Shown here piece by piece: positions 1 to 64,000 of a stretch of 64,000 nt of DNA. Within the stretch, counting starts at the first letter, position 1. Every line of letters begins with the position of its first letter. The notes beneath the pieces were generated by a model. It was not told the origin of the DNA, made no database searches, and was given only the letters and a program-made list of their open reading frames with translations. The position numbers and the translations under genes were made by a program. The stretch covers positions 1,015,501-1,079,500 of the forward strand of contig NC_013790.1 of NCBI RefSeq assembly GCF_000024185.1. Reading direction: 5' to 3'. Origin of the DNA: Methanobrevibacter ruminantium M1. Lineage in GTDB: Archaea > Methanobacteriota > Methanobacteria > Methanobacteriales > Methanobacteriaceae.

Positions 1-307
1 AGGCTTATCCATGAGATATATAATCCATCATCATAGTATTCTGATGTATCAATGTCATATGACTTTGAGATTCTCTTGATTCCGTCAATGGCAGTAATAT
101 CTACAGGATTTTCCATTAGCATCTTCTTATAAATTTCCAATGCTTCATCATAATTTCCTAATTTAAAAAGAGACAATGCTTTAGAGTTTAAGCATCTTTA
201 TTGTTTTCATCAAATTCTAAAATCTGATTGCACAGCTCTAAGGATTTTTCATAATCCTCAGATTCGATTAATTCGTATATTTCTAAAAGTAATTTATCAA
301 TTGACAT
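1..307 (-). pseudogene. TPR-like protein gene, frameshifted and cut by the window edge
   Basis: On the minus strand an ATG at 307 follows a GGGGGC ribosome binding site. The first 33 codons encode an acidic helical start (MSIDKLLLEIYELIES), then hit a TAA near position 190. In a neighbouring frame the reading continues as a typical tetratricopeptide helix pair (LFKLGNYDEALEIYKKM) to the window edge. One extra base in a short A run near 190 would restore a single frame, so this is either a recent one-base deletion or a sequencing error in a homopolymer. The family usually acts as a protein-protein interaction scaffold, and no specific function can be read. The 3' end lies outside the window. 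Confidence 0.55.
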
Positions 308-511
308 ATGATGCCCCCATAATATTAGATATTCTTTGGTTATAAATAAAGGTTTCGAAACCATCTTTTGTCAATTAATCAAAACTAAAGTATCCTTTAT
401 CTTGCATTATATCTTCTTATTATATTGGGGTTAAAGGATAATCCCAATCCATCTATTCTCATTGAATAGTATACTTATTTTAAAAGAAGTAATAGTTAAT
501 TAAGGAATAAT

Positions 512-1936
512 CTATTCCCTAATGCAACTATTAAGATACCTACCTATGTCCTCTTCAGACATATCAGGCCAGTTTTCCCTAATTCCTCTTTTTAAGGTCT
601 CCAGATATTCCTCAGAAGGCTCATTTTGTTCCCTAGGCTTCTTATTGGTGACTGTAAGCATCTCAAAGCCATCCATATCTCCAAGGCTTATGATATCCTC
701 ATACCAATTGCCTGTTCCATCTGGGTAGCGTCCGCCATTCTCTTCAGCTGCAACATGCTCAAATTGCTCTCTTGTTATAAGATAGGCAGTTCCCAACGCA
801 TGGCCATCTTTCTCGGTATCCAAAAAGGACACTCCTCCTCCATGCCATGACCCAGAATAATTTCCAAAGTACATGTCATGTGGAATCTCTACTGCTCTCA
901 CTTCAACAGGGGCTGAAGTGTCTTCGCAAGGCATTCTATAAGAGGAACTTCCTTCATAGGATCCTCCTTCTATATAGCAAATGAATCTGTCATAAAGCAT
1001 ATTGCTTCCATAGGACACATACCAGATGTAATCCTTCCAGGAACTTATTCTATCAAGCCCTTCAGTATCCTCCAGAAATTCATAGATATAAGCCAAGGAT
1101 TTAGAAGAAGTCATTTCGCATTTGCGAATGTAAAGGCTTCCTTCCCCTTCAAGCATGTCTATTCTAGCCATGTCCTCTTGAGGAACTTCGTATAGCTCTC
1201 CAATGATCATCCCATCTCCAGGTACAATTGCAGGATACCATCCCACATTATACATCTGGTAGCCTTCTACAGTGCTTGCCCCAAGGCAATTGCTGTTTTC
1301 AAGGAAATGATGGTTTGATTCTCCATTCATGAGGGTTCCGTATACAAATACTCTTCTTGTATTGAAGTATTTGTTTATCTTAAGGATGTCTTCCTTATAG
1401 TCCTCTCCCCATGGGCCAAGTAAAGCGTTCCTCAAGCTTTCAAGCATTTCAAAATTGGATCCGCAAATATTGCTAATCATTTTGGAGAATTTTCTACTCA
1501 TGTCAGGATAAAGATCAATGAATTCACGAAGCCCCGCTTTCATAAAGATATTCAATGCTTCAATCTGGCCTTCAAGTGCTTCATATCCATGCCCCATAAG
1601 ATTTCTCATGCAGCAGGCCTTCAATCCTCTTCTGAGAGGCCTATCTATTTTTTTAGATAATTTAGAATCTCCAATCAGATATGATTTCATTAGAATGGCT
1701 GTGCATATGTATGTTGGCATATGGCAGAAGTCCACTCTTGCATCAGATGGTATTTCGTAGCTTGTAAATAGCTTGAAGCTGCCATCGGTGTCCTGGAAAT
1801 CAAGAATAGTCTCTAGATTCTTCATCCAGTTTCGAGAGCCCATATCCTCTTTTAGGAAGTCTTTAAGTTCTCCAATCATTCTGTAAAGTTCGTCAAAATC
1901 AGGTTCGTCTTGTCTAGTAAGTTTTATTTTATTCAT
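512..1936 (-). CDS. Multidomain protein with two gamma-glutamylcyclotransferase-like (AIG2/GGCT) domains
   Basis: A 474-residue protein. I chose ATG 1936 because GGAGGCATCACC sits just before it; the open frame runs 25 codons further up without a ribosome binding site. Three parts are visible. Residues 1-195 are helical and Cys-containing, with no motif I recognise. Residues about 196-295 carry FVYGTLMNGE, GELYEVP and IDMLEG, the glycine-rich loop and acidic motif of the GGCT/AIG2 fold. Residues about 304-470 open with WYVSYGSNM, a second GGCT-like YGSN loop. Members of this fold cyclise gamma-glutamyl or related amines, with a Glu as base; the LEG glutamate is kept in the first domain. The substrate is unknown. 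It is divergent from the gene at 2111, which also starts with a GGCT-like loop. No signal peptide is seen, so it is probably cytoplasmic. Confidence 0.75.
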   Translation of the reverse strand: MNKIKLTRQDEPDFDELYRMIGELKDFLKEDMGSRNWMKNLETILDFQDTDGSFKLFTSYEIPSDARVDFCHMPTYICTAILMKSYLIGDSKLSKKIDRPLRRGLKACCMRNLMGHGYEALEGQIEALNIFMKAGLREFIDLYPDMSRKFSKMISNICGSNFEMLESLRNALLGPWGEDYKEDILKINKYFNTRRVFVYGTLMNGESNHHFLENSNCLGASTVEGYQMYNVGWYPAIVPGDGMIIGELYEVPQEDMARIDMLEGEGSLYIRKCEMTSSKSLAYIYEFLEDTEGLDRISSWKDYIWYVSYGSNMLYDRFICYIEGGSYEGSSSYRMPCEDTSAPVEVRAVEIPHDMYFGNYSGSWHGGGVSFLDTEKDGHALGTAYLITREQFEHVAAEENGGRYPDGTGNWYEDIISLGDMDGFEMLTVTNKKPREQNEPSEEYLETLKRGIRENWPDMSEEDIGRYLNSCIRE

Positions 1937-2110
1937 GGTGATGCCTCCGTATGTATTTTTTTTAAAAAAAGCTTTTTTCAAGCTGCTATGAGAACTTGGT
2001 GTCATTCTCATAACATTATTTATTTGTTTTTTCTATTATATATACTTTATGGTCATCGACAAGAAATTATTTAAATCAAGAAAAATAGATAAAGATTATA
2101 GGTGATAAAG

Positions 2111-2953
2111 ATGGTTAATTATGGTGATGATAGTTTAGAGAATCCGGATGATATTACTCTACCTTTTTTTGCATATGGGATATTTAAACCTGGAGAAATA
2201 GCATACTCTAACATTAAAAAGTATATTGGCAAGAAAAATGAAAAAACTATTAACTATGCTATGAAACAAAGGGACGGAGTTCCAATATTACTTCCTGAAG
2301 AGAATAATGGAAAAACCCATGGTTATATATTCAAATTTAATGATAATGAAAGAGCTTATGATACAATAAACCATAACCTATCAAATAAATTATATGAATG
2401 GGGCACAATTGAACAAGGAAAGATTAATGTTTTATTTGGAAAAGACCCTGATATTGGAAGTGATGATATTGGGCCGGACTTTGATCGAGAGAACTATAAA
2501 GGGAAAGATGACCCATTTTTTAAAGAAGCGCTTGCAATAAAACAATATGTCGAATCAAATGATTTCACTTCAAAAGATGATTTTTATGATTTACAGAGGT
2601 ATTACATATTATTGTGGTCTGCAATTGAAAGATGCTGTAAATTAAAATACAATAAAGAGAGTGATGGTAAAAATCGTGAGGAATTTTCAAAAGAAAAGGA
2701 ATTTATAGATGCATTAGACAAATGTGATGAAACAAATTATAGGGAAATCTATAAAACAGATGATTTGACTCCTAGAAAATTTGACACAGATGAACCAAAA
2801 TGGTGTATAAATTATTATTATACTCTTAGATGCAATATTGTACATAGAGGCAAATCAAATGTTAATAGAGATATGGGATTGCTTTTACAAGCAACCAAGG
2901 ATTTATTAAATATATTTGAACACATACTTGATGAAACATTTAAAGAAGAATAA
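2111..2953 (+). CDS. GGCT-like N-terminal domain fused to a HEPN-like C-terminal domain
   Basis: A 280-residue protein. ATG 2111 follows AGGTGATAA at the usual distance; an in-frame GTG at 2102 overlaps that site and is less likely. Residues 15-100 contain FFAYGIFKPGE, comparable to the YGTL loop of GGCT/AIG2 proteins, but the usual LEG acidic motif is replaced by a TINHN-like stretch, so catalysis is doubtful. Residues about 155-275 are helical and include YYILLWSAIERCCKLKY and LRCNIVHRGK. The latter fits R-x4-H, the signature of HEPN domains, many of which are RNases in toxin-antitoxin, abortive-infection or CRISPR ancillary proteins. It could instead be a non-catalytic HEPN. A strong terminator follows. 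The domain fusion is my reading of the motifs; the function is inference. Confidence 0.65.
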   Translation: MVNYGDDSLENPDDITLPFFAYGIFKPGEIAYSNIKKYIGKKNEKTINYAMKQRDGVPILLPEENNGKTHGYIFKFNDNERAYDTINHNLSNKLYEWGTIEQGKINVLFGKDPDIGSDDIGPDFDRENYKGKDDPFFKEALAIKQYVESNDFTSKDDFYDLQRYYILLWSAIERCCKLKYNKESDGKNREEFSKEKEFIDALDKCDETNYREIYKTDDLTPRKFDTDEPKWCINYYYTLRCNIVHRGKSNVNRDMGLLLQATKDLLNIFEHILDETFKEE

Positions 2954-2977
2954 TTAAATGTTTTAATTAAAAATAAA

Positions 2978-3010
2978 AAAAGATTTTTCATTGGAAAAAT
3001 CTTTTCTTTT
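2978..3010 (+). terminator. Hairpin terminator after the GGCT-HEPN gene
   Basis: Left arm AAAAGATTTTTC (2978-2989) pairs with GAAAAATCTTTT (2994-3005) around a 4-base loop, and T-rich sequence follows. Confidence 0.6.
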
Positions 3011-3205
3011 GGTTTTATTTTGCTCAGTGAATTAATATCACAACAAGCAATGTTAAAACAATGGAACCAATTAAAACAAACTGATATTATGTGGAAAACC
3101 TAAAGAATGCAAAATAAAACTTAAGATACAATCAATAATAAACCACAAAAATATAATGCCAATAAATTTAAATACGAGATAGCATCCTCGTTGATAAAAA
3201 CTAGC

Positions 3206-3334
3206 TTAATCATCTATATGGGGTTTATCAATTTGTTTTCTACAGTAACTACAAAATTCAGAACATTCCTTGATTCTCTCACCGCAAAAAGGACATCTTA
3301 AAACTGCTAAAATTAGATTCCATTTATAATGTTG
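3206..3334 (-). pseudogene. Zinc-ribbon coding remnant without a start codon
   Basis: The minus strand is open for 42 codons between two TAA stops and reads RCPFCGERIKECSEFCSYCRKQ, a CxxC...C...CxxC double knuckle. There is no ATG, GTG or TTG ahead of the cysteines, and the 5' part overlaps the end of the secreted-protein gene in another frame. It looks like the 3' end of a lost zinc-ribbon gene. Several intact zinc-ribbon genes of the same style lie in this window (4145, 6246, 23664). The rest of the 2954-3323 gap is AT-rich with nothing else recognised. Confidence 0.4.
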
Positions 3335-3737
3335 TTATTGGAGTCAGATGGTTTAACTCATTAAAGTCATGTAAGTTTTCCACAACTGTTTGAGCTTCGC
3401 TAGGACCTTTAGGAGTCCAGGAATTTACGATATATTTTTTGCCATCCTTTTCAACAATCTCTAAAATACCGCAGTCATTTTCATCATCGGCATATAAATA
3501 AAGACCATTGTTTCCTTCATACTTTTCTACAACATAGTCGGTATCATTTTCAAACCAGGTTTTGTAAAGGTTTTCAGTAAACTCAAAAATTTGAATATTA
3601 TGGCCTTGTCCATCTCCGAAACCACTATTGCCTAATGGTTGCAATGGGGAAGGGGCTGTGAATATATCGACAGTTCCTGCATATGCGACACTAATCAACA
3701 AGAATAAGATACATGTTCCAAGAATTATTTTTTTCAT
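3324..3737 (-). CDS. Small secreted protein of unknown function
   Basis: A 137-residue protein that begins MKKIILGTCILFLLISVAYA, a clear Sec signal peptide with likely cleavage after AYA. The mature part is acidic, with many aromatic residues (TENLYKTWFENDTDY, GLYLYADDENDCG) and a single Cys. No membrane anchor or lipobox is seen, so it is probably released or held in the cell-wall space. GGGAGATAT precedes the ATG. I do not recognise the family. It is alone on its strand. Confidence 0.6.
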   Translation of the reverse strand: MKKIILGTCILFLLISVAYAGTVDIFTAPSPLQPLGNSGFGDGQGHNIQIFEFTENLYKTWFENDTDYVVEKYEGNNGLYLYADDENDCGILEIVEKDGKKYIVNSWTPKGPSEAQTVVENLHDFNELNHLTPITTL

Positions 3738-4144
3738 TTTGACATATCTCCCTTTTTTTTTTGTTTTGTAAAATAAGCTAAAAAGTAATTAAACCTTTTA
3801 TTCACTCATTAAAACAATTTATATTCCTTCTTTTATATAATCCTTTTGATGACTACTGTTGTATATACAGTTTCAAATGCTGTTCTACTCATGCTGTTCT
3901 ACTCATGGTATAATTTATATGAAAAAGGAGTAATTTCTGAGGAAAGATTTGGAAGAAAAAGGAATTATTACAACTCTTTTTAATAATTTTTAATATCATT
4001 TTTTTTTAAAAAGCATTCTGTATAATTATTCACTTATTTTATTATTTTTTATCATATTATCTAATTTTCACAATCTTAAAAAAATTATAAATATCTTAAA
4101 ATTAAATATTAATTATAAAACGATTATTTATTTAGGGTGATATT
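3738..4144. other. AT-rich intergenic region
   Basis: No gene is seen. It holds a short direct repeat of TGCTGTTCTACTCA near 3880-3906, long T and A runs, and the GGGTGA ribosome binding site of the next gene at 4135-4140. Confidence 0.5.
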
Positions 4145-5167
4145 TTGACTAAATTTTGTATTGAGTGTGGGTTTGAGAATCAAGATGATGCTAATTTCTG
4201 TGCAAATTGTGGCATGAATATTGATTATGACGGCCACAACAGTACCAATCCAAACAATAATTCTATAGTTGAAAACAACAATAATAATCAACTATCTCTT
4301 CAAGTTCCTCAAAAATATGAGGATTATGACATAATAGAAGAATTACAATGCTTTAATTGCAATCAACATACTTTTATCCAATTAAATAAAAAATCTCTTT
4401 TGTCAAATAAGGTGGTTTACTACTGCACTAATTGTGGAATGTCCTTTGAAAAGCAAGGCAATGGATTCAAATTAGTGGACATATCCGATAAAAGCAATCG
4501 CATGTGGGAGTTATATAACTTAAAAACCTTAACTTGGCCTGAATGGGAAAGAATAGCAAATGGAGGATTATCTGATAAGGATCAAGCTGAAAAGGATAAG
4601 CAGCTAGCCATAGAAAAACAAAAGGAATTGGAATTGCAACGCAAAAAAGATTTGGAAATTGTAGTCCAGGAATTGGCTAAAGGAGAAGTTAATTTAAAGC
4701 CAGTAAGCTCTCCAGTTATTTTGAAAAAGAATGAAACTGCTTATCTTAGTTTACCAAACATTACATTAAGCGAGCCTCGTGCCGTTAGAGTGTCTAAAAG
4801 TGGGGGTTATGGAACTTCATATAGGTTTGCTAAAGGATTCAGTGTTCATTCTGGTGTTGGGGAAAGCAGAAGCGTTTCTCATGATGAAATTATGGCAATA
4901 GATACCGGAACATTTGTCATAACAAACAAAAGAGTAATATTTGTAGGCAATAAGAAATCTGTAAATATAGATTTAAAGAAGATATTGTCCATGACTGTAT
5001 ATAAGGATGGCATTTCCATTCAAAGGGAAAATAAGCAGAAAATAGAATATTTCACAAAAACAAATCGTCATTCCATGGACTTTACTATTGATGGTAGGAC
5101 ACATTCTTTGCCTTTGGAAGGTTATTTTATAAAAGCAATAATATTAGGTCAGATTGCTAATTTATAA
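4145..5167 (+). CDS. Double zinc-ribbon protein with coiled coil and PH/GRAM-like domain
   Basis: A 340-residue protein starting at TTG 4145, placed four bases after GGTGA; no ATG lies nearby. The first ribbon uses C5, C8, C19 and C22. An Asn-rich linker follows, then a second ribbon at C69, C72, C94 and C97. Residues about 140-175 are charged and probably coiled coil. The C-terminal 150 residues (ETAYLSLPNITL, IDTGTFVITNKRVIFVG, ILSMTVYKDGISI) look like the beta-rich bacterial PH/GRAM fold, often found at membranes. No membrane segment is seen. It heads a same-strand run with the K+ channel at 5346 and the zinc-ribbon/SHOCT protein at 6246. Function unknown; the domain order suggests a membrane-linked sensor or adaptor. 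Confidence 0.75.
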   Translation: MTKFCIECGFENQDDANFCANCGMNIDYDGHNSTNPNNNSIVENNNNNQLSLQVPQKYEDYDIIEELQCFNCNQHTFIQLNKKSLLSNKVVYYCTNCGMSFEKQGNGFKLVDISDKSNRMWELYNLKTLTWPEWERIANGGLSDKDQAEKDKQLAIEKQKELELQRKKDLEIVVQELAKGEVNLKPVSSPVILKKNETAYLSLPNITLSEPRAVRVSKSGGYGTSYRFAKGFSVHSGVGESRSVSHDEIMAIDTGTFVITNKRVIFVGNKKSVNIDLKKILSMTVYKDGISIQRENKQKIEYFTKTNRHSMDFTIDGRTHSLPLEGYFIKAIILGQIANL

Positions 5168-5222
5168 TAATTTCTTTATGTTTTTAATAATTTATAGTAA
5201 GTGATAAAAATTAGTGGAATCG

Positions 5223-5338
5223 AAATTTAGTGTATTTATGATTTAATAAGAGTAAGGAATTAAATTTAGTGTAATTATGATTTTATAAGAATAAGAAATT
5301 AAATTTAGTTTATTTATAGATTTAATAAGAGCATAGGT
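5223..5338. repeat. 39-bp tandem repeat, three copies
   Basis: Imperfect units start with AAATTTAGT at 5223, 5262 and 5301. The array fills the gap before the K+ channel gene and touches its ribosome binding site, so it lies in the likely 5' untranslated or promoter region. Confidence 0.75.
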
Positions 5339-5345
5339 TGTTTAT

Positions 5346-6194
5346 ATGAGAAAGGAACGTATTAAATCCTATTTGGGAATTATATTTGATCTTTTGGTAA
5401 TTTTAGACTTGATTCTAATATTTATCTCTTTGCCTATACAAGGCCTTCACTTGATTGACTATGCAGGTTTTGTAAGGGCTTTTGACTTAACAATCTGTTT
5501 TCTCCTATTAATCGAATTCTTTTATGGATTATATAAATCAGATGCTAAAGCCAAATATTTCAAAGAACATTTCCTAGATTTAATCGCTTCAATACCATTC
5601 GATTTAATCGTATTTGCCTTATTCGGTTCAAGTTCCATTATACTTAATTTGGCTCGTTTCTTACGTTTGGTCAGAGTCGTCAGAGTGTTTAGGGCTGTAA
5701 ATATAGTTAAAAAATATGGTTTGGAAAAGGTTATTAGGCGTACTCATGCAGATAAGATATTTATTGTCATAGCTGTTATAGTTGTCATATTCACTATTCT
5801 CTTAACTCTTTCCGGTCATGAAAACATATCCGACAGTTTTTATTTTGTTGTGATCACCTTAACCACTGTAGGCTATGGCAATGAAGGTTTTAATGAGCCT
5901 TTAGCGAAATTTGTGACATTATTTTTAATTATTGTCGGTGTATTGGTCTTCAGTACTATCACTGGTGTAACCTCATCCTTCTTTATAGATAAGATGCTGG
6001 AAGAGGGCATCAGTGTGGATGAGAACTTACATTTCATAAATCAAAAGTTAAACTTCCATGAAAGGGAAATGGAAAAAACAAGAAAAGAATTGGCTGAAAT
6101 TAAAAAGGAATTGGAAAAGTCTAATGAGAATTCAGAAGAATTAAAGCAAGAAATATCTGAATTAAAAGAGTTAATTAAAGAAAATAATAAGTAA
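5346..6194 (+). CDS. Voltage-sensor potassium channel (Kv-like)
   Basis: A 282-residue six-helix channel. S1 is about residues 10-30, S2 about 47-62 and S3 about 76-95. S4 is a textbook sensor with Arg at 104, 107, 110, 113 and 116. S5 is about 137-155, the pore loop carries the selectivity filter TTVGYG at 173-178, and S6 is about 186-212. A cytoplasmic tail of about 70 residues is a strong coiled coil that probably helps tetramer assembly. In the known family such proteins pass K+ on depolarisation. The tail lacks RCK/TrkA domains. It lies between two zinc-ribbon/PH-like genes. ATG 5346 follows AGGTTG. Confidence 0.88.
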   Translation: MRKERIKSYLGIIFDLLVILDLILIFISLPIQGLHLIDYAGFVRAFDLTICFLLLIEFFYGLYKSDAKAKYFKEHFLDLIASIPFDLIVFALFGSSSIILNLARFLRLVRVVRVFRAVNIVKKYGLEKVIRRTHADKIFIVIAVIVVIFTILLTLSGHENISDSFYFVVITLTTVGYGNEGFNEPLAKFVTLFLIIVGVLVFSTITGVTSSFFIDKMLEEGISVDENLHFINQKLNFHEREMEKTRKELAEIKKELEKSNENSEELKQEISELKELIKENNK

Positions 6195-6245
6195 GAAGTT
6201 CTATTCTTCAGAATTAAAGAGTTATTAAAGAAAAGGTGTTCAATT

Positions 6246-7289
6246 ATGTTTTGTCATAACTGCGGAAGTGAAATAAGTGATGATGCTAATTTCTGCGTAA
6301 ATTGTGGAGCTAAGCTAATACGACTTGATGAAGAAAAAGCTCAGCCTTCCAAATCTTCCAGTAGAGGCTTATCCAACAAGAAAACAGACGAACAAAAGGA
6401 AACATCCTCCGGCAGAGGATTATTCAACAAGAAAACAGACGAACAAAAGGAAACATCCTCCGGCAGAGGATTATTCAACAAGAAAACAAAGGAACAAAAG
6501 GAAGCCATAAAGGAAATCAAGTCTTACACTAAGGGTAATTATAAGAGATTCAGGCAGATCATTCCAAGATATGGCATATTAGCAATGGAAGTTTCACATA
6601 CTAAGGTTTTCAATGGAATAATCAAAACAATCAGAAAAGAAATTGAAAACGAGAATCTGACTGCCGATCAGATTGAAGGAAGAGTCTTTCAGCTTCTAAC
6701 TGAAGAGTATGGAGAGCCTATGAGTCAGGAAGAAGCTGATGAATTGTTCAATCAACAAAATCTCCAAACAAAACTTGAAAATGAAAGAAAGTTGGAACAA
6801 AAGTTCGGCGTTCCATTTCAAAATAGGGTATGGTTCAAATGCACTGTTGAAGAGATGAGGCATTCCACTTTCACCAACACTAATGACAGAGACATTGTTG
6901 ACGGATATGTCTTTGTTGAAGACACTTTTTTGGAGATAGTTAAGGAATCAGTTTTCTTAAAGTCAAAAATGGGGACTAGAAAAATATTCTATGACAACAT
7001 TGCAAGCATAGACCATGATGCCAAAGGCAGGCTTAACTTAAGCAGCAGTCTAGAAATCTATTTAAAGTCATCTGACAGAGTTCAGCTAAAGCATGTGAAC
7101 AAAGGGATGGTAGACCTTGTCACCGGCAAGTATAATGAGTATATGGAGAATAAGATTAATGACAATGCTGAAAACGTCACCAATGGCACCAATAGCAATG
7201 TTGATGAACTGATGAAATATGCGGATTTATATGAAAGAGGCTTGTTGACCCAAGAAGAGTTTGAACAGAAGAAGAAAGAGTTATTATAG
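6246..7289 (+). CDS. Zinc-ribbon protein with internal repeats, PH-like and SHOCT domains
   Basis: A 347-residue protein. The N-terminal ribbon uses C3, C6, C17 and C20. Residues about 40-88 are three near-identical 17-residue repeats (GRGLFNKKTDEQKE core), matching a 51-bp DNA repeat near 6366-6500. A helical region follows, then a beta-rich segment (VWFKCTVEEM, GYVFVEDTFLEIV, IASIDHDAKGRL) resembling a PH-like fold. The end (VDELMKYADLYERGLLTQEEFEQKKKELL region) is a SHOCT motif, a short helical oligomerisation module. AGGTG precedes the ATG. It lies 51 bases after the channel gene, probably co-transcribed. It is a distant look-alike of the protein at 4145. Confidence 0.75.
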   Translation: MFCHNCGSEISDDANFCVNCGAKLIRLDEEKAQPSKSSSRGLSNKKTDEQKETSSGRGLFNKKTDEQKETSSGRGLFNKKTKEQKEAIKEIKSYTKGNYKRFRQIIPRYGILAMEVSHTKVFNGIIKTIRKEIENENLTADQIEGRVFQLLTEEYGEPMSQEEADELFNQQNLQTKLENERKLEQKFGVPFQNRVWFKCTVEEMRHSTFTNTNDRDIVDGYVFVEDTFLEIVKESVFLKSKMGTRKIFYDNIASIDHDAKGRLNLSSSLEIYLKSSDRVQLKHVNKGMVDLVTGKYNEYMENKINDNAENVTNGTNSNVDELMKYADLYERGLLTQEEFEQKKKELL

Positions 7290-7391
7290 TCTCTTTTAAA
7301 GGTTTTTATCGAGGATATATATTTCAATTAGACTAATTTATAATATGTTTTTTTTTAAACTTATTACTAATCTATAAAAAAGAGGGTTATT

Positions 7392-8069
7392 ATGAAAATT
7401 AATTTAAAAAGAGTTATTTTGGGAATTATTTTGATTTTGATTTGCATTTCCTCAGCAAGTATCATTTCAGCATATAGTATTGATTCTATGGAAATTCAAG
7501 GAGGATGCATTTCAACAGGAAGCGGATTGGAAGATAAGACTTATGCAACCATTTATGTGGGGGAAGAATACACTGGAGCAGATGTTCTTATACAGATTTA
7601 TTATTCCCGTGACGGTTCACAGTTAAACCCTGGAAATAAGGTTCCAAAAACTGTTGATTCTTTAGGTTGCATTGAAGTTCCTAGTGCAAATGCATTTAAA
7701 TATTATCCAGACCTTGCTGAGATTAATCTATATGATTCTGATGGATATCTGATTGATTCAAGGGATGTATCCTTATCAATCCATAGCGGAGAACAAACTT
7801 TTGGAGACTTTTATGGTTCTAGTTCATCATCAAGTTCCTATTCAAGTTCTTCATCAAGCGGAAGTTCTAGTTCTTCAGGTGATGGAAGTACAACTACCTA
7901 TCATAGCGGAACCTCTAATAGCTATGTTGGAAACAGTAACACTGGAAAATTCCATGCTCCCGGCTGTGATAGCGTTGATAAGATGAAGCCTTCAAATAAG
8001 GTTTATTTCTCAAGTCGTGATGAGGCAATAAGTAGGGGTTATTCCCCTTGTGGGCGTTGTAGCCCTTAA
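7392..8069 (+). CDS. Secreted protein with Ser-rich linker and C-terminal Ada-type zinc domain
   Basis: A 225-residue protein. A basic start and long hydrophobic stretch (residues 5-28, ending IISAYS) form a signal peptide or anchor. Residues about 30-135 look like a beta-sandwich. A Ser/Gly-rich spacer covers about 140-172. The last 50 residues read YVGNSNTGKFHAPGCDSV, VYFSSRDEAISRGYSPCG and RC, matching the metal-binding domain seen in Ada N-termini and at the ends of many secreted nucleases and lipoproteins, with Cys at the expected spacing. No nuclease core is visible. It ends the zinc-ribbon/channel cluster and lies just upstream of the cas operon on the same strand. Function unknown. 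Confidence 0.75.
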   Translation: MKINLKRVILGIILILICISSASIISAYSIDSMEIQGGCISTGSGLEDKTYATIYVGEEYTGADVLIQIYYSRDGSQLNPGNKVPKTVDSLGCIEVPSANAFKYYPDLAEINLYDSDGYLIDSRDVSLSIHSGEQTFGDFYGSSSSSSSYSSSSSSGSSSSSGDGSTTTYHSGTSNSYVGNSNTGKFHAPGCDSVDKMKPSNKVYFSSRDEAISRGYSPCGRCSP

Positions 8070-8189
8070 ATTTATTTAAAATTTTTTTAATTTTTTCTTC
8101 TTTTTTAATATTTTTCTTTAAAATTACGAATTTCAGCTATTTTTCATATTTTTTTTAGTAGGATTAAATTTTCAAATAGAAACTTTTAA

Positions 8190-8262
8190 TAGAAACAAAG
8201 TTTAAATTATTAATTAAGTATAATAATTTTTATACACTTTTTATTAAAGTAATTGGGGGCTG
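8190..8262 (+). promoter_or_regulatory. Likely promoter and ribosome binding site of the cas operon
   Basis: AACAAAG followed by TTTAAATTA (about 8193-8208) fits an archaeal BRE/TATA pair some 60 bases before the cas6 ATG. A second T/A-rich box at 8227-8237 is too close to leave room for the GGGGGC ribosome binding site at 8255-8260. Assigned by eye only. Confidence 0.35.
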
Positions 8263-8265
8263 CAT

Positions 8266-8997
8266 ATGAGATTGAAAATTATATTAAAATCTAAAAAGAA
8301 TAGGTTGAAGATTCCTTTTAATTATAATCATATTGTTTCTGCTATAATTTATAACAAAATTGCGGATATAAAATATGCAGAGGAATTGCATTCTTCTAAT
8401 TCTTATAAATTTTTCACTTTTTCTCAATTAAATATTCATAAATTTAAAAGAATTCATTCAGGATTTTTATCTCAAAACGGCAAAATAGATTTTTTAATTT
8501 CATCACCCGATGATTATCTGATAAAAAGTTTAGTTGAAGGATTTTTAAATGATTTGACTATTAATTTCATTGGGGAAGATCTTCTTATAGAGAAAGTAGA
8601 ACTTCTACCAGTTCCCGATTTTGAAGAAGAAATTAATGTAAAAACATTATCTCCCATAATATCAAGAACTAAAAAAGAAGTGGATGGTGAATTGAAAATT
8701 TGGGATTTGGCTCCCGGTGATCATTTCTTCAAAAATTTAGAAAATACTCTTATATACAAATATTTGGAGTTTAATGGATTAGAATCAAATGATAAAAATA
8801 TAAAAATTTTTTCAGAAATGAGAAATGTGAAACGTAAACGAATAATTATTGAAAAAGGTGATAAACAAACGTATCATAGGGCATATATGATGGATTTAAT
8901 TCTAAAAGGTGATAAAGAATTGTTAAGATTTGCTTATGATGCGGGTTTAGGTGAAAAGTCTGGACTTGGTTTTGGCATGGTTAAGGTGATTAATTAA
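8266..8997 (+). CDS. cas6: CRISPR endoribonuclease Cas6
   Basis: A 243-residue RAMP protein that cuts the CRISPR precursor RNA within each repeat. The C-terminal glycine-rich loop GLGEKSGLGFGMVKV is the family hallmark, and SLVEGFLNDL, DHFFKNL and the basic stretch VKRKRIIIEKGDKQTYHRAY fit the ferredoxin-like folds. His residues in the N-terminal half are candidates for catalysis. GGGGGC lies before the ATG. The stop overlaps the cas8b start by one base (TAATG), so the two are translationally coupled. It is the first gene of the type I-B operon. Confidence 0.92.
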   Translation: MRLKIILKSKKNRLKIPFNYNHIVSAIIYNKIADIKYAEELHSSNSYKFFTFSQLNIHKFKRIHSGFLSQNGKIDFLISSPDDYLIKSLVEGFLNDLTINFIGEDLLIEKVELLPVPDFEEEINVKTLSPIISRTKKEVDGELKIWDLAPGDHFFKNLENTLIYKYLEFNGLESNDKNIKIFSEMRNVKRKRIIIEKGDKQTYHRAYMMDLILKGDKELLRFAYDAGLGEKSGLGFGMVKVIN

Positions 8998-11156
8998 TGA
9001 TATCTGATTTAGTTGATTTCGGTAAATGGTTAGTTGAAAATAACGAAGACGGTATTGGATATATGGTTAAGGAAGATGATTATCTTCTAAAAATAACTTA
9101 TAATAATGAAATTGATGATTTTGTTATAGATGGTATATTTGAGAATGACAATGAAATTGTTTTAGGTTTTTATGAAAAATCTATATTTAATGATATTTTA
9201 CCGACTCCTAGAGGATCATCTGATCAAAATATCACTATTGCAAATAATACTAATTTAATGGGATTTTCACCTTTTTTACTTAATTTAGATAGTGATTTTT
9301 TAGGGCGAAAAATTAAACCAGAGAATTATGATAATGAAAGTGATTATTATAAAGTCGGTTCTGAGAGATTTTTGAAAAAAAAGGCAGGGGGTAAGTTTAA
9401 ATTAGAAAAAACTCTTGACAAGTTTACTCGATCATTAGATGATAATAAAAATAATAAACAATTTAATAATGATATAATTACTAAACTATTTGATAATCCC
9501 AATGAGCTTTTTTTAAAGAATATTCCTTCACAATATGAAGATATTTTTATTCAGGAATTTTTTAACAATCTTTCAAAAGAAGAATATATTAAAATTATAA
9601 ATAAATTTTATAAATTCTTGGATATGAATAAAAACGACATTTTGGATAGGGTCATAAAATTTAAATTAGAAGAAAATGTTAGCAGTAGATTTTTTATAGT
9701 GGGCGTTTTTGGAGACTATAGGGATTTAATAAATGATTTATGTTTTTTATATTGTAAATTAATTAAAACCAGAAATAAACATATAGAGAATTATGATGGG
9801 GGGATTTGTTCTATCCCAAATTGTAATAATCATTCAATAACCTATCCTTCTATCCAGTTTTATGCTGCCGATAAAAAATTTTATTTTAATTATTCAAATA
9901 ATATTGAAAATTCTAGTTTAAGATTATGTGATTTATGTAATAGATATATGCTTTTTGCATTTGAAAAACTTAAAGCTAATTTTAAAGGAAATATATTAGT
10001 TATCCCAAAGACTTATGACGGAGATTATAGTGAATTTTTAGAGATTATTCAGGAGGATAATGATTTTGAAGTAATTAATGAATTACTTGAAGAGAATTCT
10101 AAAAAATTTACTTATGATTTCTTAATATATACTCCTTCAAATGCTCTTTTGAAAATAGAAAAATATATTGATAATTATCAAGCTTTCCTTACTAAATTTG
10201 ATGACATCAATCTATATAATTATGGAAATTTAAATTATTTGTACAATGAAGTTCTAGTTAATGATGAAAGTTCCTTAGATGAAGATAGAATTATTATTAA
10301 GATTTCTAATCTTTTTGATTTTCAAATTATTTTTAAAGAATTATTTTATGAAGTTGATGATGGGAGATTAAAATATCCTAAAATGAATTATTTTTATCAA
10401 ATTTATAACAAGGAGTTAACTGGAGAGAATGGTATATTTAATGGTTTTAGTTCAAAAACAGTTAATATATTTTCAAAATATAAAGATAATATTTTCAGTT
10501 TTATTTATGAAGCGAATTTTGATGCATTAAATAAAAATATGATTAATACAATTGTTTTAAATTCATTAACCATTTTTCAAAAAAATTCTATTAAAAAATC
10601 TATTAGATTTGAAATTGTTAAAAGATTAAATTATTGGTTTATGTTTAAAAAAGAATTTTTAGGAGATACTATGTTATTAAATGAAAATGTTTTAAAGTTA
10701 AGACAAATATTTGGACATCCTAATATTACTACTGGTGAAAATAATAATGAAAAAATTGAAGTAGTCTTTGACGATGTTGAGAAAAAACAAGTTTTAGATT
10801 TAATTAAAGAGGATAATGCCATTAAATATTATTTGATAGGTCAATTAATTGCATATATTGATGATTTCAAATATAGTTCTGGCAAAAAAAGAGAGGTTTT
10901 TACTAATTTTATTACAAATGCTCATAGGAATAATATTAAAAAACTTTTTGCAACTGAAATATTACAAAAAAATGTTTTTTATATTAATCAAATGAATAAA
11001 AAAGGAAAATTTTTATTTACTATGCTAGAATCTGATTATGGGTCTTTATTTAATGAGGAAGATTTATCTTATGAAGATTATATTTTGTTGTTATTTACTG
11101 GATATTACACAACAAAATTTTTGAAAAAAAATTATGTATACAATGGAGATGAATAA
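8997..11156 (+). CDS. cas8b: Type I-B Cascade large subunit Cas8b
   Basis: A 719-residue protein placed between cas6 and cas7, as expected for the large subunit that recognises the PAM and recruits Cas3. It carries two CxxC-type knuckles (CSIPNC near residue 270 and CDLC near 305), the zinc-binding feature of Cas8b/Csh1-like proteins. The sequence is very Asn/Ile/Lys-rich with almost only A/T-ending codons. Assignment rests on position, length and the zinc knuckles, because this subunit is poorly conserved. It is followed after one base by cas7. Confidence 0.85.
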   Translation: MISDLVDFGKWLVENNEDGIGYMVKEDDYLLKITYNNEIDDFVIDGIFENDNEIVLGFYEKSIFNDILPTPRGSSDQNITIANNTNLMGFSPFLLNLDSDFLGRKIKPENYDNESDYYKVGSERFLKKKAGGKFKLEKTLDKFTRSLDDNKNNKQFNNDIITKLFDNPNELFLKNIPSQYEDIFIQEFFNNLSKEEYIKIINKFYKFLDMNKNDILDRVIKFKLEENVSSRFFIVGVFGDYRDLINDLCFLYCKLIKTRNKHIENYDGGICSIPNCNNHSITYPSIQFYAADKKFYFNYSNNIENSSLRLCDLCNRYMLFAFEKLKANFKGNILVIPKTYDGDYSEFLEIIQEDNDFEVINELLEENSKKFTYDFLIYTPSNALLKIEKYIDNYQAFLTKFDDINLYNYGNLNYLYNEVLVNDESSLDEDRIIIKISNLFDFQIIFKELFYEVDDGRLKYPKMNYFYQIYNKELTGENGIFNGFSSKTVNIFSKYKDNIFSFIYEANFDALNKNMINTIVLNSLTIFQKNSIKKSIRFEIVKRLNYWFMFKKEFLGDTMLLNENVLKLRQIFGHPNITTGENNNEKIEVVFDDVEKKQVLDLIKEDNAIKYYLIGQLIAYIDDFKYSSGKKREVFTNFITNAHRNNIKKLFATEILQKNVFYINQMNKKGKFLFTMLESDYGSLFNEEDLSYEDYILLLFTGYYTTKFLKKNYVYNGDE

Positions 11157-11157
11157 A

Positions 11158-12117
11158 ATGACTGAAGGAACACCTGTAAGAAACTATTACCAAGGAATTT
11201 ACTTAACTGAAACTATAATGGGCAATCCAAATGGGGATTTTATAGATAATTCTCCAAGAAATGTTGATGGTGCGGTATTTACTACTGATAAGTGCATTAA
11301 ATATAATGTTAGGAAATATATTCATGATACTTTAGAAAACTTTGGTGAAAAAGAAAATATTGTTTTCTTTTTCCCACGTCTTATTGATTCAACAAATGAA
11401 GAAGATATGAAGTTTAAAACTAGAGATCAGGTTTTCGAACATTTTAAAAATTTTGAAGAAATTTTAAAAGTATCTCCTGATGTAAGAATGTTTGGTGGAA
11501 CATTTAGTGTTGATAATAATGCTAAACAAATCTATGGGCCTATACAATTAAGTTATGGTTTAGATATTAATGGAGCACAAATCATCCGTCATCAAATTGG
11601 CGCCCCATTCGCTACAAGTGAAGGAAGCCAAAAAACTGTTGGTTCTGAATCAGTTGTTGATGATGCAATTATTGCTTATGACATTACTATCAATCCGAAT
11701 AATTATAAAGATTTATTATTAGAGGATGATTTAGAACTATTTAAAAAAGCATTATGGGAAGGCACTAATTTAAGAAAAACAACTAGTAAAAAGACAGATT
11801 CCAAATTATTAATTTTAATTAAATTTAAAAATGATTCTGAAAATGATAAAGTTGATGCAATAAATATGGGAGAATTGAAACAGTTAATTTCCATAAAAGG
11901 CGGCAAATCTAAAAAAATGGATGAAAATACTATTTGTTTGGATTGTGAAAATCTAGTTAAAAAAATTAAAAAGTATGAAAAGTACATTGAATGTATTGAT
12001 ATTTATTGTGATTCTGATGATGTTGAATTGAATTCATTAGAAATTGATGGAGAAAATTTAAAAGACACTAATATTAAAGTCAACATCTATGAACCTTTAT
12101 CATTACTTTCTGATTAA
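11158..12117 (+). CDS. cas7: Cascade backbone protein Cas7 (type I-B)
   Basis: A protein of 319 residues. I chose ATG 11158: it lies one base after the cas8b stop and nine bases after a GGAG site; in-frame ATGs at 11143 and 11149 are upstream and less well placed. The opening YLTETIMGNPNGDFIDN has the NPNGD motif of Csh2/Cas7 proteins, and IRHQIGAPFAT is also typical. In the complex several Cas7 copies coat the crRNA. It sits in the usual order between cas8b and cas5. Confidence 0.92.
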   Translation: MTEGTPVRNYYQGIYLTETIMGNPNGDFIDNSPRNVDGAVFTTDKCIKYNVRKYIHDTLENFGEKENIVFFFPRLIDSTNEEDMKFKTRDQVFEHFKNFEEILKVSPDVRMFGGTFSVDNNAKQIYGPIQLSYGLDINGAQIIRHQIGAPFATSEGSQKTVGSESVVDDAIIAYDITINPNNYKDLLLEDDLELFKKALWEGTNLRKTTSKKTDSKLLILIKFKNDSENDKVDAINMGELKQLISIKGGKSKKMDENTICLDCENLVKKIKKYEKYIECIDIYCDSDDVELNSLEIDGENLKDTNIKVNIYEPLSLLSD

Positions 12118-12151
12118 AAAAGGTCTTTTCTAAGTTATAGTTTGTGATTTT

Positions 12152-13015
12152 ATGAAAATTATTGAAGTTGATATTTGGAGTAGTTTTGGTTGTTTTAGCA
12201 AACATTTCTCCAACACTGGAGGTGTTTTGACTCATTTAATTCCTCCAAAAACATCAATTATTGGTATTATTGGAGCTATTTTAGGTTATGATGTAAATGA
12301 TTATGAAGATAATGATGATGGGACAAAAACTTATAAAATTGAGTCTTTAAACAATATAAAAGTATCTATTTATCCATTATTTGAGTTTAAAACTAAAAGA
12401 GTTATATTTAATCTGGTTAGTGGGACTAATTTAGACTTGGATATTAAAAATATTAATCAAGATGTTTTAATATCCCCAAGATATAAATTATTTATTTCAT
12501 TCCCTTCAGAATTAGATGAAGTTGAAGAATTATTTTTAAATAGGGTAAAAAATAATAAAACTATTTATAATTTATATATGGGGAGAAATGAATTCCCTTT
12601 GAATTTGGAGTTTGTAAGAGAAATTAATGCTGAAAAACATATATTTAGCAATGACAATTCAGATGAGTTAAAATCCATTAAAGTTTATGGCTCATTAAAC
12701 AGATCTTCCATTAAATCATTAAATTTATCTTATGAAGATAATGATTCTAAAGTTGATTCTGATGCACTCAGTTTAATAAGTTCACTTTTAATTTCTAATT
12801 CTGCTGATGGTGTGAGACATTTAAAAAGTTTTCATGAGTTTACTATTAAAGATTATCCTATTAAAAGAGAAAATTTTACAGATTTTTCTTATTCTCCAGT
12901 ATCTTTTTACAGTTCAAAGAAATTTGGAGAGTGTTTTTTCTCTAATTTGCAACTTAAAGATGGTGAAATTGAATTAGTTAATATTGGTGATGATAAGTGG
13001 TTATCTCTCATTTAA
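12152..13015 (+). CDS. cas5: Cascade subunit Cas5 (type I-B)
   Basis: A 287-residue RAMP protein that caps the 5' handle of the crRNA. The N-terminus (VDIWSSFGCFSKHFSN, then HLIPPKTSIIGIIGAILGYD) is the standard Cas5 start, with the first strand followed by the helix carrying PPKTSIIGIIG. The 3' end overlaps the GTG start of cas3 by 19 bases in another frame. Position and motif agree. Confidence 0.93.
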   Translation: MKIIEVDIWSSFGCFSKHFSNTGGVLTHLIPPKTSIIGIIGAILGYDVNDYEDNDDGTKTYKIESLNNIKVSIYPLFEFKTKRVIFNLVSGTNLDLDIKNINQDVLISPRYKLFISFPSELDEVEELFLNRVKNNKTIYNLYMGRNEFPLNLEFVREINAEKHIFSNDNSDELKSIKVYGSLNRSSIKSLNLSYEDNDSKVDSDALSLISSLLISNSADGVRHLKSFHEFTIKDYPIKRENFTDFSYSPVSFYSSKKFGECFFSNLQLKDGEIELVNIGDDKWLSLI

Positions 13016-15822
13016 ATTTTAATGAAAATGAGTCTGTAATTGAGATTAATAGCGATTATTTTAAAGTATATGCTCATAAAAATGAATTATTTAATGAGCA
13101 TATCTCTAAAACTTTAAACATTTTTAAAACAATTAAATCAGAGAATATTTTAATCAATTTCTATGATTGGTTTAAAGATCAGGGGTATATTCATTTAACT
13201 TTTGAGGAGTTTAATTTTTTAATTGAGGAATGTGTCAGATTTCATGATGTGGGGAAGTTATCATTTAATTTTCAGTTAAAAAGATTAAATAAAAACAACC
13301 CTGCTAAAAAGAAGGAACAAATTAATGTTTTAAAAAAATTTGGATTAGATTCTATTTTGAATCAATTTGAAGGAAATCACTCCTTGTCTGGTGCATTATC
13401 TTTTTTATCAAAATATTATGATGTTTTACCAAAAAATGAATTATTTTTTCTTATTTTAGCTTATGTTATTATAGGACACCATACAAATTTAAAAGACATT
13501 GTAAGTCAGGATGATTTTTTTTATAAGGAATTTGAAGAAAATCAAGCTCTTAGCACTACTTTAAAATTTTTTGCATTGTTTTTTGGTTTAAATCAATCCA
13601 CAATTAATCAGAAGTTTTTTCAAGAAATTAATGATATAGGATTTGATTTTTTAGAGAATACTATAAATCATTATGATTCTTCCTTTTCATTTTTTTATTC
13701 ATACATTTATTCTTTATTAATTAGTGCAGATTCACTAGCCACTAGTGAATATAAAAACTCTACAGACCAAATTGATTATTCAAAATTTAATCATAGAATA
13801 TCAGATAAGTTATTTGCCCATATGTATAAATCATTTTATAATGTTAAACATAATAGAAATCTTTTAAATGAGACATTTAATTTAAATGATATATGCCCGG
13901 AGGATATTAATGTTTTAAGGAAAGCGATGCTTTTAGAATCATCAGAAACTTTAAATAATGCTTTAATGGATGATGATAAAAAAATATTTTTCTTAAATAT
14001 GCCTACTGGAGGAGGCAAAACAAATACTTCTATGAAATTAGCTTTAGATATGGTAAAAAATACTGATGCTAATCGTATTATTTATGCAATGCCTTTTATT
14101 AACATTATTGAGCAAAATTTTGATGTAATTTGTAAATCCTTTGGTTTAAATGAAGAAGAGGGGAATATACGTCAAATATATTCCGCATCTGAGACTATTT
14201 TTAATAAAAGTGATGAAGAGACATTAGAAATAATTTTATCTGATGATTTTTTTAATTATCCGGTTATTTGCACTACTTTTGTTAGTTTATTTAATCCTAT
14301 AATAAAAAATAATAAAAAATATAAATATCGTTTAAATGCGTTATCTAATTCAGTAATTATTCTTGATGAAATTCAATCTTTACCTTTGAGGAATTGGGTG
14401 AGTTTATATTTTATCATTAATGAGTTATCTGAAAAATATAATATTTATTTTTTAATTATGAGTGCAACTTTACCTAGTTTTGATAAGTTAAAATTAGAAA
14501 ATATTAGGGATGATGATAATTTTTTAAACTATAATAATGTTTCATTAATTAACAATCCTGAAAAGTATTTTAATCATGATTTGTTCTCAAGAACTAATAT
14601 TAATGGAGGAATTAAAAAACTTGGAATAAATGATGATTGTAGTATAGATTACTTTTTAGAAATTATTAGAGAAAATTTTAGTCAAGATTATAATAAAGGA
14701 CTTATCGTCTTGAATACAATTAAATCATCTAGATTGATTTATGATAAATTAAAAGACTTTTCTCAGGAATATAATTTTGATATTGACTTATTAAATTCAA
14801 GTATTTTGCCTAATAGGCGAAAAAATATTATTCATAAAATCAATCAGGAAGATTTATCAAATTATATTTTAATTAGTACCCAAAGTATTGAAGCTGGAGT
14901 GGATGTAAGTTTTGATTTTGTAATTAGGGATTTTTCGATTTTAGATTCAATAGAACAAGTTCGAGGTAGATGCAATAGGAGTAGGGAATTAAATGATAAG
15001 TTTCATGATTCTAATATTAAAGGTAATGTTTATTTAATTAATTTGGAGGATGATAATAGTAATCTTTATAAATATATTTATAAAGATGTGGAACTTAAAA
15101 CAAGAATTAAAGAAACAATTAATCTTTTTAATGAAGGTTTTGAGTTAAATGATGATTTAAATTATCAATATAGTAACATATTAACTTATTATGATAATGT
15201 TTCTTTAGATATAAATGATGTGCATGATTCTATGGATCAATCATTCTTGCGTAATGATAGAAGAAATATCGTGTTTTGGAATAAAATGAAGTATTCTAAA
15301 ATTCAAAAAAAGAAAGGCATTCATATTATATTAAATGATTTAAAGCAATATTCTATATTTATTCCATTAGATATTAAAATTTATGATGATTCTTTAAATT
15401 TGGATAAAACAATAGAGGATATGGATTTGAATGAGTTAAGAGAGATTTATGACGAATTTGGGAAACATTTTATTTTTTCATTGAATGAGATTTTATTTAT
15501 GAAAGAAAATAGTGATTTTTTAATAGAAGGAGATTATGTTATAGGGGAGGAGGTATTAAACCATTTTCAAACTATGGTTGCTAGAGTAAAAGATGATTAT
15601 AATCAAAAATTATTAGTTGAAAAGGTATTTTCATCTATTTTAAGCAATTTTATTATGAATATTTCTTTTAATAATTCCGATCTTGAGGAACAAATTAAAG
15701 AATTAGATAAAGAAAGTTATTTCTATATTTTAGAGAAGAATATGATTGGTGATTCTGAGGAGCATTTCTATTCTGAAGAATATGGTTTTAATTTTAAACC
15801 TACTATAACAAATATATTATGA
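12997..15822 (+). CDS. cas3: CRISPR nuclease-helicase Cas3
   Basis: A 941-residue fused HD nuclease and superfamily 2 helicase that unwinds and degrades the target strand. The HD domain shows H83-D84 (FHDVGK), H128 (NHSLSG), H161-H162 and D245. The helicase has Walker A MPTGGGKTN at 335-343, DEIQ at 457-460, SAT at 489-491, and the late motifs STQSIEAGVDV and QVRGRCNR. All key residues are present. GTG 12997 is used, with GGTGA at 12986-12990 inside cas5; no ATG is nearby. The stop overlaps the cas4 start (ATGA). Confidence 0.96.
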   Translation: MVISHLNFNENESVIEINSDYFKVYAHKNELFNEHISKTLNIFKTIKSENILINFYDWFKDQGYIHLTFEEFNFLIEECVRFHDVGKLSFNFQLKRLNKNNPAKKKEQINVLKKFGLDSILNQFEGNHSLSGALSFLSKYYDVLPKNELFFLILAYVIIGHHTNLKDIVSQDDFFYKEFEENQALSTTLKFFALFFGLNQSTINQKFFQEINDIGFDFLENTINHYDSSFSFFYSYIYSLLISADSLATSEYKNSTDQIDYSKFNHRISDKLFAHMYKSFYNVKHNRNLLNETFNLNDICPEDINVLRKAMLLESSETLNNALMDDDKKIFFLNMPTGGGKTNTSMKLALDMVKNTDANRIIYAMPFINIIEQNFDVICKSFGLNEEEGNIRQIYSASETIFNKSDEETLEIILSDDFFNYPVICTTFVSLFNPIIKNNKKYKYRLNALSNSVIILDEIQSLPLRNWVSLYFIINELSEKYNIYFLIMSATLPSFDKLKLENIRDDDNFLNYNNVSLINNPEKYFNHDLFSRTNINGGIKKLGINDDCSIDYFLEIIRENFSQDYNKGLIVLNTIKSSRLIYDKLKDFSQEYNFDIDLLNSSILPNRRKNIIHKINQEDLSNYILISTQSIEAGVDVSFDFVIRDFSILDSIEQVRGRCNRSRELNDKFHDSNIKGNVYLINLEDDNSNLYKYIYKDVELKTRIKETINLFNEGFELNDDLNYQYSNILTYYDNVSLDINDVHDSMDQSFLRNDRRNIVFWNKMKYSKIQKKKGIHIILNDLKQYSIFIPLDIKIYDDSLNLDKTIEDMDLNELREIYDEFGKHFIFSLNEILFMKENSDFLIEGDYVIGEEVLNHFQTMVARVKDDYNQKLLVEKVFSSILSNFIMNISFNNSDLEEQIKELDKESYFYILEKNMIGDSEEHFYSEEYGFNFKPTITNIL

Positions 15823-16325
15823 GTGACTATATGAAATCAATCAATGGAACCCAAATAAACTACTATTTCATATGTAAAACCAAGCTTTGGCTATTTTCAC
15901 ACAATATCCAAATGGAACAGGAATCAGATAATGTTTCTTTAGGTAAACAACTCCATGAAACATCATATAAAAAAGAAAAAGAGTTTTTAATAGACAATCT
16001 AATAAATGTAGACTTTATTAAAAACAAAGACCCAATTGAAATTCATGAGGTTAAAAAGACCCAATCTATGGAAATATCTCATGAATATCAATTACTATAT
16101 TATATGTACTATCTAAAGAAAGAAAAAGACATCAGCAATACAGTGGGCTATTTAAATTATCAGAACATCAGAAAACAAATTGAAATAGAACTTACTGAAG
16201 AAAAAGAAGAAGAACTGGAAACAGTTCTTAATGATATTAAAAGTATTGTCGATTCAGATGTTCCAAGTCCTAAAAAGTCACGAATTTGTCGAAAATGTGC
16301 TTATTTTGAATTTTGTTTTGCTTAA
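15819..16325 (+). CDS. cas4: CRISPR adaptation nuclease Cas4
   Basis: A 168-residue RecB-like nuclease with an iron-sulfur cluster that trims and orients new spacers. One Cys (YFICKTK) is near the N-terminus and three (CRKCAYFEFC) are at the C-terminus, the cluster ligand pattern. EIHEVKKTQ supplies the E-x-K nuclease motif. The ATG overlaps the cas3 stop; a second in-frame ATG at 15831 is possible. From here on the codons use more C-ending forms than in cas8b and cas3, suggesting a different history for the adaptation genes. Confidence 0.93.
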   Translation: MSDYMKSINGTQINYYFICKTKLWLFSHNIQMEQESDNVSLGKQLHETSYKKEKEFLIDNLINVDFIKNKDPIEIHEVKKTQSMEISHEYQLLYYMYYLKKEKDISNTVGYLNYQNIRKQIEIELTEEKEEELETVLNDIKSIVDSDVPSPKKSRICRKCAYFEFCFA

Positions 16326-16385
16326 ATTTATTGTATTTTTATTATTTTTAATTTATTTATTTTTTATTTTAAAGGGGGAAAATAA

Positions 16386-17354
16386 ATGTCTAAAAAGAAT
16401 TATTACTTATTATCAGAAGGTATTCTAAAAAGAAAAGAAAACACCATATACTTTGTAAATGAAAAAGGTTCAAAACCACTTCCAATAAACAAGATATACT
16501 CTATGTATGCCTATGGCCAAATAACTATTTCTTCACAAGTGATTAGTCTGTTTGCAAAAGAAGGAATTCCAATCCATTTCTTTAACTATTATGGCTACTA
16601 CAATGGCAGCTTTTATCCAAGAGAATCACTGTTATCAGGCGATTTATTAATCAAGCAAGCAGAGCACAATATTGATTTTTCAAAAAGATTAAAATTAGCC
16701 AAGCTTTTTGTTGAAGGTGCGGCTAAAAACATCTTAAAAGTGCTTGCATATTATAAAATTGAAAACAATATTAAAAACACCTTAACAGAATTGAATGAAT
16801 CTTCAAAAATTACAGAAGTTATGAATGTAGAAGGTCGAATCCGTGCAGAGTATTATCAGTATTTTGATGACATACTTCCAGATGAGTTTAAAATGGAAGG
16901 TAGATCAAGACAGCCCCCTACAAATATGATAAATTCGTTAATTAGCTTTGGAAATTCTATGATGTATGCTAGCGTAATTACTGAGCTGTACAATACTCAA
17001 TTAAACCCTACTATCTCTTATCTTCATGAGCCCGCTGAGAGAAGATTTTCACTCGCTCTTGATTTAAGTGAAATATTTAAGCCAATTATTGTAGATAGAG
17101 TTATTTTTTATTTAGTCAATAAGAAAATGATAACTGAAAAGGACTTTAATCAAGATCTTAACTGCTGTCTTTTAAATGATAAGGGAAGAGCCACTTTTGT
17201 TAAGGAATATAATAAAAGACTTGAGACTACCATCAAACATAAAGATTTAGGCAGAAAAGTTTCTTATCAAAGGTTAATCAGACTAGAAGCTTATAAACTT
17301 AAAAAACATGTTTTTGGTATGAAAGAGTATGATCCATTTGTTATTTGGTGGTAA
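16386..17354 (+). CDS. cas1: CRISPR integrase Cas1
   Basis: A 322-residue integrase of the Cas1-Cas2 spacer-insertion complex. The metal-binding residues are visible: E149 in NVEGRIRAEYYQ, H214 in SYLHEPAERR and D226 in LALDLSEIFKP. The length is normal for the family. AAAGGGGG precedes the ATG. The stop lies two bases before the cas2 ATG. Confidence 0.96.
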   Translation: MSKKNYYLLSEGILKRKENTIYFVNEKGSKPLPINKIYSMYAYGQITISSQVISLFAKEGIPIHFFNYYGYYNGSFYPRESLLSGDLLIKQAEHNIDFSKRLKLAKLFVEGAAKNILKVLAYYKIENNIKNTLTELNESSKITEVMNVEGRIRAEYYQYFDDILPDEFKMEGRSRQPPTNMINSLISFGNSMMYASVITELYNTQLNPTISYLHEPAERRFSLALDLSEIFKPIIVDRVIFYLVNKKMITEKDFNQDLNCCLLNDKGRATFVKEYNKRLETTIKHKDLGRKVSYQRLIRLEAYKLKKHVFGMKEYDPFVIWW

Positions 17355-17356
17355 GT

Positions 17357-17623
17357 ATGTATGTTATAATAGTTTATGACATTAAAGTAGAAAGAGTAAA
17401 TAAGGTAAAAAGTTTCCTTAGACAACATCTTTTTTGGATACAAAATTCAGTATTTGAAGGAGAATTGACAAATAGTGAATATAAAGCAGTAACTGATGGT
17501 TTATTGAATATTATTGAAGAAGATGAAGATTCTGTTATTATTTATCAATTAATGATGGAAGAATCTTTAACAAGAAATGTTTTAGGGGTTGAAAAGGCAT
17601 CAGTGGATGATGTTATTTTGTAA
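17357..17623 (+). CDS. cas2: CRISPR adaptation protein Cas2
   Basis: An 88-residue protein with the ferredoxin-like Cas2 start MYVIIVYDIKVERVNKVKSFLRQ, including the conserved Asp in VYDI, and the FWIQNSVFEGEL segment. ATG 17357 is preferred over a TTG at 17345 that lies inside cas1. The last base of its TAA stop is also the first base of the outermost CRISPR repeat, so there is no spacer DNA between operon and array. Confidence 0.95.
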   Translation: MYVIIVYDIKVERVNKVKSFLRQHLFWIQNSVFEGELTNSEYKAVTDGLLNIIEEDEDSVIIYQLMMEESLTRNVLGVEKASVDDVIL

Positions 17624-20600
17624 TTTTAATCCCAAAATGGTCTGATTTTAACATCAATATCTGAATCAATATTGATATTATTCTTGAAATTTCAATCCCA
17701 AAATGGTCTGATTTTAACGCTCCAAACTTATCAGCATTTTCAGATTTATAATAAATTTCAATCCCAAAATGGTCTGATTTTAACTCATCATTTCCATCTA
17801 CGATTGGTTCGTTAAAAAATTTCAATCCCAAAATGGTCTGATTTTAACTTACGAGAGTAACATTCTTCTGAAGCACAGTTGGTAAATTTCAATCCCAAAA
17901 TGGTCTGATTTTAACAGGTAATAATATGAAATTACCACTACTGTTGGAGTAGATTTCAATCCCAAAATGGTCTGATTTTAACAAAACCATTCTCCAATAA
18001 TATCTTCTGTGCATATTGATTTCAATCCCAAAATGGTCTGATTTTAACCACACTTTTGACACCATAATGGACTCTTTCTTGATTTCAATCCCAAAATGGT
18101 CTGATTTTAACATTCATTCCCCCTTACTAATTCTACAAGTTTAAAAATTTCAATCCCAAAATGGTCTGATTTTAACTAGAGACAGTACAACTCAATATGG
18201 ATTAAATAGTGAGATTTCAATCCCAAAATGGTCTGATTTTAACAGAATCTACGAGAATTATTCTATCATAACTGGTTATATTTCAATCCCAAAATGGTCT
18301 GATTTTAACATTCTGCTGATGGATTAAGTTGCACTTTATCTGCTAAATTTCAATCCCAAAATGGTCTGATTTTAACTAATCCTAACCTTTATCGGTAACT
18401 TGATATTGCAAATTTCAATCCCAAAATGGTCTGATTTTAACCCAAAAAAAACATAAAAAAAAGACTCGGTAGTATTTCAATCCCAAAATGGTCTGATTTT
18501 AACTCATCTATGTCTGCCCCATATTGTATGATTCCGTTATTTCAATCCCAAAATGGTCTGATTTTAACTCATCTATGTCTGCCCCATATTGTATGATTCC
18601 GTTATTTCAATCCCAAAATGGTCTGATTTTAACTATTTGGTAGAGTCAAACCACATCGGACAGTCATCTATTTCAATCCCAAAATGGTCTGATTTTAACA
18701 CAAAGTAGAATTAAATCTTGGTAACTGGGTAACATTTCAATCCCAAAATGGTCTGATTTTAACGTTTGACTATCACTATCGTGGATGATATTGAGCATAT
18801 TTCAATCCCAAAATGGTCTGATTTTAACATAAATTATTGTTTAATAAAGAACCTGATAAGTTTAATTTCAATCCCAAAATGGTCTGATTTTAACCTTAGT
18901 CCAGTATTGGCACCTATGACTAGTGTTAATTTCAATCCCAAAATGGTCTGATTTTAACGGTGCTGAGTTATATGATGTGGAAATTGATTTTAAATTTCAA
19001 TCCCAAAATGGTCTGATTTTAACCAGAAAGCGATGTTTGGAGAGTTCTTTGAAGATGCTATTTCAATCCCAAAATGGTCTGATTTTAACTATGTATGTTC
19101 CGATGATTAGTATCATTGTGTTGAAATTTCAATCCCAAAATGGTCTGATTTTAACACGGACATATAATTTATGATACAAGCAATGTATACAAATTTCAAT
19201 CCCAAAATGGTCTGATTTTAACCAGCTTACAAAGAAATAATCGCTGATATCAGTAATAGATTTCAATCCCAAAATGGTCTGATTTTAACAATGACCTTAT
19301 GGATAATACTAAAACAGTTAAAAAATTTCAATCCCAAAATGGTCTGATTTTAACTGTGCTAGTTAATGCTAATCCTGCTCCTTCATATATTTCAATCCCA
19401 AAATGGTCTGATTTTAACTAGAACCTTTCAAGGAAGACATAGTCTGCTATTGTAATTTCAATCCCAAAATGGTCTGATTTTAACCTTGCAGAACTGGACT
19501 TGCTCCTAGAATACAATTAATTTCAATCCCAAAATGGTCTGATTTTAACATACATATCAAAGACCCTCATATCCGAAACAATGTAATTTCAATCCCAAAA
19601 TGGTCTGATTTTAACTCTTCGATTTCGTGGAATAATTGTGTGAAATCGAATTTCAATCCCAAAATGGTCTGATTTTAACATGTCACCTTGTCCTTAAGTG
19701 GTGTCTTAAGTCCTAATTTCAATCCCAAAATGGTCTGATTTTAACCAGTAGAATTCGATGCACAAAGGACAATGAGTAGATTTCAATCCCAAAATGGTCT
19801 GATTTTAACGCTCCAAACTTATCAGCATTTTCAGATTTATAATAAATTTCAATCCCAAAATGGTCTGATTTTAACTCATCATTTCCATCTACGATTGGTT
19901 CGTTAAAAAATTTCAATCCCAAAATGGTCTGATTTTAACTTACGAGAGTAACATTCTTCTGAAGCACAGTTGGTAAATTTCAATCCCAAAATGGTCTGAT
20001 TTTAACGCACTTGGAACTGCCGATGGTGTCGGAAACATCTTATTTCAATCCCAAAATGGTCTGATTTTAACGAAAAGACATCATGTCAACAATTATGAAT
20101 TGGAAGAATTTCAATCCCAAAATGGTCTGATTTTAACTTGATGATTTTATACATTCTTTTAGTTTAGAACGTATTTCAATCCCAAAATGGTCTGATTTTA
20201 ACCCAGAGTTGATAAAAAATGTACAAAACAGTTATTAAATTTCAATCCCAAAATGGTCTGATTTTAACGCGAGGAGTGCCTAAATTCACATTCAAGCAAT
20301 ACTAATTTCAATCCCAAAATGGTCTGATTTTAACGACAATGAAATTAAGAAATTAAAATCATTATTGGATATTTCAATCCCAAAATGGTCTGATTTTAAC
20401 CCTTACCATCGCTTCAGATTAGCAGAAACTACTGAATTTCAATCCCAAAATGGTCTGATTTTAACTCCAAGGTTGGCTACTTCAATGATACTGACTCTTT
20501 GATTTCAATCCCAAAATGGTCTGATTTTAACTTTACGTTGTCCTGTACCGCTTTCATCATCAACCATATTTCAATCCCAAAATGGTCTGATTTTAACTCG

Positions 20601-21651
20601 CAATAACACCGAAATTATCTAATACGAATTCATATTTCAATCCCAAAATGGTCTGATTTTAACTGCAGAAGCCCAGTTCCAAATCTTCAACTTGGACAAA
20701 TTTCAATCCCAAAATGGTCTGATTTTAACTTGTAAATTTATAGGGAATAAGACTACTGAAGAAAGATTTCAATCCCAAAATGGTCTGATTTTAACCTTTA
20801 GTAAATGGGGGGGGCAAACTTTTAGTAAAATATTCAATCCCCAAAATGGGTCTGATTTTAACCTGTGTGTATAGTTGAAGTTGCAATTGTTGATATATTT
20901 CAATCCCAAAATGGTCTGATTTTAACGTGCAAGTCCTCCAATAGATTATTTCCTCCCCTATATTTCAATCCCAAAATGGTCTGATTTTAACCCATATTCT
21001 CTCACCCAAATATAAGAATAGGATTTTGATTTCAATCCCAAAATGGTCTGATTTTAACTCCTCTGGAGCATAATAATTGAATCCTAATTTTAAATTTCAA
21101 TCCCAAAATGGTCTGATTTTAACAATTCAAATCCAACGATGTAATTTCCATCGCTTACATTTCAATCCCAAAATGGTCTGATTTTAACTATTTAGGATTG
21201 AAGAAATTGTTAATGATTGTATTGAATTTCAATCCCAAAATGGTCTGATTTTAACTGAAACAAGTTCAAGCCAAGTATAACACCTTTTCAAGATTTCAAT
21301 CCCAAAATGGTCTGATTTTAACAAATTTATTGATATCTTATTTTTATGCCTTTTTTTAATTTCAATCCCAAAATGGTCTGATTTTAACTGTTCAGTCTCT
21401 ACAATTAAGTCCTCTAGGTTTATATTTCAATCCCAAAATGGTCTGATTTTAACCCGAACCTTACTTTGAAGATGAGGAAACCTTTGAAGATAATTTCAAT
21501 CCCAAAATGGTCTGATTTTAACAAACAAGAAAACACTGCAACTAGTAATATTTTCTATATTTCAATCCCAAAATGGTCTGATTTTAACTATGTTGATGCG
21601 AAATACCCTAACAGCTTCAGGATTTCAATCCCAAAATGGTCTGATTTTAAC
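17623..21651 (-). CRISPR. Type I-B CRISPR array, 62 repeats and 61 spacers, read on the minus strand
   Basis: I counted 62 copies of a 30-base repeat (plus strand ATTTCAATCCC...GATTTTAAC) with spacers of about 34-38 bases. On the minus strand the repeat starts GTTAAAATC and ends ATTGAAAT, the 8-base crRNA 5' handle typical of type I-B. Transcription therefore runs right to left, from a leader beyond 21651. The first copy at 17623-17652, next to cas2, has one change (C to T at plus-strand repeat position 5), as expected of the oldest, leader-distal end. The copy at 20832-20862 is 31 bases with extra C and G. Spacers at 17719-17885 recur exactly at 19810-19976, and the spacers at 18504 and 18569 are identical. 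Open frames seen inside the array are repeat artefacts. Confidence 0.99.
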
Positions 21652-22007
21652 AGGCGAGAATTTTCGCCTAAATACCCCTTTTACACATTAATATTTGTCC
21701 ATTTTTTAATTTAAAATTTTCGAATGGTAAAAAAGAATTTATTTAAAACAATCAACATTTAACTTAAATCTCTTAAAATTATTAAATAATAACATATTCT
21801 TATTTAAATTTTATTCAAATTATTTTTATAATGATATTTTTCATTTAGATAATTAACAAGTTTCTAAAAGTTATTTAAAACAATTTTTAAAAATTACTTA
21901 ACTAAGTTTAATTATAAAAACACTTGGATCGACAGAATTCTTAACATAAAATTATATAAAAACCAAACCACAAACTATTAACAACAAAACATAAAAGGGT
22001 TAACAAT
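21652..22007 (-). promoter_or_regulatory. CRISPR leader region with adjoining inverted repeat
   Basis: This AT-rich gene-free stretch follows the leader-proximal repeat. Directly at the repeat border lies a perfect inverted repeat, AGGCGA (21652-21657) and TCGCCT (21664-21669). On the minus strand a TTTAAATAAA box near 21735-21746 could be the TATA element. Beyond about 21800 the sequence is plain AT-rich DNA with the promoter of the decayed gene at 22008. Confidence 0.6.
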
Positions 22008-22686
22008 ATGGTCTTTTGTTCTAGCTGTGGAAAGGAAAACACCTCTGAAAGCATATTCTGCATCGGATGAGAATCCATCCTAATCAAACAAGAATGCCTC
22101 AATATAAAATCATATCACGACTTTAACGATCTTCTGACTGTTGAAAATTAAAAAGCTCTTGAAGAGCTGTCCTTCATATAATCATACCAAACAATCTTAA
22201 ATCAAGGCAAGTCAAACTATGAGGAACTGCTCGAAGACATGCCAGAGCAAAAAAGACAACCCATGGACATACTCTCAAAGATTGCACTTAAAACACTTGT
22301 TTTTACAAAGATAAACTACAAGTCACGCGGAGCTGAATTAGGCAGCTATTCATTCAATCTCATAAACATAGGCAATAGATTGAACAAGGCCAATCAGATA
22401 TCCGAGCTTATCCACGAGATTACAACCACATCGTTGCTGAAATATACGAGCAGGTACTTATGTATCTTCTTGAGGCAAAGACTGATGTACTAGAGGCATT
22501 CGTATGGTTTGCTATGGAATATGGGAAATTATGCACTTTATGTGACGCAACATAGTCACTTGGAGTGATGTTGATACAATGCTTGAACTTGTTTCAAATT
22601 ATGGATTAGATATTGAAGAAGGTTAGGATGTTCGTGTAGAAAGCGTTGATGAAACTGCAATGAATATTATTAAATCATATATTTAA
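22008..22686 (+). pseudogene. Decayed zinc-ribbon protein gene
   Basis: ATG 22008 follows AAAGGG and reads MVFCSSCGKENTSESIFCIG, a zinc ribbon broken by TGA exactly where the last Cys-x-x-Cys would finish. In-frame TAA stops follow near 22149 and 22176. A readable stretch (22239-22493) is then followed by a frame change (HE..YNHIVAEIYEQVLMYLLEAKTDVLEAF) and further TAG stops near 22550 and 22625, ending in DETAMNIIKSYI at 22686. With at least five lesions this is a true pseudogene rather than a sequencing fault. It lies next to the CRISPR leader. Confidence 0.8.
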
Positions 22687-22729
22687 TTTTAACCAAATTA
22701 AAGAGATTAAATTATAAAAAGTGATTATC

Positions 22730-23431
22730 ATGGACGAATGGAAAGTAGGAGACCCTTCTGATTGGGGAGACCATGTTGGAGTGCCAGACATTCCCTATAT
22801 GGGATACATAAATGATGATGGATATGAAGAGGACTATTCCACATTCCCTGAGGAAAATGGTGGCAGCAAGCCTAAAAGCCTGGGCTCTCCAGAGGAAGAT
22901 CATGGAAAGATATTGTTAGTAAAGGCAAAGGTATATCTGAAATGGGGAAATCTTGATGGTGCCATGAGCTGCATAAATCAGGCAATAGACATATTCAAGA
23001 ATAGCAGACGGATCGGTTACTATGAGAATTCATTGCATGTAAAAGGAATGATTTATGAAAAAATGGAGCAATATGCAAGAGCTCTCTTTTTTTATCACAA
23101 GGCATTTAAAGTCGGAGAATGCGTGAGCAATGCTTTTGATGACAGAAATAAATTGATTGATGGAGACAAGATAGACATCTTGAAAGAGCAGTTCAAGGAT
23201 TATCGCACTGCCTATCCCTTTGGAAGTTCTTTAAAGAGGGATGATTTCATAATCTATTGGGATTTGGCATGGCGCATAAACGAGGATAGTAGCGACACTG
23301 AAAAATTGGAATTGGCATTGGAAGTGATTGGTTTTGTCAAAAGAATGGCGCCGAGTATTGAATTTGTAGGAAGGGAAAAGGAACTTTATGAAAACCTTGA
23401 AAAGGAGATTCTAGAGAAGATCAATAAATAA
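22730..23431 (+). CDS. Tetratricopeptide-repeat protein
   Basis: A 233-residue soluble protein. ATG 22730 follows AGTGATTATC; the GTG at 22721 is part of that site. Residues 1-60 are acidic and Gly/Asp-rich. Residues about 62-130 form two TPR units (AKVYLKWGNLDGAMSCINQA and KGMIYEKMEQYARALFFYHKA). The C-terminal half is helical and ends in a charged helix. TPR proteins act as binding scaffolds; the partner is unknown. It is separated from the next zinc-ribbon gene by about 230 bases without recognisable features. Confidence 0.7.
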   Translation: MDEWKVGDPSDWGDHVGVPDIPYMGYINDDGYEEDYSTFPEENGGSKPKSLGSPEEDHGKILLVKAKVYLKWGNLDGAMSCINQAIDIFKNSRRIGYYENSLHVKGMIYEKMEQYARALFFYHKAFKVGECVSNAFDDRNKLIDGDKIDILKEQFKDYRTAYPFGSSLKRDDFIIYWDLAWRINEDSSDTEKLELALEVIGFVKRMAPSIEFVGREKELYENLEKEILEKINK

Positions 23432-23663
23432 ATGTCATTTTAATTTACTTTCCTGCGAGAATCTGACATCATATGCTAAATCACTCATTTAGATTATTGT
23501 ATCTAGCAGGCACTTCTCACTAAAATTCCTAAAAAAATTAAATTTTTATTCGCTCCAAGTATCGAGTGCCTATGTTTTGGCCTCGTTAATTTGAATTCAG
23601 TGAATGATGGCTTTTAAGAGCCATTGAATCTTTAGACTAAATAAATTATGTAAGGTGATAATA

Positions 23664-23843
23664 ATGGGAGAATGTCCTTATTGTGGTAAAGATGTGGACT
23701 TTACAGAAGTCTGTCCTCATTGCGGGGCTGATTTAAGTGAATTTGATGACCGATGTCCCTTTTGCGGAGTACTTATAAGCCGTGCAGCATTGATCTGCCC
23801 TCGCTGTGGGTCAGATGTATACGAATTTTGGTATGGTGATTAA
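23664..23843 (+). CDS. Small protein with four zinc knuckles
   Basis: A 59-residue protein with four CxxC pairs (CPYCG, CPHCG, CPFCG, CPRCG), which make two zinc ribbons. ATG 23664 follows AGGTGA. There is no other domain and no membrane segment. Such double-ribbon microproteins are common in methanogens and may bind nucleic acid or protein. The function is unknown. Confidence 0.75.
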   Translation: MGECPYCGKDVDFTEVCPHCGADLSEFDDRCPFCGVLISRAALICPRCGSDVYEFWYGD

Positions 23844-24483
23844 TTGGGTAGTGATTAATTGCCTTTTGCTTTTTTTTTTAATTCATTTTAAGATTTTTTT
23901 TTAGTTTATGATGGATTATAAATTCATCATTGATTTTTTTTTTATTTAGTTGCTTTCTTATAGGAATCATTTTCTTGATTTTTTTATTTAGTGCTTTCTA
24001 TAGGATGCATTTTATTACCCTATTCTTCTGTTTTTTTTACTTATTTTGCATAGTTTACTATTTATTATAAATAGTTAATAGTTCGTTATTATTTTAATTT
24101 TAATGTATAATCTGCCATATTAAATCATTTTAAATGATTATTAGTTTTAAAATACTCTTTTGAGTTAAATTTATTATTTGAGGATAAATCACTATCTATA
24201 AATGATTTTTGTTGCGATTAAAAAATTTATTTGAAAGGTTGATTTATTTTTAATTGAAATTTATAGTGATTTTGTTATGTAGTTTTCATTCAACTGAAAT
24301 TTATAGTGATTTTATGATATAATTTTCATTTAACTGAAAACTAAATATGCGATGAATTTAAAATTTTTCAATTTTCTCATATTTTCTTACCTTATCCCTT
24401 TTTTTAATTTTCACATTGCAAACTTTTTTATAAAGATTTATAAACCCCCTAATAAATACTACTATTAGTAAAAGGGTGTTAGC
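23844..24483. other. AT-rich intergenic region with short repeats
   Basis: No gene is seen. Two 41-base copies starting TGAAATTTATAGTGATTTT lie at 24254 and 24295. A looser duplicate around TTTAGT(T)GCTTTCT(TA)TAGGA lies near 23945-24010. AAGGGTG before 24484 is the ribosome binding site of the next gene. Confidence 0.5.
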
Positions 24484-24963
24484 ATGGATAGAAAGGACAT
24501 CATAATCATAATACTCGTTCTCATAATCATATCACTATTGGCATTGGGCCTTCATAATCATCAAGTAACTGACCAAGGCACTGACCTATATCGCACTGTA
24601 AAGGTATCTCCTAGCTTTTCGCTGGATGTTCCACTCTCAAGCAACCTTACAAGGGAAAACGTCAGCGAAAACATGTATATTGTAAACGACTACCAAAACG
24701 ACATTCAAATAATCTCATTCAATATGAAGAATGCCTCTAAGATGGACCTTATCGAGGACGGCTACCAATATCTCAAGAGAGAGGAGTCATATAAGTTCGG
24801 TGCAGAGGAGATCATTAAGATATCCAATCATACCGTATGGCACAATAAGGATGATGGCAGCTATATTGCATTCTTTTCACCTAACAATACAGAGGACAAT
24901 ATAATGCTTGTAACTCATGACAATATCACTATGGCTCGCATATTATCTAGCGCAAGGTATTGA
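24484..24963 (+). CDS. Membrane-anchored protein of unknown function
   Basis: A 159-residue protein. One N-terminal hydrophobic helix (IIIIILVLIIISLLALGL, residues 6-23) acts as anchor or uncleaved signal. The outside part of about 130 residues is mixed alpha/beta (SPSFSLDVPLSSN, MYIVNDYQNDIQIISFNMKN, IKISNHTVWHNKDDGSYIAFF) with Asn-x-Ser/Thr sites. It may be a PsbP-like or DUF4367-like extracellular fold, but I cannot assign it. AAGGGTG precedes the ATG and a hairpin terminator follows. Confidence 0.6.
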   Translation: MDRKDIIIIILVLIIISLLALGLHNHQVTDQGTDLYRTVKVSPSFSLDVPLSSNLTRENVSENMYIVNDYQNDIQIISFNMKNASKMDLIEDGYQYLKREESYKFGAEEIIKISNHTVWHNKDDGSYIAFFSPNNTEDNIMLVTHDNITMARILSSARY

Positions 24964-24971
24964 TGATTTTA

Positions 24972-25000
24972 TATGCTTTCCATATGGAAAGCATTCTTTT
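24972..25000 (+). terminator. Hairpin terminator
   Basis: ATGCTTTCC (24972-24980) pairs with GGAAAGCAT (24985-24993) around ATAT, followed by T-rich sequence. The stem resembles that at 28632. Confidence 0.75.
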
Positions 25001-25504
25001 ACTTTTTTCATTTTTTACTCATTTTTTTTTATTTTTTTAAGCTTTAAGAATTTCTTATTAATTTTAAATATTGATAATCCTTATTTAACTCACAATCCCA
25101 TTTAAGCCTTTTTAATTTCCCTATTTGTTTCATACATTACTAACTTTTTATAAATAGTTATATATGGTTAATTTTATCTATAAGCTTTTTATATAACTTA
25201 ATTTTTTATAATAAGAATTCTAAATTAGTTATATTTATATAACATAAAAATAATAAGTTATTTCAGTAATTAATTTGCTCTAGCAAGTTATTCCAGAGTC
25301 AGGTCAATTTTGATTTCAAAATGTGAAATTGATTTGAACTCGTAAAATTGTTGTAATCTCGTAAAATTGATGTAAAATTGTTAAATTGATGTCATCGTGC
25401 TAAATTGATTTCATTTCGTAAATTCAAACCCTTAAAATCGGAATATTTAAATATAAGTACTTATAGACTAAATTTACAATTTAAAGATAAAAGAGGTGAC
25501 AATC
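25001..25504. other. Intergenic region with TCGTAAAATT-type repeats
   Basis: No gene is seen. Between about 25294 and 25430 the motif TCGTAAA(A)TTG with ATTGATTT/ATTGATGT neighbours recurs four to five times. Related wording is found at 63421-63530. AATATTTAAATATAAG near 25441-25458 may be the TATA region of the next gene. Confidence 0.45.
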
Positions 25505-26710
25505 ATGACATCTGAGATTATGATTTTAACACCAACTGCAGTGGTTTTAGCGGCGGACAGTGCAGTTACAATAAGCGATATAAAAACTTATGATGGAGCA
25601 AATAAATTATTTTACCTTAGCAATAAACCTCCAATGGGAGCATTAATATATAATCTTGCAGATTTTGTAGATATTCCAATAGAAACAATCATTAAGGAAT
25701 TTAGAAGAAAGATTGATGGAAAAGAGGATTTAAGCCTTATAGAAATAAAAGATGAATTCGAAAAATATTTGCATCAGATAATTTCCAAATCAAGGTCTAC
25801 TTTAAGTTTCCAAGAGCAATTGGATTATTTTATAGAATTTATTCAAGAAGAATTGTCTTATGTAGATTTTGATGAATTTAAAATTGGTTTAAAAGATGAA
25901 CTTTCTGATTTTGATATTGGTCTTTTAGGCGATTTTAAAGATGAGGTTCAATCACAGATTGATTTGTATGAAGATAAATTTAGTTTAGCACTTCCAGATG
26001 ATTGCAATGGTTTGGATGAAGAAGATTTTATATCGGATTTAAAAAAATTGTTTATCTGTAATATGTTTTTAATGCCTTTTATTGGCATAGCAATATCTGG
26101 CTTTGAGAAAGATGAAATGTTTCCTTCATTTATTCATTTTAAGATAAATTATTTGTATGATGAAGAATTTCTTTTAAGGGATGTTGAATTTGGATCAATA
26201 GGGGATGAGGAAGTTATATTAAAGGCATTAGCTCAAGATGATGTAATAAATACCTTTTTAAATTCTATTGATTCAAAAACCGAAAGGGCATTGGAAGATT
26301 TTTTTATAGAGTTTAAAAATTTTTTATTTAATTATATTGAATATTGTATTAAATCTAATGAGGATATTAGTGAGGAGAATGAAAATTTCTTATTAGAAAA
26401 CATATCTGATATGGAATTTTCTGATGAAAAAGTTAGAAATATTTTTATTGGTTTTATAGAATGTTTGAAAGCAAAACAGAAGAAACCAATTTTAGACTCA
26501 ATTTCTGTTTTGCCAAAAGGAGAATTAAGTAATTTGGCGGATTCTTTAATAGGTATCACTTCTTTAAGAAGGAAAATTGAAGATGAAGTAGAGACAGTTG
26601 GAGGACCTATAGATGTTGCTATTATTACTAAGGGTGATGGCTTTGTTTGGATTAAATGTCATGATAGTTTTGATAAGGACTTAAACCCTCAGTTTTTTGA
26701 TAGTAATTGA
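25505..26710 (+). CDS. Proteasome-like Ntn-hydrolase family protein
   Basis: A 401-residue protein. ATG 25505 follows AGGTGACAATC and is directly followed by a Thr codon. If Met is removed, the N-terminus (TSEIMILTPTAVVLAADSAVT) lines up without gaps with the start of archaeal proteasome beta subunits: nucleophile T1, acidic D17 and, in NKLF, K33, the three residues needed for Ntn catalysis. GALIYNL fits the next strand, and the end (GGPIDVAIITKGDGFVWIKC) resembles late beta strands. Between them lies an acidic helical insert of roughly 200 residues, which makes it twice the usual beta-subunit length. It could be a self-contained peptidase with a built-in lid. The alignment is from memory, not computed. 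The small basic gene at 26747 follows after 36 bases. Confidence 0.65.
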   Translation: MTSEIMILTPTAVVLAADSAVTISDIKTYDGANKLFYLSNKPPMGALIYNLADFVDIPIETIIKEFRRKIDGKEDLSLIEIKDEFEKYLHQIISKSRSTLSFQEQLDYFIEFIQEELSYVDFDEFKIGLKDELSDFDIGLLGDFKDEVQSQIDLYEDKFSLALPDDCNGLDEEDFISDLKKLFICNMFLMPFIGIAISGFEKDEMFPSFIHFKINYLYDEEFLLRDVEFGSIGDEEVILKALAQDDVINTFLNSIDSKTERALEDFFIEFKNFLFNYIEYCIKSNEDISEENENFLLENISDMEFSDEKVRNIFIGFIECLKAKQKKPILDSISVLPKGELSNLADSLIGITSLRRKIEDEVETVGGPIDVAIITKGDGFVWIKCHDSFDKDLNPQFFDSN

Positions 26711-26746
26711 TAATTTTAATTTAGATTAATTGTTGGATGTGGATAA

Positions 26747-26923
26747 ATGCATTATTTAGAAAAATATAAATTAAAATCTTTTAGAAGGAAACCTAAAGTT
26801 TTTAGAAGAAAATACAATCCCTTCCCTGAAGGATTTGTAGAGAATTTTGTTAGAAAAAGCTTTGGAGAAATTTTGGATTCAAAAATGGATAATTCAAATC
26901 AACTTTCAAAAGAAGATAAATGA
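26747..26923 (+). CDS. Small basic protein next to the Ntn-hydrolase gene
   Basis: A 58-residue frame starting at ATG 26747, after GGATGTGGAT. The N-terminal half is very basic (LKSFRRKPKVFRRKYNPF), the second half amphipathic (EGFVENFVRKSFGEILDSK). No other start fits the strand or spacing. It lies 36 bases after the preceding stop, so the two are likely co-transcribed. It may be a partner or substrate of that protein; this is inference. Confidence 0.55.
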   Translation: MHYLEKYKLKSFRRKPKVFRRKYNPFPEGFVENFVRKSFGEILDSKMDNSNQLSKEDK

Positions 26924-27093
26924 TTAATTAGGATATAATTTTCTTCTTAAATTTGAATATCCTAAAAAGATGTGGAAAAGTATTTAAATGGCGAAACTTA
27001 TAGAACTATGTAGAACTTTTCTGTTTTTATTTATTGGGGTGATAATAAATTTAAGCATATTTCTTAGAAGTTCATATTAAATGGGGGGTTTAA

Positions 27094-27426
27094 ATGAATT
27101 TATATAAGGATATATTCTATCTGGCAGGCTTTATTTGCCATCAGAAGCCAGAGAGATCATTTCACATATCCCACTGCCAATTGCCATTCTGTGCAAGATG
27201 CTGTGGAATCATCATATCTGTCATCGCTTCATTTATCCTCGCTCAGTTTGTAGCCTTTCCAATGAATGCCCTGGCTTTTCTTCTCTTTGTCCCAATGATT
27301 GTAGATGGGCTTGTGCAGAAGTATACCGATTATGAAAGCACAAATTTCAGAAGATTCATAACAGGCTTCTTATTTGGATTCGCTTATGTCTATGTATTTT
27401 ACATGTTTGGATTGAACGCTTTATGA
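27094..27426 (+). CDS. DUF2085 family membrane protein
   Basis: A 110-residue protein. The start carries FICHQKPERSFHISHCQLPFCARCCGI, the CHQ-x-x-x-RSF and CARCxG motifs of the DUF2085 family, a small membrane family with possible metal binding through Cys and His. Three hydrophobic helices follow (about 38-60, 61-75 and 90-108). GGGGGG precedes the ATG. The function is unknown. It is followed 19 bases later by a 24-residue membrane peptide frame with its own strong ribosome binding site. Confidence 0.85.
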   Translation: MNLYKDIFYLAGFICHQKPERSFHISHCQLPFCARCCGIIISVIASFILAQFVAFPMNALAFLLFVPMIVDGLVQKYTDYESTNFRRFITGFLFGFAYVYVFYMFGLNAL

Positions 27427-27445
27427 TTTTGGGGGTGTATTATTA

Positions 27446-27520
27446 ATGATAGGCACTTTTTTAATGATAATGGGAGCAATCTTCTTGCTTTTATTATGTG
27501 CTGGCTCTTGCAGCGATTAG
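27446..27520 (+). CDS. Possible 24-residue membrane micropeptide
   Basis: ATG 27446 lies nine bases after GGGGGTG (27431-27437), one of the strongest ribosome binding sites here. It encodes 24 residues: a hydrophobic helix (MIGTFLMIMGAIFLLLLCAG) ending in SCSD. It starts 19 bases after the DUF2085 stop on the same strand, so co-translation is likely. It could act with the DUF2085 protein in the membrane. Confidence 0.5.
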   Translation: MIGTFLMIMGAIFLLLLCAGSCSD

Positions 27521-27735
27521 TTAATTAGCTTTAATTTATTTTAATTAATTTTTTAATTAGTTAATTAGTTAATTAGCTTCAATTTATTTTTTAATTAATT
27601 TTTTAATTAGTTAATTAGTTAATTAGCTTCAATTCTTTTTTAATTAATTATTTAATTAGTTAATTAGATTTAATTTATTTTTTAATTAATTAATTAGCTT
27701 CAATTCTTTTTTAATTAATTATTTATTATTTAATA
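27521..27735. repeat. Tandem AT-rich repeats built on TTAATTAGTTAATTAG
   Basis: Units of up to 60 bases (27541-27600 and 27601-27660 are nearly identical) mix TTAATTAG runs with a GCTTCAATT(T/C) core seen about five times. The array is partly self-complementary. The remaining DNA to 27923 is AT-rich, with AGGTGA at 27912 for the next gene. Confidence 0.75.
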
Positions 27736-27923
27736 ATTATTTAAATCAAATTCTTTTTTTATTTTTAAGCTCAGATTATTTTTTAAGCATAGCTGTTCTA
27801 ATTTATCTCTTTAATCATTTTTTAACTGCAATTTTAATCTGATTTTTCAAAATAAATCAACAAATTATATAACTTAATAATTAAATAACTATAAGTATTA
27901 TTATAAAAACCTAGGTGATAATT

Positions 27924-28604
27924 ATGGAATATGAAATTCAAGGCGGAACCTTCCCTATTGTAGTCTGCACATTGCAAGAGGGAGAAACAATGAAAAACGA
28001 AACTGGCGCTATGGCATTTATGACTTCTGGAATGAAAATGGACACCAATACTGGAGGAGGCCTCCTAAAAGGTCTTGGAAGAGCATTATCTGGAGATACC
28101 ATCTTCTTAAACTACTTCACTGCACAAAGGGACGGCGAGCAAGTAGGATTCTCCGCATGCAGTCCAGGCAGGATCATGCCTATAAGATTGGATGGAACCA
28201 ATACAATCATAGGCCAAAAGAATGCATTCCTCGCTGCAGAAGACAGCGTTGACATTGACATACACTTTAGAAAAAGCCTTGGAGCAGGTCTCTTTGGAGG
28301 AGAAGGTTTCGTCCTTCAAAAGTTCAGCGGAACAGGAGTTGCATTCCTTGAGATTGACGGAGAAATAATCAAGAAGGAATTGGCTCCAGGTGAAAAGCTA
28401 TTGATAGATCCAGGACATTTGGCTGCAATGGAAGAAAGCGTTGGATTTGACATAGAAAGGGTCAAAGGAGCTAAAAACATCCTATTCGGTGAAGGACTCT
28501 TCTTCTCAAGATTAACAGGTCCAGGTACAGTATGGCTACAGACCATGCCAATAAGCAGCTTGGCTAGAGCATTGGTTCCATACTTGCCAACCACTACTGA
28601 ATAG
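27924..28604 (+). CDS. AIM24 family protein
   Basis: A 226-residue all-beta protein. ATG 27924 follows AGGTGATAATT. GGTFPIVVCTLQEGETMKNETGAM, the Gly-rich LGRALSGDTIFLNYFTA and PGHLAAMEESV are typical of the AIM24/TIGR00266 family, a widespread beta-barrel-like family of uncertain role (the fungal member is a mitochondrial inner-membrane protein). No signal or membrane helix is seen. The gene has a richer codon choice than its surroundings and its own terminator. Confidence 0.88.
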   Translation: MEYEIQGGTFPIVVCTLQEGETMKNETGAMAFMTSGMKMDTNTGGGLLKGLGRALSGDTIFLNYFTAQRDGEQVGFSACSPGRIMPIRLDGTNTIIGQKNAFLAAEDSVDIDIHFRKSLGAGLFGGEGFVLQKFSGTGVAFLEIDGEIIKKELAPGEKLLIDPGHLAAMEESVGFDIERVKGAKNILFGEGLFFSRLTGPGTVWLQTMPISSLARALVPYLPTTTE

Positions 28605-28631
28605 GCTTTAAAGGCTATTATTAAATATTAA

Positions 28632-28661
28632 ATGCTTTCGAAAGAAAGCATCTTTTTTTTA
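28632..28661 (+). terminator. Hairpin terminator after the AIM24 gene
   Basis: ATGCTTTC (28632-28639) pairs with GAAAGCAT (28644-28651) around GAAA, followed by eight T. Confidence 0.85.
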
Positions 28662-29252
28662 TTTTTTTTTATCAGAACAAGCACTATTTTTAAATTTTTC
28701 ATATAAATTAATAATCTTATTTTATTCTTATTGATTTTACTCTATTTTTAGAAATATCTATTAATTAATCATAATTTCACATAATCTCACTTAATTAAAC
28801 TTATTTTTTCTCATACTCAAAATTTTACTATATATCTTAAAAATAAAAACTTCATATTTTAGTTTACTATTCATTATATATAATAAACTCTTTTCTTCGT
28901 TAGATTTACTATTTATAATGTATAGTTTACTATTTAAGCTTATTTTTTGTTTTTATAAATAGTTTACCATATAAAACCAATTTAAGGAAATATTAGTTTT
29001 CAAATGCTCTCTGATTAAGTTTATATGTCTTTAAAACAAAACAATATTCAAGCACAATTTCAGATGTCCCAAAGGAATTTTCAAGATAATTTCCTTATTT
29101 TGGTTCTATAAGAATAAAACAAATAATACTTTTTCACACGCCTCTTGGATTTGACTTTTATAAGGTAAGAAAGTTTCATAAAATTAATCTGCATACACAT
29201 CCTTTATACAGATTCGGTTTGTTTTTAAAAAACAATTTTATGAGGTTAAATC
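28662..29252. other. AT-rich intergenic region
   Basis: No gene is seen. Copies of TAGTTTACTATT(T/C)A occur near 28860, 28923 and 28965, and similar text is near 24050. A TTTATA-rich promoter and AGGTTAAATC precede the gene at 29253. Confidence 0.45.
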
Positions 29253-29504
29253 ATGAGAAGAATTGATGAGCTGACAATAGAAATTGATCAAACAAGCCTT
29301 GAACTTGAACAAACCAAAAAAGAACTGAGCATCCTATTCAAGGAGCTGAGGTCATTTAAAAAGAAGATTGAAAACGGTATCGAAATCGACAGAAAGGAAT
29401 ATGAAGACTGTGTGTTCAACAACAAGCTGCTTCAGATGAAAAGAAGACGGCTGATTACACATCTCAAATTCCTAAACAAGGAGTTCTATGAAATCCTATA
29501 TTAA
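29253..29504 (+). CDS. Small coiled-coil protein
   Basis: An 83-residue all-helical protein with heptad-like Leu spacing (IDQTSLELEQTKKELSIL, then KNGIEIDRKEYEDC region and MKRRRLITHLKFLNKEF). No known family is recognised. AGGTTAAATC precedes the ATG. It lies 146 bases before a K+ channel gene that ends in its own coiled coil, on the same strand, so a link is possible but not shown. Confidence 0.6.
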   Translation: MRRIDELTIEIDQTSLELEQTKKELSILFKELRSFKKKIENGIEIDRKEYEDCVFNNKLLQMKRRRLITHLKFLNKEFYEILY

Positions 29505-29649
29505 ATTGATTTAATCTGTGCCAATATTGAAATCTTTCCCAATTATATTTGAATTGATTATAATGCCCATATTTTAAATCTTTTCAATCCAAATAAAAAT
29601 ATATTTAAAATAAATTATATAGATTAATATCTATAAGAAGGTGAAGATA

Positions 29650-30501
29650 TTGAAAACTTGGATTGAAAAACTTGATATTATTCTATCAATACTGATTGTA
29701 TTGGACATTTCATTTCTAACAGCTTCATTTTTGTTGGATTTGAACACAACCTATATCAATTTCATGCTTTTGTTCGATACAACATTATGTTGGATCCTTA
29801 TAGTCTCATTCATCTTTAAGCTGCTTAATTCGGATGACAGAAAGGCATATATGAGGGAAAATTATCTTGATTTTTTAGCATCAATACCTATGGACCTTGT
29901 TTTGCTCCCTTTCAGTTCATTGCATATCAGCTTGATAAACATAGTGATTCTAGTAAGGTTCCTAAGGCTGTTACTGCTATTTAAGGAATCCTACAAGTAT
30001 GTCAAGAAGTTTTTCAAGGCAACATCCTTTGATAAAGTCGTAGCATTATTCATAGTTATCGTAGTGGGCTCAACATTCGCATTGGAATACTTTGATCCTG
30101 CAATCCCTAACCTATACTACAGCCTATGGTTCGTATTTCAGACAATAACCACAGTAGGCTTCGGTGATGTGATTCCTGAAAGCCCTGTAGGTCAGCTGAT
30201 TGCATTGGGCCTTTTGATGGTTGGGGTACTCATGTTTTCAATATTCACTGCAAGCTTTGCATACCTCTTTAACGAAAAGGTATTCCGTGAGGAAAATGAG
30301 GATTTCCATGAAAAGATAAACACAGTCAGGGAAAATCTTGCAGAAAACAAGGAAAGGGTAGAGGAAATCAGGCAAAGCACTTTATCCACAAGCGAAGAGA
30401 TTGCTGAAGTTAAGGAAAAGCTAAACAAATCCGAAGAAAATATTAAAAACCTGGAAGAGCGTATAGATTACCTTATAGATATGATTGAGAAAAAGGAATA
30501 G
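29650..30501 (+). CDS. Second K+ channel with weak voltage sensor and coiled-coil tail
   Basis: A 283-residue protein. I chose TTG 29650, five bases after GGTGA; a GTG at 29641 is part of that site. The same plan as the channel at 5346 is seen: S1-S4, S5, pore and S6, then a coiled-coil tail of about 70 residues. The filter is TTVGFGD at 167-173, normal for K+ channels. S4 keeps only R103 and R106 followed by Leu and Lys (LVRFLRLLLLFKESYKYVKK), so voltage sensing is likely weak. The two are paralogues that differ mainly in S4. Confidence 0.85.
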   Translation: MKTWIEKLDIILSILIVLDISFLTASFLLDLNTTYINFMLLFDTTLCWILIVSFIFKLLNSDDRKAYMRENYLDFLASIPMDLVLLPFSSLHISLINIVILVRFLRLLLLFKESYKYVKKFFKATSFDKVVALFIVIVVGSTFALEYFDPAIPNLYYSLWFVFQTITTVGFGDVIPESPVGQLIALGLLMVGVLMFSIFTASFAYLFNEKVFREENEDFHEKINTVRENLAENKERVEEIRQSTLSTSEEIAEVKEKLNKSEENIKNLEERIDYLIDMIEKKE

Positions 30502-30697
30502 ATTTAATTTAATCAGTTATGTGCTTAATTAAAGATGGTTTTAATTATTAATTAATACTTTTAATTAATCGGATTTTTAATTATTTTATATCATTTTCAC
30601 TTTCTTTTTGGATGATAAAAGACTATGTTGATGAAGGATTTTTAAATGCTGACTTAGGGATTTTAATTTTCACAAAGTATAGATTAAAGGCAGAATT

Positions 30698-31276
30698 ATG
30701 GATTTTAATTTTCACAGAATTGCAAATGAGATTGCAAAGATACCAGATGAGAAGATAAAAGACTTGTCTTGGGAAGATAGAGTAAAGGAGCTCTTAAGCT
30801 TTAGACAATACTATAATCAATATCATGAATCATATGGCAAGGATTATTTGGACTTTTTAGAAAAAGCGAATAAGGAAGGGGACTTAGAGAAAAAGGAGGA
30901 TCTAATTTACTTCTTTAAAAAGGAGACTCTAACAAAGGACATAAATCTGGACGGACTGAACTATCTGTTTGTAAACATATTCTTAAAATATGGCTTTGAA
31001 TATTTGGATTATAATGATACAATAAACAATCTAAAGGACAAATATGATTTGAATTTTAAGCATGATTGGATTAGTCTCCTTTCAAAGGAGGATTTAAGTC
31101 TTTTTGAGTCAATAAATCTTTTGAATTATATTCAGCGCTCTGATTATTGGGACTATGAGCATATGCCGTTGTCATATGCAATATTCGATGGAACGATTGA
31201 TAATATTTTAAAGGGCATGGAAAACAATCTTGATGAGGACAATCTAGAGCTTTTAGATGTTTTATTAAAAAAATAA
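30698..31276 (+). CDS. Acidic helical protein, possibly DUF6508-like
   Basis: A 192-residue soluble protein. The C-terminal region (LSLFESINLLNYIQRSDYWDYEHMPLSYAIFDGTIDNILK as read in pieces) recalls the end of DUF6508 proteins, with an aromatic D-W/Y...G-I pattern. The likeness is weak. The first codons (GATTTTAATTTTCACA) also occur 40 bases upstream near 30659, a small duplication over the start. No clear ribosome binding site is seen, so the start is uncertain. Confidence 0.5.
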   Translation: MDFNFHRIANEIAKIPDEKIKDLSWEDRVKELLSFRQYYNQYHESYGKDYLDFLEKANKEGDLEKKEDLIYFFKKETLTKDINLDGLNYLFVNIFLKYGFEYLDYNDTINNLKDKYDLNFKHDWISLLSKEDLSLFESINLLNYIQRSDYWDYEHMPLSYAIFDGTIDNILKGMENNLDEDNLELLDVLLKK

Positions 31277-31405
31277 TCTTTTAGACTTATTTAATTGTTG
31301 GAATATTTAATTTAGAACTTTTATATGTATTATTAAAAGGTTGAATTAATGGTATTTTAGTATATAAATCATATTAAAGATAATTGTTATTATTGGAGGT
31401 CTTTT

Positions 31406-32818
31406 ATGGCAGTTTATAAATGTAGCGTTTGCGGATATGAATATGATGAAGAGAAAGAGGGAAAGCCTTTCAGCGAATTGGAAAGATGTCCTGTTTGCAA
31501 GCAACCGGCAAGTGTTTTTGAAAAAATTAGTGATAATTCAACCGAATCAGATTCTAATTCTAATGAAATATCATCTAATAATGAAACAGCCAGTGAACTG
31601 TCTTATCCAACTGAAACTTCAAGGACAGACAGCTCTATTGCTCATATGTCAGACATACATAAGATGGCTGTGGAAGGAACTTCCATCATTGATGCGATGT
31701 CCACAAGGCTTCCAATGCCTAGCTGGGATGATATTCTAATAATGGCAAACCAGCTTAATCCATTTCCTCTTGAAGAGCATGCAGATGTGAGCACAACTAC
31801 AGTTATCGGCAAGAATGCCTTAAAGCCAATGGTTCTTGAAAGCCCAATATACATCTCCCATATGTCCTTTGGAGCACTCTCCTATGAGACAAAGGTGGCT
31901 CTTGCAAAGGGTTCCGCCATGGCAAAGACTGCAATGTGCAGCGGAGAGGGAGGAATACTTCCAGATGAGATGGCAAACAGCTATAAATATATTTTTGAAT
32001 ATGTTCCAAACCATTATAGCCTGACTAAAGAGAATCTGATGAACTCAGATGCAATAGAGATAAAGATAGGTCAGGGAACAAAGCCTGGAATGGGAGGCCA
32101 TCTTCCTGCCGAGAAGATAACTCTAGAGATAGCAGAGCTTAGGGGAAAGCCTATGGGGGAAGATGTGATAAGCCCGTCCCTATATGGGGAGATAAAATCA
32201 AAGGAAGACTTAAAAGACCTTGTAAGTCATCTAAGGAAAGAATCAGAAGGCAGACCTATTGGCGTAAAGATAGCTGCAGGAAGAATCGAGGAAGACTTGG
32301 AGTTCATTTCATATGCAGAGCCTGATTTCATTACAATAGACGGAAGGGGAGGCGCTACAGGTGCAAGCCCAAGGCTTATAAGGGATGCGACATCAGTTCC
32401 GACCATCTATGCATTGGCAAGGGCAAGAAAGTATCTAGATGAAAATAATCTGGATATTGATTTGGTGATAACAGGAGGCCTTAGAGTCTCCAGCGACTTT
32501 GCAAAGGCCCTATCCTTAGGAGCAGATGCAATAGCGATTGCAACAGGGGCATTGATTGCAGCAGGATGTCAGCAATATAGAATCTGCGGAAGCGGCAATT
32601 GTCCAGTTGGAATAGCAACACAGGATGAGGCCCTTAGAAAAAGATTGGATATGGATAAGGCTTCAAAGAGAGTATTTAATTATCTTAATGTTTCAAATGA
32701 GGAGTTAAAGACCTTTGCAAGAATCACAGGTCATGATGATGTTCATGATCTTTCTGTGGACAATCTTGCAACCTTCAATAGCGAAATATCAGATTACACA
32801 GATATTAGGCATGTATGA
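31406..32818 (+). CDS. Archaeal glutamate synthase, FMN domain with N-terminal rubredoxin
   Basis: A 470-residue protein. Residues 1-40 form a rubredoxin with Cys in KCSVCGYEY and RCPVCK. An acidic Ser/Asn linker follows to about 75. The rest is the FMN-binding glutamate synthase domain: SPIYISHMSFGALSYE, GEGG, QGTKPGMGGHLPAEK, TIDGRGGATGASP, GGLRVSSDFAKALSLGADA, and the cluster loop CQQYRICGSGNCPVGIATQ with three Cys for a 3Fe-4S cluster. The glutaminase domain is absent, as is usual in archaeal forms, where separate subunits supply ammonia and electrons. In this type the rubredoxin probably brings in electrons. GGAGG lies before the ATG. It stands alone. Confidence 0.88.
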   Translation: MAVYKCSVCGYEYDEEKEGKPFSELERCPVCKQPASVFEKISDNSTESDSNSNEISSNNETASELSYPTETSRTDSSIAHMSDIHKMAVEGTSIIDAMSTRLPMPSWDDILIMANQLNPFPLEEHADVSTTTVIGKNALKPMVLESPIYISHMSFGALSYETKVALAKGSAMAKTAMCSGEGGILPDEMANSYKYIFEYVPNHYSLTKENLMNSDAIEIKIGQGTKPGMGGHLPAEKITLEIAELRGKPMGEDVISPSLYGEIKSKEDLKDLVSHLRKESEGRPIGVKIAAGRIEEDLEFISYAEPDFITIDGRGGATGASPRLIRDATSVPTIYALARARKYLDENNLDIDLVITGGLRVSSDFAKALSLGADAIAIATGALIAAGCQQYRICGSGNCPVGIATQDEALRKRLDMDKASKRVFNYLNVSNEELKTFARITGHDDVHDLSVDNLATFNSEISDYTDIRHV

Positions 32819-32916
32819 TTAAGTTTATTGTACTGGAATTAGGCGGATGTGAATTGTTTTTGTATTTAATGCTTAGAAATTGATGAATCTGCAGATTATT
32901 GATTTGGGTGTTGTTT

Positions 32917-35900
32917 ATGGGCTTTAAGAGATTAAAAAGACTTTTTTCATCAGATAATGATAATGAAATGGAAAAGAATGAAGAAAAAAATAAATCTGGT
33001 GAAGAAACTTTTTATGAGGAATCTGATGAAAAGGCTTTTTATACAGAATATGATGATAGTGGCTTTATTTTAGATAATAATTCTGATGATTCTTTTAACA
33101 ATGGTTCTGATGATGACTTATCTTTGAATGATGGTTTAAAAGAGGATTTAAATGGTTCTGATGATAATTTATCTTTAAATAATGGTTTTGAAGAGGATTC
33201 ATTTGGTTCTGATGATGATTTGACCTTAAATAACCAACCGTCCTCAAATAGAAACTTCAATTATTTAAATAATCTAATACATAGCCACCAAAATGAAATC
33301 AATCTGGACTCAGACATTGTCTTTGATAGCCAAATGGACAACACCTACCTTGAAGGAATCAATTTGGATATGGATAATCTTACAATTGACGGCAATGGAC
33401 GTACAATTGACGCTCAAAAGAAATCACGCATCTTTAATGTTTTAGGAGAAAACATAAGATTCACAAACATCACCTTCAAAAACGCCTATTCTAACGAGGA
33501 TGGAGGGGCCATAAGCATAGGCAATTATTCATCTGTCTATTTTGAAAACTGCCACTTCATATCCAATGATGCAGGAGAGAATGATGGAGGAGCCATATCA
33601 ATTGGAGAAAATTCCATCTGCACAATTAAAGATTCTGTTTTCAAGCAAAACAAGGCCGATTCCGGAGGAGCCATAGTGAATGAGGGGACTTTAAAGATCA
33701 TGAGTTCCAATTTTGAATATAACTCCTCTCAAGTCTTTGGAGGGGCAATCTACACTCATCATTCAAAAGTGGAAATTGCCTATTCTGTCTTTAAAAACAA
33801 TATCTCCTCTTCAGGAGGGGGAATATATGTCCTCTTTGATTGTGACATGATTATCGAAGAGTCCCTTTTTATAGATAATGCTTCAATGTCTGAAGGGGGC
33901 GCAATGGCCAATGAATATGGCGGCAAGATTAGGATACACGAATCCCTATTTCGCAACAACCATAGCTTGATTGGCGGCGCATTATGCAATAAGGGCTCCC
34001 CAGTGGATGATGGTAAGAATTTAGTGAGTGTATCTGATTCCAAGTTTGAATATAACTCTTCAATAGAGAATAATGACACAATATATAGCACTGGCGTATT
34101 GAAGCTTGAAGGCAATACCTTCAATGAAAATGACCGTATTCTTGCCTCAAATAATCCTGAAATCATTAACTCCAAATATGTGGAAGCCACTGAAGACATT
34201 ATTGACTTGGCAAAATCAATCGATTATTCGATTGCAGGGGAATCAAATCTCTTTGAATTGCTGGATTCAGACATTAGAAATTTCAATTATCTTGAAAATT
34301 TAATCCGATCTTCAGGTGGAGAGATTATATTGGATTCAGATATCATATTAGGTGATGATGAGGATTACACTGATGGAATTCGACTTTCAAATGAGAATTT
34401 AAGAATCGATGGAAACGGATATTCGATTGATGCAAAATCAAGGTCTAGAATATTCTCAATTTCACAATGCAATATCACTTTTGAAAACCTAAGATTTAAA
34501 AACGCTTATTCTGAAGGCAATGGCGGAGCAATCTATTCTGTAAACAGTTTTCTCACCTTTAAATCTTGCTCTTTTGAAAATAACTCCAGCGATAATGGAG
34601 GAGGAATCTCAACTGAAAACAGCACAAACGAGTTTAAGACATTGTCAACAGAAAACAACAGAAATGAGTTCAAGACATTGCTTTTTGAAGATTGCAGCTT
34701 TGAAAATAACTCCAGCAGGAGTGGAGGAGCCATTTCCACTGAGAACAATGATCTAATTCTTAAAACTTGCCTCTTTGATAGGAACGAATCTAACTTAGGT
34801 GCAGCCATCATCTGCCAAAACGGCAAGGTCAGATTGGATAACTGCGGATTCAAGGAAAACATTGCAAGCGACGGAGCTGCAATTTATTATTCTTCACTTC
34901 CAATAGGCACTTATATAAATGACGATTCAGTCAATTTTTTAGAGATAAATGACTCCGTTTTTGAAGCAAACAGATTAACCGGCACCAATTTGACTGTAAG
35001 CATTATAGACTGTGACTGTTCAATCAGTTTCAACTCACTGTCCTTTAAGGACAATAAGTTTGATTATGGGGATTTAATCAATCAAAAGTATTTGGAAAAT
35101 AAAAATAGCATAATAAAATCCTCCAAATTCATAGGAAACGGTGGAGGAATAACCGCTTCTAACTTAAAAGTCATATCTTGTGAATTTATTGATAATCGCT
35201 CCAATGCATTCTCATCACAGGAATACTTCTATGATGGATCATCTGAAATTGAGGACTGCACTTTTAAAAACAATCATTGTGCAATCTCAAGCCATGAATC
35301 AAGCTTGAAGATTAAAGACGCAAGGTTCTATGGAAATGATTCGGCAATAATGAATAGGGGCAAAGCGTATATAAATGATTCCCGCTTTAGAGATAACTCT
35401 ATGGCAATAGAGAACTCTGCAAATTCATATATGTTTGCCTCAAATCTGAATCTCTTGGATAATGCTTCCGGAGAGTCCCATGATATGATAAATCAAGGTC
35501 ATTTAAGCGTTATCGATAGCGACTTTATAAATTGCAATAAGACTTTAAACCTGATTTGTCAAGAGGATAACGAAGATGCGGTTTTGGATATTGAAGGCTG
35601 CAGCTTCAAGACAGATTCAAAAAGGCCAATATCCATAAATGGAGGTTCATCTAGCATTCTATATTCCCGCTTTGAATTGGACCAGTCAAAAATTGCAATT
35701 TTCAATGATTCAAAATTGAATATTGATGCATTGAGCTTCAAGGATTATGAGGGCAATGACTTAGAGGGAAAACTGATATACAACAACGATTATCTTAAAA
35801 GCAAGACAAGGGATATTCTAGATAAGATTGACTCAAGCGAATCAGCAATTACTAAATATGCCTATGAAACACTTCCAGCGGATTGGAAAGGCTTTGACTA

Positions 35901-36810
35901 TCTGATAAATCTAATAAAAGAATCAAATGGGGAAGTGAAGTTGGATTGCGATATCCTTATTAATGACATTGAGGAAGACTATTACGGCGGAGGAATAGAG
36001 CTCTTTGAAGACGGCTTGACAATAGACGGCCAAGGACACACAATCGATGCAGATAATCTCTCAAGGATATTCTATGTTGTAGGCAATGACATAGTCTTAA
36101 AGAATATCAAGTTCATAAATGGATTTGAGCCATTGGATCAATTGTTCAACAGAGGGGCCGGAGCTATCTATATTGTTCATGGAGCATCCTTAAAAATCGT
36201 CAATTGTGAATTTTATCAAAACAGTTCTAAGTCATTTGCAGGTGTAATCGCCAATAAGGGGGACTTGACTGTCATTGATTCCATTTTTAGGAATAACTTT
36301 TCAAATAGGGCAGGAGCATTCCTTGAATCAAGGGGAGAGTCCCATTTCATCGGATGCAGGTTTGAAGGAAACAATGCAAAAAGCGCTGGAGGAGCCATAG
36401 CGGTTTCACAAAAGGGCAAGACAATTGTTGAAAAATCATCCTTTAAGGAAAATGAGCTTAGCTTGAAAGGAAGTTCTTCAGGAGGGGCCATTTCAAATTC
36501 AGGAGAGTTGGATGTGATTGATAGTGAATTCATTAAAAATAAAAGCGCAGCTTCAGGAGGAGCCATAAATTCAAGCTCTCATGCTATCTTAAGTGTTAGG
36601 AAATCAGTATTTATTGAAAATGCCTCTTTTCTTGGAGGTGCAATCAATGCAGACAGATATGGTGATTTGATTGTGATGGATTCATGCTTTAAGGCAAATG
36701 CGGCTGCTTATAGCAGTGGAGCCATTTATGACAGCACTGATGAGTCTGGAGTTCATGGATGTGAATTTTTAACTGAAAGCGATAAGGTCAAGTATGCATT
36801 GGAGGATTGA
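32917..36810 (+). CDS. Giant right-handed beta-helix (adhesin-like) protein without signal peptide
   Basis: A 1297-residue protein from ATG 32917, seven bases after GGGTG; an in-frame upstream ATA/ATG region lacks that site. Residues 1-115 are acidic with GSDDDLSLN-type repeats. Three related modules of about 400 residues follow, each opening with a NFNYLxNLI-like helix, a xxLDSDI strand, and LTIDGNGRTIDA. Each is then filled with short beta-helix turns rich in GGAI, FENCxF and NNSS, like Pmp/adhesin repeats of Methanobrevibacter. The surprising point is that the start (MGFKRLKRLFSSDNDNE) is no signal peptide, and no C-terminal anchor or cell-wall-binding repeat is seen. It may be secreted by another route, cytoplasmic, or have lost its signal. 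Confidence 0.75.
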   Translation: MGFKRLKRLFSSDNDNEMEKNEEKNKSGEETFYEESDEKAFYTEYDDSGFILDNNSDDSFNNGSDDDLSLNDGLKEDLNGSDDNLSLNNGFEEDSFGSDDDLTLNNQPSSNRNFNYLNNLIHSHQNEINLDSDIVFDSQMDNTYLEGINLDMDNLTIDGNGRTIDAQKKSRIFNVLGENIRFTNITFKNAYSNEDGGAISIGNYSSVYFENCHFISNDAGENDGGAISIGENSICTIKDSVFKQNKADSGGAIVNEGTLKIMSSNFEYNSSQVFGGAIYTHHSKVEIAYSVFKNNISSSGGGIYVLFDCDMIIEESLFIDNASMSEGGAMANEYGGKIRIHESLFRNNHSLIGGALCNKGSPVDDGKNLVSVSDSKFEYNSSIENNDTIYSTGVLKLEGNTFNENDRILASNNPEIINSKYVEATEDIIDLAKSIDYSIAGESNLFELLDSDIRNFNYLENLIRSSGGEIILDSDIILGDDEDYTDGIRLSNENLRIDGNGYSIDAKSRSRIFSISQCNITFENLRFKNAYSEGNGGAIYSVNSFLTFKSCSFENNSSDNGGGISTENSTNEFKTLSTENNRNEFKTLLFEDCSFENNSSRSGGAISTENNDLILKTCLFDRNESNLGAAIICQNGKVRLDNCGFKENIASDGAAIYYSSLPIGTYINDDSVNFLEINDSVFEANRLTGTNLTVSIIDCDCSISFNSLSFKDNKFDYGDLINQKYLENKNSIIKSSKFIGNGGGITASNLKVISCEFIDNRSNAFSSQEYFYDGSSEIEDCTFKNNHCAISSHESSLKIKDARFYGNDSAIMNRGKAYINDSRFRDNSMAIENSANSYMFASNLNLLDNASGESHDMINQGHLSVIDSDFINCNKTLNLICQEDNEDAVLDIEGCSFKTDSKRPISINGGSSSILYSRFELDQSKIAIFNDSKLNIDALSFKDYEGNDLEGKLIYNNDYLKSKTRDILDKIDSSESAITKYAYETLPADWKGFDYLINLIKESNGEVKLDCDILINDIEEDYYGGGIELFEDGLTIDGQGHTIDADNLSRIFYVVGNDIVLKNIKFINGFEPLDQLFNRGAGAIYIVHGASLKIVNCEFYQNSSKSFAGVIANKGDLTVIDSIFRNNFSNRAGAFLESRGESHFIGCRFEGNNAKSAGGAIAVSQKGKTIVEKSSFKENELSLKGSSSGGAISNSGELDVIDSEFIKNKSAASGGAINSSSHAILSVRKSVFIENASFLGGAINADRYGDLIVMDSCFKANAAAYSSGAIYDSTDESGVHGCEFLTESDKVKYALED

Positions 36811-36902
36811 AAAACTTATTTAAGGACTAATACAAAAACAAGAAAGTTTATAAAGGATCATGTTTATAATATGATAATTAAATTAAATACATGGGGGATG
36901 AG

Positions 36903-38429
36903 ATGGAAGAGGAATATTTAACTGTAACTAAACTGAATTACCACATAAAAAGATTGGTTAACTCTGATTCATCACTTAAAAACGTTTATGTTCGTGGTGA
37001 ACTCTCTAATTTTAAACGCTATCCCAGCGGACATTTGTATTTCACTCTTAAGGACCAAAACAGTGAAATCGGCGGGATAATGTTTAAGGGACCTGCAAGC
37101 AGACTAAAGTTTGAGCCTAAAAATGGCATGAAAGTGCTCATAAACGGCTATGTAGATGTCTATCCTAAGCAAGGAAACTATAAGATATATGCTCAAAAGC
37201 TTACAGAGGATGGAATCGGCGATTTATATATAGCATATGAACAGCTTAAGAGAAAGCTATCTGCTTTAGGCTGGTTTGATGATGAACATAAGCAGGAAAT
37301 ACCTAAGTTTCCAAAAAGGGTAGGTGTTGTTACAGCTTCAACCGGAGCTGCAATCAGAGATATAGTCATAACCATTAAGCGAAGATGGCCATTATGCGAA
37401 ATCATTCTATTTCCTTCATTGGTTCAAGGGAATATGGCTCCAAAAAACATTATCAAGCAGATAATACTTGCAGACAATGAGTTTGATTTGGATACCCTGA
37501 TCATAGGAAGAGGGGGAGGAAGCATAGAGGACCTTTGGGCCTTCAATGACGAGACCCTTGCAAAGGTGATCTTCTTTTCAAAAACTCCAATAATAAGTGC
37601 TGTAGGCCATGAGATAGATTGGACAATCTCTGATTATGTTGCAGACTTAAGGGCAGCCACACCAACTGCAGCTGCAGAGCTTGCAGTGCCTGACATTAAT
37701 GAAATAGAATCAAACATTAAGAATCTGGATGATAGGCTAAACAAGGTGATTGACAAGCAGTTCAATGAAAATAAGGATTCATTTGAAAAGCTAGTCAACA
37801 GAAACCTCTTTAAAAATCCTGATTTATTATACAATAAGAAGATCATGTATCTGGATTCTGCAAAGTCCCGTTTGGCAGTATGTTCAAAGAACATGATTTA
37901 TGATAATAAGATTCGGGTGTCCAATGTAAAAAGTTCTCTTATATTTAAGAATCCAAAAATGCTCTTTGAATCAAAGTCAAACAAGTATAATCAATTGAAA
38001 TATAATTTAAACTCCAGCGGAAAAATATTAATTGGCAAAAAGGAAAGCAAATTGGATAAGTATAGGAATTCATTTGTCTTCAAGAGCCCAAACAGGCTGT
38101 TTGAATCCAAGGCAAATAGGTATTTTAAGGTTAGGACTAACCTTGAATACAGTTCAATAAACCTGCTGAGAGATAAGAAAGACAATCTGAATGAGATTAA
38201 AAAATCCAATCCAATTAAGAATCCTCAATCCATTTTAGAGCCTAATGAAATCAGATTGGATAAGTATATTGATAAGTTGGATGTTTTAAATCCATTGAAC
38301 ACTTTAAAGAGAGGTTATACTGTATCTAGAGTTGATGGAAAGGTTGTATCCAAGGCAAAGGATGTAAAAAAGGATGACATTTTGGAAGTTGAATTTGATG
38401 ATGGCAATGTAAGCACTAAAGTTTTATGA
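36903..38429 (+). CDS. xseA: Exodeoxyribonuclease VII large subunit
   Basis: A 508-residue nuclease subunit that, with XseB, degrades single-stranded DNA. ATG 36903 follows GGGGATGAG. The N-terminal OB fold (TVTKLNYHIKRLV, VYVRGELSNFKRYPSGHLYFTLKD) leads to the catalytic core with RVGVVTASTGAAIRDI, IGRGGGSIEDLWAFND and AVGHEIDWTISDYVADLRAATPTAAAE. A long, charged, repetitive helical region with repeated F/L-KNP motifs (FKNP, FKSP, IKNP) then follows, and the end is RGYTVSRVDGKVV. It is followed 43 bases later by xseB. Uncommon in archaea overall, probably acquired from bacteria. Confidence 0.95.
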   Translation: MEEEYLTVTKLNYHIKRLVNSDSSLKNVYVRGELSNFKRYPSGHLYFTLKDQNSEIGGIMFKGPASRLKFEPKNGMKVLINGYVDVYPKQGNYKIYAQKLTEDGIGDLYIAYEQLKRKLSALGWFDDEHKQEIPKFPKRVGVVTASTGAAIRDIVITIKRRWPLCEIILFPSLVQGNMAPKNIIKQIILADNEFDLDTLIIGRGGGSIEDLWAFNDETLAKVIFFSKTPIISAVGHEIDWTISDYVADLRAATPTAAAELAVPDINEIESNIKNLDDRLNKVIDKQFNENKDSFEKLVNRNLFKNPDLLYNKKIMYLDSAKSRLAVCSKNMIYDNKIRVSNVKSSLIFKNPKMLFESKSNKYNQLKYNLNSSGKILIGKKESKLDKYRNSFVFKSPNRLFESKANRYFKVRTNLEYSSINLLRDKKDNLNEIKKSNPIKNPQSILEPNEIRLDKYIDKLDVLNPLNTLKRGYTVSRVDGKVVSKAKDVKKDDILEVEFDDGNVSTKVL

Positions 38430-38472
38430 TAAAAGTTAATTTTTAAGTTTTATAGTTTTAAAAGGTGATATG

Positions 38473-38724
38473 ATGGAAAATATAGAATATGTGGAAAGCA
38501 ATATTGAAAATTTAAGTTTTGAAGAAAGTTTAGCAGAATTAGAAAGAATTGTAAACAGATTGGAAACTGGTGAAGTTCCTTTAGATGATGCAATTGATGA
38601 ATTCAATAAGGCAATGAAGCTAGTTAAAATATGTGATGAAAAATTAAACAGCGCAGAAGAAGCCATTGCAAAAATAGTAAATGAAAACAAGGAAGTTGTT
38701 GATTTTGAAGTAGAAGAAGAATAA
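38473..38724 (+). CDS. xseB: Exodeoxyribonuclease VII small subunit
   Basis: An 83-residue helical protein with the family pattern LSFEESLAELERIVNRLETGEVPLDDAIDEFNKAMKL (as read). It binds the helical C-terminal region of XseA. Two adjacent ATGs are possible; 38473 gives the usual four-base spacing from GGTGA. It is in one operon with xseA and ends before a terminator. Confidence 0.93.
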   Translation: MENIEYVESNIENLSFEESLAELERIVNRLETGEVPLDDAIDEFNKAMKLVKICDEKLNSAEEAIAKIVNENKEVVDFEVEEE

Positions 38725-38767
38725 TATTTCTATAATTCTTCTATTAAATTTTAATAATAAAAAGAGT

Positions 38768-38800
38768 AAAGAAGAGTAATTCTTCTTTATTTTAATCTAT
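38768..38800. terminator. Hairpin between convergent genes
   Basis: AAAGAAG (38768-38774) pairs with CTTCTTT (38782-38788) around AGTAATT. T-rich sequence lies on its right and A-rich on its left, so it could serve both xseB and the minus-strand gene. Confidence 0.6.
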
Positions 38801-38879
38801 TTTTAATATATAAGAAGCTTTTTATCTTCTTAATTAATTCTATTTTTATAAAACAGCCAATATTAACTATTTTTTTTAC

Positions 38880-39614
38880 CTAATACAACTGACTATACTC
38901 TAATAAGTAATCAGCATACTCCTTATCAAGTATTCTAAGAGCAGAAGCATACTGCGGACTTGTAGCGGATCTCTCTTCAACAAGATTCCTAAGGCTTCCA
39001 TTTTTCATATGCTCTCTGACTTCCCTTAAAACAAAGTCAATTGTATTCTTATTATATTCCTCAAGCTCTTCTCTAGTTAAATCATATAATTCATAGACCT
39101 TTAAGTCATAGTTCTTTGTAGGGCTCATCAATACATTCAAATAGCTGTAATACTCTCCAATGTCATCAAAGAATGCATCAATTCCCATATAAGCAAGAAG
39201 AGGAATGAACTGTGCTTCAGCATGTGGGAAAATAAGTATGCTGCTTGATTTCATATTTCTTCTAAGCTCTACAATCAAGTCCACAAGGTCTCTTGGATGA
39301 AGAAGAAGGTCATCTGCATTTGCTATGATAAATCCGGAATATCCCATCTCTTCCAATTCCTTCAAGCATTTGACTCTCAAATCAATATATTTGCTTCCAT
39401 GAATAACTGCAATATCCTTATCTTCATATTCCCGAGCAAGCTTTAATGTTTCATTAACGCTCCATTCAGCGATTTCCCTTTCAATGTCATAGGCTGATGA
39501 TTCATCTGGAGCCATATTCAAATCAGATTCCTTTAAAATAACTGGGCTTTCCATACCATCAAGCTTGCCATATCTTCCAGGCCCGTCATGACTTTTAATT
39601 TCAAATTTAACCAT
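38880..39614 (-). CDS. Short archaeosine tRNA-guanine transglycosylase-like protein
   Basis: A 244-residue protein. FEIKSHDGPGRYGKLDGMESPVIL at the start and the end pattern SLRNLVEERSATSPQYASALRILD recall the TgtA2/ArcS group of archaeosine biosynthesis, whose full members run to 500 residues or more. The middle (ILIFPHAEAQFIPLLAYMGIDAFFDD, YSYLNVLMSPTKNYDLKVYEL) fits part of the TGT-like barrel. It appears to hold only one region of the family, so catalysis is uncertain; it may be a partner subunit in tRNA modification. The name rests on motif memory. Codon use resembles core genes. No ribosome binding site is clear upstream. Confidence 0.6.
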   Translation of the reverse strand: MVKFEIKSHDGPGRYGKLDGMESPVILKESDLNMAPDESSAYDIEREIAEWSVNETLKLAREYEDKDIAVIHGSKYIDLRVKCLKELEEMGYSGFIIANADDLLLHPRDLVDLIVELRRNMKSSSILIFPHAEAQFIPLLAYMGIDAFFDDIGEYYSYLNVLMSPTKNYDLKVYELYDLTREELEEYNKNTIDFVLREVREHMKNGSLRNLVEERSATSPQYASALRILDKEYADYLLEYSQLY

Positions 39615-40221
39615 ATTATCATTGATTCCTTCAATTAATATAAATATTAAATAGATTTTATTTTGCTTAATTAATTATTTATCTTTATTTTATATAAAAA
39701 TTAATATTGCTTTGGACTAGGTGAATTATCTTTGAAATCTTGTTTTGGCCTCTTTTTGGAAATATTGTACTTTTTATTCTACATTTCCTGAGTTTTGCTT
39801 TGCCATAATTTTATTTATCCATTAAAAAATATTTTCATTTATTCAATTTATCATTATATTTTTTGCCAAAATACTATATTTTCTAATATTTTTCTATTTT
39901 TGTTTACATAAATGCAATTTTTATAAGTATTCTTCCATATATTTTGACACTTTGATAATTTTTCCATTTTCAAACTTAACTCTATTAAGATTAAATCTTT
40001 TTTAGTTTATAAACTTTTTAGTTCTTTATTCGTTTCATACTTAACTAATTAATTTTTATATGGTTTTTAAATAAATTAGATAGCTTATTATTCCATAAGT
40101 TTTTATATAATAAAAAATAAAAATCTTAACAAGTGTGAACTTTTAGAGAGAAAAATACTCGACATAGACTATTTTTTTCAGCTATAGATAAATAAATATG
40201 AAAAAATAAAGAGGTATCTCA
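39615..40221. other. AT-rich intergenic region
   Basis: No gene and no clear repeats are seen. It holds the divergent promoters of the TGT-like gene and the MarR gene. AGAGGTATC just before 40222 is the ribosome binding site of the latter. Confidence 0.5.
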
Positions 40222-40668
40222 ATGGTTGATAAAGATTTAGTGGTGCCACGATATTTAAATCAATTGATGGATATTGTAAAAAGCTATGAAATGTACATTA
40301 GGTCTAACATCAAAGATTTAGACATTACTATGGGGGAAGTACCGATTTTACTGGCTATTTATGATGATGAAGGTCTTAATCAGATAGATCTTGTTAAGAA
40401 ATTCCATGTGACTGAAGCTAATATTAGTAAGACTACAAAACATTTATTGCAAAAAGGATTTATTATTAAGGAAATCGATAGTGACAACAACACTAAAAAA
40501 TTATTATATGTTACAGAATTCGGTGAAGAGATCTGTAAGGAATTGATTGAATTCTATGAAGTTTGGAAGAATGAAATTATTTCCGATGTTCCAAATGAAA
40601 ATCTATCAATCTTTTCACAGGTATTGGATACTTTTACAAACAATTCACAGAAATATTTTGAAAAATAG
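40222..40668 (+). CDS. MarR family transcription regulator
   Basis: A 148-residue winged-helix protein. A helical dimer region comes first. Then GLNQIDLVKKFHVTEANISKTTKHLLQKGFIIKEID forms the helix-turn-helix (seen in pieces; recognition helix VTEANISKTTKHLL) and the wing (DSDNNTKKLLYVTEFG). Members bind short palindromes as dimers and respond to small ligands. Its target is unknown; the nearest candidate is the set of inverted repeats at 41037-41084 before hdrC, on the same strand. A hairpin terminator overlaps its stop codon. Confidence 0.9.
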   Translation: MVDKDLVVPRYLNQLMDIVKSYEMYIRSNIKDLDITMGEVPILLAIYDDEGLNQIDLVKKFHVTEANISKTTKHLLQKGFIIKEIDSDNNTKKLLYVTEFGEEICKELIEFYEVWKNEIISDVPNENLSIFSQVLDTFTNNSQKYFEK

Positions 40669-40692
40669 TTATTTTTAGCTATTTTTTCATTT
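40661..40692 (+). terminator. Hairpin terminator of the MarR gene
   Basis: AAAAATAG (40661-40668, including the stop codon) pairs with CTATTTTT (40679-40686), followed by T. Confidence 0.65.
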
Positions 40693-40706
40693 TTTTTACT
40701 TATTTT

Positions 40707-40900
40707 AATATTTTCCTTATTTTCCTAATCTTATTTTTTACTTATTTTACTTATTTTCCTAATCTTATTTTTTATTTATTTTACTTATTTTTCTAATCTT
40801 ATTTTTTATTTATTTTACTTATTTTTCTAATCTTATTTTTTACTTATTTTACTTATTTTTCTAATCTTATTTTTTATTTATTTTACTTATTTTAATTATT
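40707..40900. repeat. 34-bp tandem repeat, about five copies
   Basis: The marker CTAATC recurs at 40725, 40759, 40793, 40827 and 40861, exactly 34 bases apart, with nearly identical T-rich sequence in between. It lies between the MarR gene and the hdr promoter. Confidence 0.9.
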
Positions 40901-41036
40901 ATTATGTATTTTTTTTAACTAATTTACTCATATTAACTATTTTCTTAAGACTTTTTTTTAAAATTTCACAGATTCAAACTATCAAATAATTAAAGACAGC
41001 TATAATTTAATGACAAGTTAAACACTAATTGTCCTA

Positions 41037-41112
41037 TTAGGTTAGCCTAAAAATAAGGAAAAAGTGTAACCTAAAAGGTGACACTACAAAAATTTTACAA
41101 AACCTTTATATA
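41037..41112 (+). promoter_or_regulatory. Promoter and possible operator of hdrC-hdrB
   Basis: A TTTATATA box lies at 41105-41112. Just upstream are a near-palindrome TTAGGTTAGCCTAA (41037-41050) and an inverted repeat GTGTAACCT (41064-41072) with AGGTGACAC (41076-41084), one mismatch. Both contain AGGTTA/TAACCT-type half-sites. This looks like a repressor or activator site; the protein is unknown. Confidence 0.5.
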
Positions 41113-41179
41113 CTATACTATTATAACTATAATTAAGGACGTGAGGCTTACCCTATGATTGTCCTAGGTGTGTTTTTCA

Positions 41180-42256
41180 ATGTCTGTGTTAGATCGACTT
41201 AAATCCCTAATCGATGGGGCAAAAGAGGATATCGATAGTAGTTTAACTAAAGAAGCAGAATCTATTAAGGAAGCTGCTGATTCAATGCAGACATCTTCAG
41301 AAGAGGAAATTGAGAATATATCTGATTCTGAAACTAATTCTGATGAAGAAACTTCAAAAGTAGAAGATGCTGAAGAGGAGGTAATCATTCCTATTCATGC
41401 AGAAGAAGCTGAAGATGCTCCTGAAGAGGAAGCTGAAGAAGTTCCAGAAGAAGCTGAAGAAGCTCCTGAGGAAGTTGAAGAAGCTCCTGTAGAAGAAGCT
41501 GAAGAAGAAACTGATGAAGAAGTTTCTGTTGAAGAAATTACCGAAGAGGCTCCTGAAGAAGAAGCTATTGAAGAAGTTCCTGAAGAGGAAGTTTCTTTAG
41601 AAACTGAAGAAATTATTGAAGAGCCTTCCGAAGAAGACTCAACTGAGGACGAAGAGCCTTCCGAAGAAGAAGCTTCAGAAGAAAACGAAGAGAGCGATAA
41701 TATGACTTTATTAAAAGAAAATGATATATATTCAATGGATGATATTGATAAAGAATTTACCCAAAAATTCATTGATGCTGGTATTGAAACTGTAGACCAC
41801 TGTTTCCAATGTGGTACTTGTGGTGGAGGATGTCCTTCCGGAAGAAGAACTCCTTACAGAGTAAGACAAATCGTAAGAAAATGTTTATTAGGACTCAGAG
41901 AAGAAGTAGTATCCGATCCTGCATTATGGATGTGTACTACCTGTTACACTTGTCAAGAAAGATGTCCTAGAAGTGTCAAAATTGTAGATATTATTAAAAT
42001 GGCACGTAACGAAGCAGCTAAAGCTGGATATATGGCTGACGCACACAAAGCTACTGGTTCTTTCGTAATTAAATTCGGTCACGGTGTACCAATCAACGAC
42101 AAAACCAAAGAATTAAGAAAAGCTATTGGACTTGACGAATTACCTCCAACAGTACATTCTTACCCAGATGCTTTAGAAGAAGTACAAAAAATCTGTGCAG
42201 CTTGTGAATTTGATAAATTAATCGGCTTCAACATGGAAACCGGTGAATTAGAATAG
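41180..42256 (+). CDS. hdrC: Heterodisulfide reductase subunit C with long acidic N-terminal extension
   Basis: A 358-residue protein from ATG 41180, with AGGTG nine bases before. Residues 175-358 are a normal HdrC of about 184 residues with two 4Fe-4S motifs: CFQCGTCGGGCP and CTTCYTCQERCP. HdrC passes electrons to HdrB, where the CoM-CoB disulfide is reduced at the last step of methanogenesis. Residues 1-40 are an amphipathic helix region, and 40-174 are Glu/Pro/Ala-rich repeats (EEAPEE style) with no counterpart in the usual subunit. An internal ATG at 41702 marks where a standard HdrC would begin, but it lacks a good ribosome binding site. The core uses codons of a highly expressed gene. 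hdrB follows after 21 bases. Confidence 0.93.
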   Translation: MSVLDRLKSLIDGAKEDIDSSLTKEAESIKEAADSMQTSSEEEIENISDSETNSDEETSKVEDAEEEVIIPIHAEEAEDAPEEEAEEVPEEAEEAPEEVEEAPVEEAEEETDEEVSVEEITEEAPEEEAIEEVPEEEVSLETEEIIEEPSEEDSTEDEEPSEEEASEENEESDNMTLLKENDIYSMDDIDKEFTQKFIDAGIETVDHCFQCGTCGGGCPSGRRTPYRVRQIVRKCLLGLREEVVSDPALWMCTTCYTCQERCPRSVKIVDIIKMARNEAAKAGYMADAHKATGSFVIKFGHGVPINDKTKELRKAIGLDELPPTVHSYPDALEEVQKICAACEFDKLIGFNMETGELE

Positions 42257-42277
42257 ATTGATTAAGGAGTTATTATT

Positions 42278-43162
42278 ATGGAGATTGCATATTTCTTAGG
42301 TTGTATTATGAACAACCGTTATCCTGGTATCGAAAAAGCAACTAGAATTTTATTCGATAAATTAGACATTGAATTAAAAGACATGGAAGGAGCTTCCTGT
42401 TGTCCTGCTCCTGGTGTATTCGGATCTTTCGACCAAACCACCTGGGCTACTATTGCAGCACGTAACCTTGCTATTGCAGAAGAAATGGGCGCAGACATCA
42501 TGACCGAATGTAACGGATGTTTCGGTTCCTTACGTGAATGTGACCACTTATTAAAAGAAAACCCCGCTAAAAAAGATGAAATTAACGCTATCTTAGCTGA
42601 AACTACTGACAAACAATACAAAGGTGAAACCAAAGTAAGACACTTTGCAGAAATTTTATACAACGACGTAGGTCTTGACAAACTTTCTGAAATGTTCACC
42701 AAAGACTTAGGTATTAATGTAGCTGTACACTACGGATGCCACTTCTTAAAACCTACCGCTGAAGTAGGTATTGAAGAATCCGCTGAAAACCCAACCATCT
42801 TAGATGAATTAGTAGAAATCACAGGTGCTAAATCTGTAGACTACAAAAACAAGATGATGTGCTGTGGTGCTGGTGGAGGTTTAAGAGCTAGAGACATTGA
42901 CGTAACCTTAAGTTACACCAAAGAAAAACTCGACGCTATGGCTGAAGCTGGTGTAGACGCTATTGTAGAAGTTTGCCCATTCTGTCACTTACAATTTGAC
43001 GTAGGACAAACTGAAGTAAACGCAAAATACGGAACTGACTTCGCATTCCCTGTAATGCACTTAGCTCAATTATACGGATTAGCTATGGGATTAAGTGCTG
43101 AAGAATTAACCTTCGACGCACAATTAATCGACGCAGCTCCTGTACTTGAAAAATTAGCATAA
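42278..43162 (+). CDS. hdrB: Heterodisulfide reductase subunit B
   Basis: A 294-residue catalytic subunit with two CCG domains that carry the unusual 4Fe-4S clusters which split the CoM-S-S-CoB disulfide. Visible are GCIMNN and GASCCPAPGVFGS with CNGCFG in the first half, and HYGCHF, MMCCGAGGG and CPFCHLQFD in the second. All Cys expected are present. AAGGAG precedes the ATG. It forms an operon with hdrC and ends at a perfect hairpin. HdrA is not in this window. Codon choice (AAC, ATC, CCT) points to high expression. Confidence 0.97.
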   Translation: MEIAYFLGCIMNNRYPGIEKATRILFDKLDIELKDMEGASCCPAPGVFGSFDQTTWATIAARNLAIAEEMGADIMTECNGCFGSLRECDHLLKENPAKKDEINAILAETTDKQYKGETKVRHFAEILYNDVGLDKLSEMFTKDLGINVAVHYGCHFLKPTAEVGIEESAENPTILDELVEITGAKSVDYKNKMMCCGAGGGLRARDIDVTLSYTKEKLDAMAEAGVDAIVEVCPFCHLQFDVGQTEVNAKYGTDFAFPVMHLAQLYGLAMGLSAEELTFDAQLIDAAPVLEKLA

Positions 43163-43195
43163 GTAGTTTAAAACTACTTATTTTTTCTTTTTTTT
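43161..43195 (+). terminator. Perfect hairpin terminator of hdrCB
   Basis: AAGTAGTTTAAAACTACTT (43161-43179) is self-complementary and is followed by T-rich sequence. Confidence 0.85.
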
Positions 43196-43620
43196 ATTTA
43201 TTCTTATTATTTTTACTTTAATTCTATTTTTAAATGCTTTTTAAGTTATAAGCAATTTTTCTCTAATTCTATTTTTAAATGCTTTTTAAATCTTAAAGAA
43301 AGTTTTTTATCAATTTAAATTTAGTTCTATTCTTTACGAATATTATATGAATTAAAATATTTTTCTTATTTTATTTCTCCCTATGAAACTATTTTTCAGA
43401 TGATCGAATTTTTAAGTTAATTTTAATATGTACAAATATTTTTATATAATAAAAATAATAGTTATATTATAAAAGATTTTTTACTATCTAATTAAATATG
43501 TTTTAGGTAAGGAAATATCCAATTAGATTAAATCTTTGTTTAAAATTTTATAAAAATTGATTTTTTTATAAAAATCATTCTTATTTAATAATGACATTAT
43601 AATATATTGGAGCGATATTT
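43196..43620. other. AT-rich intergenic region with one duplicated segment
   Basis: No gene is seen. TAATTCTATTTTTAAATGC with its flank occurs twice, 45 bases apart (about 43219 and 43264). TTTTTATATAATAAAA near 43440 is a likely TATA region. GGAGCGAT lies before the gene at 43621. Confidence 0.45.
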
Positions 43621-43890
43621 ATGTTTATTGCAATTTTAGGTGGAATATTTAGATTCAAAGATCTTCCAGAAGAATATGGTTCTTATGTACAGTTTAAAGC
43701 AGCTATTGAAGGAAGAGATGAAATCAAGGACAATGATGAAATAGCTATTTTAGACATTACAGGCACTGGAAGTCACCATGTTCTATTCTTAGACAGATAT
43801 AATAACATTAATGAAATCAAGAAAGAATTGAGAGAAGCGGATGCAAAAGTTAATGTCACTACTTTAAAAATATTGGAAGGACATTTATGA
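43621..43890 (+). CDS. DUF749-like archaeal protein
   Basis: An 89-residue protein: FRFKDLPEEYGSYVQFKAAIEGRDEI, then ILDITGTGSHHVLFLDRYNNINEIKKEL as read in pieces. The pattern fits DUF749, a small family of methanogens. It is probably a compact alpha/beta protein. It overlaps the next gene by four bases (ATGA), so the two are translationally coupled. Function unknown. Confidence 0.75.
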   Translation: MFIAILGGIFRFKDLPEEYGSYVQFKAAIEGRDEIKDNDEIAILDITGTGSHHVLFLDRYNNINEIKKELREADAKVNVTTLKILEGHL

Positions 43891-44414
43891 GCGATTTGCC
43901 TATAGATCAATCTTGGTTAGTTATTGCTAACCTTTCAAATGATCTGCATAAGAGAGGAATTCAAATTCCCAAACAGATTAACAGTGATTTAGGTTTGGTA
44001 AAGTCCCAGATTGGATTTTATAAGAAAGACCCTACTCATCCAGACATGATCAATGAGATGGCAAGGGCTGAAATGTCATTGAATCAGATTCAAGGCATCT
44101 TATTGTCATTTGCTGAAAATATTGGGGAAGACTATTATAATGAATGGCTGGACAAGCTAAACAGAGCTAATCTGGGAGAGAAGATATATGAGACTCCTAG
44201 CACCCAATCCAAATTCCTTATTAATGCACCTCCAGGATTTTCCTATGCAAAGATGACTTTAAAAAAGCCACTTGCTGAAGATAGGGTACAGGAAATCGCT
44301 GAATATTATGGTCTTATTCTTGAATTCGATTCAGATGTCACTATAGCGCTATATGGTGATAAGCCTGACATTCAAGCGGCATTAAAGGAGATGGCACCTT
44401 TCTTCTCTGAATAG
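43887..44414 (+). CDS. DUF2096-like archaeal protein
   Basis: A 175-residue protein. LPIDQSWLVIANLSNDLHKRGIQIP and the helical part (SDLGLVKSQIGFYKKDPTHPD) fit the methanogen family DUF2096. The C-terminal part (YAKMTLKKPLAEDRVQEIAEYYGL) looks like a small alpha/beta domain. It overlaps the preceding DUF749-like gene and ends in a hairpin terminator. The function is unknown. Confidence 0.75.
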   Translation: MSDLPIDQSWLVIANLSNDLHKRGIQIPKQINSDLGLVKSQIGFYKKDPTHPDMINEMARAEMSLNQIQGILLSFAENIGEDYYNEWLDKLNRANLGEKIYETPSTQSKFLINAPPGFSYAKMTLKKPLAEDRVQEIAEYYGLILEFDSDVTIALYGDKPDIQAALKEMAPFFSE

Positions 44415-44450
44415 AAAAAACAATTGTTTTTTCTCCTTTTTATTTTTTTT
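44413..44450 (+). terminator. Hairpin terminator
   Basis: AGAAAAAACAA (44413-44423) pairs perfectly with TTGTTTTTTCT (44424-44434), followed by T-rich sequence. The AT-rich gap to 44766 shows nothing else beyond a likely TATA region. Confidence 0.7.
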
Positions 44451-44766
44451 ACACTACTTTTTTTACTTATTTTCTTATCATTTTTAACTATTTTTACTTA
44501 TAATTATTATTTCGAACTTATTTTACAAATTTACTAGTTTTATGATAGCTTATTTTACTTCTATTTTTACTCTTTATTAGCAGTATAAATAATTTTAAAT
44601 TAAACTTGTTAGGAATATAAAATTAATTTATTCCATTATAACCCATTTCCACTAAAAAGATATAGTTAAATTTATAATATTTAAGGTATTATAATAAATT
44701 ATAAACTATTTAATAATTTCATATTTATTGAATTGATTATTAATCAAATATTTAGGTTGTTTTATA

Positions 44767-45483
44767 ATGAAAATTTTAGCAATTAGTGATATACACGGTA
44801 AAAGAAGTGAAAATTTAATTAATTACCTTAAAAAAGAAGACATTTCTTTAGTTTTGATTGCAGGAGACATTACAGACTTTAAATTGGAAGGTTACGATGA
44901 CCCATTAGACTTCGTCAAACCATTCATTGACGAACTTGTAGAAGAAGCGGATGTAGATGTATTTGCAATTCCAGGTAACTGTGACCCTGCTGGAATATGT
45001 AATGCAATCAAGGAAAGCGGTCCGGATGAAAAGCCTGCATTCTGTTTGCATAATCAATTGATTGCTTATGAAAATGTGGTTATAATGGGTTACGGAGGAT
45101 CTAACCCTACTCCATTCAACACTCCAGGTGAAATAGATGACGATAAGATCTATCTCCACGTTTATGAGCTTTTAGCTGAGTATGATTATATTGGAAACGA
45201 TTCCATTCCTAGAGTAACCATCTTGCTTACCCACGCACCTCCATATGACACTAAGGCAGACACTATTGAAAGTGGAGCTCACGTAGGCAGTCAAGGTGTT
45301 AAAAAGCCTATTCATGAATTCCAGCCAAACATTAACATTTGCGGACACGTTCATGAAGCTTGCAGCATAGATAAGGTTGGCAATACAACCATTGCAAATC
45401 CAGGTATCCTTGAAGAAAATCATGCTGTCTTGATAGAAGTCAATGAAGACGCAAGCTACAATGTAGAAATCGTTGAATTATAA
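44767..45483 (+). CDS. Metallophosphoesterase
   Basis: A 238-residue calcineurin-like phosphoesterase. All five metal-site motifs are visible: ISDIHGK (residues 6-12), GDITD, GNCDP, THAPPYD and GHVHEA. Enzymes of this size in methanogens hydrolyse phosphodiesters or phosphomonoesters; the substrate cannot be read. AGGTTG precedes the ATG. It is a single-gene unit with its own terminator. Confidence 0.9.
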   Translation: MKILAISDIHGKRSENLINYLKKEDISLVLIAGDITDFKLEGYDDPLDFVKPFIDELVEEADVDVFAIPGNCDPAGICNAIKESGPDEKPAFCLHNQLIAYENVVIMGYGGSNPTPFNTPGEIDDDKIYLHVYELLAEYDYIGNDSIPRVTILLTHAPPYDTKADTIESGAHVGSQGVKKPIHEFQPNINICGHVHEACSIDKVGNTTIANPGILEENHAVLIEVNEDASYNVEIVEL

Positions 45484-45500
45484 GTTAACTCTTGATTAAG

Positions 45501-45545
45501 GCTATAATTGTTTTTATTATAGCTTTAACTTTTCTTTTTTTTTAA
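45501..45545 (+). terminator. Hairpin terminator
   Basis: GCTATAAT (45501-45508) pairs with ATTATAGC (45516-45523), followed by T-rich sequence. Confidence 0.75.
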
Positions 45546-45744
45546 AATCAGTTATTTAAAATTTATTTAACTCTCTTTTTATTTTAATTATTCTTCTCTA
45601 TTCTGCTTTTTTTAATACAATTGTCTTAATATAAATGCTTAATTTAGTTATTTAGTAAAACTTATTTATTTTTTATATTAAGTTTATATCTATTTTTAAA
45701 TTAAAATAGATTAATTTATATGGTTTAAAATTAAATTTAAAATT

Positions 45745-46896
45745 ATGTCCTATCAAGAAAATAATGCATCTGACAAGTCTCTTCAAGATAAAGATATGAA
45801 AGCGAAGCAGCGCCAAGATAGAATTGTTAAGACAAGCATAATAGGTATTGTTGTAAATCTAATACTTGTTGCCTTCAAGGCCACAATCGGAATTCTTGTA
45901 AATTCCATTGCAATCACTTTGGATGCAGTAAACAATCTAACTGATGCCTTATCCTCCATAATAACTATTATTGGAGCTAAGCTTGCAGGCAGGGCTCCAG
46001 ATAAGGAGCATCCTTACGGATACGGCCGTATTGAATATTTTGCATCTGTAATTATTGCAGCTATCGTTCTTTGGGCGGGAATCACTGCATTGATGGAATC
46101 ATGGCCAAAGATCTTTAATCCTGATGTTACAAGCTATACTACAGTTTCATTAGTCATCGTTGCAGTGGCAGTTGCTGTAAAATTCATATTGGGGCGCTAC
46201 GTTAAGAATGTTGGAGAGGAAATCAATTCACAGGCATTGGTTGCATCTGGAAGCGATGCGTTCTTTGATGCCATATTGTCATTTTCCACTTTGATTGCAG
46301 CTTTAGTCTCCATATTCTTCCATATTTCTCTAGAAGGGATCTTGGGAGTGATCATTTCCATTGTAATCATTAAGGCAAGTATAGATATGCTAAAGGAAAC
46401 TGTTGACAGCATGATTGGAGAAAGAGTGGATTCAAAGCTTAGTCGCGATATAAAGGAGGCAATTTGTGAATTTCCTCAAGTCTATGGAGCATATGGCTTG
46501 AGCCTGCATAACTATGGTCCAGATAGCATGGAGGGTTCTGTTCATATTGAAGTGGATGACAGCCTAACAGCTTTAGAGATACATAATCTAACTCGCTTGA
46601 TTTCAATGAAAATATTTAATGAGTTTTCCATAATATTGACAGTAGGAATCTATGCTAGAAATGACGATTTTAAGGATATTAGAAATGACCTTTATGAAAT
46701 CACCTCCAAATATGATGAGGTCATAGAAATACATGGATTTTTAGCCTATCCTGAAGAGAAGCTGATAACCTTTGACATAATTGTGGATTTTGATGCTGAC
46801 CGTGAGGAAGTTAAAGATAAGATTTTAGATGAAATCAAGTCATTGCATCCTGATTTTACTTATTGCATGATAGATGATTATGATTTGAGTGATTAA
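45745..46896 (+). CDS. Cation diffusion facilitator transporter
   Basis: A 383-residue membrane protein of the CDF family, which exports divalent metals (Zn, Mn, Fe, Co) in exchange for protons. Six helices span about residues 28-220. The metal site is visible as LDAVNNLTD in helix 2 and GSDAFFDA in helix 5, where the common His is replaced by Asn or Ser, so the metal preference may differ. Conserved HPYGYGRIEYFA sits between. The C-terminal cytoplasmic domain is longer than usual. There is no ribosome binding site; a TTTATATGG box at 45715-45723 lies about 25 bases before the ATG, so the mRNA is probably leaderless. Confidence 0.9.
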   Translation: MSYQENNASDKSLQDKDMKAKQRQDRIVKTSIIGIVVNLILVAFKATIGILVNSIAITLDAVNNLTDALSSIITIIGAKLAGRAPDKEHPYGYGRIEYFASVIIAAIVLWAGITALMESWPKIFNPDVTSYTTVSLVIVAVAVAVKFILGRYVKNVGEEINSQALVASGSDAFFDAILSFSTLIAALVSIFFHISLEGILGVIISIVIIKASIDMLKETVDSMIGERVDSKLSRDIKEAICEFPQVYGAYGLSLHNYGPDSMEGSVHIEVDDSLTALEIHNLTRLISMKIFNEFSIILTVGIYARNDDFKDIRNDLYEITSKYDEVIEIHGFLAYPEEKLITFDIIVDFDADREEVKDKILDEIKSLHPDFTYCMIDDYDLSD

Positions 46897-46940
46897 CTTA
46901 TATATCTTCTCTTTTTTTTAATTTTATCTTATTTTTATAA

Positions 46941-47076
46941 CTTTAAGACAATCTTTTTATTATCATAAAATCTTGCTTTAAGGCAATCTTTTTATAGTTA
47001 AAAAATCTGGCTTTAGACAATCTTTTTATTATCCTAAAATCTTGCTTTAAGGCAATCTTTTTATAGTTAAAAAAAT
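46941..47076. repeat. 70-bp direct repeat, two copies
   Basis: TTTA(A)GACAATCTTTTTATTATC starts copies at about 46942 and 47012. Each contains an inner half-repeat (AAGGCAATCTTTTTATAG), so the unit is itself a degenerate 35-base doublet. The rest of the 46897-47243 gap is AT-rich, with AGGTGA for the next gene. Confidence 0.85.
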
Positions 47077-47243
47077 CAAATATAAAACTTTATAAAATGT
47101 TAAATTTAAATATTAATAATAGTTAATATACTATATTAATTAATATTTTAAAAGCTATTTTTTATATTAAATCCCTATTTGGGTTTTATTTTAATAAAAA
47201 ATATTTTTTAAGAGCTTTTTTAAAAAATCTAAGAGGTGAAAAT

Positions 47244-48158
47244 ATGATTATCGTTCGCGGTTCTGTAAACAGAAAAGAGTACACCAGCCGTTTTTCAAAG
47301 GGCATTCTCTCTCGATCACTTATTCGTTCTGAATTAAGCCCAGATAAGGCATATGAATTTGCCTCTAGAATCGAAGAGGATTTGAAAAACAAGGGAGTCA
47401 CTGAAATAACTACAGATGAGATTGCTGATATTGTAGTTAAGCTCCTTGATGAGGAGGAAGAAAAATCAGTCTCTGAAAGATATCTCAATTGGAGAAAGGT
47501 CCGTGAAGCTAAAGATCCTCTAATCATATTGATTGGAGGAGCATCTGGAGTTGGAACATCTTCAATGGCTTTTGAAATATCCAACAGATTGGGTATTAAG
47601 ACCATGATAAGCACAGACATGATTCGCGAAGTCATGCGAAAGATTGTATCTGAAGACTTGAGCCCTGTAATTCATGAATCCTCATTTTTAGCCTATAGAT
47701 CTATGAAAGTAGCTCCTCCGCCAGAGTTTGACTTTGTATTGGCTGGTTTTAAAGACCAGGTTGCAACTGTAAGCGTCGGTGTGGAGGCTGTTATCGAAAG
47801 GGCATTAAAGGAAGGAATAAGTATTATTATAGAGGGAGTGCATATAGTTCCGGGATTTATTCGAAAGGAATTGATGGAAAAGGATAATATTGTCATGTTT
47901 ACATTGACCTTAAGCGATGAGGAGATGCATAAGAACAGATTCTACTCTCGTTGCGGAGACATTTGGAATAACAGGCCTCTTGAAAAGTATATGGGTAACT
48001 TTGAGGCAATCAGAAAGACAAATGCCTATCTGGAAGATCAGGCAAGAAAGGAAGGCACTCCTATAATTGACAATATTGATGTAATAACAACTGTTGACTT
48101 TATAATTGAAACATTGACTGAAACATATGGAGGAATGAAACATGTTAGAAAAGACTAA
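47244..48158 (+). CDS. pgk2: 2-phosphoglycerate kinase
   Basis: A 304-residue kinase that makes 2,3-diphosphoglycerate from 2-phosphoglycerate, the first step towards cyclic 2,3-diphosphoglycerate, an osmolyte and phosphate store of Methanobacteriales. The N-terminal 90 residues form an ATP-cone-like helical domain (SRSLIRSELSPDKAYEFASRI). The P-loop GGASGVGTSS is at 98-107, followed by STDMIREVMR and IIIEGVHIVPGF. AGGTGA lies before the ATG. The 3' end overlaps the CBS gene by 17 bases. Confidence 0.9.
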   Translation: MIIVRGSVNRKEYTSRFSKGILSRSLIRSELSPDKAYEFASRIEEDLKNKGVTEITTDEIADIVVKLLDEEEEKSVSERYLNWRKVREAKDPLIILIGGASGVGTSSMAFEISNRLGIKTMISTDMIREVMRKIVSEDLSPVIHESSFLAYRSMKVAPPPEFDFVLAGFKDQVATVSVGVEAVIERALKEGISIIIEGVHIVPGFIRKELMEKDNIVMFTLTLSDEEMHKNRFYSRCGDIWNNRPLEKYMGNFEAIRKTNAYLEDQARKEGTPIIDNIDVITTVDFIIETLTETYGGMKHVRKD

Positions 48159-48540
48159 AGTAAAGGATCTGATGAGCAAGGATGTTCTTACAGTGGAATT
48201 GGATGAAGCTACTGTATTTGCATTTGAGAAACTGATGAAGCATAAGATAAGCGCAATGCCTGTTGTCGATGAAGACGGCAAGATGGTAGGAATTGTAACT
48301 GCAACCGACTTAGGACATAACTTGATTTTAGACAAGTATCAATATGGTACTAAGGTAAAGGATGTTATGGTAACTGATGTTGCATACGTTTCATCTGACT
48401 GCACAATTAAGGAAGCCATTTCTGTAATGTTTGAAAAGGCTCCTGGAGACAGCATCATCAATCAATTGCCTGTCTTGGACAATGGCGAGCTTGTTGGAAT
48501 CATATCCGATGGGGACATAATTAAAATCCTTAAGGAATAA
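48142..48540 (+). CDS. Two-CBS-domain protein
   Basis: A 132-residue protein made of two CBS domains: VKDLMSKDVLTVELDEATV ... ISAMPVVDEDGKMVGIVTATDL and VKDVMVTDVAYVSSDCTIKEA ... LPVLDNGELVGIISDGDI. Such pairs bind adenine nucleotides and act as energy or ligand sensors. Overlap with pgk2 suggests it regulates or senses the state of diphosphoglycerate metabolism; this is inference from position. No further domain is seen. Confidence 0.92.
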   Translation: MLEKTKVKDLMSKDVLTVELDEATVFAFEKLMKHKISAMPVVDEDGKMVGIVTATDLGHNLILDKYQYGTKVKDVMVTDVAYVSSDCTIKEAISVMFEKAPGDSIINQLPVLDNGELVGIISDGDIIKILKE

Positions 48541-48542
48541 TT

Positions 48543-48575
48543 ATAGTTTTAGTCAACTATAGTTATTCTTGTTCT
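48543..48575 (+). terminator. Hairpin terminator after the CBS gene
   Basis: ATAGTT (48543-48548) pairs with AACTAT (48555-48560), followed by T-rich sequence. Confidence 0.5.
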
Positions 48576-48602
48576 ATTTTTTAATCCACTAATTTTTATT
48601 TC

Positions 48603-48725
48603 CTTTTGTTTGTTTTAATTCATTATGCTTTTTTTTTAATTTTATTATTCTTTTGGTTTGTTTTAATTCATTATGCTTTTTTTTAATTTTTATTATTCTT
48701 TTGGTTTGTTTTAATTCATTATACT
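48603..48725. repeat. 48-bp tandem repeat, three copies
   Basis: CTTTTG(G)TTTGTTTTAATTC starts copies at about 48603, 48650 and 48698. It lies between the CBS gene and the SRP RNA promoter. Confidence 0.85.
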
Positions 48726-48822
48726 GATTAACCGCCTTAAAATTCTTAAGTTTAATATAATCAAAAGTTTGGAAATCTAATTTTGTGGCATAAGTTTATA
48801 TAAGAGTAAATAGATATTATAT

Positions 48823-49130
48823 AGTGGCTAGACTGGAGGGTTAGGAGTCCTCTGTAAGCACAAATCTCCTATGGTGTGGTCGAAATTTAGGAGGCGGCTT
48901 TTGGATTTAATTAAGGCCTAAAAGGCTGATATAGAAGCTTCGTCCTGCAGGATCAATGGTGATAGAAGGATTACTGGAGGGTAATTCTTAACTGTCTTTA
49001 TTGTGGGAACGTGTCAGGCCTGGAAAGGAGCAGCTCTACCATTTACAGCTGATGCTTGTAGAACCGCGAGGTGGAGTTAGTCTTTTAGATAACCTTGATT
49101 GATGAAAATTGTCCACTCCTTTATGTGCCG
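48823..49130 (+). ncRNA. ffs: Signal recognition particle 7S RNA
   Basis: About 308 bases of GC-richer sequence in AT-rich surroundings. Helix 8 is clear: GTGTCAGGCC at 49011-49020 followed by TGGAAAGGAGCAGC with the GGAA-type loop (49021-49034) and the return strand. The long 5' and 3' halves can pair as helix 5. An AGTTTATATAAG box at 48792-48803 sits about 25 bases upstream. The RNA guides ribosomes making secreted proteins to the membrane with SRP54 and SRP19. Ends are estimated to within about 10 bases. Confidence 0.92.
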
Positions 49131-49274
49131 TTTGAATTATTTTTCTAACTGCTTTTTTAAGGAATTTATAAAAAAATTAGAGAATATTGCAGTAAAAAGA
49201 AAAAGTATATATACTAAGTTTTAACATAATAATTAATAATTGCATTTTATGTGATTACTATTTTTCATTTGTAT

Positions 49275-49358
49275 GTCGGGATGGCCCAGCCTGGTACGGC
49301 GTCGGACTGCTAATCCGATGATCAATAGATCGCCGGGGTTCAAATCCCCGTCCCGGCG
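49275..49358 (+). tRNA. tRNA-Ser (anticodon GCU)
   Basis: The acceptor stem pairs GTCGGGA (49275-49281) with TCCCGGC (49351-49357), with one U-G pair, and G as discriminator. The anticodon arm is TCGGA, CTGCTAA, TCCGA, giving GCU. The variable arm is long (GATC AATA GATC), as in serine tRNAs, and the T arm is CGGGG TTCAAAT CCCCG. CCA is not encoded. A TATATATA box is at about 49205. Confidence 0.97.
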
Positions 49359-49614
49359 CTTTTTCAATTTTCTTATCTATTTTTGTAAATTTATTATCAA
49401 TTTATTATTCTTTCACGTTTTATTAAATTTTAAGCTATTTTTAACTATTGAAAGACTATGATTTTAATTGTTTGATTTTAAAAAAAAGAAAAAAGTGATT
49501 TTAATTAATTTTCCTAAAAATAAATATTTGTATTAAATAGTAATTATCTTTTAGAGATTTAATTAATTAAAATCAAATAAAGAACTTATTTTATAAAAAG
49601 AATGTCAATAACGA

Positions 49615-51633
49615 TTAGAAACTAATTGAACTGTATTTTCCAACTAATTTATAGCTATTCACATTCCAATTCTTTACAACACCAAATTTATTTCTATTGC
49701 TTGTCGCATCAGCTACAACCCATGTATTGCCAACCAATACTTGAGCCCAAACATGCCCTGAAACATATCCTGAAGAGAATTTACAGTTGTTTGCATTAAC
49801 ATATCTTGCAGGAAGTCCTGCTGCTCTGGATAATGCAACAATCAGGTGTGCATGATCAACACAGTTTCCTCCTCTGGTTTGCAGTGTTTTTAATGCACCT
49901 TTTTTAGTGTTTCTGTACTTTTCGTATCCGATATTGTCACGAACCCAATTGAAAATCTTTTCTCCTTTCTTATAATCGCTTTTAAGTTTAGAGGTAAGAG
50001 TATTTGCTAAAGTTTTAATTGCTTTGTTGGTTACTTGACAATTCTTACCAACAGCCAAATACTTTTTTAGAGATTCTCCAAGATATTTATCGTTTAATAC
50101 AGAAGTACTCAGATATTTGCTATTTGAAGAACTTTTTGCAGTAGTGCTTGTGTTGTTTTTAGCACTTGTGTTGGTTTTGCTACTGCTTGTATTTACCTTC
50201 TTTGCACTGCTTGTGTTGTTTTTAGTGCTAGTAGTGTTAGTTTTCTTTGCACTGCTTGTGTTGTTTTTAGTGCTAGTAGTGTTAGTTTTCTTTGCACTGC
50301 TTGTGTTGTTTTTAGTGCTAGTAGTGTTAGTTTTCTTTGTACTGTTTGTATCTATCTTTTTTGTGCTTGTAGTGTTGGTTTTCTTTGTGCTTGTAGTGTT
50401 GGTTTTTTTAGCACTTCCAGAATTAGTGTTCTTTCCACTATTTGTATTGTCTTTAGCACTGATTTTCACATTTACAGTTGAAGAACTGCTTATTTGAACA
50501 TTTACCTTGCTAGAATTAACGGTAACTGTGTTCTTTTTAGTGCCGGTTGTAGACAGAACTTTGTTAGTGGGATTCAATTTATTTTCTATATTGTTTAAAA
50601 TAGATTTTATTGAATCTAAAGTGCTTTCGACTAAGCTTTTGTTATTGTTAGTGCTAGTTGCAGTAGGATTGGTCTTTTTAGTACTGGTTGTGTTGGTTTT
50701 CTTAGCACTTGTACTGTTTGTCTTAGTACTGCTTGTGTTGGTTTTTTTAGTGCTGGTACTGTTTACCTTTTTACTGCTGTCAATCTTTTGCTTCATTTTG
50801 TTTAAATCTAAGTCATTTAACTTAATGGAGCTAGGTAATTTGCCGCTTTTGTTATATTGGTCTAAGCATTTGCTAAATACCAAAATCAATTGGTTACGTG
50901 GTATATTGCCTTTAGATGATGCAATCCAATTAGGAGCTCTATGATTCTTTTCAATGAAGCTAACTGTTTTCTTAGCTACTTGTACATATTCAGTTTTATT
51001 TATAGTTCCGTTAACTGATTTACAGTCAGTATTGCTGTAATTTGTGATTAGCTTATCTTTAATTTCCACTTTTGTTTTGGAAATATTGCTTACAGCCTTA
51101 GAAACCAAATACAAATATTCCGGAGATTTGTATTTCTTTTTGCTGATTGTAATTGGTTCCTGTAGCTTAGCGTTTTTCTCAACATAAGCCATATAACTGC
51201 TTGAGCTTTTTGCTAAAGTCTGAGTGTTTATGGTAGTTGTGTTTTGAGTGGCTTTCTTAGTGCTAGAACTATTTGCTGTTGTTTTTGTAGCGGTACTTTT
51301 AGTAGTATTGCTTTTTGTAGCATTTGTTTTAGTTGTGCTTTTGCTTGTGCTTTTAGTATTGCTTGCTTTTGCAGCGCCTGTCTGTTTAACATCATTGCTT
51401 TCAGCTTTTTTCATATCTGTTAACTTAACAGTATTGGTTGTTTTCTTATTGCTTAAAGCATTTGATTTCAGGGATTTTTGACTTGAATCTTTGTGTAAAT
51501 CACAATTAATCATCTCATCACTGTCAAATCCATCATTAGCGTAGTTAATATTATCCAAACTTTGAGCACAAACGCTGTTTAAAGTAAAACAGATTAGTAT
51601 CATCAAAGTTAGGAAAAGGATCTTTTTCCTCAT
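49615..51633 (-). CDS. Secreted Thr/Lys/Asn-rich surface protein with pseudomurein-peptidase (C71/transglutaminase-like) domain
   Basis: A 672-residue protein. ATG 51633 follows GAGGTG. The signal peptide is MRKKILFLTLMILICFTLNSVCA. A Lys/Ser/Thr/Asn-rich stretch follows. A pseudomurein-binding-like region then covers about 165-280 (PEYLYLVSKAVSNI, YVQVAKKTVSFIEKNHRAPNW, LPSSIKL). Next is a long low-complexity spacer with three exact 45-base repeats at about 50201-50335. The C-terminal 130 residues carry Cys in GGNCVDHAHL, His in SGHVWAQ and Asp in WVVADAT, the Cys-His-Asp triad shared by transglutaminase-like folds and the phage enzymes PeiW and PeiP that cut pseudomurein cross-links. It is probably a wall-bound autolysin or wall-modifying enzyme. 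Plus-strand open frames opposite are mirror artefacts. Confidence 0.85.
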   Translation of the reverse strand: MRKKILFLTLMILICFTLNSVCAQSLDNINYANDGFDSDEMINCDLHKDSSQKSLKSNALSNKKTTNTVKLTDMKKAESNDVKQTGAAKASNTKSTSKSTTKTNATKSNTTKSTATKTTANSSSTKKATQNTTTINTQTLAKSSSSYMAYVEKNAKLQEPITISKKKYKSPEYLYLVSKAVSNISKTKVEIKDKLITNYSNTDCKSVNGTINKTEYVQVAKKTVSFIEKNHRAPNWIASSKGNIPRNQLILVFSKCLDQYNKSGKLPSSIKLNDLDLNKMKQKIDSSKKVNSTSTKKTNTSSTKTNSTSAKKTNTTSTKKTNPTATSTNNNKSLVESTLDSIKSILNNIENKLNPTNKVLSTTGTKKNTVTVNSSKVNVQISSSSTVNVKISAKDNTNSGKNTNSGSAKKTNTTSTKKTNTTSTKKIDTNSTKKTNTTSTKNNTSSAKKTNTTSTKNNTSSAKKTNTTSTKNNTSSAKKVNTSSSKTNTSAKNNTSTTAKSSSNSKYLSTSVLNDKYLGESLKKYLAVGKNCQVTNKAIKTLANTLTSKLKSDYKKGEKIFNWVRDNIGYEKYRNTKKGALKTLQTRGGNCVDHAHLIVALSRAAGLPARYVNANNCKFSSGYVSGHVWAQVLVGNTWVVADATSNRNKFGVVKNWNVNSYKLVGKYSSISF

Positions 51634-52163
51634 TAATAACACCTCACTTTAATTCAAATTCTATTTTACTATTATTCCTCTATTAAAAAAATCTATCTAG
51701 ATTAAAAATATAAGCGTAATAAAAATTATTTTAATGCTTTATTCTTAATTTAAAGATAGATAATCATTAATTAGTCTTTTAATATTTATAAAACTATTTG
51801 AGATGCGATTTTGTGCAAAATCACACTTTCTTAGTTGTGTTTTTTCATTTTTGTGTTATTTTTCTTTTTCATTTTTTCATTTTTATTTTAATTCACTTTT
51901 GTGTTATTTTTCTTTTTCATAAAATCATTTTTTCATTTTTATGCATTTGTTTTATTTCATTTTTTCACTTTTTCATCTTTTACAAAATTACACAAAAACA
52001 TTTTTGTGTTTTTGTGCAAAATCACAAAAATGCAAAAGTGAAAAATGATTAATAAACTAAAATTTATTATATTTGTATTTACAAAATTTATATTGATTTT
52101 AAAAAAGACAATTCATTTCAAGTATTCACATATTTATTTTTAAAAAACTAAAGGACCAATAGC
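51634..52163. other. Intergenic region with repeated TTTTGTGCAAAATCAC and a hairpin
   Basis: No gene is convincing, despite an open frame at 51798. TTTTGTGCAAAATCAC occurs at 51809-51824 and again at 52010-52025, framing T-rich DNA with CATTTTT and TTTTGTGTTATTTTTC runs. CACAAAAACA and TGTTTTTGTG form a perfect hairpin near 51990-52016. Confidence 0.6.
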
Positions 52164-53837
52164 ATGTTTTATGAAAAGAATTTAATCAAGAAAAATCCAT
52201 TAAGAGTGGATATAAGGTTTGGATTAGTCTATCCAAATGTATATAAAACTGCTATGAGCTCTTTAGGCTATCAAATCCTTTATAATTATGTAAATCTTAG
52301 AGAAAACACATATTGTGAAAGAATAATCTATCCCTCCTATCGCAGTTTGGAAACCAACAGCCCCTTAGGGGATTTCAACATAGTATCATTTTCCCTTCAA
52401 TATGAACAGGACTATTTCAATATTTTAGAAATTCTCCGTGATGCAAATATTCCTTTAAGGAGGGCTGATAGAACTTTAGAAGACCCATTAATAATTGCAG
52501 GCGGACCATGTGCCACTGCAAATCCGCTTCCATTGTCTGACTTTATAGACATTTTTGTTGTCGGTGAAGCGGAAGCTGTCTTAAACGATCTAATAGATAA
52601 CTATAATGAAAATAAAGACAAATTTACAAATAAAAACGAATTCCTATCCACTTTTTTAGACATTAAGGGCCTATATATATCTGAATTCAATAACAAAACA
52701 GATATTGCCTTGCTTGATGAGATGTCTGATGCCTACCATATAACATGTCCTATAATTACCGAAACCGATGATAAGGACCTTATTCCAGTCTTTTCAAATT
52801 CAATTCTATTGAATGTATCCAGGGCCTGCACAAGAGGATGCAGATTCTGCATGTCCAGCTATCTCTATAGGCCACTTAGGGAAACAGATCTTCAACAGTT
52901 GTTTGATATAGCAGAAGAAGCCCGTCAAAACACAGGATTGAATAAGATATCCCTAATAGGTGCAGCGGTTTCAGACTATTCCAAGGTCAATGAGCTTACT
53001 GAAGGGTTGAAGGATATGGGATTTCAGGTCTCCACACCCTCAATGAGAATAGAATCAATCACAAGGGAAACATTGGTATCGCTTAGAGAAAGCGGCCTTA
53101 AGACCTTGACAATAGCTCCTGAATCCATCTACCACCTTAGAAAAAGAATCAATAAGGACATTTCAGATGATGATGTATTCAGAGTAATCAAAGACGCTGT
53201 GGATTTAGGTTTTAATCTTAAATTGTATTTTTTAATTGGTTTGCCCTATGAGGATGAAGACGACATTAAAGAACTTGCATGTCTGATGAAGCAGATTGAT
53301 TCCATGAAGTATTTAATTGATTCAAATTTAAATGAATCCATTAAAAAGGAGGAAGTTTTAACTAAACATAAGTCAAAATCCTCTGGAAAAAAATCCAAGT
53401 CAAAGCAAAGGAAAAAGGCCAGGGTTTCAATAAAGTTCAGCGTCAATCCTGTTATACCAAAGCCTCACACTCCCCTTCAATGGGAAGGCTATGACATGAA
53501 GAGAATCAAGTCAAAGATAAAATATCTTAAGAAGAACTTAAAGGGATTGGACATTAAGTTTGACAGCGGAAAGATGGGATTGATTCAATATGTCCTATCC
53601 TGTGGGGATAGGGATATTGGAGATCTTTTAGAAGAGTCATTAAATAGAAAGATAAGCATTAAGGAGTGGAAGGAAAATGCTCCAAGCTATGAGATTGGGG
53701 ATAACTTACCTTGGGATTGTATTAATGTAAGTGTGAGCAAGGAGTTTTTAGAGTCTGAGTATGAGAAGATGAAAAGCGGAGAGCAGACTCCATGGTGTGA
53801 GGATGGCTATTGTTACGGTTGTGGGGCTTGTAATTAG
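52164..53837 (+). CDS. Radical SAM protein with B12-binding-like N-terminus
   Basis: A 557-residue protein. The N-terminal part (FGLVYPNVYKTAMSSLGYQIL, IVSFSLQYEQDYFNILEIL, IAGGPCATANPLPLSDFIDIFVVGEAE) resembles the B12-binding region of radical SAM enzymes but lacks a clear cobalamin DxHxxG. The radical SAM core carries RACTRGCRFCMSS with CxxxCxxC near residue 220, then a TIM-barrel-like region (KTLTIAPES, LYFLIGLPYEDEDD). A Lys/Ser-rich insert lies at about 395-420. The end has a Cys-rich tail, PWCEDGYCYGCGACN, a possible second cluster. The reaction is unknown. Confidence 0.85.
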   Translation: MFYEKNLIKKNPLRVDIRFGLVYPNVYKTAMSSLGYQILYNYVNLRENTYCERIIYPSYRSLETNSPLGDFNIVSFSLQYEQDYFNILEILRDANIPLRRADRTLEDPLIIAGGPCATANPLPLSDFIDIFVVGEAEAVLNDLIDNYNENKDKFTNKNEFLSTFLDIKGLYISEFNNKTDIALLDEMSDAYHITCPIITETDDKDLIPVFSNSILLNVSRACTRGCRFCMSSYLYRPLRETDLQQLFDIAEEARQNTGLNKISLIGAAVSDYSKVNELTEGLKDMGFQVSTPSMRIESITRETLVSLRESGLKTLTIAPESIYHLRKRINKDISDDDVFRVIKDAVDLGFNLKLYFLIGLPYEDEDDIKELACLMKQIDSMKYLIDSNLNESIKKEEVLTKHKSKSSGKKSKSKQRKKARVSIKFSVNPVIPKPHTPLQWEGYDMKRIKSKIKYLKKNLKGLDIKFDSGKMGLIQYVLSCGDRDIGDLLEESLNRKISIKEWKENAPSYEIGDNLPWDCINVSVSKEFLESEYEKMKSGEQTPWCEDGYCYGCGACN

Positions 53838-53917
53838 TTTCGAATGTTTTAATCCTTGTTTGAAGTGATCTTGATTAGTTTATCCAATTCTAATCCTTAT
53901 TTAAAAATTATTTTTTT

Positions 53918-54083
53918 TTCATTATGGTGGTTAAAAAGATTAATTTTAATTTTATTAAAAAATATATATTTTTTCATTTTGATGGTTAAAAAGATTAATT
54001 TTAATTTTATTAAAAAATATATATTTTTTCATTTTGATGGTTAAAAAGATTAATTTTAATTTTATTAAAAAATATATATTATT
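53918..54083. repeat. 55-bp tandem repeat, three copies
   Basis: TTAAAAAGATTAATTTTAAT recurs at 53931, 53986 and 54041, exactly 55 bases apart, with the flanking CATT(A/TT)(G)ATGG segment. An open frame over it (53856) is an artefact. The rest of the 53838-54236 gap is AT-rich promoter sequence, with GTGGTG before 54237. Confidence 0.9.
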
Positions 54084-54236
54084 AAGGACAATATTATAAT
54101 AGTAATAATTTTTTATAAAAATTTATTATTTGTATTGTTTGTGTGATTTATTAAAAAAATGTTTGTTTATTTATAAAAACTGTTTTAAACTAATATTGTG
54201 TGATTATATTTTTAAAAAATAAATTGTGGTGTTAAA

Positions 54237-55352
54237 ATGTTAAATCCGGCTAAGAGAGTTGAAGCAATAGAACTGTCTCAAATTAGAAAGATGTTTGAAG
54301 TGACCAATGAGAATGCAATCAATCTGGGAATCGGCGAACCTGATTTCAATGTTCCTGAAAATATTCGAGAGGCTATGAAGAAGTCAATCGATGATGGGTT
54401 CACCAAATACACTTCAAACAAGGGAATCATCGAGCTTAGAGAATCCATTGTTGAAAAGCTATCAAAGGACAATAATATCAAGACAGATTCTGAAAACATT
54501 ATAGTGACTACCGGTGCAAGCGAGGCATTGTACTGCTGTGCACAGGCCCTATTTGAAAAGGGAGACAATGTATTGGTTCCAAACCCTGGATTTCTCTCCT
54601 ATTACTCTGTTGTGAATCTGGCTGAAGCAAATATTGTTGAAGTCACAACTCCAATGGAAAATGAGTTTAAGATGAAGGTTGAGGATGTTCAGGAAAAATT
54701 GGATAAGAATACCAAGGCATTGATTATAAACTCTCCATCCAACCCTACCGGTGCGGTAATGGATAAGGAGGATGTCAAGGGAATTGCAGATTTGGCAACA
54801 GACCATGACTTCTATATCATTTCAGATGAGATCTATGAAAAGATAATCTTTGGAAGAAAGAACTATTCTCCTGCTGAATATTGTGACAATGTAATTACTC
54901 TTAACGGATTTTCAAAATCCTATGCAATGACTGGCCTTAGGATAGGATATATGGCAGCAAATGAGGAGATAACTGAAAATCTCCTTAAGGTTCATCAATA
55001 TTGCGTTGCCAATGCAACTTCAATTGCTCAAATGGGAGCTCTTGAAGCTCTTACAGGTCCTCAAGACTCTGTAGAAATGATGGCTAATGAGTTTTCAAGA
55101 CGAAGAGACTTGATAGTCTCCAGCTTGAATGATATGGGTTATCCTACTGTTAACTGTGAAGGGGCATTTTATGTCTTCCCTAAGGTGGAAAGGCCTATGG
55201 ACTTTGTAAAGAAGGCAGCAGAGGCTGGAGTCATTTCAGTTCCAGGTGCACCATTCGGAAGCCTTGGAGAGAATCATGTGAGAATGTCTTATGCTAATTC
55301 CTATGAGAATATTGAAAAGGCAATGGACATCTTAAGAGATTTGGAGTATTAG
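54237..55352 (+). CDS. Class I PLP-dependent aminotransferase
   Basis: A 371-residue fold-type I enzyme. IGEPDFNVPENIREAM, VTTGASEALYCC, NSPSNPTGAV, YIISDEIYEKI and GFSKSYAMTGLRIGY (with the PLP-binding Lys) are all present, and RMSYANS holds the substrate-carboxylate Arg near the C-terminus. It is an aspartate aminotransferase-like enzyme; the amino donor cannot be told from sequence alone. Single gene with no clear operon partner. Confidence 0.92.
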   Translation: MLNPAKRVEAIELSQIRKMFEVTNENAINLGIGEPDFNVPENIREAMKKSIDDGFTKYTSNKGIIELRESIVEKLSKDNNIKTDSENIIVTTGASEALYCCAQALFEKGDNVLVPNPGFLSYYSVVNLAEANIVEVTTPMENEFKMKVEDVQEKLDKNTKALIINSPSNPTGAVMDKEDVKGIADLATDHDFYIISDEIYEKIIFGRKNYSPAEYCDNVITLNGFSKSYAMTGLRIGYMAANEEITENLLKVHQYCVANATSIAQMGALEALTGPQDSVEMMANEFSRRRDLIVSSLNDMGYPTVNCEGAFYVFPKVERPMDFVKKAAEAGVISVPGAPFGSLGENHVRMSYANSYENIEKAMDILRDLEY

Positions 55353-55651
55353 AATGCTTTATTTCTCACGATTTCAAAAAGTTTATATGTTATAATTATA
55401 AAACTAATATTTTATAGTTTTAGAATAATTTTATTAGAATTTAATATTTTTATATTAAAGGCTATATTTTATTAATTTAAAAAATTAATAATCTTATATT
55501 TAGTTAATTGAGCACAATTAATATTTATTTAATTAATAAAACACAATTAAGCACGATTTAATTAATTAAGCGCAATAATATTTATTTAATTTATTAAGCA
55601 CAATTAACAATTATTTAATTAAAAAAACAATAATCAACAATATTAGATAAA
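55353..55651. other. AT-rich intergenic region
   Basis: AAGC(A/G)CAAT(T)AA with TATTTATTTAATTA recurs several times between 55500 and 55640. No gene or clear ribosome binding site is seen before the ATG at 55652. Confidence 0.45.
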
Positions 55652-56566
55652 ATGAATAGAGAAGAACGAGATAGAATAGGAACACGTGCATCTGCAGTTG
55701 CAATTATTGGAAACATCCTCCTTACTGTATTGAACATCTCAGTGGGACTGATGTCTGGAAGTTACGCTCTTATATCCGAAGGGGCTCATACAATTTCCGA
55801 TATAGCAACATCTGTAATTGCATATGTTGGATTCAAGATAGGGAGCAGGCCTGCAGATAAGGAGCATCCATTAGGCCACGGAAGAGCAGAAGCAATCTCT
55901 GGCCTTATCATAGTTGTATTCTTATCAATAGTTGCCATTGAAGTTATTCAAGGAGCTTTCCATAAGCTCTTCTTTGGAGGGGCTTTGGAAGTGCCAGATC
56001 CTATAGCAGTGGTAATGGCCTTTGTAGGTATTTTGGTTAACCTCTTCATGAGCAGCTATATCATTCGCTTGGGGAAAAAGGCTAGAAGCCCTGCGATTGT
56101 AGCAGATGGAAAGCATCAGAGGGTTGATATATTTGCATCATTGGCAATATTCATTGGAATAATGGTTTCCCAATATGGCTATCCTATGCTAGACCCAATA
56201 ATAGGTATTTTCATTGGGGCATTGATTGCTAGGACTGCAGTTATTGTAGCAATAGACAATCTAAACAATATTATGGGTAAATTGCCTTCAGATGAGTTAA
56301 TCAAGGAAATAAGGGATGTTGCCAATTCAGTTACTGATGTATGCAGTGCCCATGATATTAAGGTGAATTATTTTGGCTCTTATGCAACCGTTGCCCTCCA
56401 TGTGGAGCTTCCGCCTGATATGAGCTTGAGGGAGGCTCATAAAATCACCCATAGGGTTCAGGATAAGATACTGGAAAATGTGGATATGGTTCAGGCAGTG
56501 CATGTTCATCCTTGCCCTGAAGGGGTGCAGTATGATCATAGTCAATTATTGGATGAGGATTCTTAA
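55652..56566 (+). CDS. Second cation diffusion facilitator transporter
   Basis: A 304-residue CDF transporter of normal length. Helix 2 has GAHTISD and helix 5 has ADGKHQRVD, the His/Asp metal site in standard form, with HPLGHGRAEAISG between. The C-terminal metal-sensing domain ends with QAVHVHPCPEG. It likely exports Zn or Fe/Mn. It differs from the paralogue at 45745 by keeping His in both sites. No ribosome binding site is seen, so it may be leaderless. Confidence 0.92.
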   Translation: MNREERDRIGTRASAVAIIGNILLTVLNISVGLMSGSYALISEGAHTISDIATSVIAYVGFKIGSRPADKEHPLGHGRAEAISGLIIVVFLSIVAIEVIQGAFHKLFFGGALEVPDPIAVVMAFVGILVNLFMSSYIIRLGKKARSPAIVADGKHQRVDIFASLAIFIGIMVSQYGYPMLDPIIGIFIGALIARTAVIVAIDNLNNIMGKLPSDELIKEIRDVANSVTDVCSAHDIKVNYFGSYATVALHVELPPDMSLREAHKITHRVQDKILENVDMVQAVHVHPCPEGVQYDHSQLLDEDS

Positions 56567-56679
56567 ATTTATAATTTAATGTTTTTTCATCTTCATTTAT
56601 TTTTTAATTTAATTTTTTTATTTTTCTTCATTTATTTTTTTAATTTAATATTTTCATCATCTTCATCTATTTTTCTATT

Positions 56680-56835
56680 TGAATTTCATTAAAATTCCAC
56701 TCTAATTTCAAGCTAGAATTCACCTAAAATTCAACCTCATTTCAAGTTAAAATCCAACTGAAATCTGACCCTAATTTCAAGTTAAAATCCAACTGAAATC
56801 TGACCCTAATTTCAAGTTAAAATTCCACTAAAATT
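56680..56835. repeat. 35-bp tandem repeat, about four copies
   Basis: TTCAAG(T/C)TA recurs at about 56708, 56741, 56776 and 56811. The last units are identical (AATCCAACTGAAATCTGACC core), the first is degenerate. Confidence 0.85.
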
Positions 56836-57487
56836 ATATCCATTTTTACCTAATTTCACCCCTAATTTTTTCACCAATTTTCAATTTTTTTAATAAAAAT
56901 TATTCATTTTTTAAAAAACAATGTATTATTCTTTATTTTTTATAAAACTCAATAAAATTGACTTAAATTTAATTTAAAAACTATATTAATACATTTAAAA
57001 GATATTTTAGCTTAATTTTAACTGGTTTTTAAAATAATTTATTGTAACTAAAAATTTTTAAATTATTTACTTAAATTATTGTTCTATTTTTAGTTAAATA
57101 ATGTAAATTTGTTATTATTTTATTTATTCATTTAATATTCTATTAAATTTTAATAAAATAACTAGTTTTAAATCTTTATTGGACTTAATATTGTATAATT
57201 GCCTTTTTTTAATTTTATTTCGATTCAACTGTTTATTTGTCTATTTAATCCCATTCTTTGTTCATTTATTCAATCGGAAAATTACTATTTTTTAGATTTG
57301 AAAATATAAAAATATTAAGGTTCAGATATCAAAATCAACAATTATAATCAATTATTTTTTAAAATTTTTATGGGAAATATTTATATGCTATTAATAATTA
57401 ATTATATATTAACATTAAAAAAAAATTAATCCTTAAATGGATAAAATTTCAAAAATAAAGATTTTTTTAGTGTATTGAGGTGAAAAA
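56836..57487. other. AT-rich intergenic region before the Ig-repeat surface protein
   Basis: No gene is seen. TTATATGCTATTAATAATTAATTATATA near 57380-57410 (in pieces) is a likely promoter region. GAGGTGA lies at 57477-57483. Confidence 0.45.
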
Positions 57488-59878
57488 ATTTCGTTAGTTA
57501 AAAAAACATTTATCCTAGCAATATTCTGCATGCTATTTGTCATGATAGCGGGGGTATCTGCAAGTGATATAATGGATGCATCAGATAATCCAAATAATGA
57601 TGATTCTATTAATCTAGTATCTCAAGAGTCTGGTAATGATCAAATATCTAATGAAGCCATTTCAGTTTCAAATAGTCTTAGTGCTAATGATGATTCTTAT
57701 AGTCCGGAATCTGAAAAGATAAGCTCTAAAATAAAGACTTCAAATAATTTAAGTGCTTCAAACAGCACAAAAACCACTACTAAGGCCGCTGCGGCTAAAA
57801 CTACTAAAACTGGCACTAGTCTACAACCATCTAGCACCAGTATATATTCAGGCCAATATCTTGTCATCACATTAAAGGACAAGAATTCCAAGGCTTTAAG
57901 TGGTCAGAAGGTTTTAATTAACATTTCCAAATTCAAAAACACATATACAAAAACTACAGATTCCAAAGGCCAGGTCAAATTGGCTGTAAATCCTGTTGGA
58001 AGCTTTAAGTTAGTTGTTTCATATGCTGGAAATGGAAATTATTCCTCTTCAAAGTATTCCGGAACCCTAAAGGTTTCAAAAAGTGATACAAGTCTAACGG
58101 TTGCAAGCACTTCCGTTACTATGACTACTCCCTTAGTTGTTACATTAAAGAATAAAAAGACCAATGAGGCCTTATCCGGCAAAAAGATAAAGTTCGTTAT
58201 GGATAGAGTAAGCTATTCAAGAACTACCGATGCCAAGGGTCAGGCAAAACTTAAGGTCAATATGAAATATGTCTTTAATGTCACAGTTAAATTTGACGGA
58301 ACAGGCAATCTTAAATCTTCTAAGGTGACCAAGACCATTAAGCCTACCAAGATTCCGGTAAGCTTTGTCTATTCAGCAAACTCTGTGAAATATGGCCATT
58401 CCATAACAGTCAGTTTAAAAAATAATTTAAACAACAAGACTCTCTCTGGCAAAAAGATTGTAGTCAAGACTAGCGACTCTAAAAAGTCAACAACAAAGAC
58501 TACAAGTTCAAAAGGAACAATCAGCGTTCCTATCAATTCTGTCGGGGATGTCACTGTAAGCCTTTCATATGCTGGAGACAGCTCCTATAAGGCTGCATCA
58601 AGCAGCAAGAAGATCAAGGGACTTAAGGATTCAAGTAAAATCACTAGCTCCACTGGTACCATTCCTGTTGGAGACAGCTATACAGTGACTTTAAAGGATT
58701 CTTCAGGTAAGGCCTTATCCAATAAGAAGATTGTCTTCACTTTCGATGGAAAGTCATACACAAAGACAACCAACTCTAAAGGACAGGCCAGCTTGGCTAT
58801 CTCTAAAGGTCCTGGAACATATTCTGTAAATGTGAGTTATGGAGGAGACAGTTATCATAGCGGAAGCAAGCTAAGCAAGAATGTCAAGACATCCAATTCA
58901 ATGATTAGCATTGCCAATGTGATTAAGGCTGCAACTACCTTAAGGGCTCATGTTGACTATACAAACAGGTTTAACAAGTCCTATGTGGTAACCATCAATG
59001 GATTGAAGTATTCTCCTGATGAATTTGCATATATGATGTCTCAGGCTATAGTCAAGATTAACAATGGCCAAAAAAGCGGTTATGTGACCTTCAAGAACCT
59101 TACTGGAGATTATGATTCTAAAGGATCTTCCATAAACGGCAATTTGATGAAAAAGAATTACATCAGCCTAGCCAATACACTCATTAGCAGCGTAAATAAG
59201 AACAATAAGATACCTGCTAACATATCTACCAATTTAGGCAAGATCGAAGCAAACCTTTATATCTTCGGTTTGGCTAAGGCATTGCAGTTCTATGGAGAGG
59301 AAAAATACTTGCCTAAGTATTTGATTCTTAAAAACAGTTTCATAAAAGGCTCATCCTCAACTACTGTCACTCAAAAGGCAAAGATTCTAAATTGCAAGGA
59401 GGCATTCAATGCCACTGAATTTGAGAAATACCTTAAGACAGGAGGAAAGTCTGCCCTTAACTCAGCGATTGTCGCTAAGGCAAAATCCCTAACAAAAGGA
59501 TTGACCAGCGATAAGGCTAAGGCAAATGCAATATTCAAGTATGTAAGGGATAAGGTTTCCTACAGCTACTATTCAGACAGTAAGAAAGGAGCCGCTAAGA
59601 CATATAAGACAAAGTCTGGTAACTGCTGTGACAAGGCAAACCTAATTGTTGCAATGTGCAGGTCTGTTGGAGTATATGCAAGATACTCACATGCTCAGGG
59701 CTGTACCTTCTCAAGCGGATTGGTTGCAGGACATGTATGGGCTCAAACATATGATAGGGCTACACAGACTTGGTATACTGCTGATGCTACAAGCTCCAGA
59801 AACAGTTTGGGAAAAATAAACAATTGGAATACTAAGAAATATAGTCAAGCAAAGAATTATGTGCTTATTCCATTCTAG
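57488..59878 (+). CDS. Secreted Ig-repeat surface protein with pseudomurein-peptidase-like domain, possible ATT start
   Basis: A 796-residue reading from ATT 57488, four bases after GGTGA. Starting at the first ATG (57530) would cut the signal peptide (SLVKKTFILAIFCMLFVMIAG, ending VSAS) in half and leave no ribosome binding site. After an Asn/Ser-rich stretch come four Ig-like repeats of about 90 residues (LKDKNSKALSGQKVLINI, LKNKKTNEALSGKKIKFV and so on). A pseudomurein-binding-like region (YSPDEFAYMMSQAIVKINNG, YLPKYLILKNSF) follows, then a C-terminal domain with Cys in SGNCCDKANLI, His in AGHVWAQ and Asp in WYTADATSS. This is the same end as the protein at 49615, so probably a second wall-modifying cysteine enzyme or anchored adhesin. 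Confidence 0.85.
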   Translation: MSLVKKTFILAIFCMLFVMIAGVSASDIMDASDNPNNDDSINLVSQESGNDQISNEAISVSNSLSANDDSYSPESEKISSKIKTSNNLSASNSTKTTTKAAAAKTTKTGTSLQPSSTSIYSGQYLVITLKDKNSKALSGQKVLINISKFKNTYTKTTDSKGQVKLAVNPVGSFKLVVSYAGNGNYSSSKYSGTLKVSKSDTSLTVASTSVTMTTPLVVTLKNKKTNEALSGKKIKFVMDRVSYSRTTDAKGQAKLKVNMKYVFNVTVKFDGTGNLKSSKVTKTIKPTKIPVSFVYSANSVKYGHSITVSLKNNLNNKTLSGKKIVVKTSDSKKSTTKTTSSKGTISVPINSVGDVTVSLSYAGDSSYKAASSSKKIKGLKDSSKITSSTGTIPVGDSYTVTLKDSSGKALSNKKIVFTFDGKSYTKTTNSKGQASLAISKGPGTYSVNVSYGGDSYHSGSKLSKNVKTSNSMISIANVIKAATTLRAHVDYTNRFNKSYVVTINGLKYSPDEFAYMMSQAIVKINNGQKSGYVTFKNLTGDYDSKGSSINGNLMKKNYISLANTLISSVNKNNKIPANISTNLGKIEANLYIFGLAKALQFYGEEKYLPKYLILKNSFIKGSSSTTVTQKAKILNCKEAFNATEFEKYLKTGGKSALNSAIVAKAKSLTKGLTSDKAKANAIFKYVRDKVSYSYYSDSKKGAAKTYKTKSGNCCDKANLIVAMCRSVGVYARYSHAQGCTFSSGLVAGHVWAQTYDRATQTWYTADATSSRNSLGKINNWNTKKYSQAKNYVLIPF

Positions 59879-59955
59879 CAAACTTTTAGAAAAAGTTTGA
59901 TCAAAATGTTTAGTTCGTCATTTAGAACTAATTATTTTGATTAACTTTTTATTTT
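59879..59955 (+). terminator. Two hairpins after the Ig-repeat protein
   Basis: CAAACTTT (59879-59886) pairs with AAAGTTTG (59892-59899). A second stem pairs TCAAAAT and TAGTTC (59901-59916) with GAACTA and ATTTTGA (59925-59940), followed by T-rich sequence. Confidence 0.7.
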
Positions 59956-60051
59956 TCCAATTCTTGATTTATAGAATTATATTATTTGAATTAAATTAGA
60001 ATAATTTTATTATTCTATCAAAATTTCTTTTTTTAAATTTTTCGTATTTTT

Positions 60052-60135
60052 AATTTTAAGCTTTTTTTATACTTTTATCATTTTTATAGCAATTTTAAGC
60101 TTTTTTTATACTTTTATCATTTTTATAGCAATTTT
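60052..60135. repeat. 39-bp direct repeat, two copies
   Basis: AATTTTAAGCTTTTTTTATA starts at about 60052 and 60091 and repeats through TTTTTATAGC. The rest of 59956-60384 is AT-rich, with nothing else seen. Confidence 0.85.
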
Positions 60136-60384
60136 TATGAGTTTTTAATTATTATAACTTTTTTATGTAATCTTAAGAATTTTAATTTCATCTTCAATTC
60201 TTCTGACTTTTTCTTGCAATCTAATAATTTTCAAATTTCTCACATTTCTGCCTATTTTTAATCTAATTTTTCATTAAATTTATATAATTTAAAAATAAAC
60301 TTTAATTGTAGGTTAATAATTTAATCAAATAATCTTAAATACTAATTTTTTTATTAATATACTAAAACTAACTGATTGATAATT

Positions 60385-60837
60385 ATGGCAAAGTATAAGA
60401 GAGTGGCAGTTGGCGGAACTTTTGACAAGTTTCATTATGGCCATAGAAAATTAATTTCCACTGCATTTGAAATTGGGGAAAGCGTAGAGATAGGAGTAAC
60501 CTCAAATCTATTTGCAAGCAATAAAGGAGATGTAGACTCCTGCAACACCCGTATGGCTAATCTTAACGCTTTTTTAAGCAAGAGCCATGACAATTTCCAT
60601 ATATCCCGTTTGGATGATGCTTACGGGCCAACCATTTATGATGAAAACTTTGATGCCATAGTTGTTAGTGAAGAGACTGAGCCAAATGCAATAAAGATCA
60701 ATGAAATCAGGGAATCTAAAGGCATGAAGCCATTAGATATTGTTGTGGTGAGCTTTGTTTTGGCAGATGATGGAATTCCTATTTCTTCTACACGTATCCG
60801 TCAAGGTAAGATTAATCAAAAGGGTGAATTGATTTAA
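60385..60837 (+). CDS. coaD: Phosphopantetheine adenylyltransferase, archaeal type
   Basis: A 150-residue nucleotidyltransferase of coenzyme A synthesis that joins AMP to 4'-phosphopantetheine. VAVGGTFDKFHYGHRKLI holds the G-T-F-D...H-x-G-H active site, and ISSTRIRQG is the second nucleotide motif. The archaeal branch differs from bacterial CoaD, and this matches the archaeal form. ATG 60385 follows TGATAATT. It is a single gene. Confidence 0.9.
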   Translation: MAKYKRVAVGGTFDKFHYGHRKLISTAFEIGESVEIGVTSNLFASNKGDVDSCNTRMANLNAFLSKSHDNFHISRLDDAYGPTIYDENFDAIVVSEETEPNAIKINEIRESKGMKPLDIVVVSFVLADDGIPISSTRIRQGKINQKGELI

Positions 60838-61111
60838 ATTAGTTTATATTAACCCTGTAGAAACCATAATCAAATTCTTGGCATTTTCTTTTTTCACGCT
60901 TCTCTTTTTTGATTTTTATTTTAAAATTCCTTTTTGAATTGCTTTTAACAGATTTTTAAACAAAATTAATAGTAATACATATTGTCATTTTTTTATTATT
61001 CGTTCTATTTAACATATTCTTTTTTTTATTAATTAAGTTAATTATATCATCTAACTTTAAAAAACAGTAATTTTGATAATCATAATTAGGAAAATATAAG
61101 ATTTTTTCATA

Positions 61112-61157
61112 AATTTTAAGGTTGGCCTTAAAATTAAATCGTTATGTTTATATATGC
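61112..61157 (+). promoter_or_regulatory. Perfect inverted repeat and TATA box before the polyferredoxin gene
   Basis: AATTTTAAGG (61112-61121) and CCTTAAAATT (61126-61135) form a perfect 10-base inverted repeat around TTGG. A GTTTATATATGC box follows at 61146-61157. The place directly upstream of TATA suits an activator, or a repressor that blocks initiation. Confidence 0.6.
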
Positions 61158-61219
61158 ATGTCGATAAAATAAGTATAATGATAATTAAAAATAATAATAA
61201 CTATTAAGTTGTGATTGTT

Positions 61220-62194
61220 ATGATTTTTATTCAAAGAGATGGTGCAGAATCTAGAAAATTATCTTATGATAATAAAGTATGTTTGGCATGTGGTATTTGT
61301 GCAGACACATGTCCAACAGATTCCCTAGCCATTGCTGATGTTTTGGCAATTGCTAGAGGTCAAGCTGAGGGAAATAATATTGTATTGGACCAGGATACTT
61401 GCGTATTATGTGGTTTATGTTCATTTGCATGTCCATTCGGTGCATTGGAATTTGATATAGGCGGACAAGATGCAAGTGAATTGCCAAACTATCCTAAATG
61501 GACTCATGAATCCTCAATCAGTCAGGATGACTGTGAATTCTGTGGAAGATGCTACACAGCATGTCCTCAAGATGCAATCCTATTCAAAAGAGAGTTGCCA
61601 GATAGAAATGCGCTTCTAAAGGGTGAAATCTCCATAAATGAAGATGACTGTATCTATTGTCAGGTATGTGCTGAAATCTGCCCTGCAGGAGCTATAAGTC
61701 TCACTGCATCTGACGGCAAGATATTAGACACAATCGAAGTGGATGAGGATAAATGTGTATATTGTGGAGTATGTAAGAGAGCATGTCCTCAAGAGGCAAT
61801 TAAGACTGTATGTTCAACTTGCATGTACAGCGATGAGATTGAAAAGATCGCTATCACCGGTGACATATTCATTACAGAAGACTGCATTAACTGTGGATGG
61901 TGTAAGGAAATCTGTCCTGTTGACGCTGCAGAAGTCACTAAACCGTTTGATGGTGAAATCTCCGTCACTGAAGAGGACTGTGTCGCTTGCGGATCCTGTA
62001 TAGACATTTGTTCATGTAATGCAGTAAGCCTTCAAGACAATGTTGCTGTATTCAATCAAGACTACTGTGTCTTATGTGGAGCATGTGCAAGACTCTGTCC
62101 ACAAGAAAGAATTGCTATTAATAGAACAGATATGAAATTGACTAATATTAGCTCTGCTTCCTGGAAAGCTAATTTAGAAAAGCTACTTAATTAG
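61220..62194 (+). CDS. Polyferredoxin with eight 4Fe-4S motifs (FwdF-like)
   Basis: A 324-residue electron carrier. Eight CxxCxxCxxxC motifs occur in order: CLACGICADTC, CVLCGLCSFAC, CEFCGRCYTAC, CIYCQVCAEIC, CVYCGVCKRAC, CINCGWCKEIC, CVACGSCIDIC and CVLCGACARLC, that is four two-cluster ferredoxin units. Count and length fit FwdF, the polyferredoxin of tungsten formylmethanofuran dehydrogenase, rather than the 12-cluster MvhB. No other fwd genes are next to it, so it could be a stand-alone paralogue. ATG 61220 follows GTGATTGTT with only a weak ribosome binding site. It has its own promoter with an inverted repeat. Confidence 0.88.
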   Translation: MIFIQRDGAESRKLSYDNKVCLACGICADTCPTDSLAIADVLAIARGQAEGNNIVLDQDTCVLCGLCSFACPFGALEFDIGGQDASELPNYPKWTHESSISQDDCEFCGRCYTACPQDAILFKRELPDRNALLKGEISINEDDCIYCQVCAEICPAGAISLTASDGKILDTIEVDEDKCVYCGVCKRACPQEAIKTVCSTCMYSDEIEKIAITGDIFITEDCINCGWCKEICPVDAAEVTKPFDGEISVTEEDCVACGSCIDICSCNAVSLQDNVAVFNQDYCVLCGACARLCPQERIAINRTDMKLTNISSASWKANLEKLLN

Positions 62195-62735
62195 ATATTG
62201 AATTTTATATCTTTTTTATTATTTTTTTTATTTTTTATTTTTATAGTTTTATTAGTTTTATTAGTTTTAATAGTTTTATTTGTATAAAACTGTTTATTTA
62301 GTTTTTATTTTTTGATTTTAAAGATAGTTATATTATTTTTATTTCTCATAGTTTTTAAAAATCTAAATTTAATTATTAGTTATTTCTTTTGAGGGTTTTG
62401 AACTAACTAATAATTATTTTTAAATTGCATATTTTTAGATATCTTTTTTTACTAATTTTAACCTTATAAGAATTTTATATTCAGTTTAAGACTTAAAATG
62501 GCTTTTTATCTATAAGTGTGATGGGATTATTTATAATTTTATTGTCCTAAATTAATAATCGGTGCTTTTTAAGTAATTTTATTGTCCTTAATTAATAATC
62601 GATTTTTAAAATGTTTTGTTAATCTTTTTACTTATTTTTAAAATAAATTCAGCTTTTTTAAAATATTGGCTTATTTTATTTGAAAAAAATGAATATCCAA
62701 TTTAATAATTGACTTATTTTATTCTAAAAATAAAT
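62195..62735. other. AT-rich intergenic region with a 40-bp duplicate
   Basis: TAATTTTATTGTCC(T/TT)AATTAATAATCG occurs at 62534 and again at 62574. TTTTATTAG runs lie near 62240-62280. No gene is seen. Confidence 0.6.
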
Positions 62736-62939
62736 TCAGACCTTATTTAAAAGAAATAACCTGGCCTTAGTCATTGTTTGATTAAACTGGCCGTTTATCT
62801 TAGAATTAACATTAAATACATAAGTTCCACAAATAATTGTAATTACTAAAATAGAACCAATCAATAAAATCAATTCAACGCTGGCTTGTCCAGTTTCTTC
62901 TTTTAAATCTTTAAACTCCTTAATCAGTGTTTCTTTCAT
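62736..62939 (-). CDS. Class III signal-peptide pilin-like protein
   Basis: A 67-residue protein if started at ATG 62939, which follows GAGATG; the frame is open up to 63029, but that would overlap the neighbouring gene and lacks a ribosome binding site. MKETLIKEFKDLKEETGQASVELILLIGS (read in pieces) holds the class III cleavage and sorting motif: GQASVE before a hydrophobic helix (LILLIGSILVITIICGTYVF). Such prepilins are processed by an EppA-type peptidase and form type IV-like pili in Methanobacteria and relatives. The tail is short. Confidence 0.75.
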   Translation of the reverse strand: MKETLIKEFKDLKEETGQASVELILLIGSILVITIICGTYVFNVNSKINGQFNQTMTKARLFLLNKV

Positions 62940-63018
62940 TCTACAGTCATCTCTTGGTTTTCTAATATTAAAATATCCAACCAACAGTTTCATTCTAGCT
63001 ATTGAACTTCCAAATTTC

Positions 63019-63297
63019 CTATAAGACATTGCTCATATTGTCTCTGATGGAGTTGATGTCCTGAGTCGCATTCAATCCGCTGGTGTTATTGCTGAAGTAG
63101 GATCTATAGATTAAAAGACCTGCTAAGGCAATTACAATAACTCCTCCGAATAGGAGAATATATTCTGCAGCTCCTTGGCCGGAAGTTTCATCCTTCAATT
63201 GGACAAAGTTCCTTTTGATTTGCTCAAAGACAGTTTCCCTTGGAAGTCGATTCATTCCATTTCCAGATTCAAATATTTCTATTTCATTAGCGCTCAT
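63019..63297 (-). CDS. Class III signal-peptide pilin-like protein, start uncertain
   Basis: A 92-residue protein with [19 protein letters not shown] and a hydrophobic helix ([22 protein letters not shown]), the class III prepilin signature, then a short polar tail. The first ATG at 63297 has no ribosome binding site. In the same frame 12 codons further up, ATT at 63333 lies exactly four bases after GGTGA, the same arrangement as at 57488, so translation may begin there. It lies just upstream of the second pilin gene, with which it is probably co-transcribed. Confidence 0.75.
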
Positions 63298-63333
63298 GGC
63301 TTTGATTTGATTTTTCTTAATTTCATCTAAAAT

Positions 63334-64000
63334 ATTATCACCTCAAGGCTTTTGTGCTAATAGTTTTTTTGACATTATATTTAAACTATTAGTTTTTCAG
63401 CGTTTTTTCTAGTTTAAGAGGGTCAAAATTGTTTTGATTTCGCTATAATATTGATGTGAGTTCGTAAATTTCAGTCTAATTCTCCTATGTTTTTTATTGA
63501 GTCAAATCAATATTGATGTCAAGGTGTAAAAATAAGGTTTTTCCTTATAAGGTTTTCCTTTTTGAAATTCTAGTCATACAAAAACCTTAACCTAGATAAA
63601 AATATTGACAAATCAATGGCAAAAAATAATTTCAAATAATCTCAAGTTTTGATTTCAATAAAAATATATGTATTTTTATCTAAAATTTAATCATATATTT
63701 TAAATTTTATCCATTTTTTTATCAAGTCTATTTATTTAATTATTATTTAGATTTTTAAGATATTCATAGATATTTTCTAATTTTATTAGCATTTTAGCCC
63801 TTAAAAAAACATAATTATATAAATGATTAAATCTATAGTAAATATTAATAATAGATAACATGTTATTAATTTCTTTAATTAAGGATAATTTTAATTATTT
63901 TGTTATTTTCATTTCAAAAAATATCTTTAATTTGGATTTTTTACTTTTATCTTTTTGTTTAGACAAATTAATTTATTTTCATTGTTTGATATAGTCTCAA
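63334..64000. other. Right-end intergenic region
   Basis: No gene is seen. GGTGA for the pilin gene is at 63338-63342 (minus). The stretch 63421-63530 shares wording with 25294-25430 (GGTCAA, TTTTGATTTC, ATTGATGT, TTCGTAAATT). The remainder is plain AT-rich DNA. Confidence 0.45.

Follow-up and report, generated by a model that had tools for sequence, protein, structure and literature searches.

The window analysed here, a 64,000-nucleotide stretch of the Methanobrevibacter ruminantium M1 genome (2,937,203 bp, one contig), contains an intact, ATG-initiated open reading frame for a proteasome-like enzyme and, 36 nt after the enzyme stop codon, a second ATG-initiated ORF having the size and the place typical of the small ORFs that follow homologues of the enzyme (Table 1). 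The second ORF is the small basic gene, 36 bases downstream, that the initial annotation of this DNA had described, and its length of 58 residues and net charge of +7 agree with that description. Three to four direct repeats of ~19 bp (AAATTGATGTAAACTCGTA-like; window positions 25326-25414), possibly regulator binding sites, precede the enzyme start by 90-180 bp. A Type I-B CRISPR-Cas locus (cas6, cas8b, cas7, cas5, cas3, cas4, cas1) with its array occupies window positions 8266-21714; the repeat array extends from about 17608 to 21.7 kb, and some 4 kb separate it from the enzyme gene that follows.

Table 1. Features of the enzyme locus, in window coordinates.
Feature	Positions	Strand	Basis
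Shine-Dalgarno-like GAGGTGA	25493..25499	+	direct reading; 5 nt before ATG of enzyme gene
Ntn-hydrolase / proteasome-like enzyme, 401 aa	25505..26710	+	phrog_5990 E=1e-65, homologue alignment, AlphaFold2, Foldseek
Thr1, candidate nucleophile once Met is removed	25508..25510	+	Thr in 187/188 homologues
Asp17	25556..25558	+	188/188 homologues, motif-assisted collection
Lys33	25604..25606	+	188/188 homologues, motif-assisted collection
Helical insert 1 (residues about 96-190), acidic, hypervariable	25790..26074	+	model, entropy, pN/pS
Helical insert 2 (residues about 254-335), H3/H4 gap, hypervariable	26264..26509	+	model, entropy, pN/pS
GGPIDVAIITKGDGFVWIKC, C-terminal core strands common to proteasome beta subunits	26600..26659	+	alignment
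Candidate small partner ORF, 58 aa, net charge +7	26747..26923	+	size and place as in homologues; no Shine-Dalgarno motif, no profile similarity

Fold, conserved residues and inserts of the enzyme

Comparison of the enzyme, minus its Met, with the Thermoplasma proteasome beta subunit bears out what the initial annotation had read from the N-terminus: that is, Thr1, Asp17, Lys33 and an NKLF motif align without gaps. A second signature near the C-terminus, GG-IDVAII-KGDG (in the window, GG-IDVAIITKGDG), also matches beta subunits. Position 1 is Thr in 187 of 188 homologues and Ser in one, and Asp17 and Lys33 are both present in 188/188, a count to be read with the fact that the searches used to collect the homologues included motifs containing D17 or K33; in a set of 28 sequences whose methanogen members had been collected without recourse to these motifs, T1, D17 and K33 are each present in 28/28. 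Homologues lacking Thr, Asp or Lys, which had been named as grounds for abandoning the assignment, were thus not encountered beyond the single Ser. Because Thr is residue 2 in 187/188 homologues, the enzyme family has no propeptide, so that, of the two routes to a free Thr that had been proposed, Met removal is supported over self-processing. Removal of Met by methionine aminopeptidase would expose Thr1 as the putative catalytic residue of the gene 1 product.

AlphaFold2 modelling on 87 sequences (pLDDT 91, pTM 0.87 for the enzyme) and a Foldseek search of the PDB with the resulting model reveal the Ntn alpha-beta-beta-alpha sandwich, in proteasome core order, the absence of which had been the other proposed ground for abandonment. 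In the Foldseek search 20S proteasome subunits rank first, and the best 50 PDB matches listed are proteasome subunits and one Anbu; a profile of 87 homologues compared with the PDB likewise places Thermoplasma beta subunits at the top (E about 0.001). The 20S beta subunit (e.g. 1pma, 1ryp) has the same fold as the enzyme model (Foldseek E 5e-5 to 3e-4; target-normalised TM about 0.5-0.6), the same catalytic residues and the same GG-IDVA motif. Unlike the 20S beta subunit, the window enzyme has no propeptide, has two large helical inserts and has no paired alpha subunit; the proteasome genes of its own genome lie elsewhere. HslV and Anbu (5nyg, Foldseek E 0.002 to the model) share the Ntn proteasome-like fold and do not have the inserts; two homologues weakly match the phage HslV family phrog_1040 (E 0.003-0.01), and none of the annotated loci inspected showed an HslU-like ATPase as a neighbour of the enzyme. 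The Pfam Proteasome profile touches 14 of 87 homologues (best E 2e-4); PF00227 gives no match above its curated score for the window enzyme, nor at its place in a search of its own genome, and Pfam, NCBIfam and PADLOC searches with the window enzyme as a single sequence gave no match. The model and the fold search support a predicted Ntn-type, proteasome-like fold for the enzyme.

Connectase, a monomeric proteasome homologue of methanogens in which helical insertions confer substrate specificity, is a ligase without H1/H2 and with a two-helix S3/S4 insertion (PMC8665760). The window enzyme resembles connectase in being proteasome-like, in having helical insertions and in being found in a methanogen; identification of the enzyme as connectase was rejected, since in the model H1/H2 are present and the insertions lie elsewhere than S3/S4. 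A different proteasome-like protein, of 308 aa, without large inserts and with a VGGPIDVATITK motif, is encoded at another locus (L209:612-1538), and further weak matches of this kind come repeatedly from a single genus of the family.

In the AlphaFold2 model, residues 1-95 form core strands and H1/H2, residues about 96-190 form insert 1, residues 191-253 form core strands and H3, and residues 254-335 form insert 2, after which come H4 and the last strands. The helices of insert 1 (residues 102-189) follow helices 59-70 and 78-95, and the helices of insert 2 (residues 257-334) lie between helices 245-253 and 338-359. The insert that had been noted from the sequence is, as claimed, acidic (25 D/E vs. 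7 K/R in insert 1; 18 D/E vs. 10 K/R in insert 2), helical and absent from beta subunits, but consists of two blocks, of about 95 and about 80 residues, and not of one block of 200 residues. Mean entropy across 188 homologues is 3.2-3.3 bits in the inserts and about 2.3 bits in H1/H2 and S7-H3, vs. 1.2-1.3 bits in S1-S6, H4 and the C-terminal strands. In thirteen homologue pairs, pN is higher in insert 1 than in the S1-S6 core in 13/13, most clearly in diverged pairs (insert 1 pN about 2-17 times core pN, with similar pS), and pS is broadly even along the enzyme gene. Two Methanobacteriaceae loci (L008 and L009) have flanks that are 93-99% identical, save for a lower promoter stretch, and small ORFs that are identical, yet their inserts 1 are merely 60-64% identical and interior pS is 0.35-0.60. 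Because near-identical flanks enclose a diverged enzyme interior, the comparison of these sequences points to replacement of the interior of the enzyme gene by recombination within a conserved locus.

The small ORF downstream of the enzyme gene

A loose test for a downstream small ORF (28-120 codons, starting -25 to +90 bases from the enzyme stop) was passed by 170/177 loci, yet also by 648/1130 control genes, and was therefore dropped as evidence. A strict test, which required a Shine-Dalgarno motif and 35-100 codons, removed redundancy, and used long ORFs of the same loci as controls, found a small ORF at 87/130 enzyme loci vs. 98/905 control ORFs (Fisher p 4e-42). A longer ORF with a Shine-Dalgarno motif at the same place was found at 0/130 enzyme loci vs. 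189/905 controls. The first codon of the small ORF overlaps the enzyme stop or lies directly against it. In close pairs pN/pS of the small ORF is about 0.02-0.35, on which ground the ORF is read as a translated protein, and codon comparison shows that the small partner is under purifying selection. The co-occurrence survey that had been proposed thus gives a positive answer for the family, in which a small gene follows most enzymes.

A core group of partners shares the pattern Y.S..E....FP ... DP...G..LA...L.K and spans Nitrospirota, Planctomycetota, Bacteroidota, gammaproteobacteria and archaea; the AlphaFold2 model of one core partner is helical, at moderate confidence (pLDDT 73.5). Among 105 divergent partners, 46 score above shuffles against the core partner profile at p<0.05, vs. 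about 5 expected. The profile gives one match per genome in 21 carrier genomes, with those matches having a checkable position adjoining the enzyme, and its only match in 274 gammaproteobacterial genomes is in an enzyme-carrying genome; that is, profile search of these 21 and 274 genomes found no small partner without the enzyme. Inspection of C-terminal lengths found no enzyme-partner gene fusion; a long Mesorhizobium enzyme C-terminus was rejected as a fusion since it reads across the small ORF in a different frame. Most of the inspected records, which came from E. coli, plasmids and Streptococcus satellites, leave the small ORF unannotated, which may explain why the pairing went unnoticed.

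For the window ORF the proposal of a partner peptide fares less well than for the family: no clear Shine-Dalgarno motif precedes the ORF, and kinship with the common partner profile was rejected (profile shuffle p=0.55). Whether the 58-aa ORF is the partner is therefore uncertain, the fit being one of place and size only. There is an appreciable chance, if a lesser one, that in the window this ORF occurs by chance and that the enzyme is a remnant or works with another partner, a reading with which the common occurrence of broken enzyme copies in Methanobacteriales is in accord and against which stand the ATG start, typical size and typical place (36 nt) of the ORF and the intact frame and catalytic residues of the enzyme.

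Family membership, distribution and genomic context

The window enzyme falls in PHROG 5990 (E=1e-65), as do, with E values of 1e-81 to 1e-152, homologues from Providencia, Streptococcus, Porphyromonas and Rhizobium; PHROG 5990 is a sequence cluster alone, with no function given. Judged from anatomy and distribution, the enzyme family is most likely PMI-4 ("Proteasome homolog with Multiple Insertions"; Fuchs, Alva, Lupas 2021; PMC8665760), which is known by sequence only (representative HDY66466.1), which ranges over most bacterial phyla, Euryarchaeota and phages, and for which its authors reported no gene contexts or co-occurrence pointing to function (PMC8665760). PMI-4 and the window enzyme both have a proteasome-like core with T1/D17/K33, and the enzyme model has both the long insertion after H1/H2 and the insertion between H3 and H4 that are features of PMI-4. 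The range observed here (Proteobacteria, Firmicutes, Actinobacteria, Bacteroidetes, PVC, Cyanobacteria, Euryarchaeota and phages) corresponds to that of PMI-4. In contrast to the PMI-4 paper, we find a conserved small downstream gene and a mobile-element context; the enzyme family is already known by sequence, and the two-gene module is the new element. A literature search found no paper on PHROG 5990, nor any on prophage exclusion by a proteasome-like gene. The initial annotation had missed the prophage and satellite context as well as the prior sequence-level description of the family (PMC8665760).

Relatives in genome collections were gathered by an alignment-based scan, single-sequence scans being unproductive, and number at least 486 in GTDB species genomes and 144 in IMG/VR. 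The enzyme is matched at E<1e-15 in 29/152 genomes of a sample of the window's phylum and is present in 4/274 gammaproteobacteria and in 22/5426 complete E. coli genomes (DNA search), where it is labelled "hypothetical protein". The enzyme tree mixes phyla, with some archaea nested in bacteria (30 label changes vs. a minimum of 19), and the clade of the window enzyme is Methanobacteriaceae. One methanogen genome (G059) has ten enzyme matches, several of them partial or broken.

Homologues are carried by mobile elements of several kinds: in Streptococcus, by phage satellites and at a prophage end; in Providencia, by a lambdoid phage, between Q and holin; in E. coli, by prophages, beside Q or directly after the CI-side regulator gene; and elsewhere by a Porphyromonas prophage, by Rhizobium, Pantoea and Enterococcus plasmids, and by genomic islands. 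In the two E. coli genomes inspected the enzyme gene lies in lambdoid prophages, where the small downstream ORF is present and unannotated. A survey of 52 non-redundant viral loci covered 148 flanking genes, and Q-like antiterminators (10) and phage repressors (9) were two of the kinds matched most often. Sites beside Q or a repressor are classical places for genes expressed in the lysogen. Many carriers lie outside recognisable prophages, and ordinary chromosomal loci in diverse archaea and bacteria have the enzyme too. In several genomes defence genes (Avs1a, Hma/Drm/Brx helicases, LmuA) occur near enzyme loci, and defence genes also occur among genes farther out. No PADLOC model matches the window enzyme, and the best PADLOC matches of its homologues (E 7.5e-5) were judged to be coiled-coil chance matches. 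Four rhizobial plasmids (L037, L206, L207, L208) have a multiubiquitin-ThiF gene set in the vicinity of the enzyme, and three of the four also have a ClpP-like gene there.

Possible roles of the enzyme and its small partner

We put at about even the chance that the enzyme, as a proteasome-like hydrolase, and its cognate small protein constitute a two-gene conflict module for exclusion or defence. A toxin-antitoxin or addiction pair, in which the enzyme is harmful, or in which a harmful small protein is held low by the enzyme, and which would only stabilise the mobile element, with no anti-phage role, is unlikely. Tight linkage of the two genes, a small ORF start that overlaps or abuts the enzyme stop, a fast-evolving small partner, the mobile context, and a RelBE pair a few genes off in one Streptococcus satellite would fit such a pair, but the occurrence of the enzyme at ordinary chromosomal sites across a range of archaea and bacteria, and a compact, short-branched clade of some Flavobacteriaceae that looks like stable residence, argue against it. 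An accessory general protease or housekeeping enzyme with the small ORF as a passenger is improbable: the catalytic set is proteasome-like and some carriers are in ordinary chromosomal loci, but the strong patchiness (as in the gammaproteobacteria), the hypervariable inserts and a small ORF kept in position, in size and by purifying selection are hard to reconcile with such a function. Least probable is a connectase-like ligase that uses transamidation to attach the small protein to a target, as a tag-like modification, for although connectase too is a monomeric methanogen homologue with insertions for specificity, the inserts here are not at its S3/S4 site, and nothing like KDPGA, the connectase recognition motif, was seen by eye among the partners.

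According to the two-gene conflict module reading, the window locus would be a copy of a widespread module. The gene 1 product, once trimmed of its Met, would be a threonine amidohydrolase or protease. The two helical inserts would make the standard double-ring barrel unlikely and would probably shape a specific binding site, not a general degradation chamber. The gene 2 product, from the adjacent ORF, would be a fast-evolving protein of roughly 60 residues, predicted to be mostly helical, that binds the enzyme as its cognate ligand, that is, as inhibitor, activator or substrate. The pair, which is carried as cargo by prophages, by satellites of phages, and by plasmids and genomic islands, would most likely act in conflict between phage or mobile element and host, through superinfection exclusion or defence, with a change in the small partner or the arrival of a phage protein switching specific proteolysis on or off. 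More tentatively, the pair may represent an undescribed anti-phage or superinfection-exclusion system found across bacteria and archaea: a proteasome-derived threonine protease, its hypervariable inserts serving in recognition, would be silenced by, or would signal through, a cognate 60-residue protein. The 2021 survey left the family without a functional clue (PMC8665760), and the partner, together with residence in prophages and satellites, is the first lead. If the reading is true, phage-host conflict would involve proteasome-like enzymes in bacteria and archaea alike.
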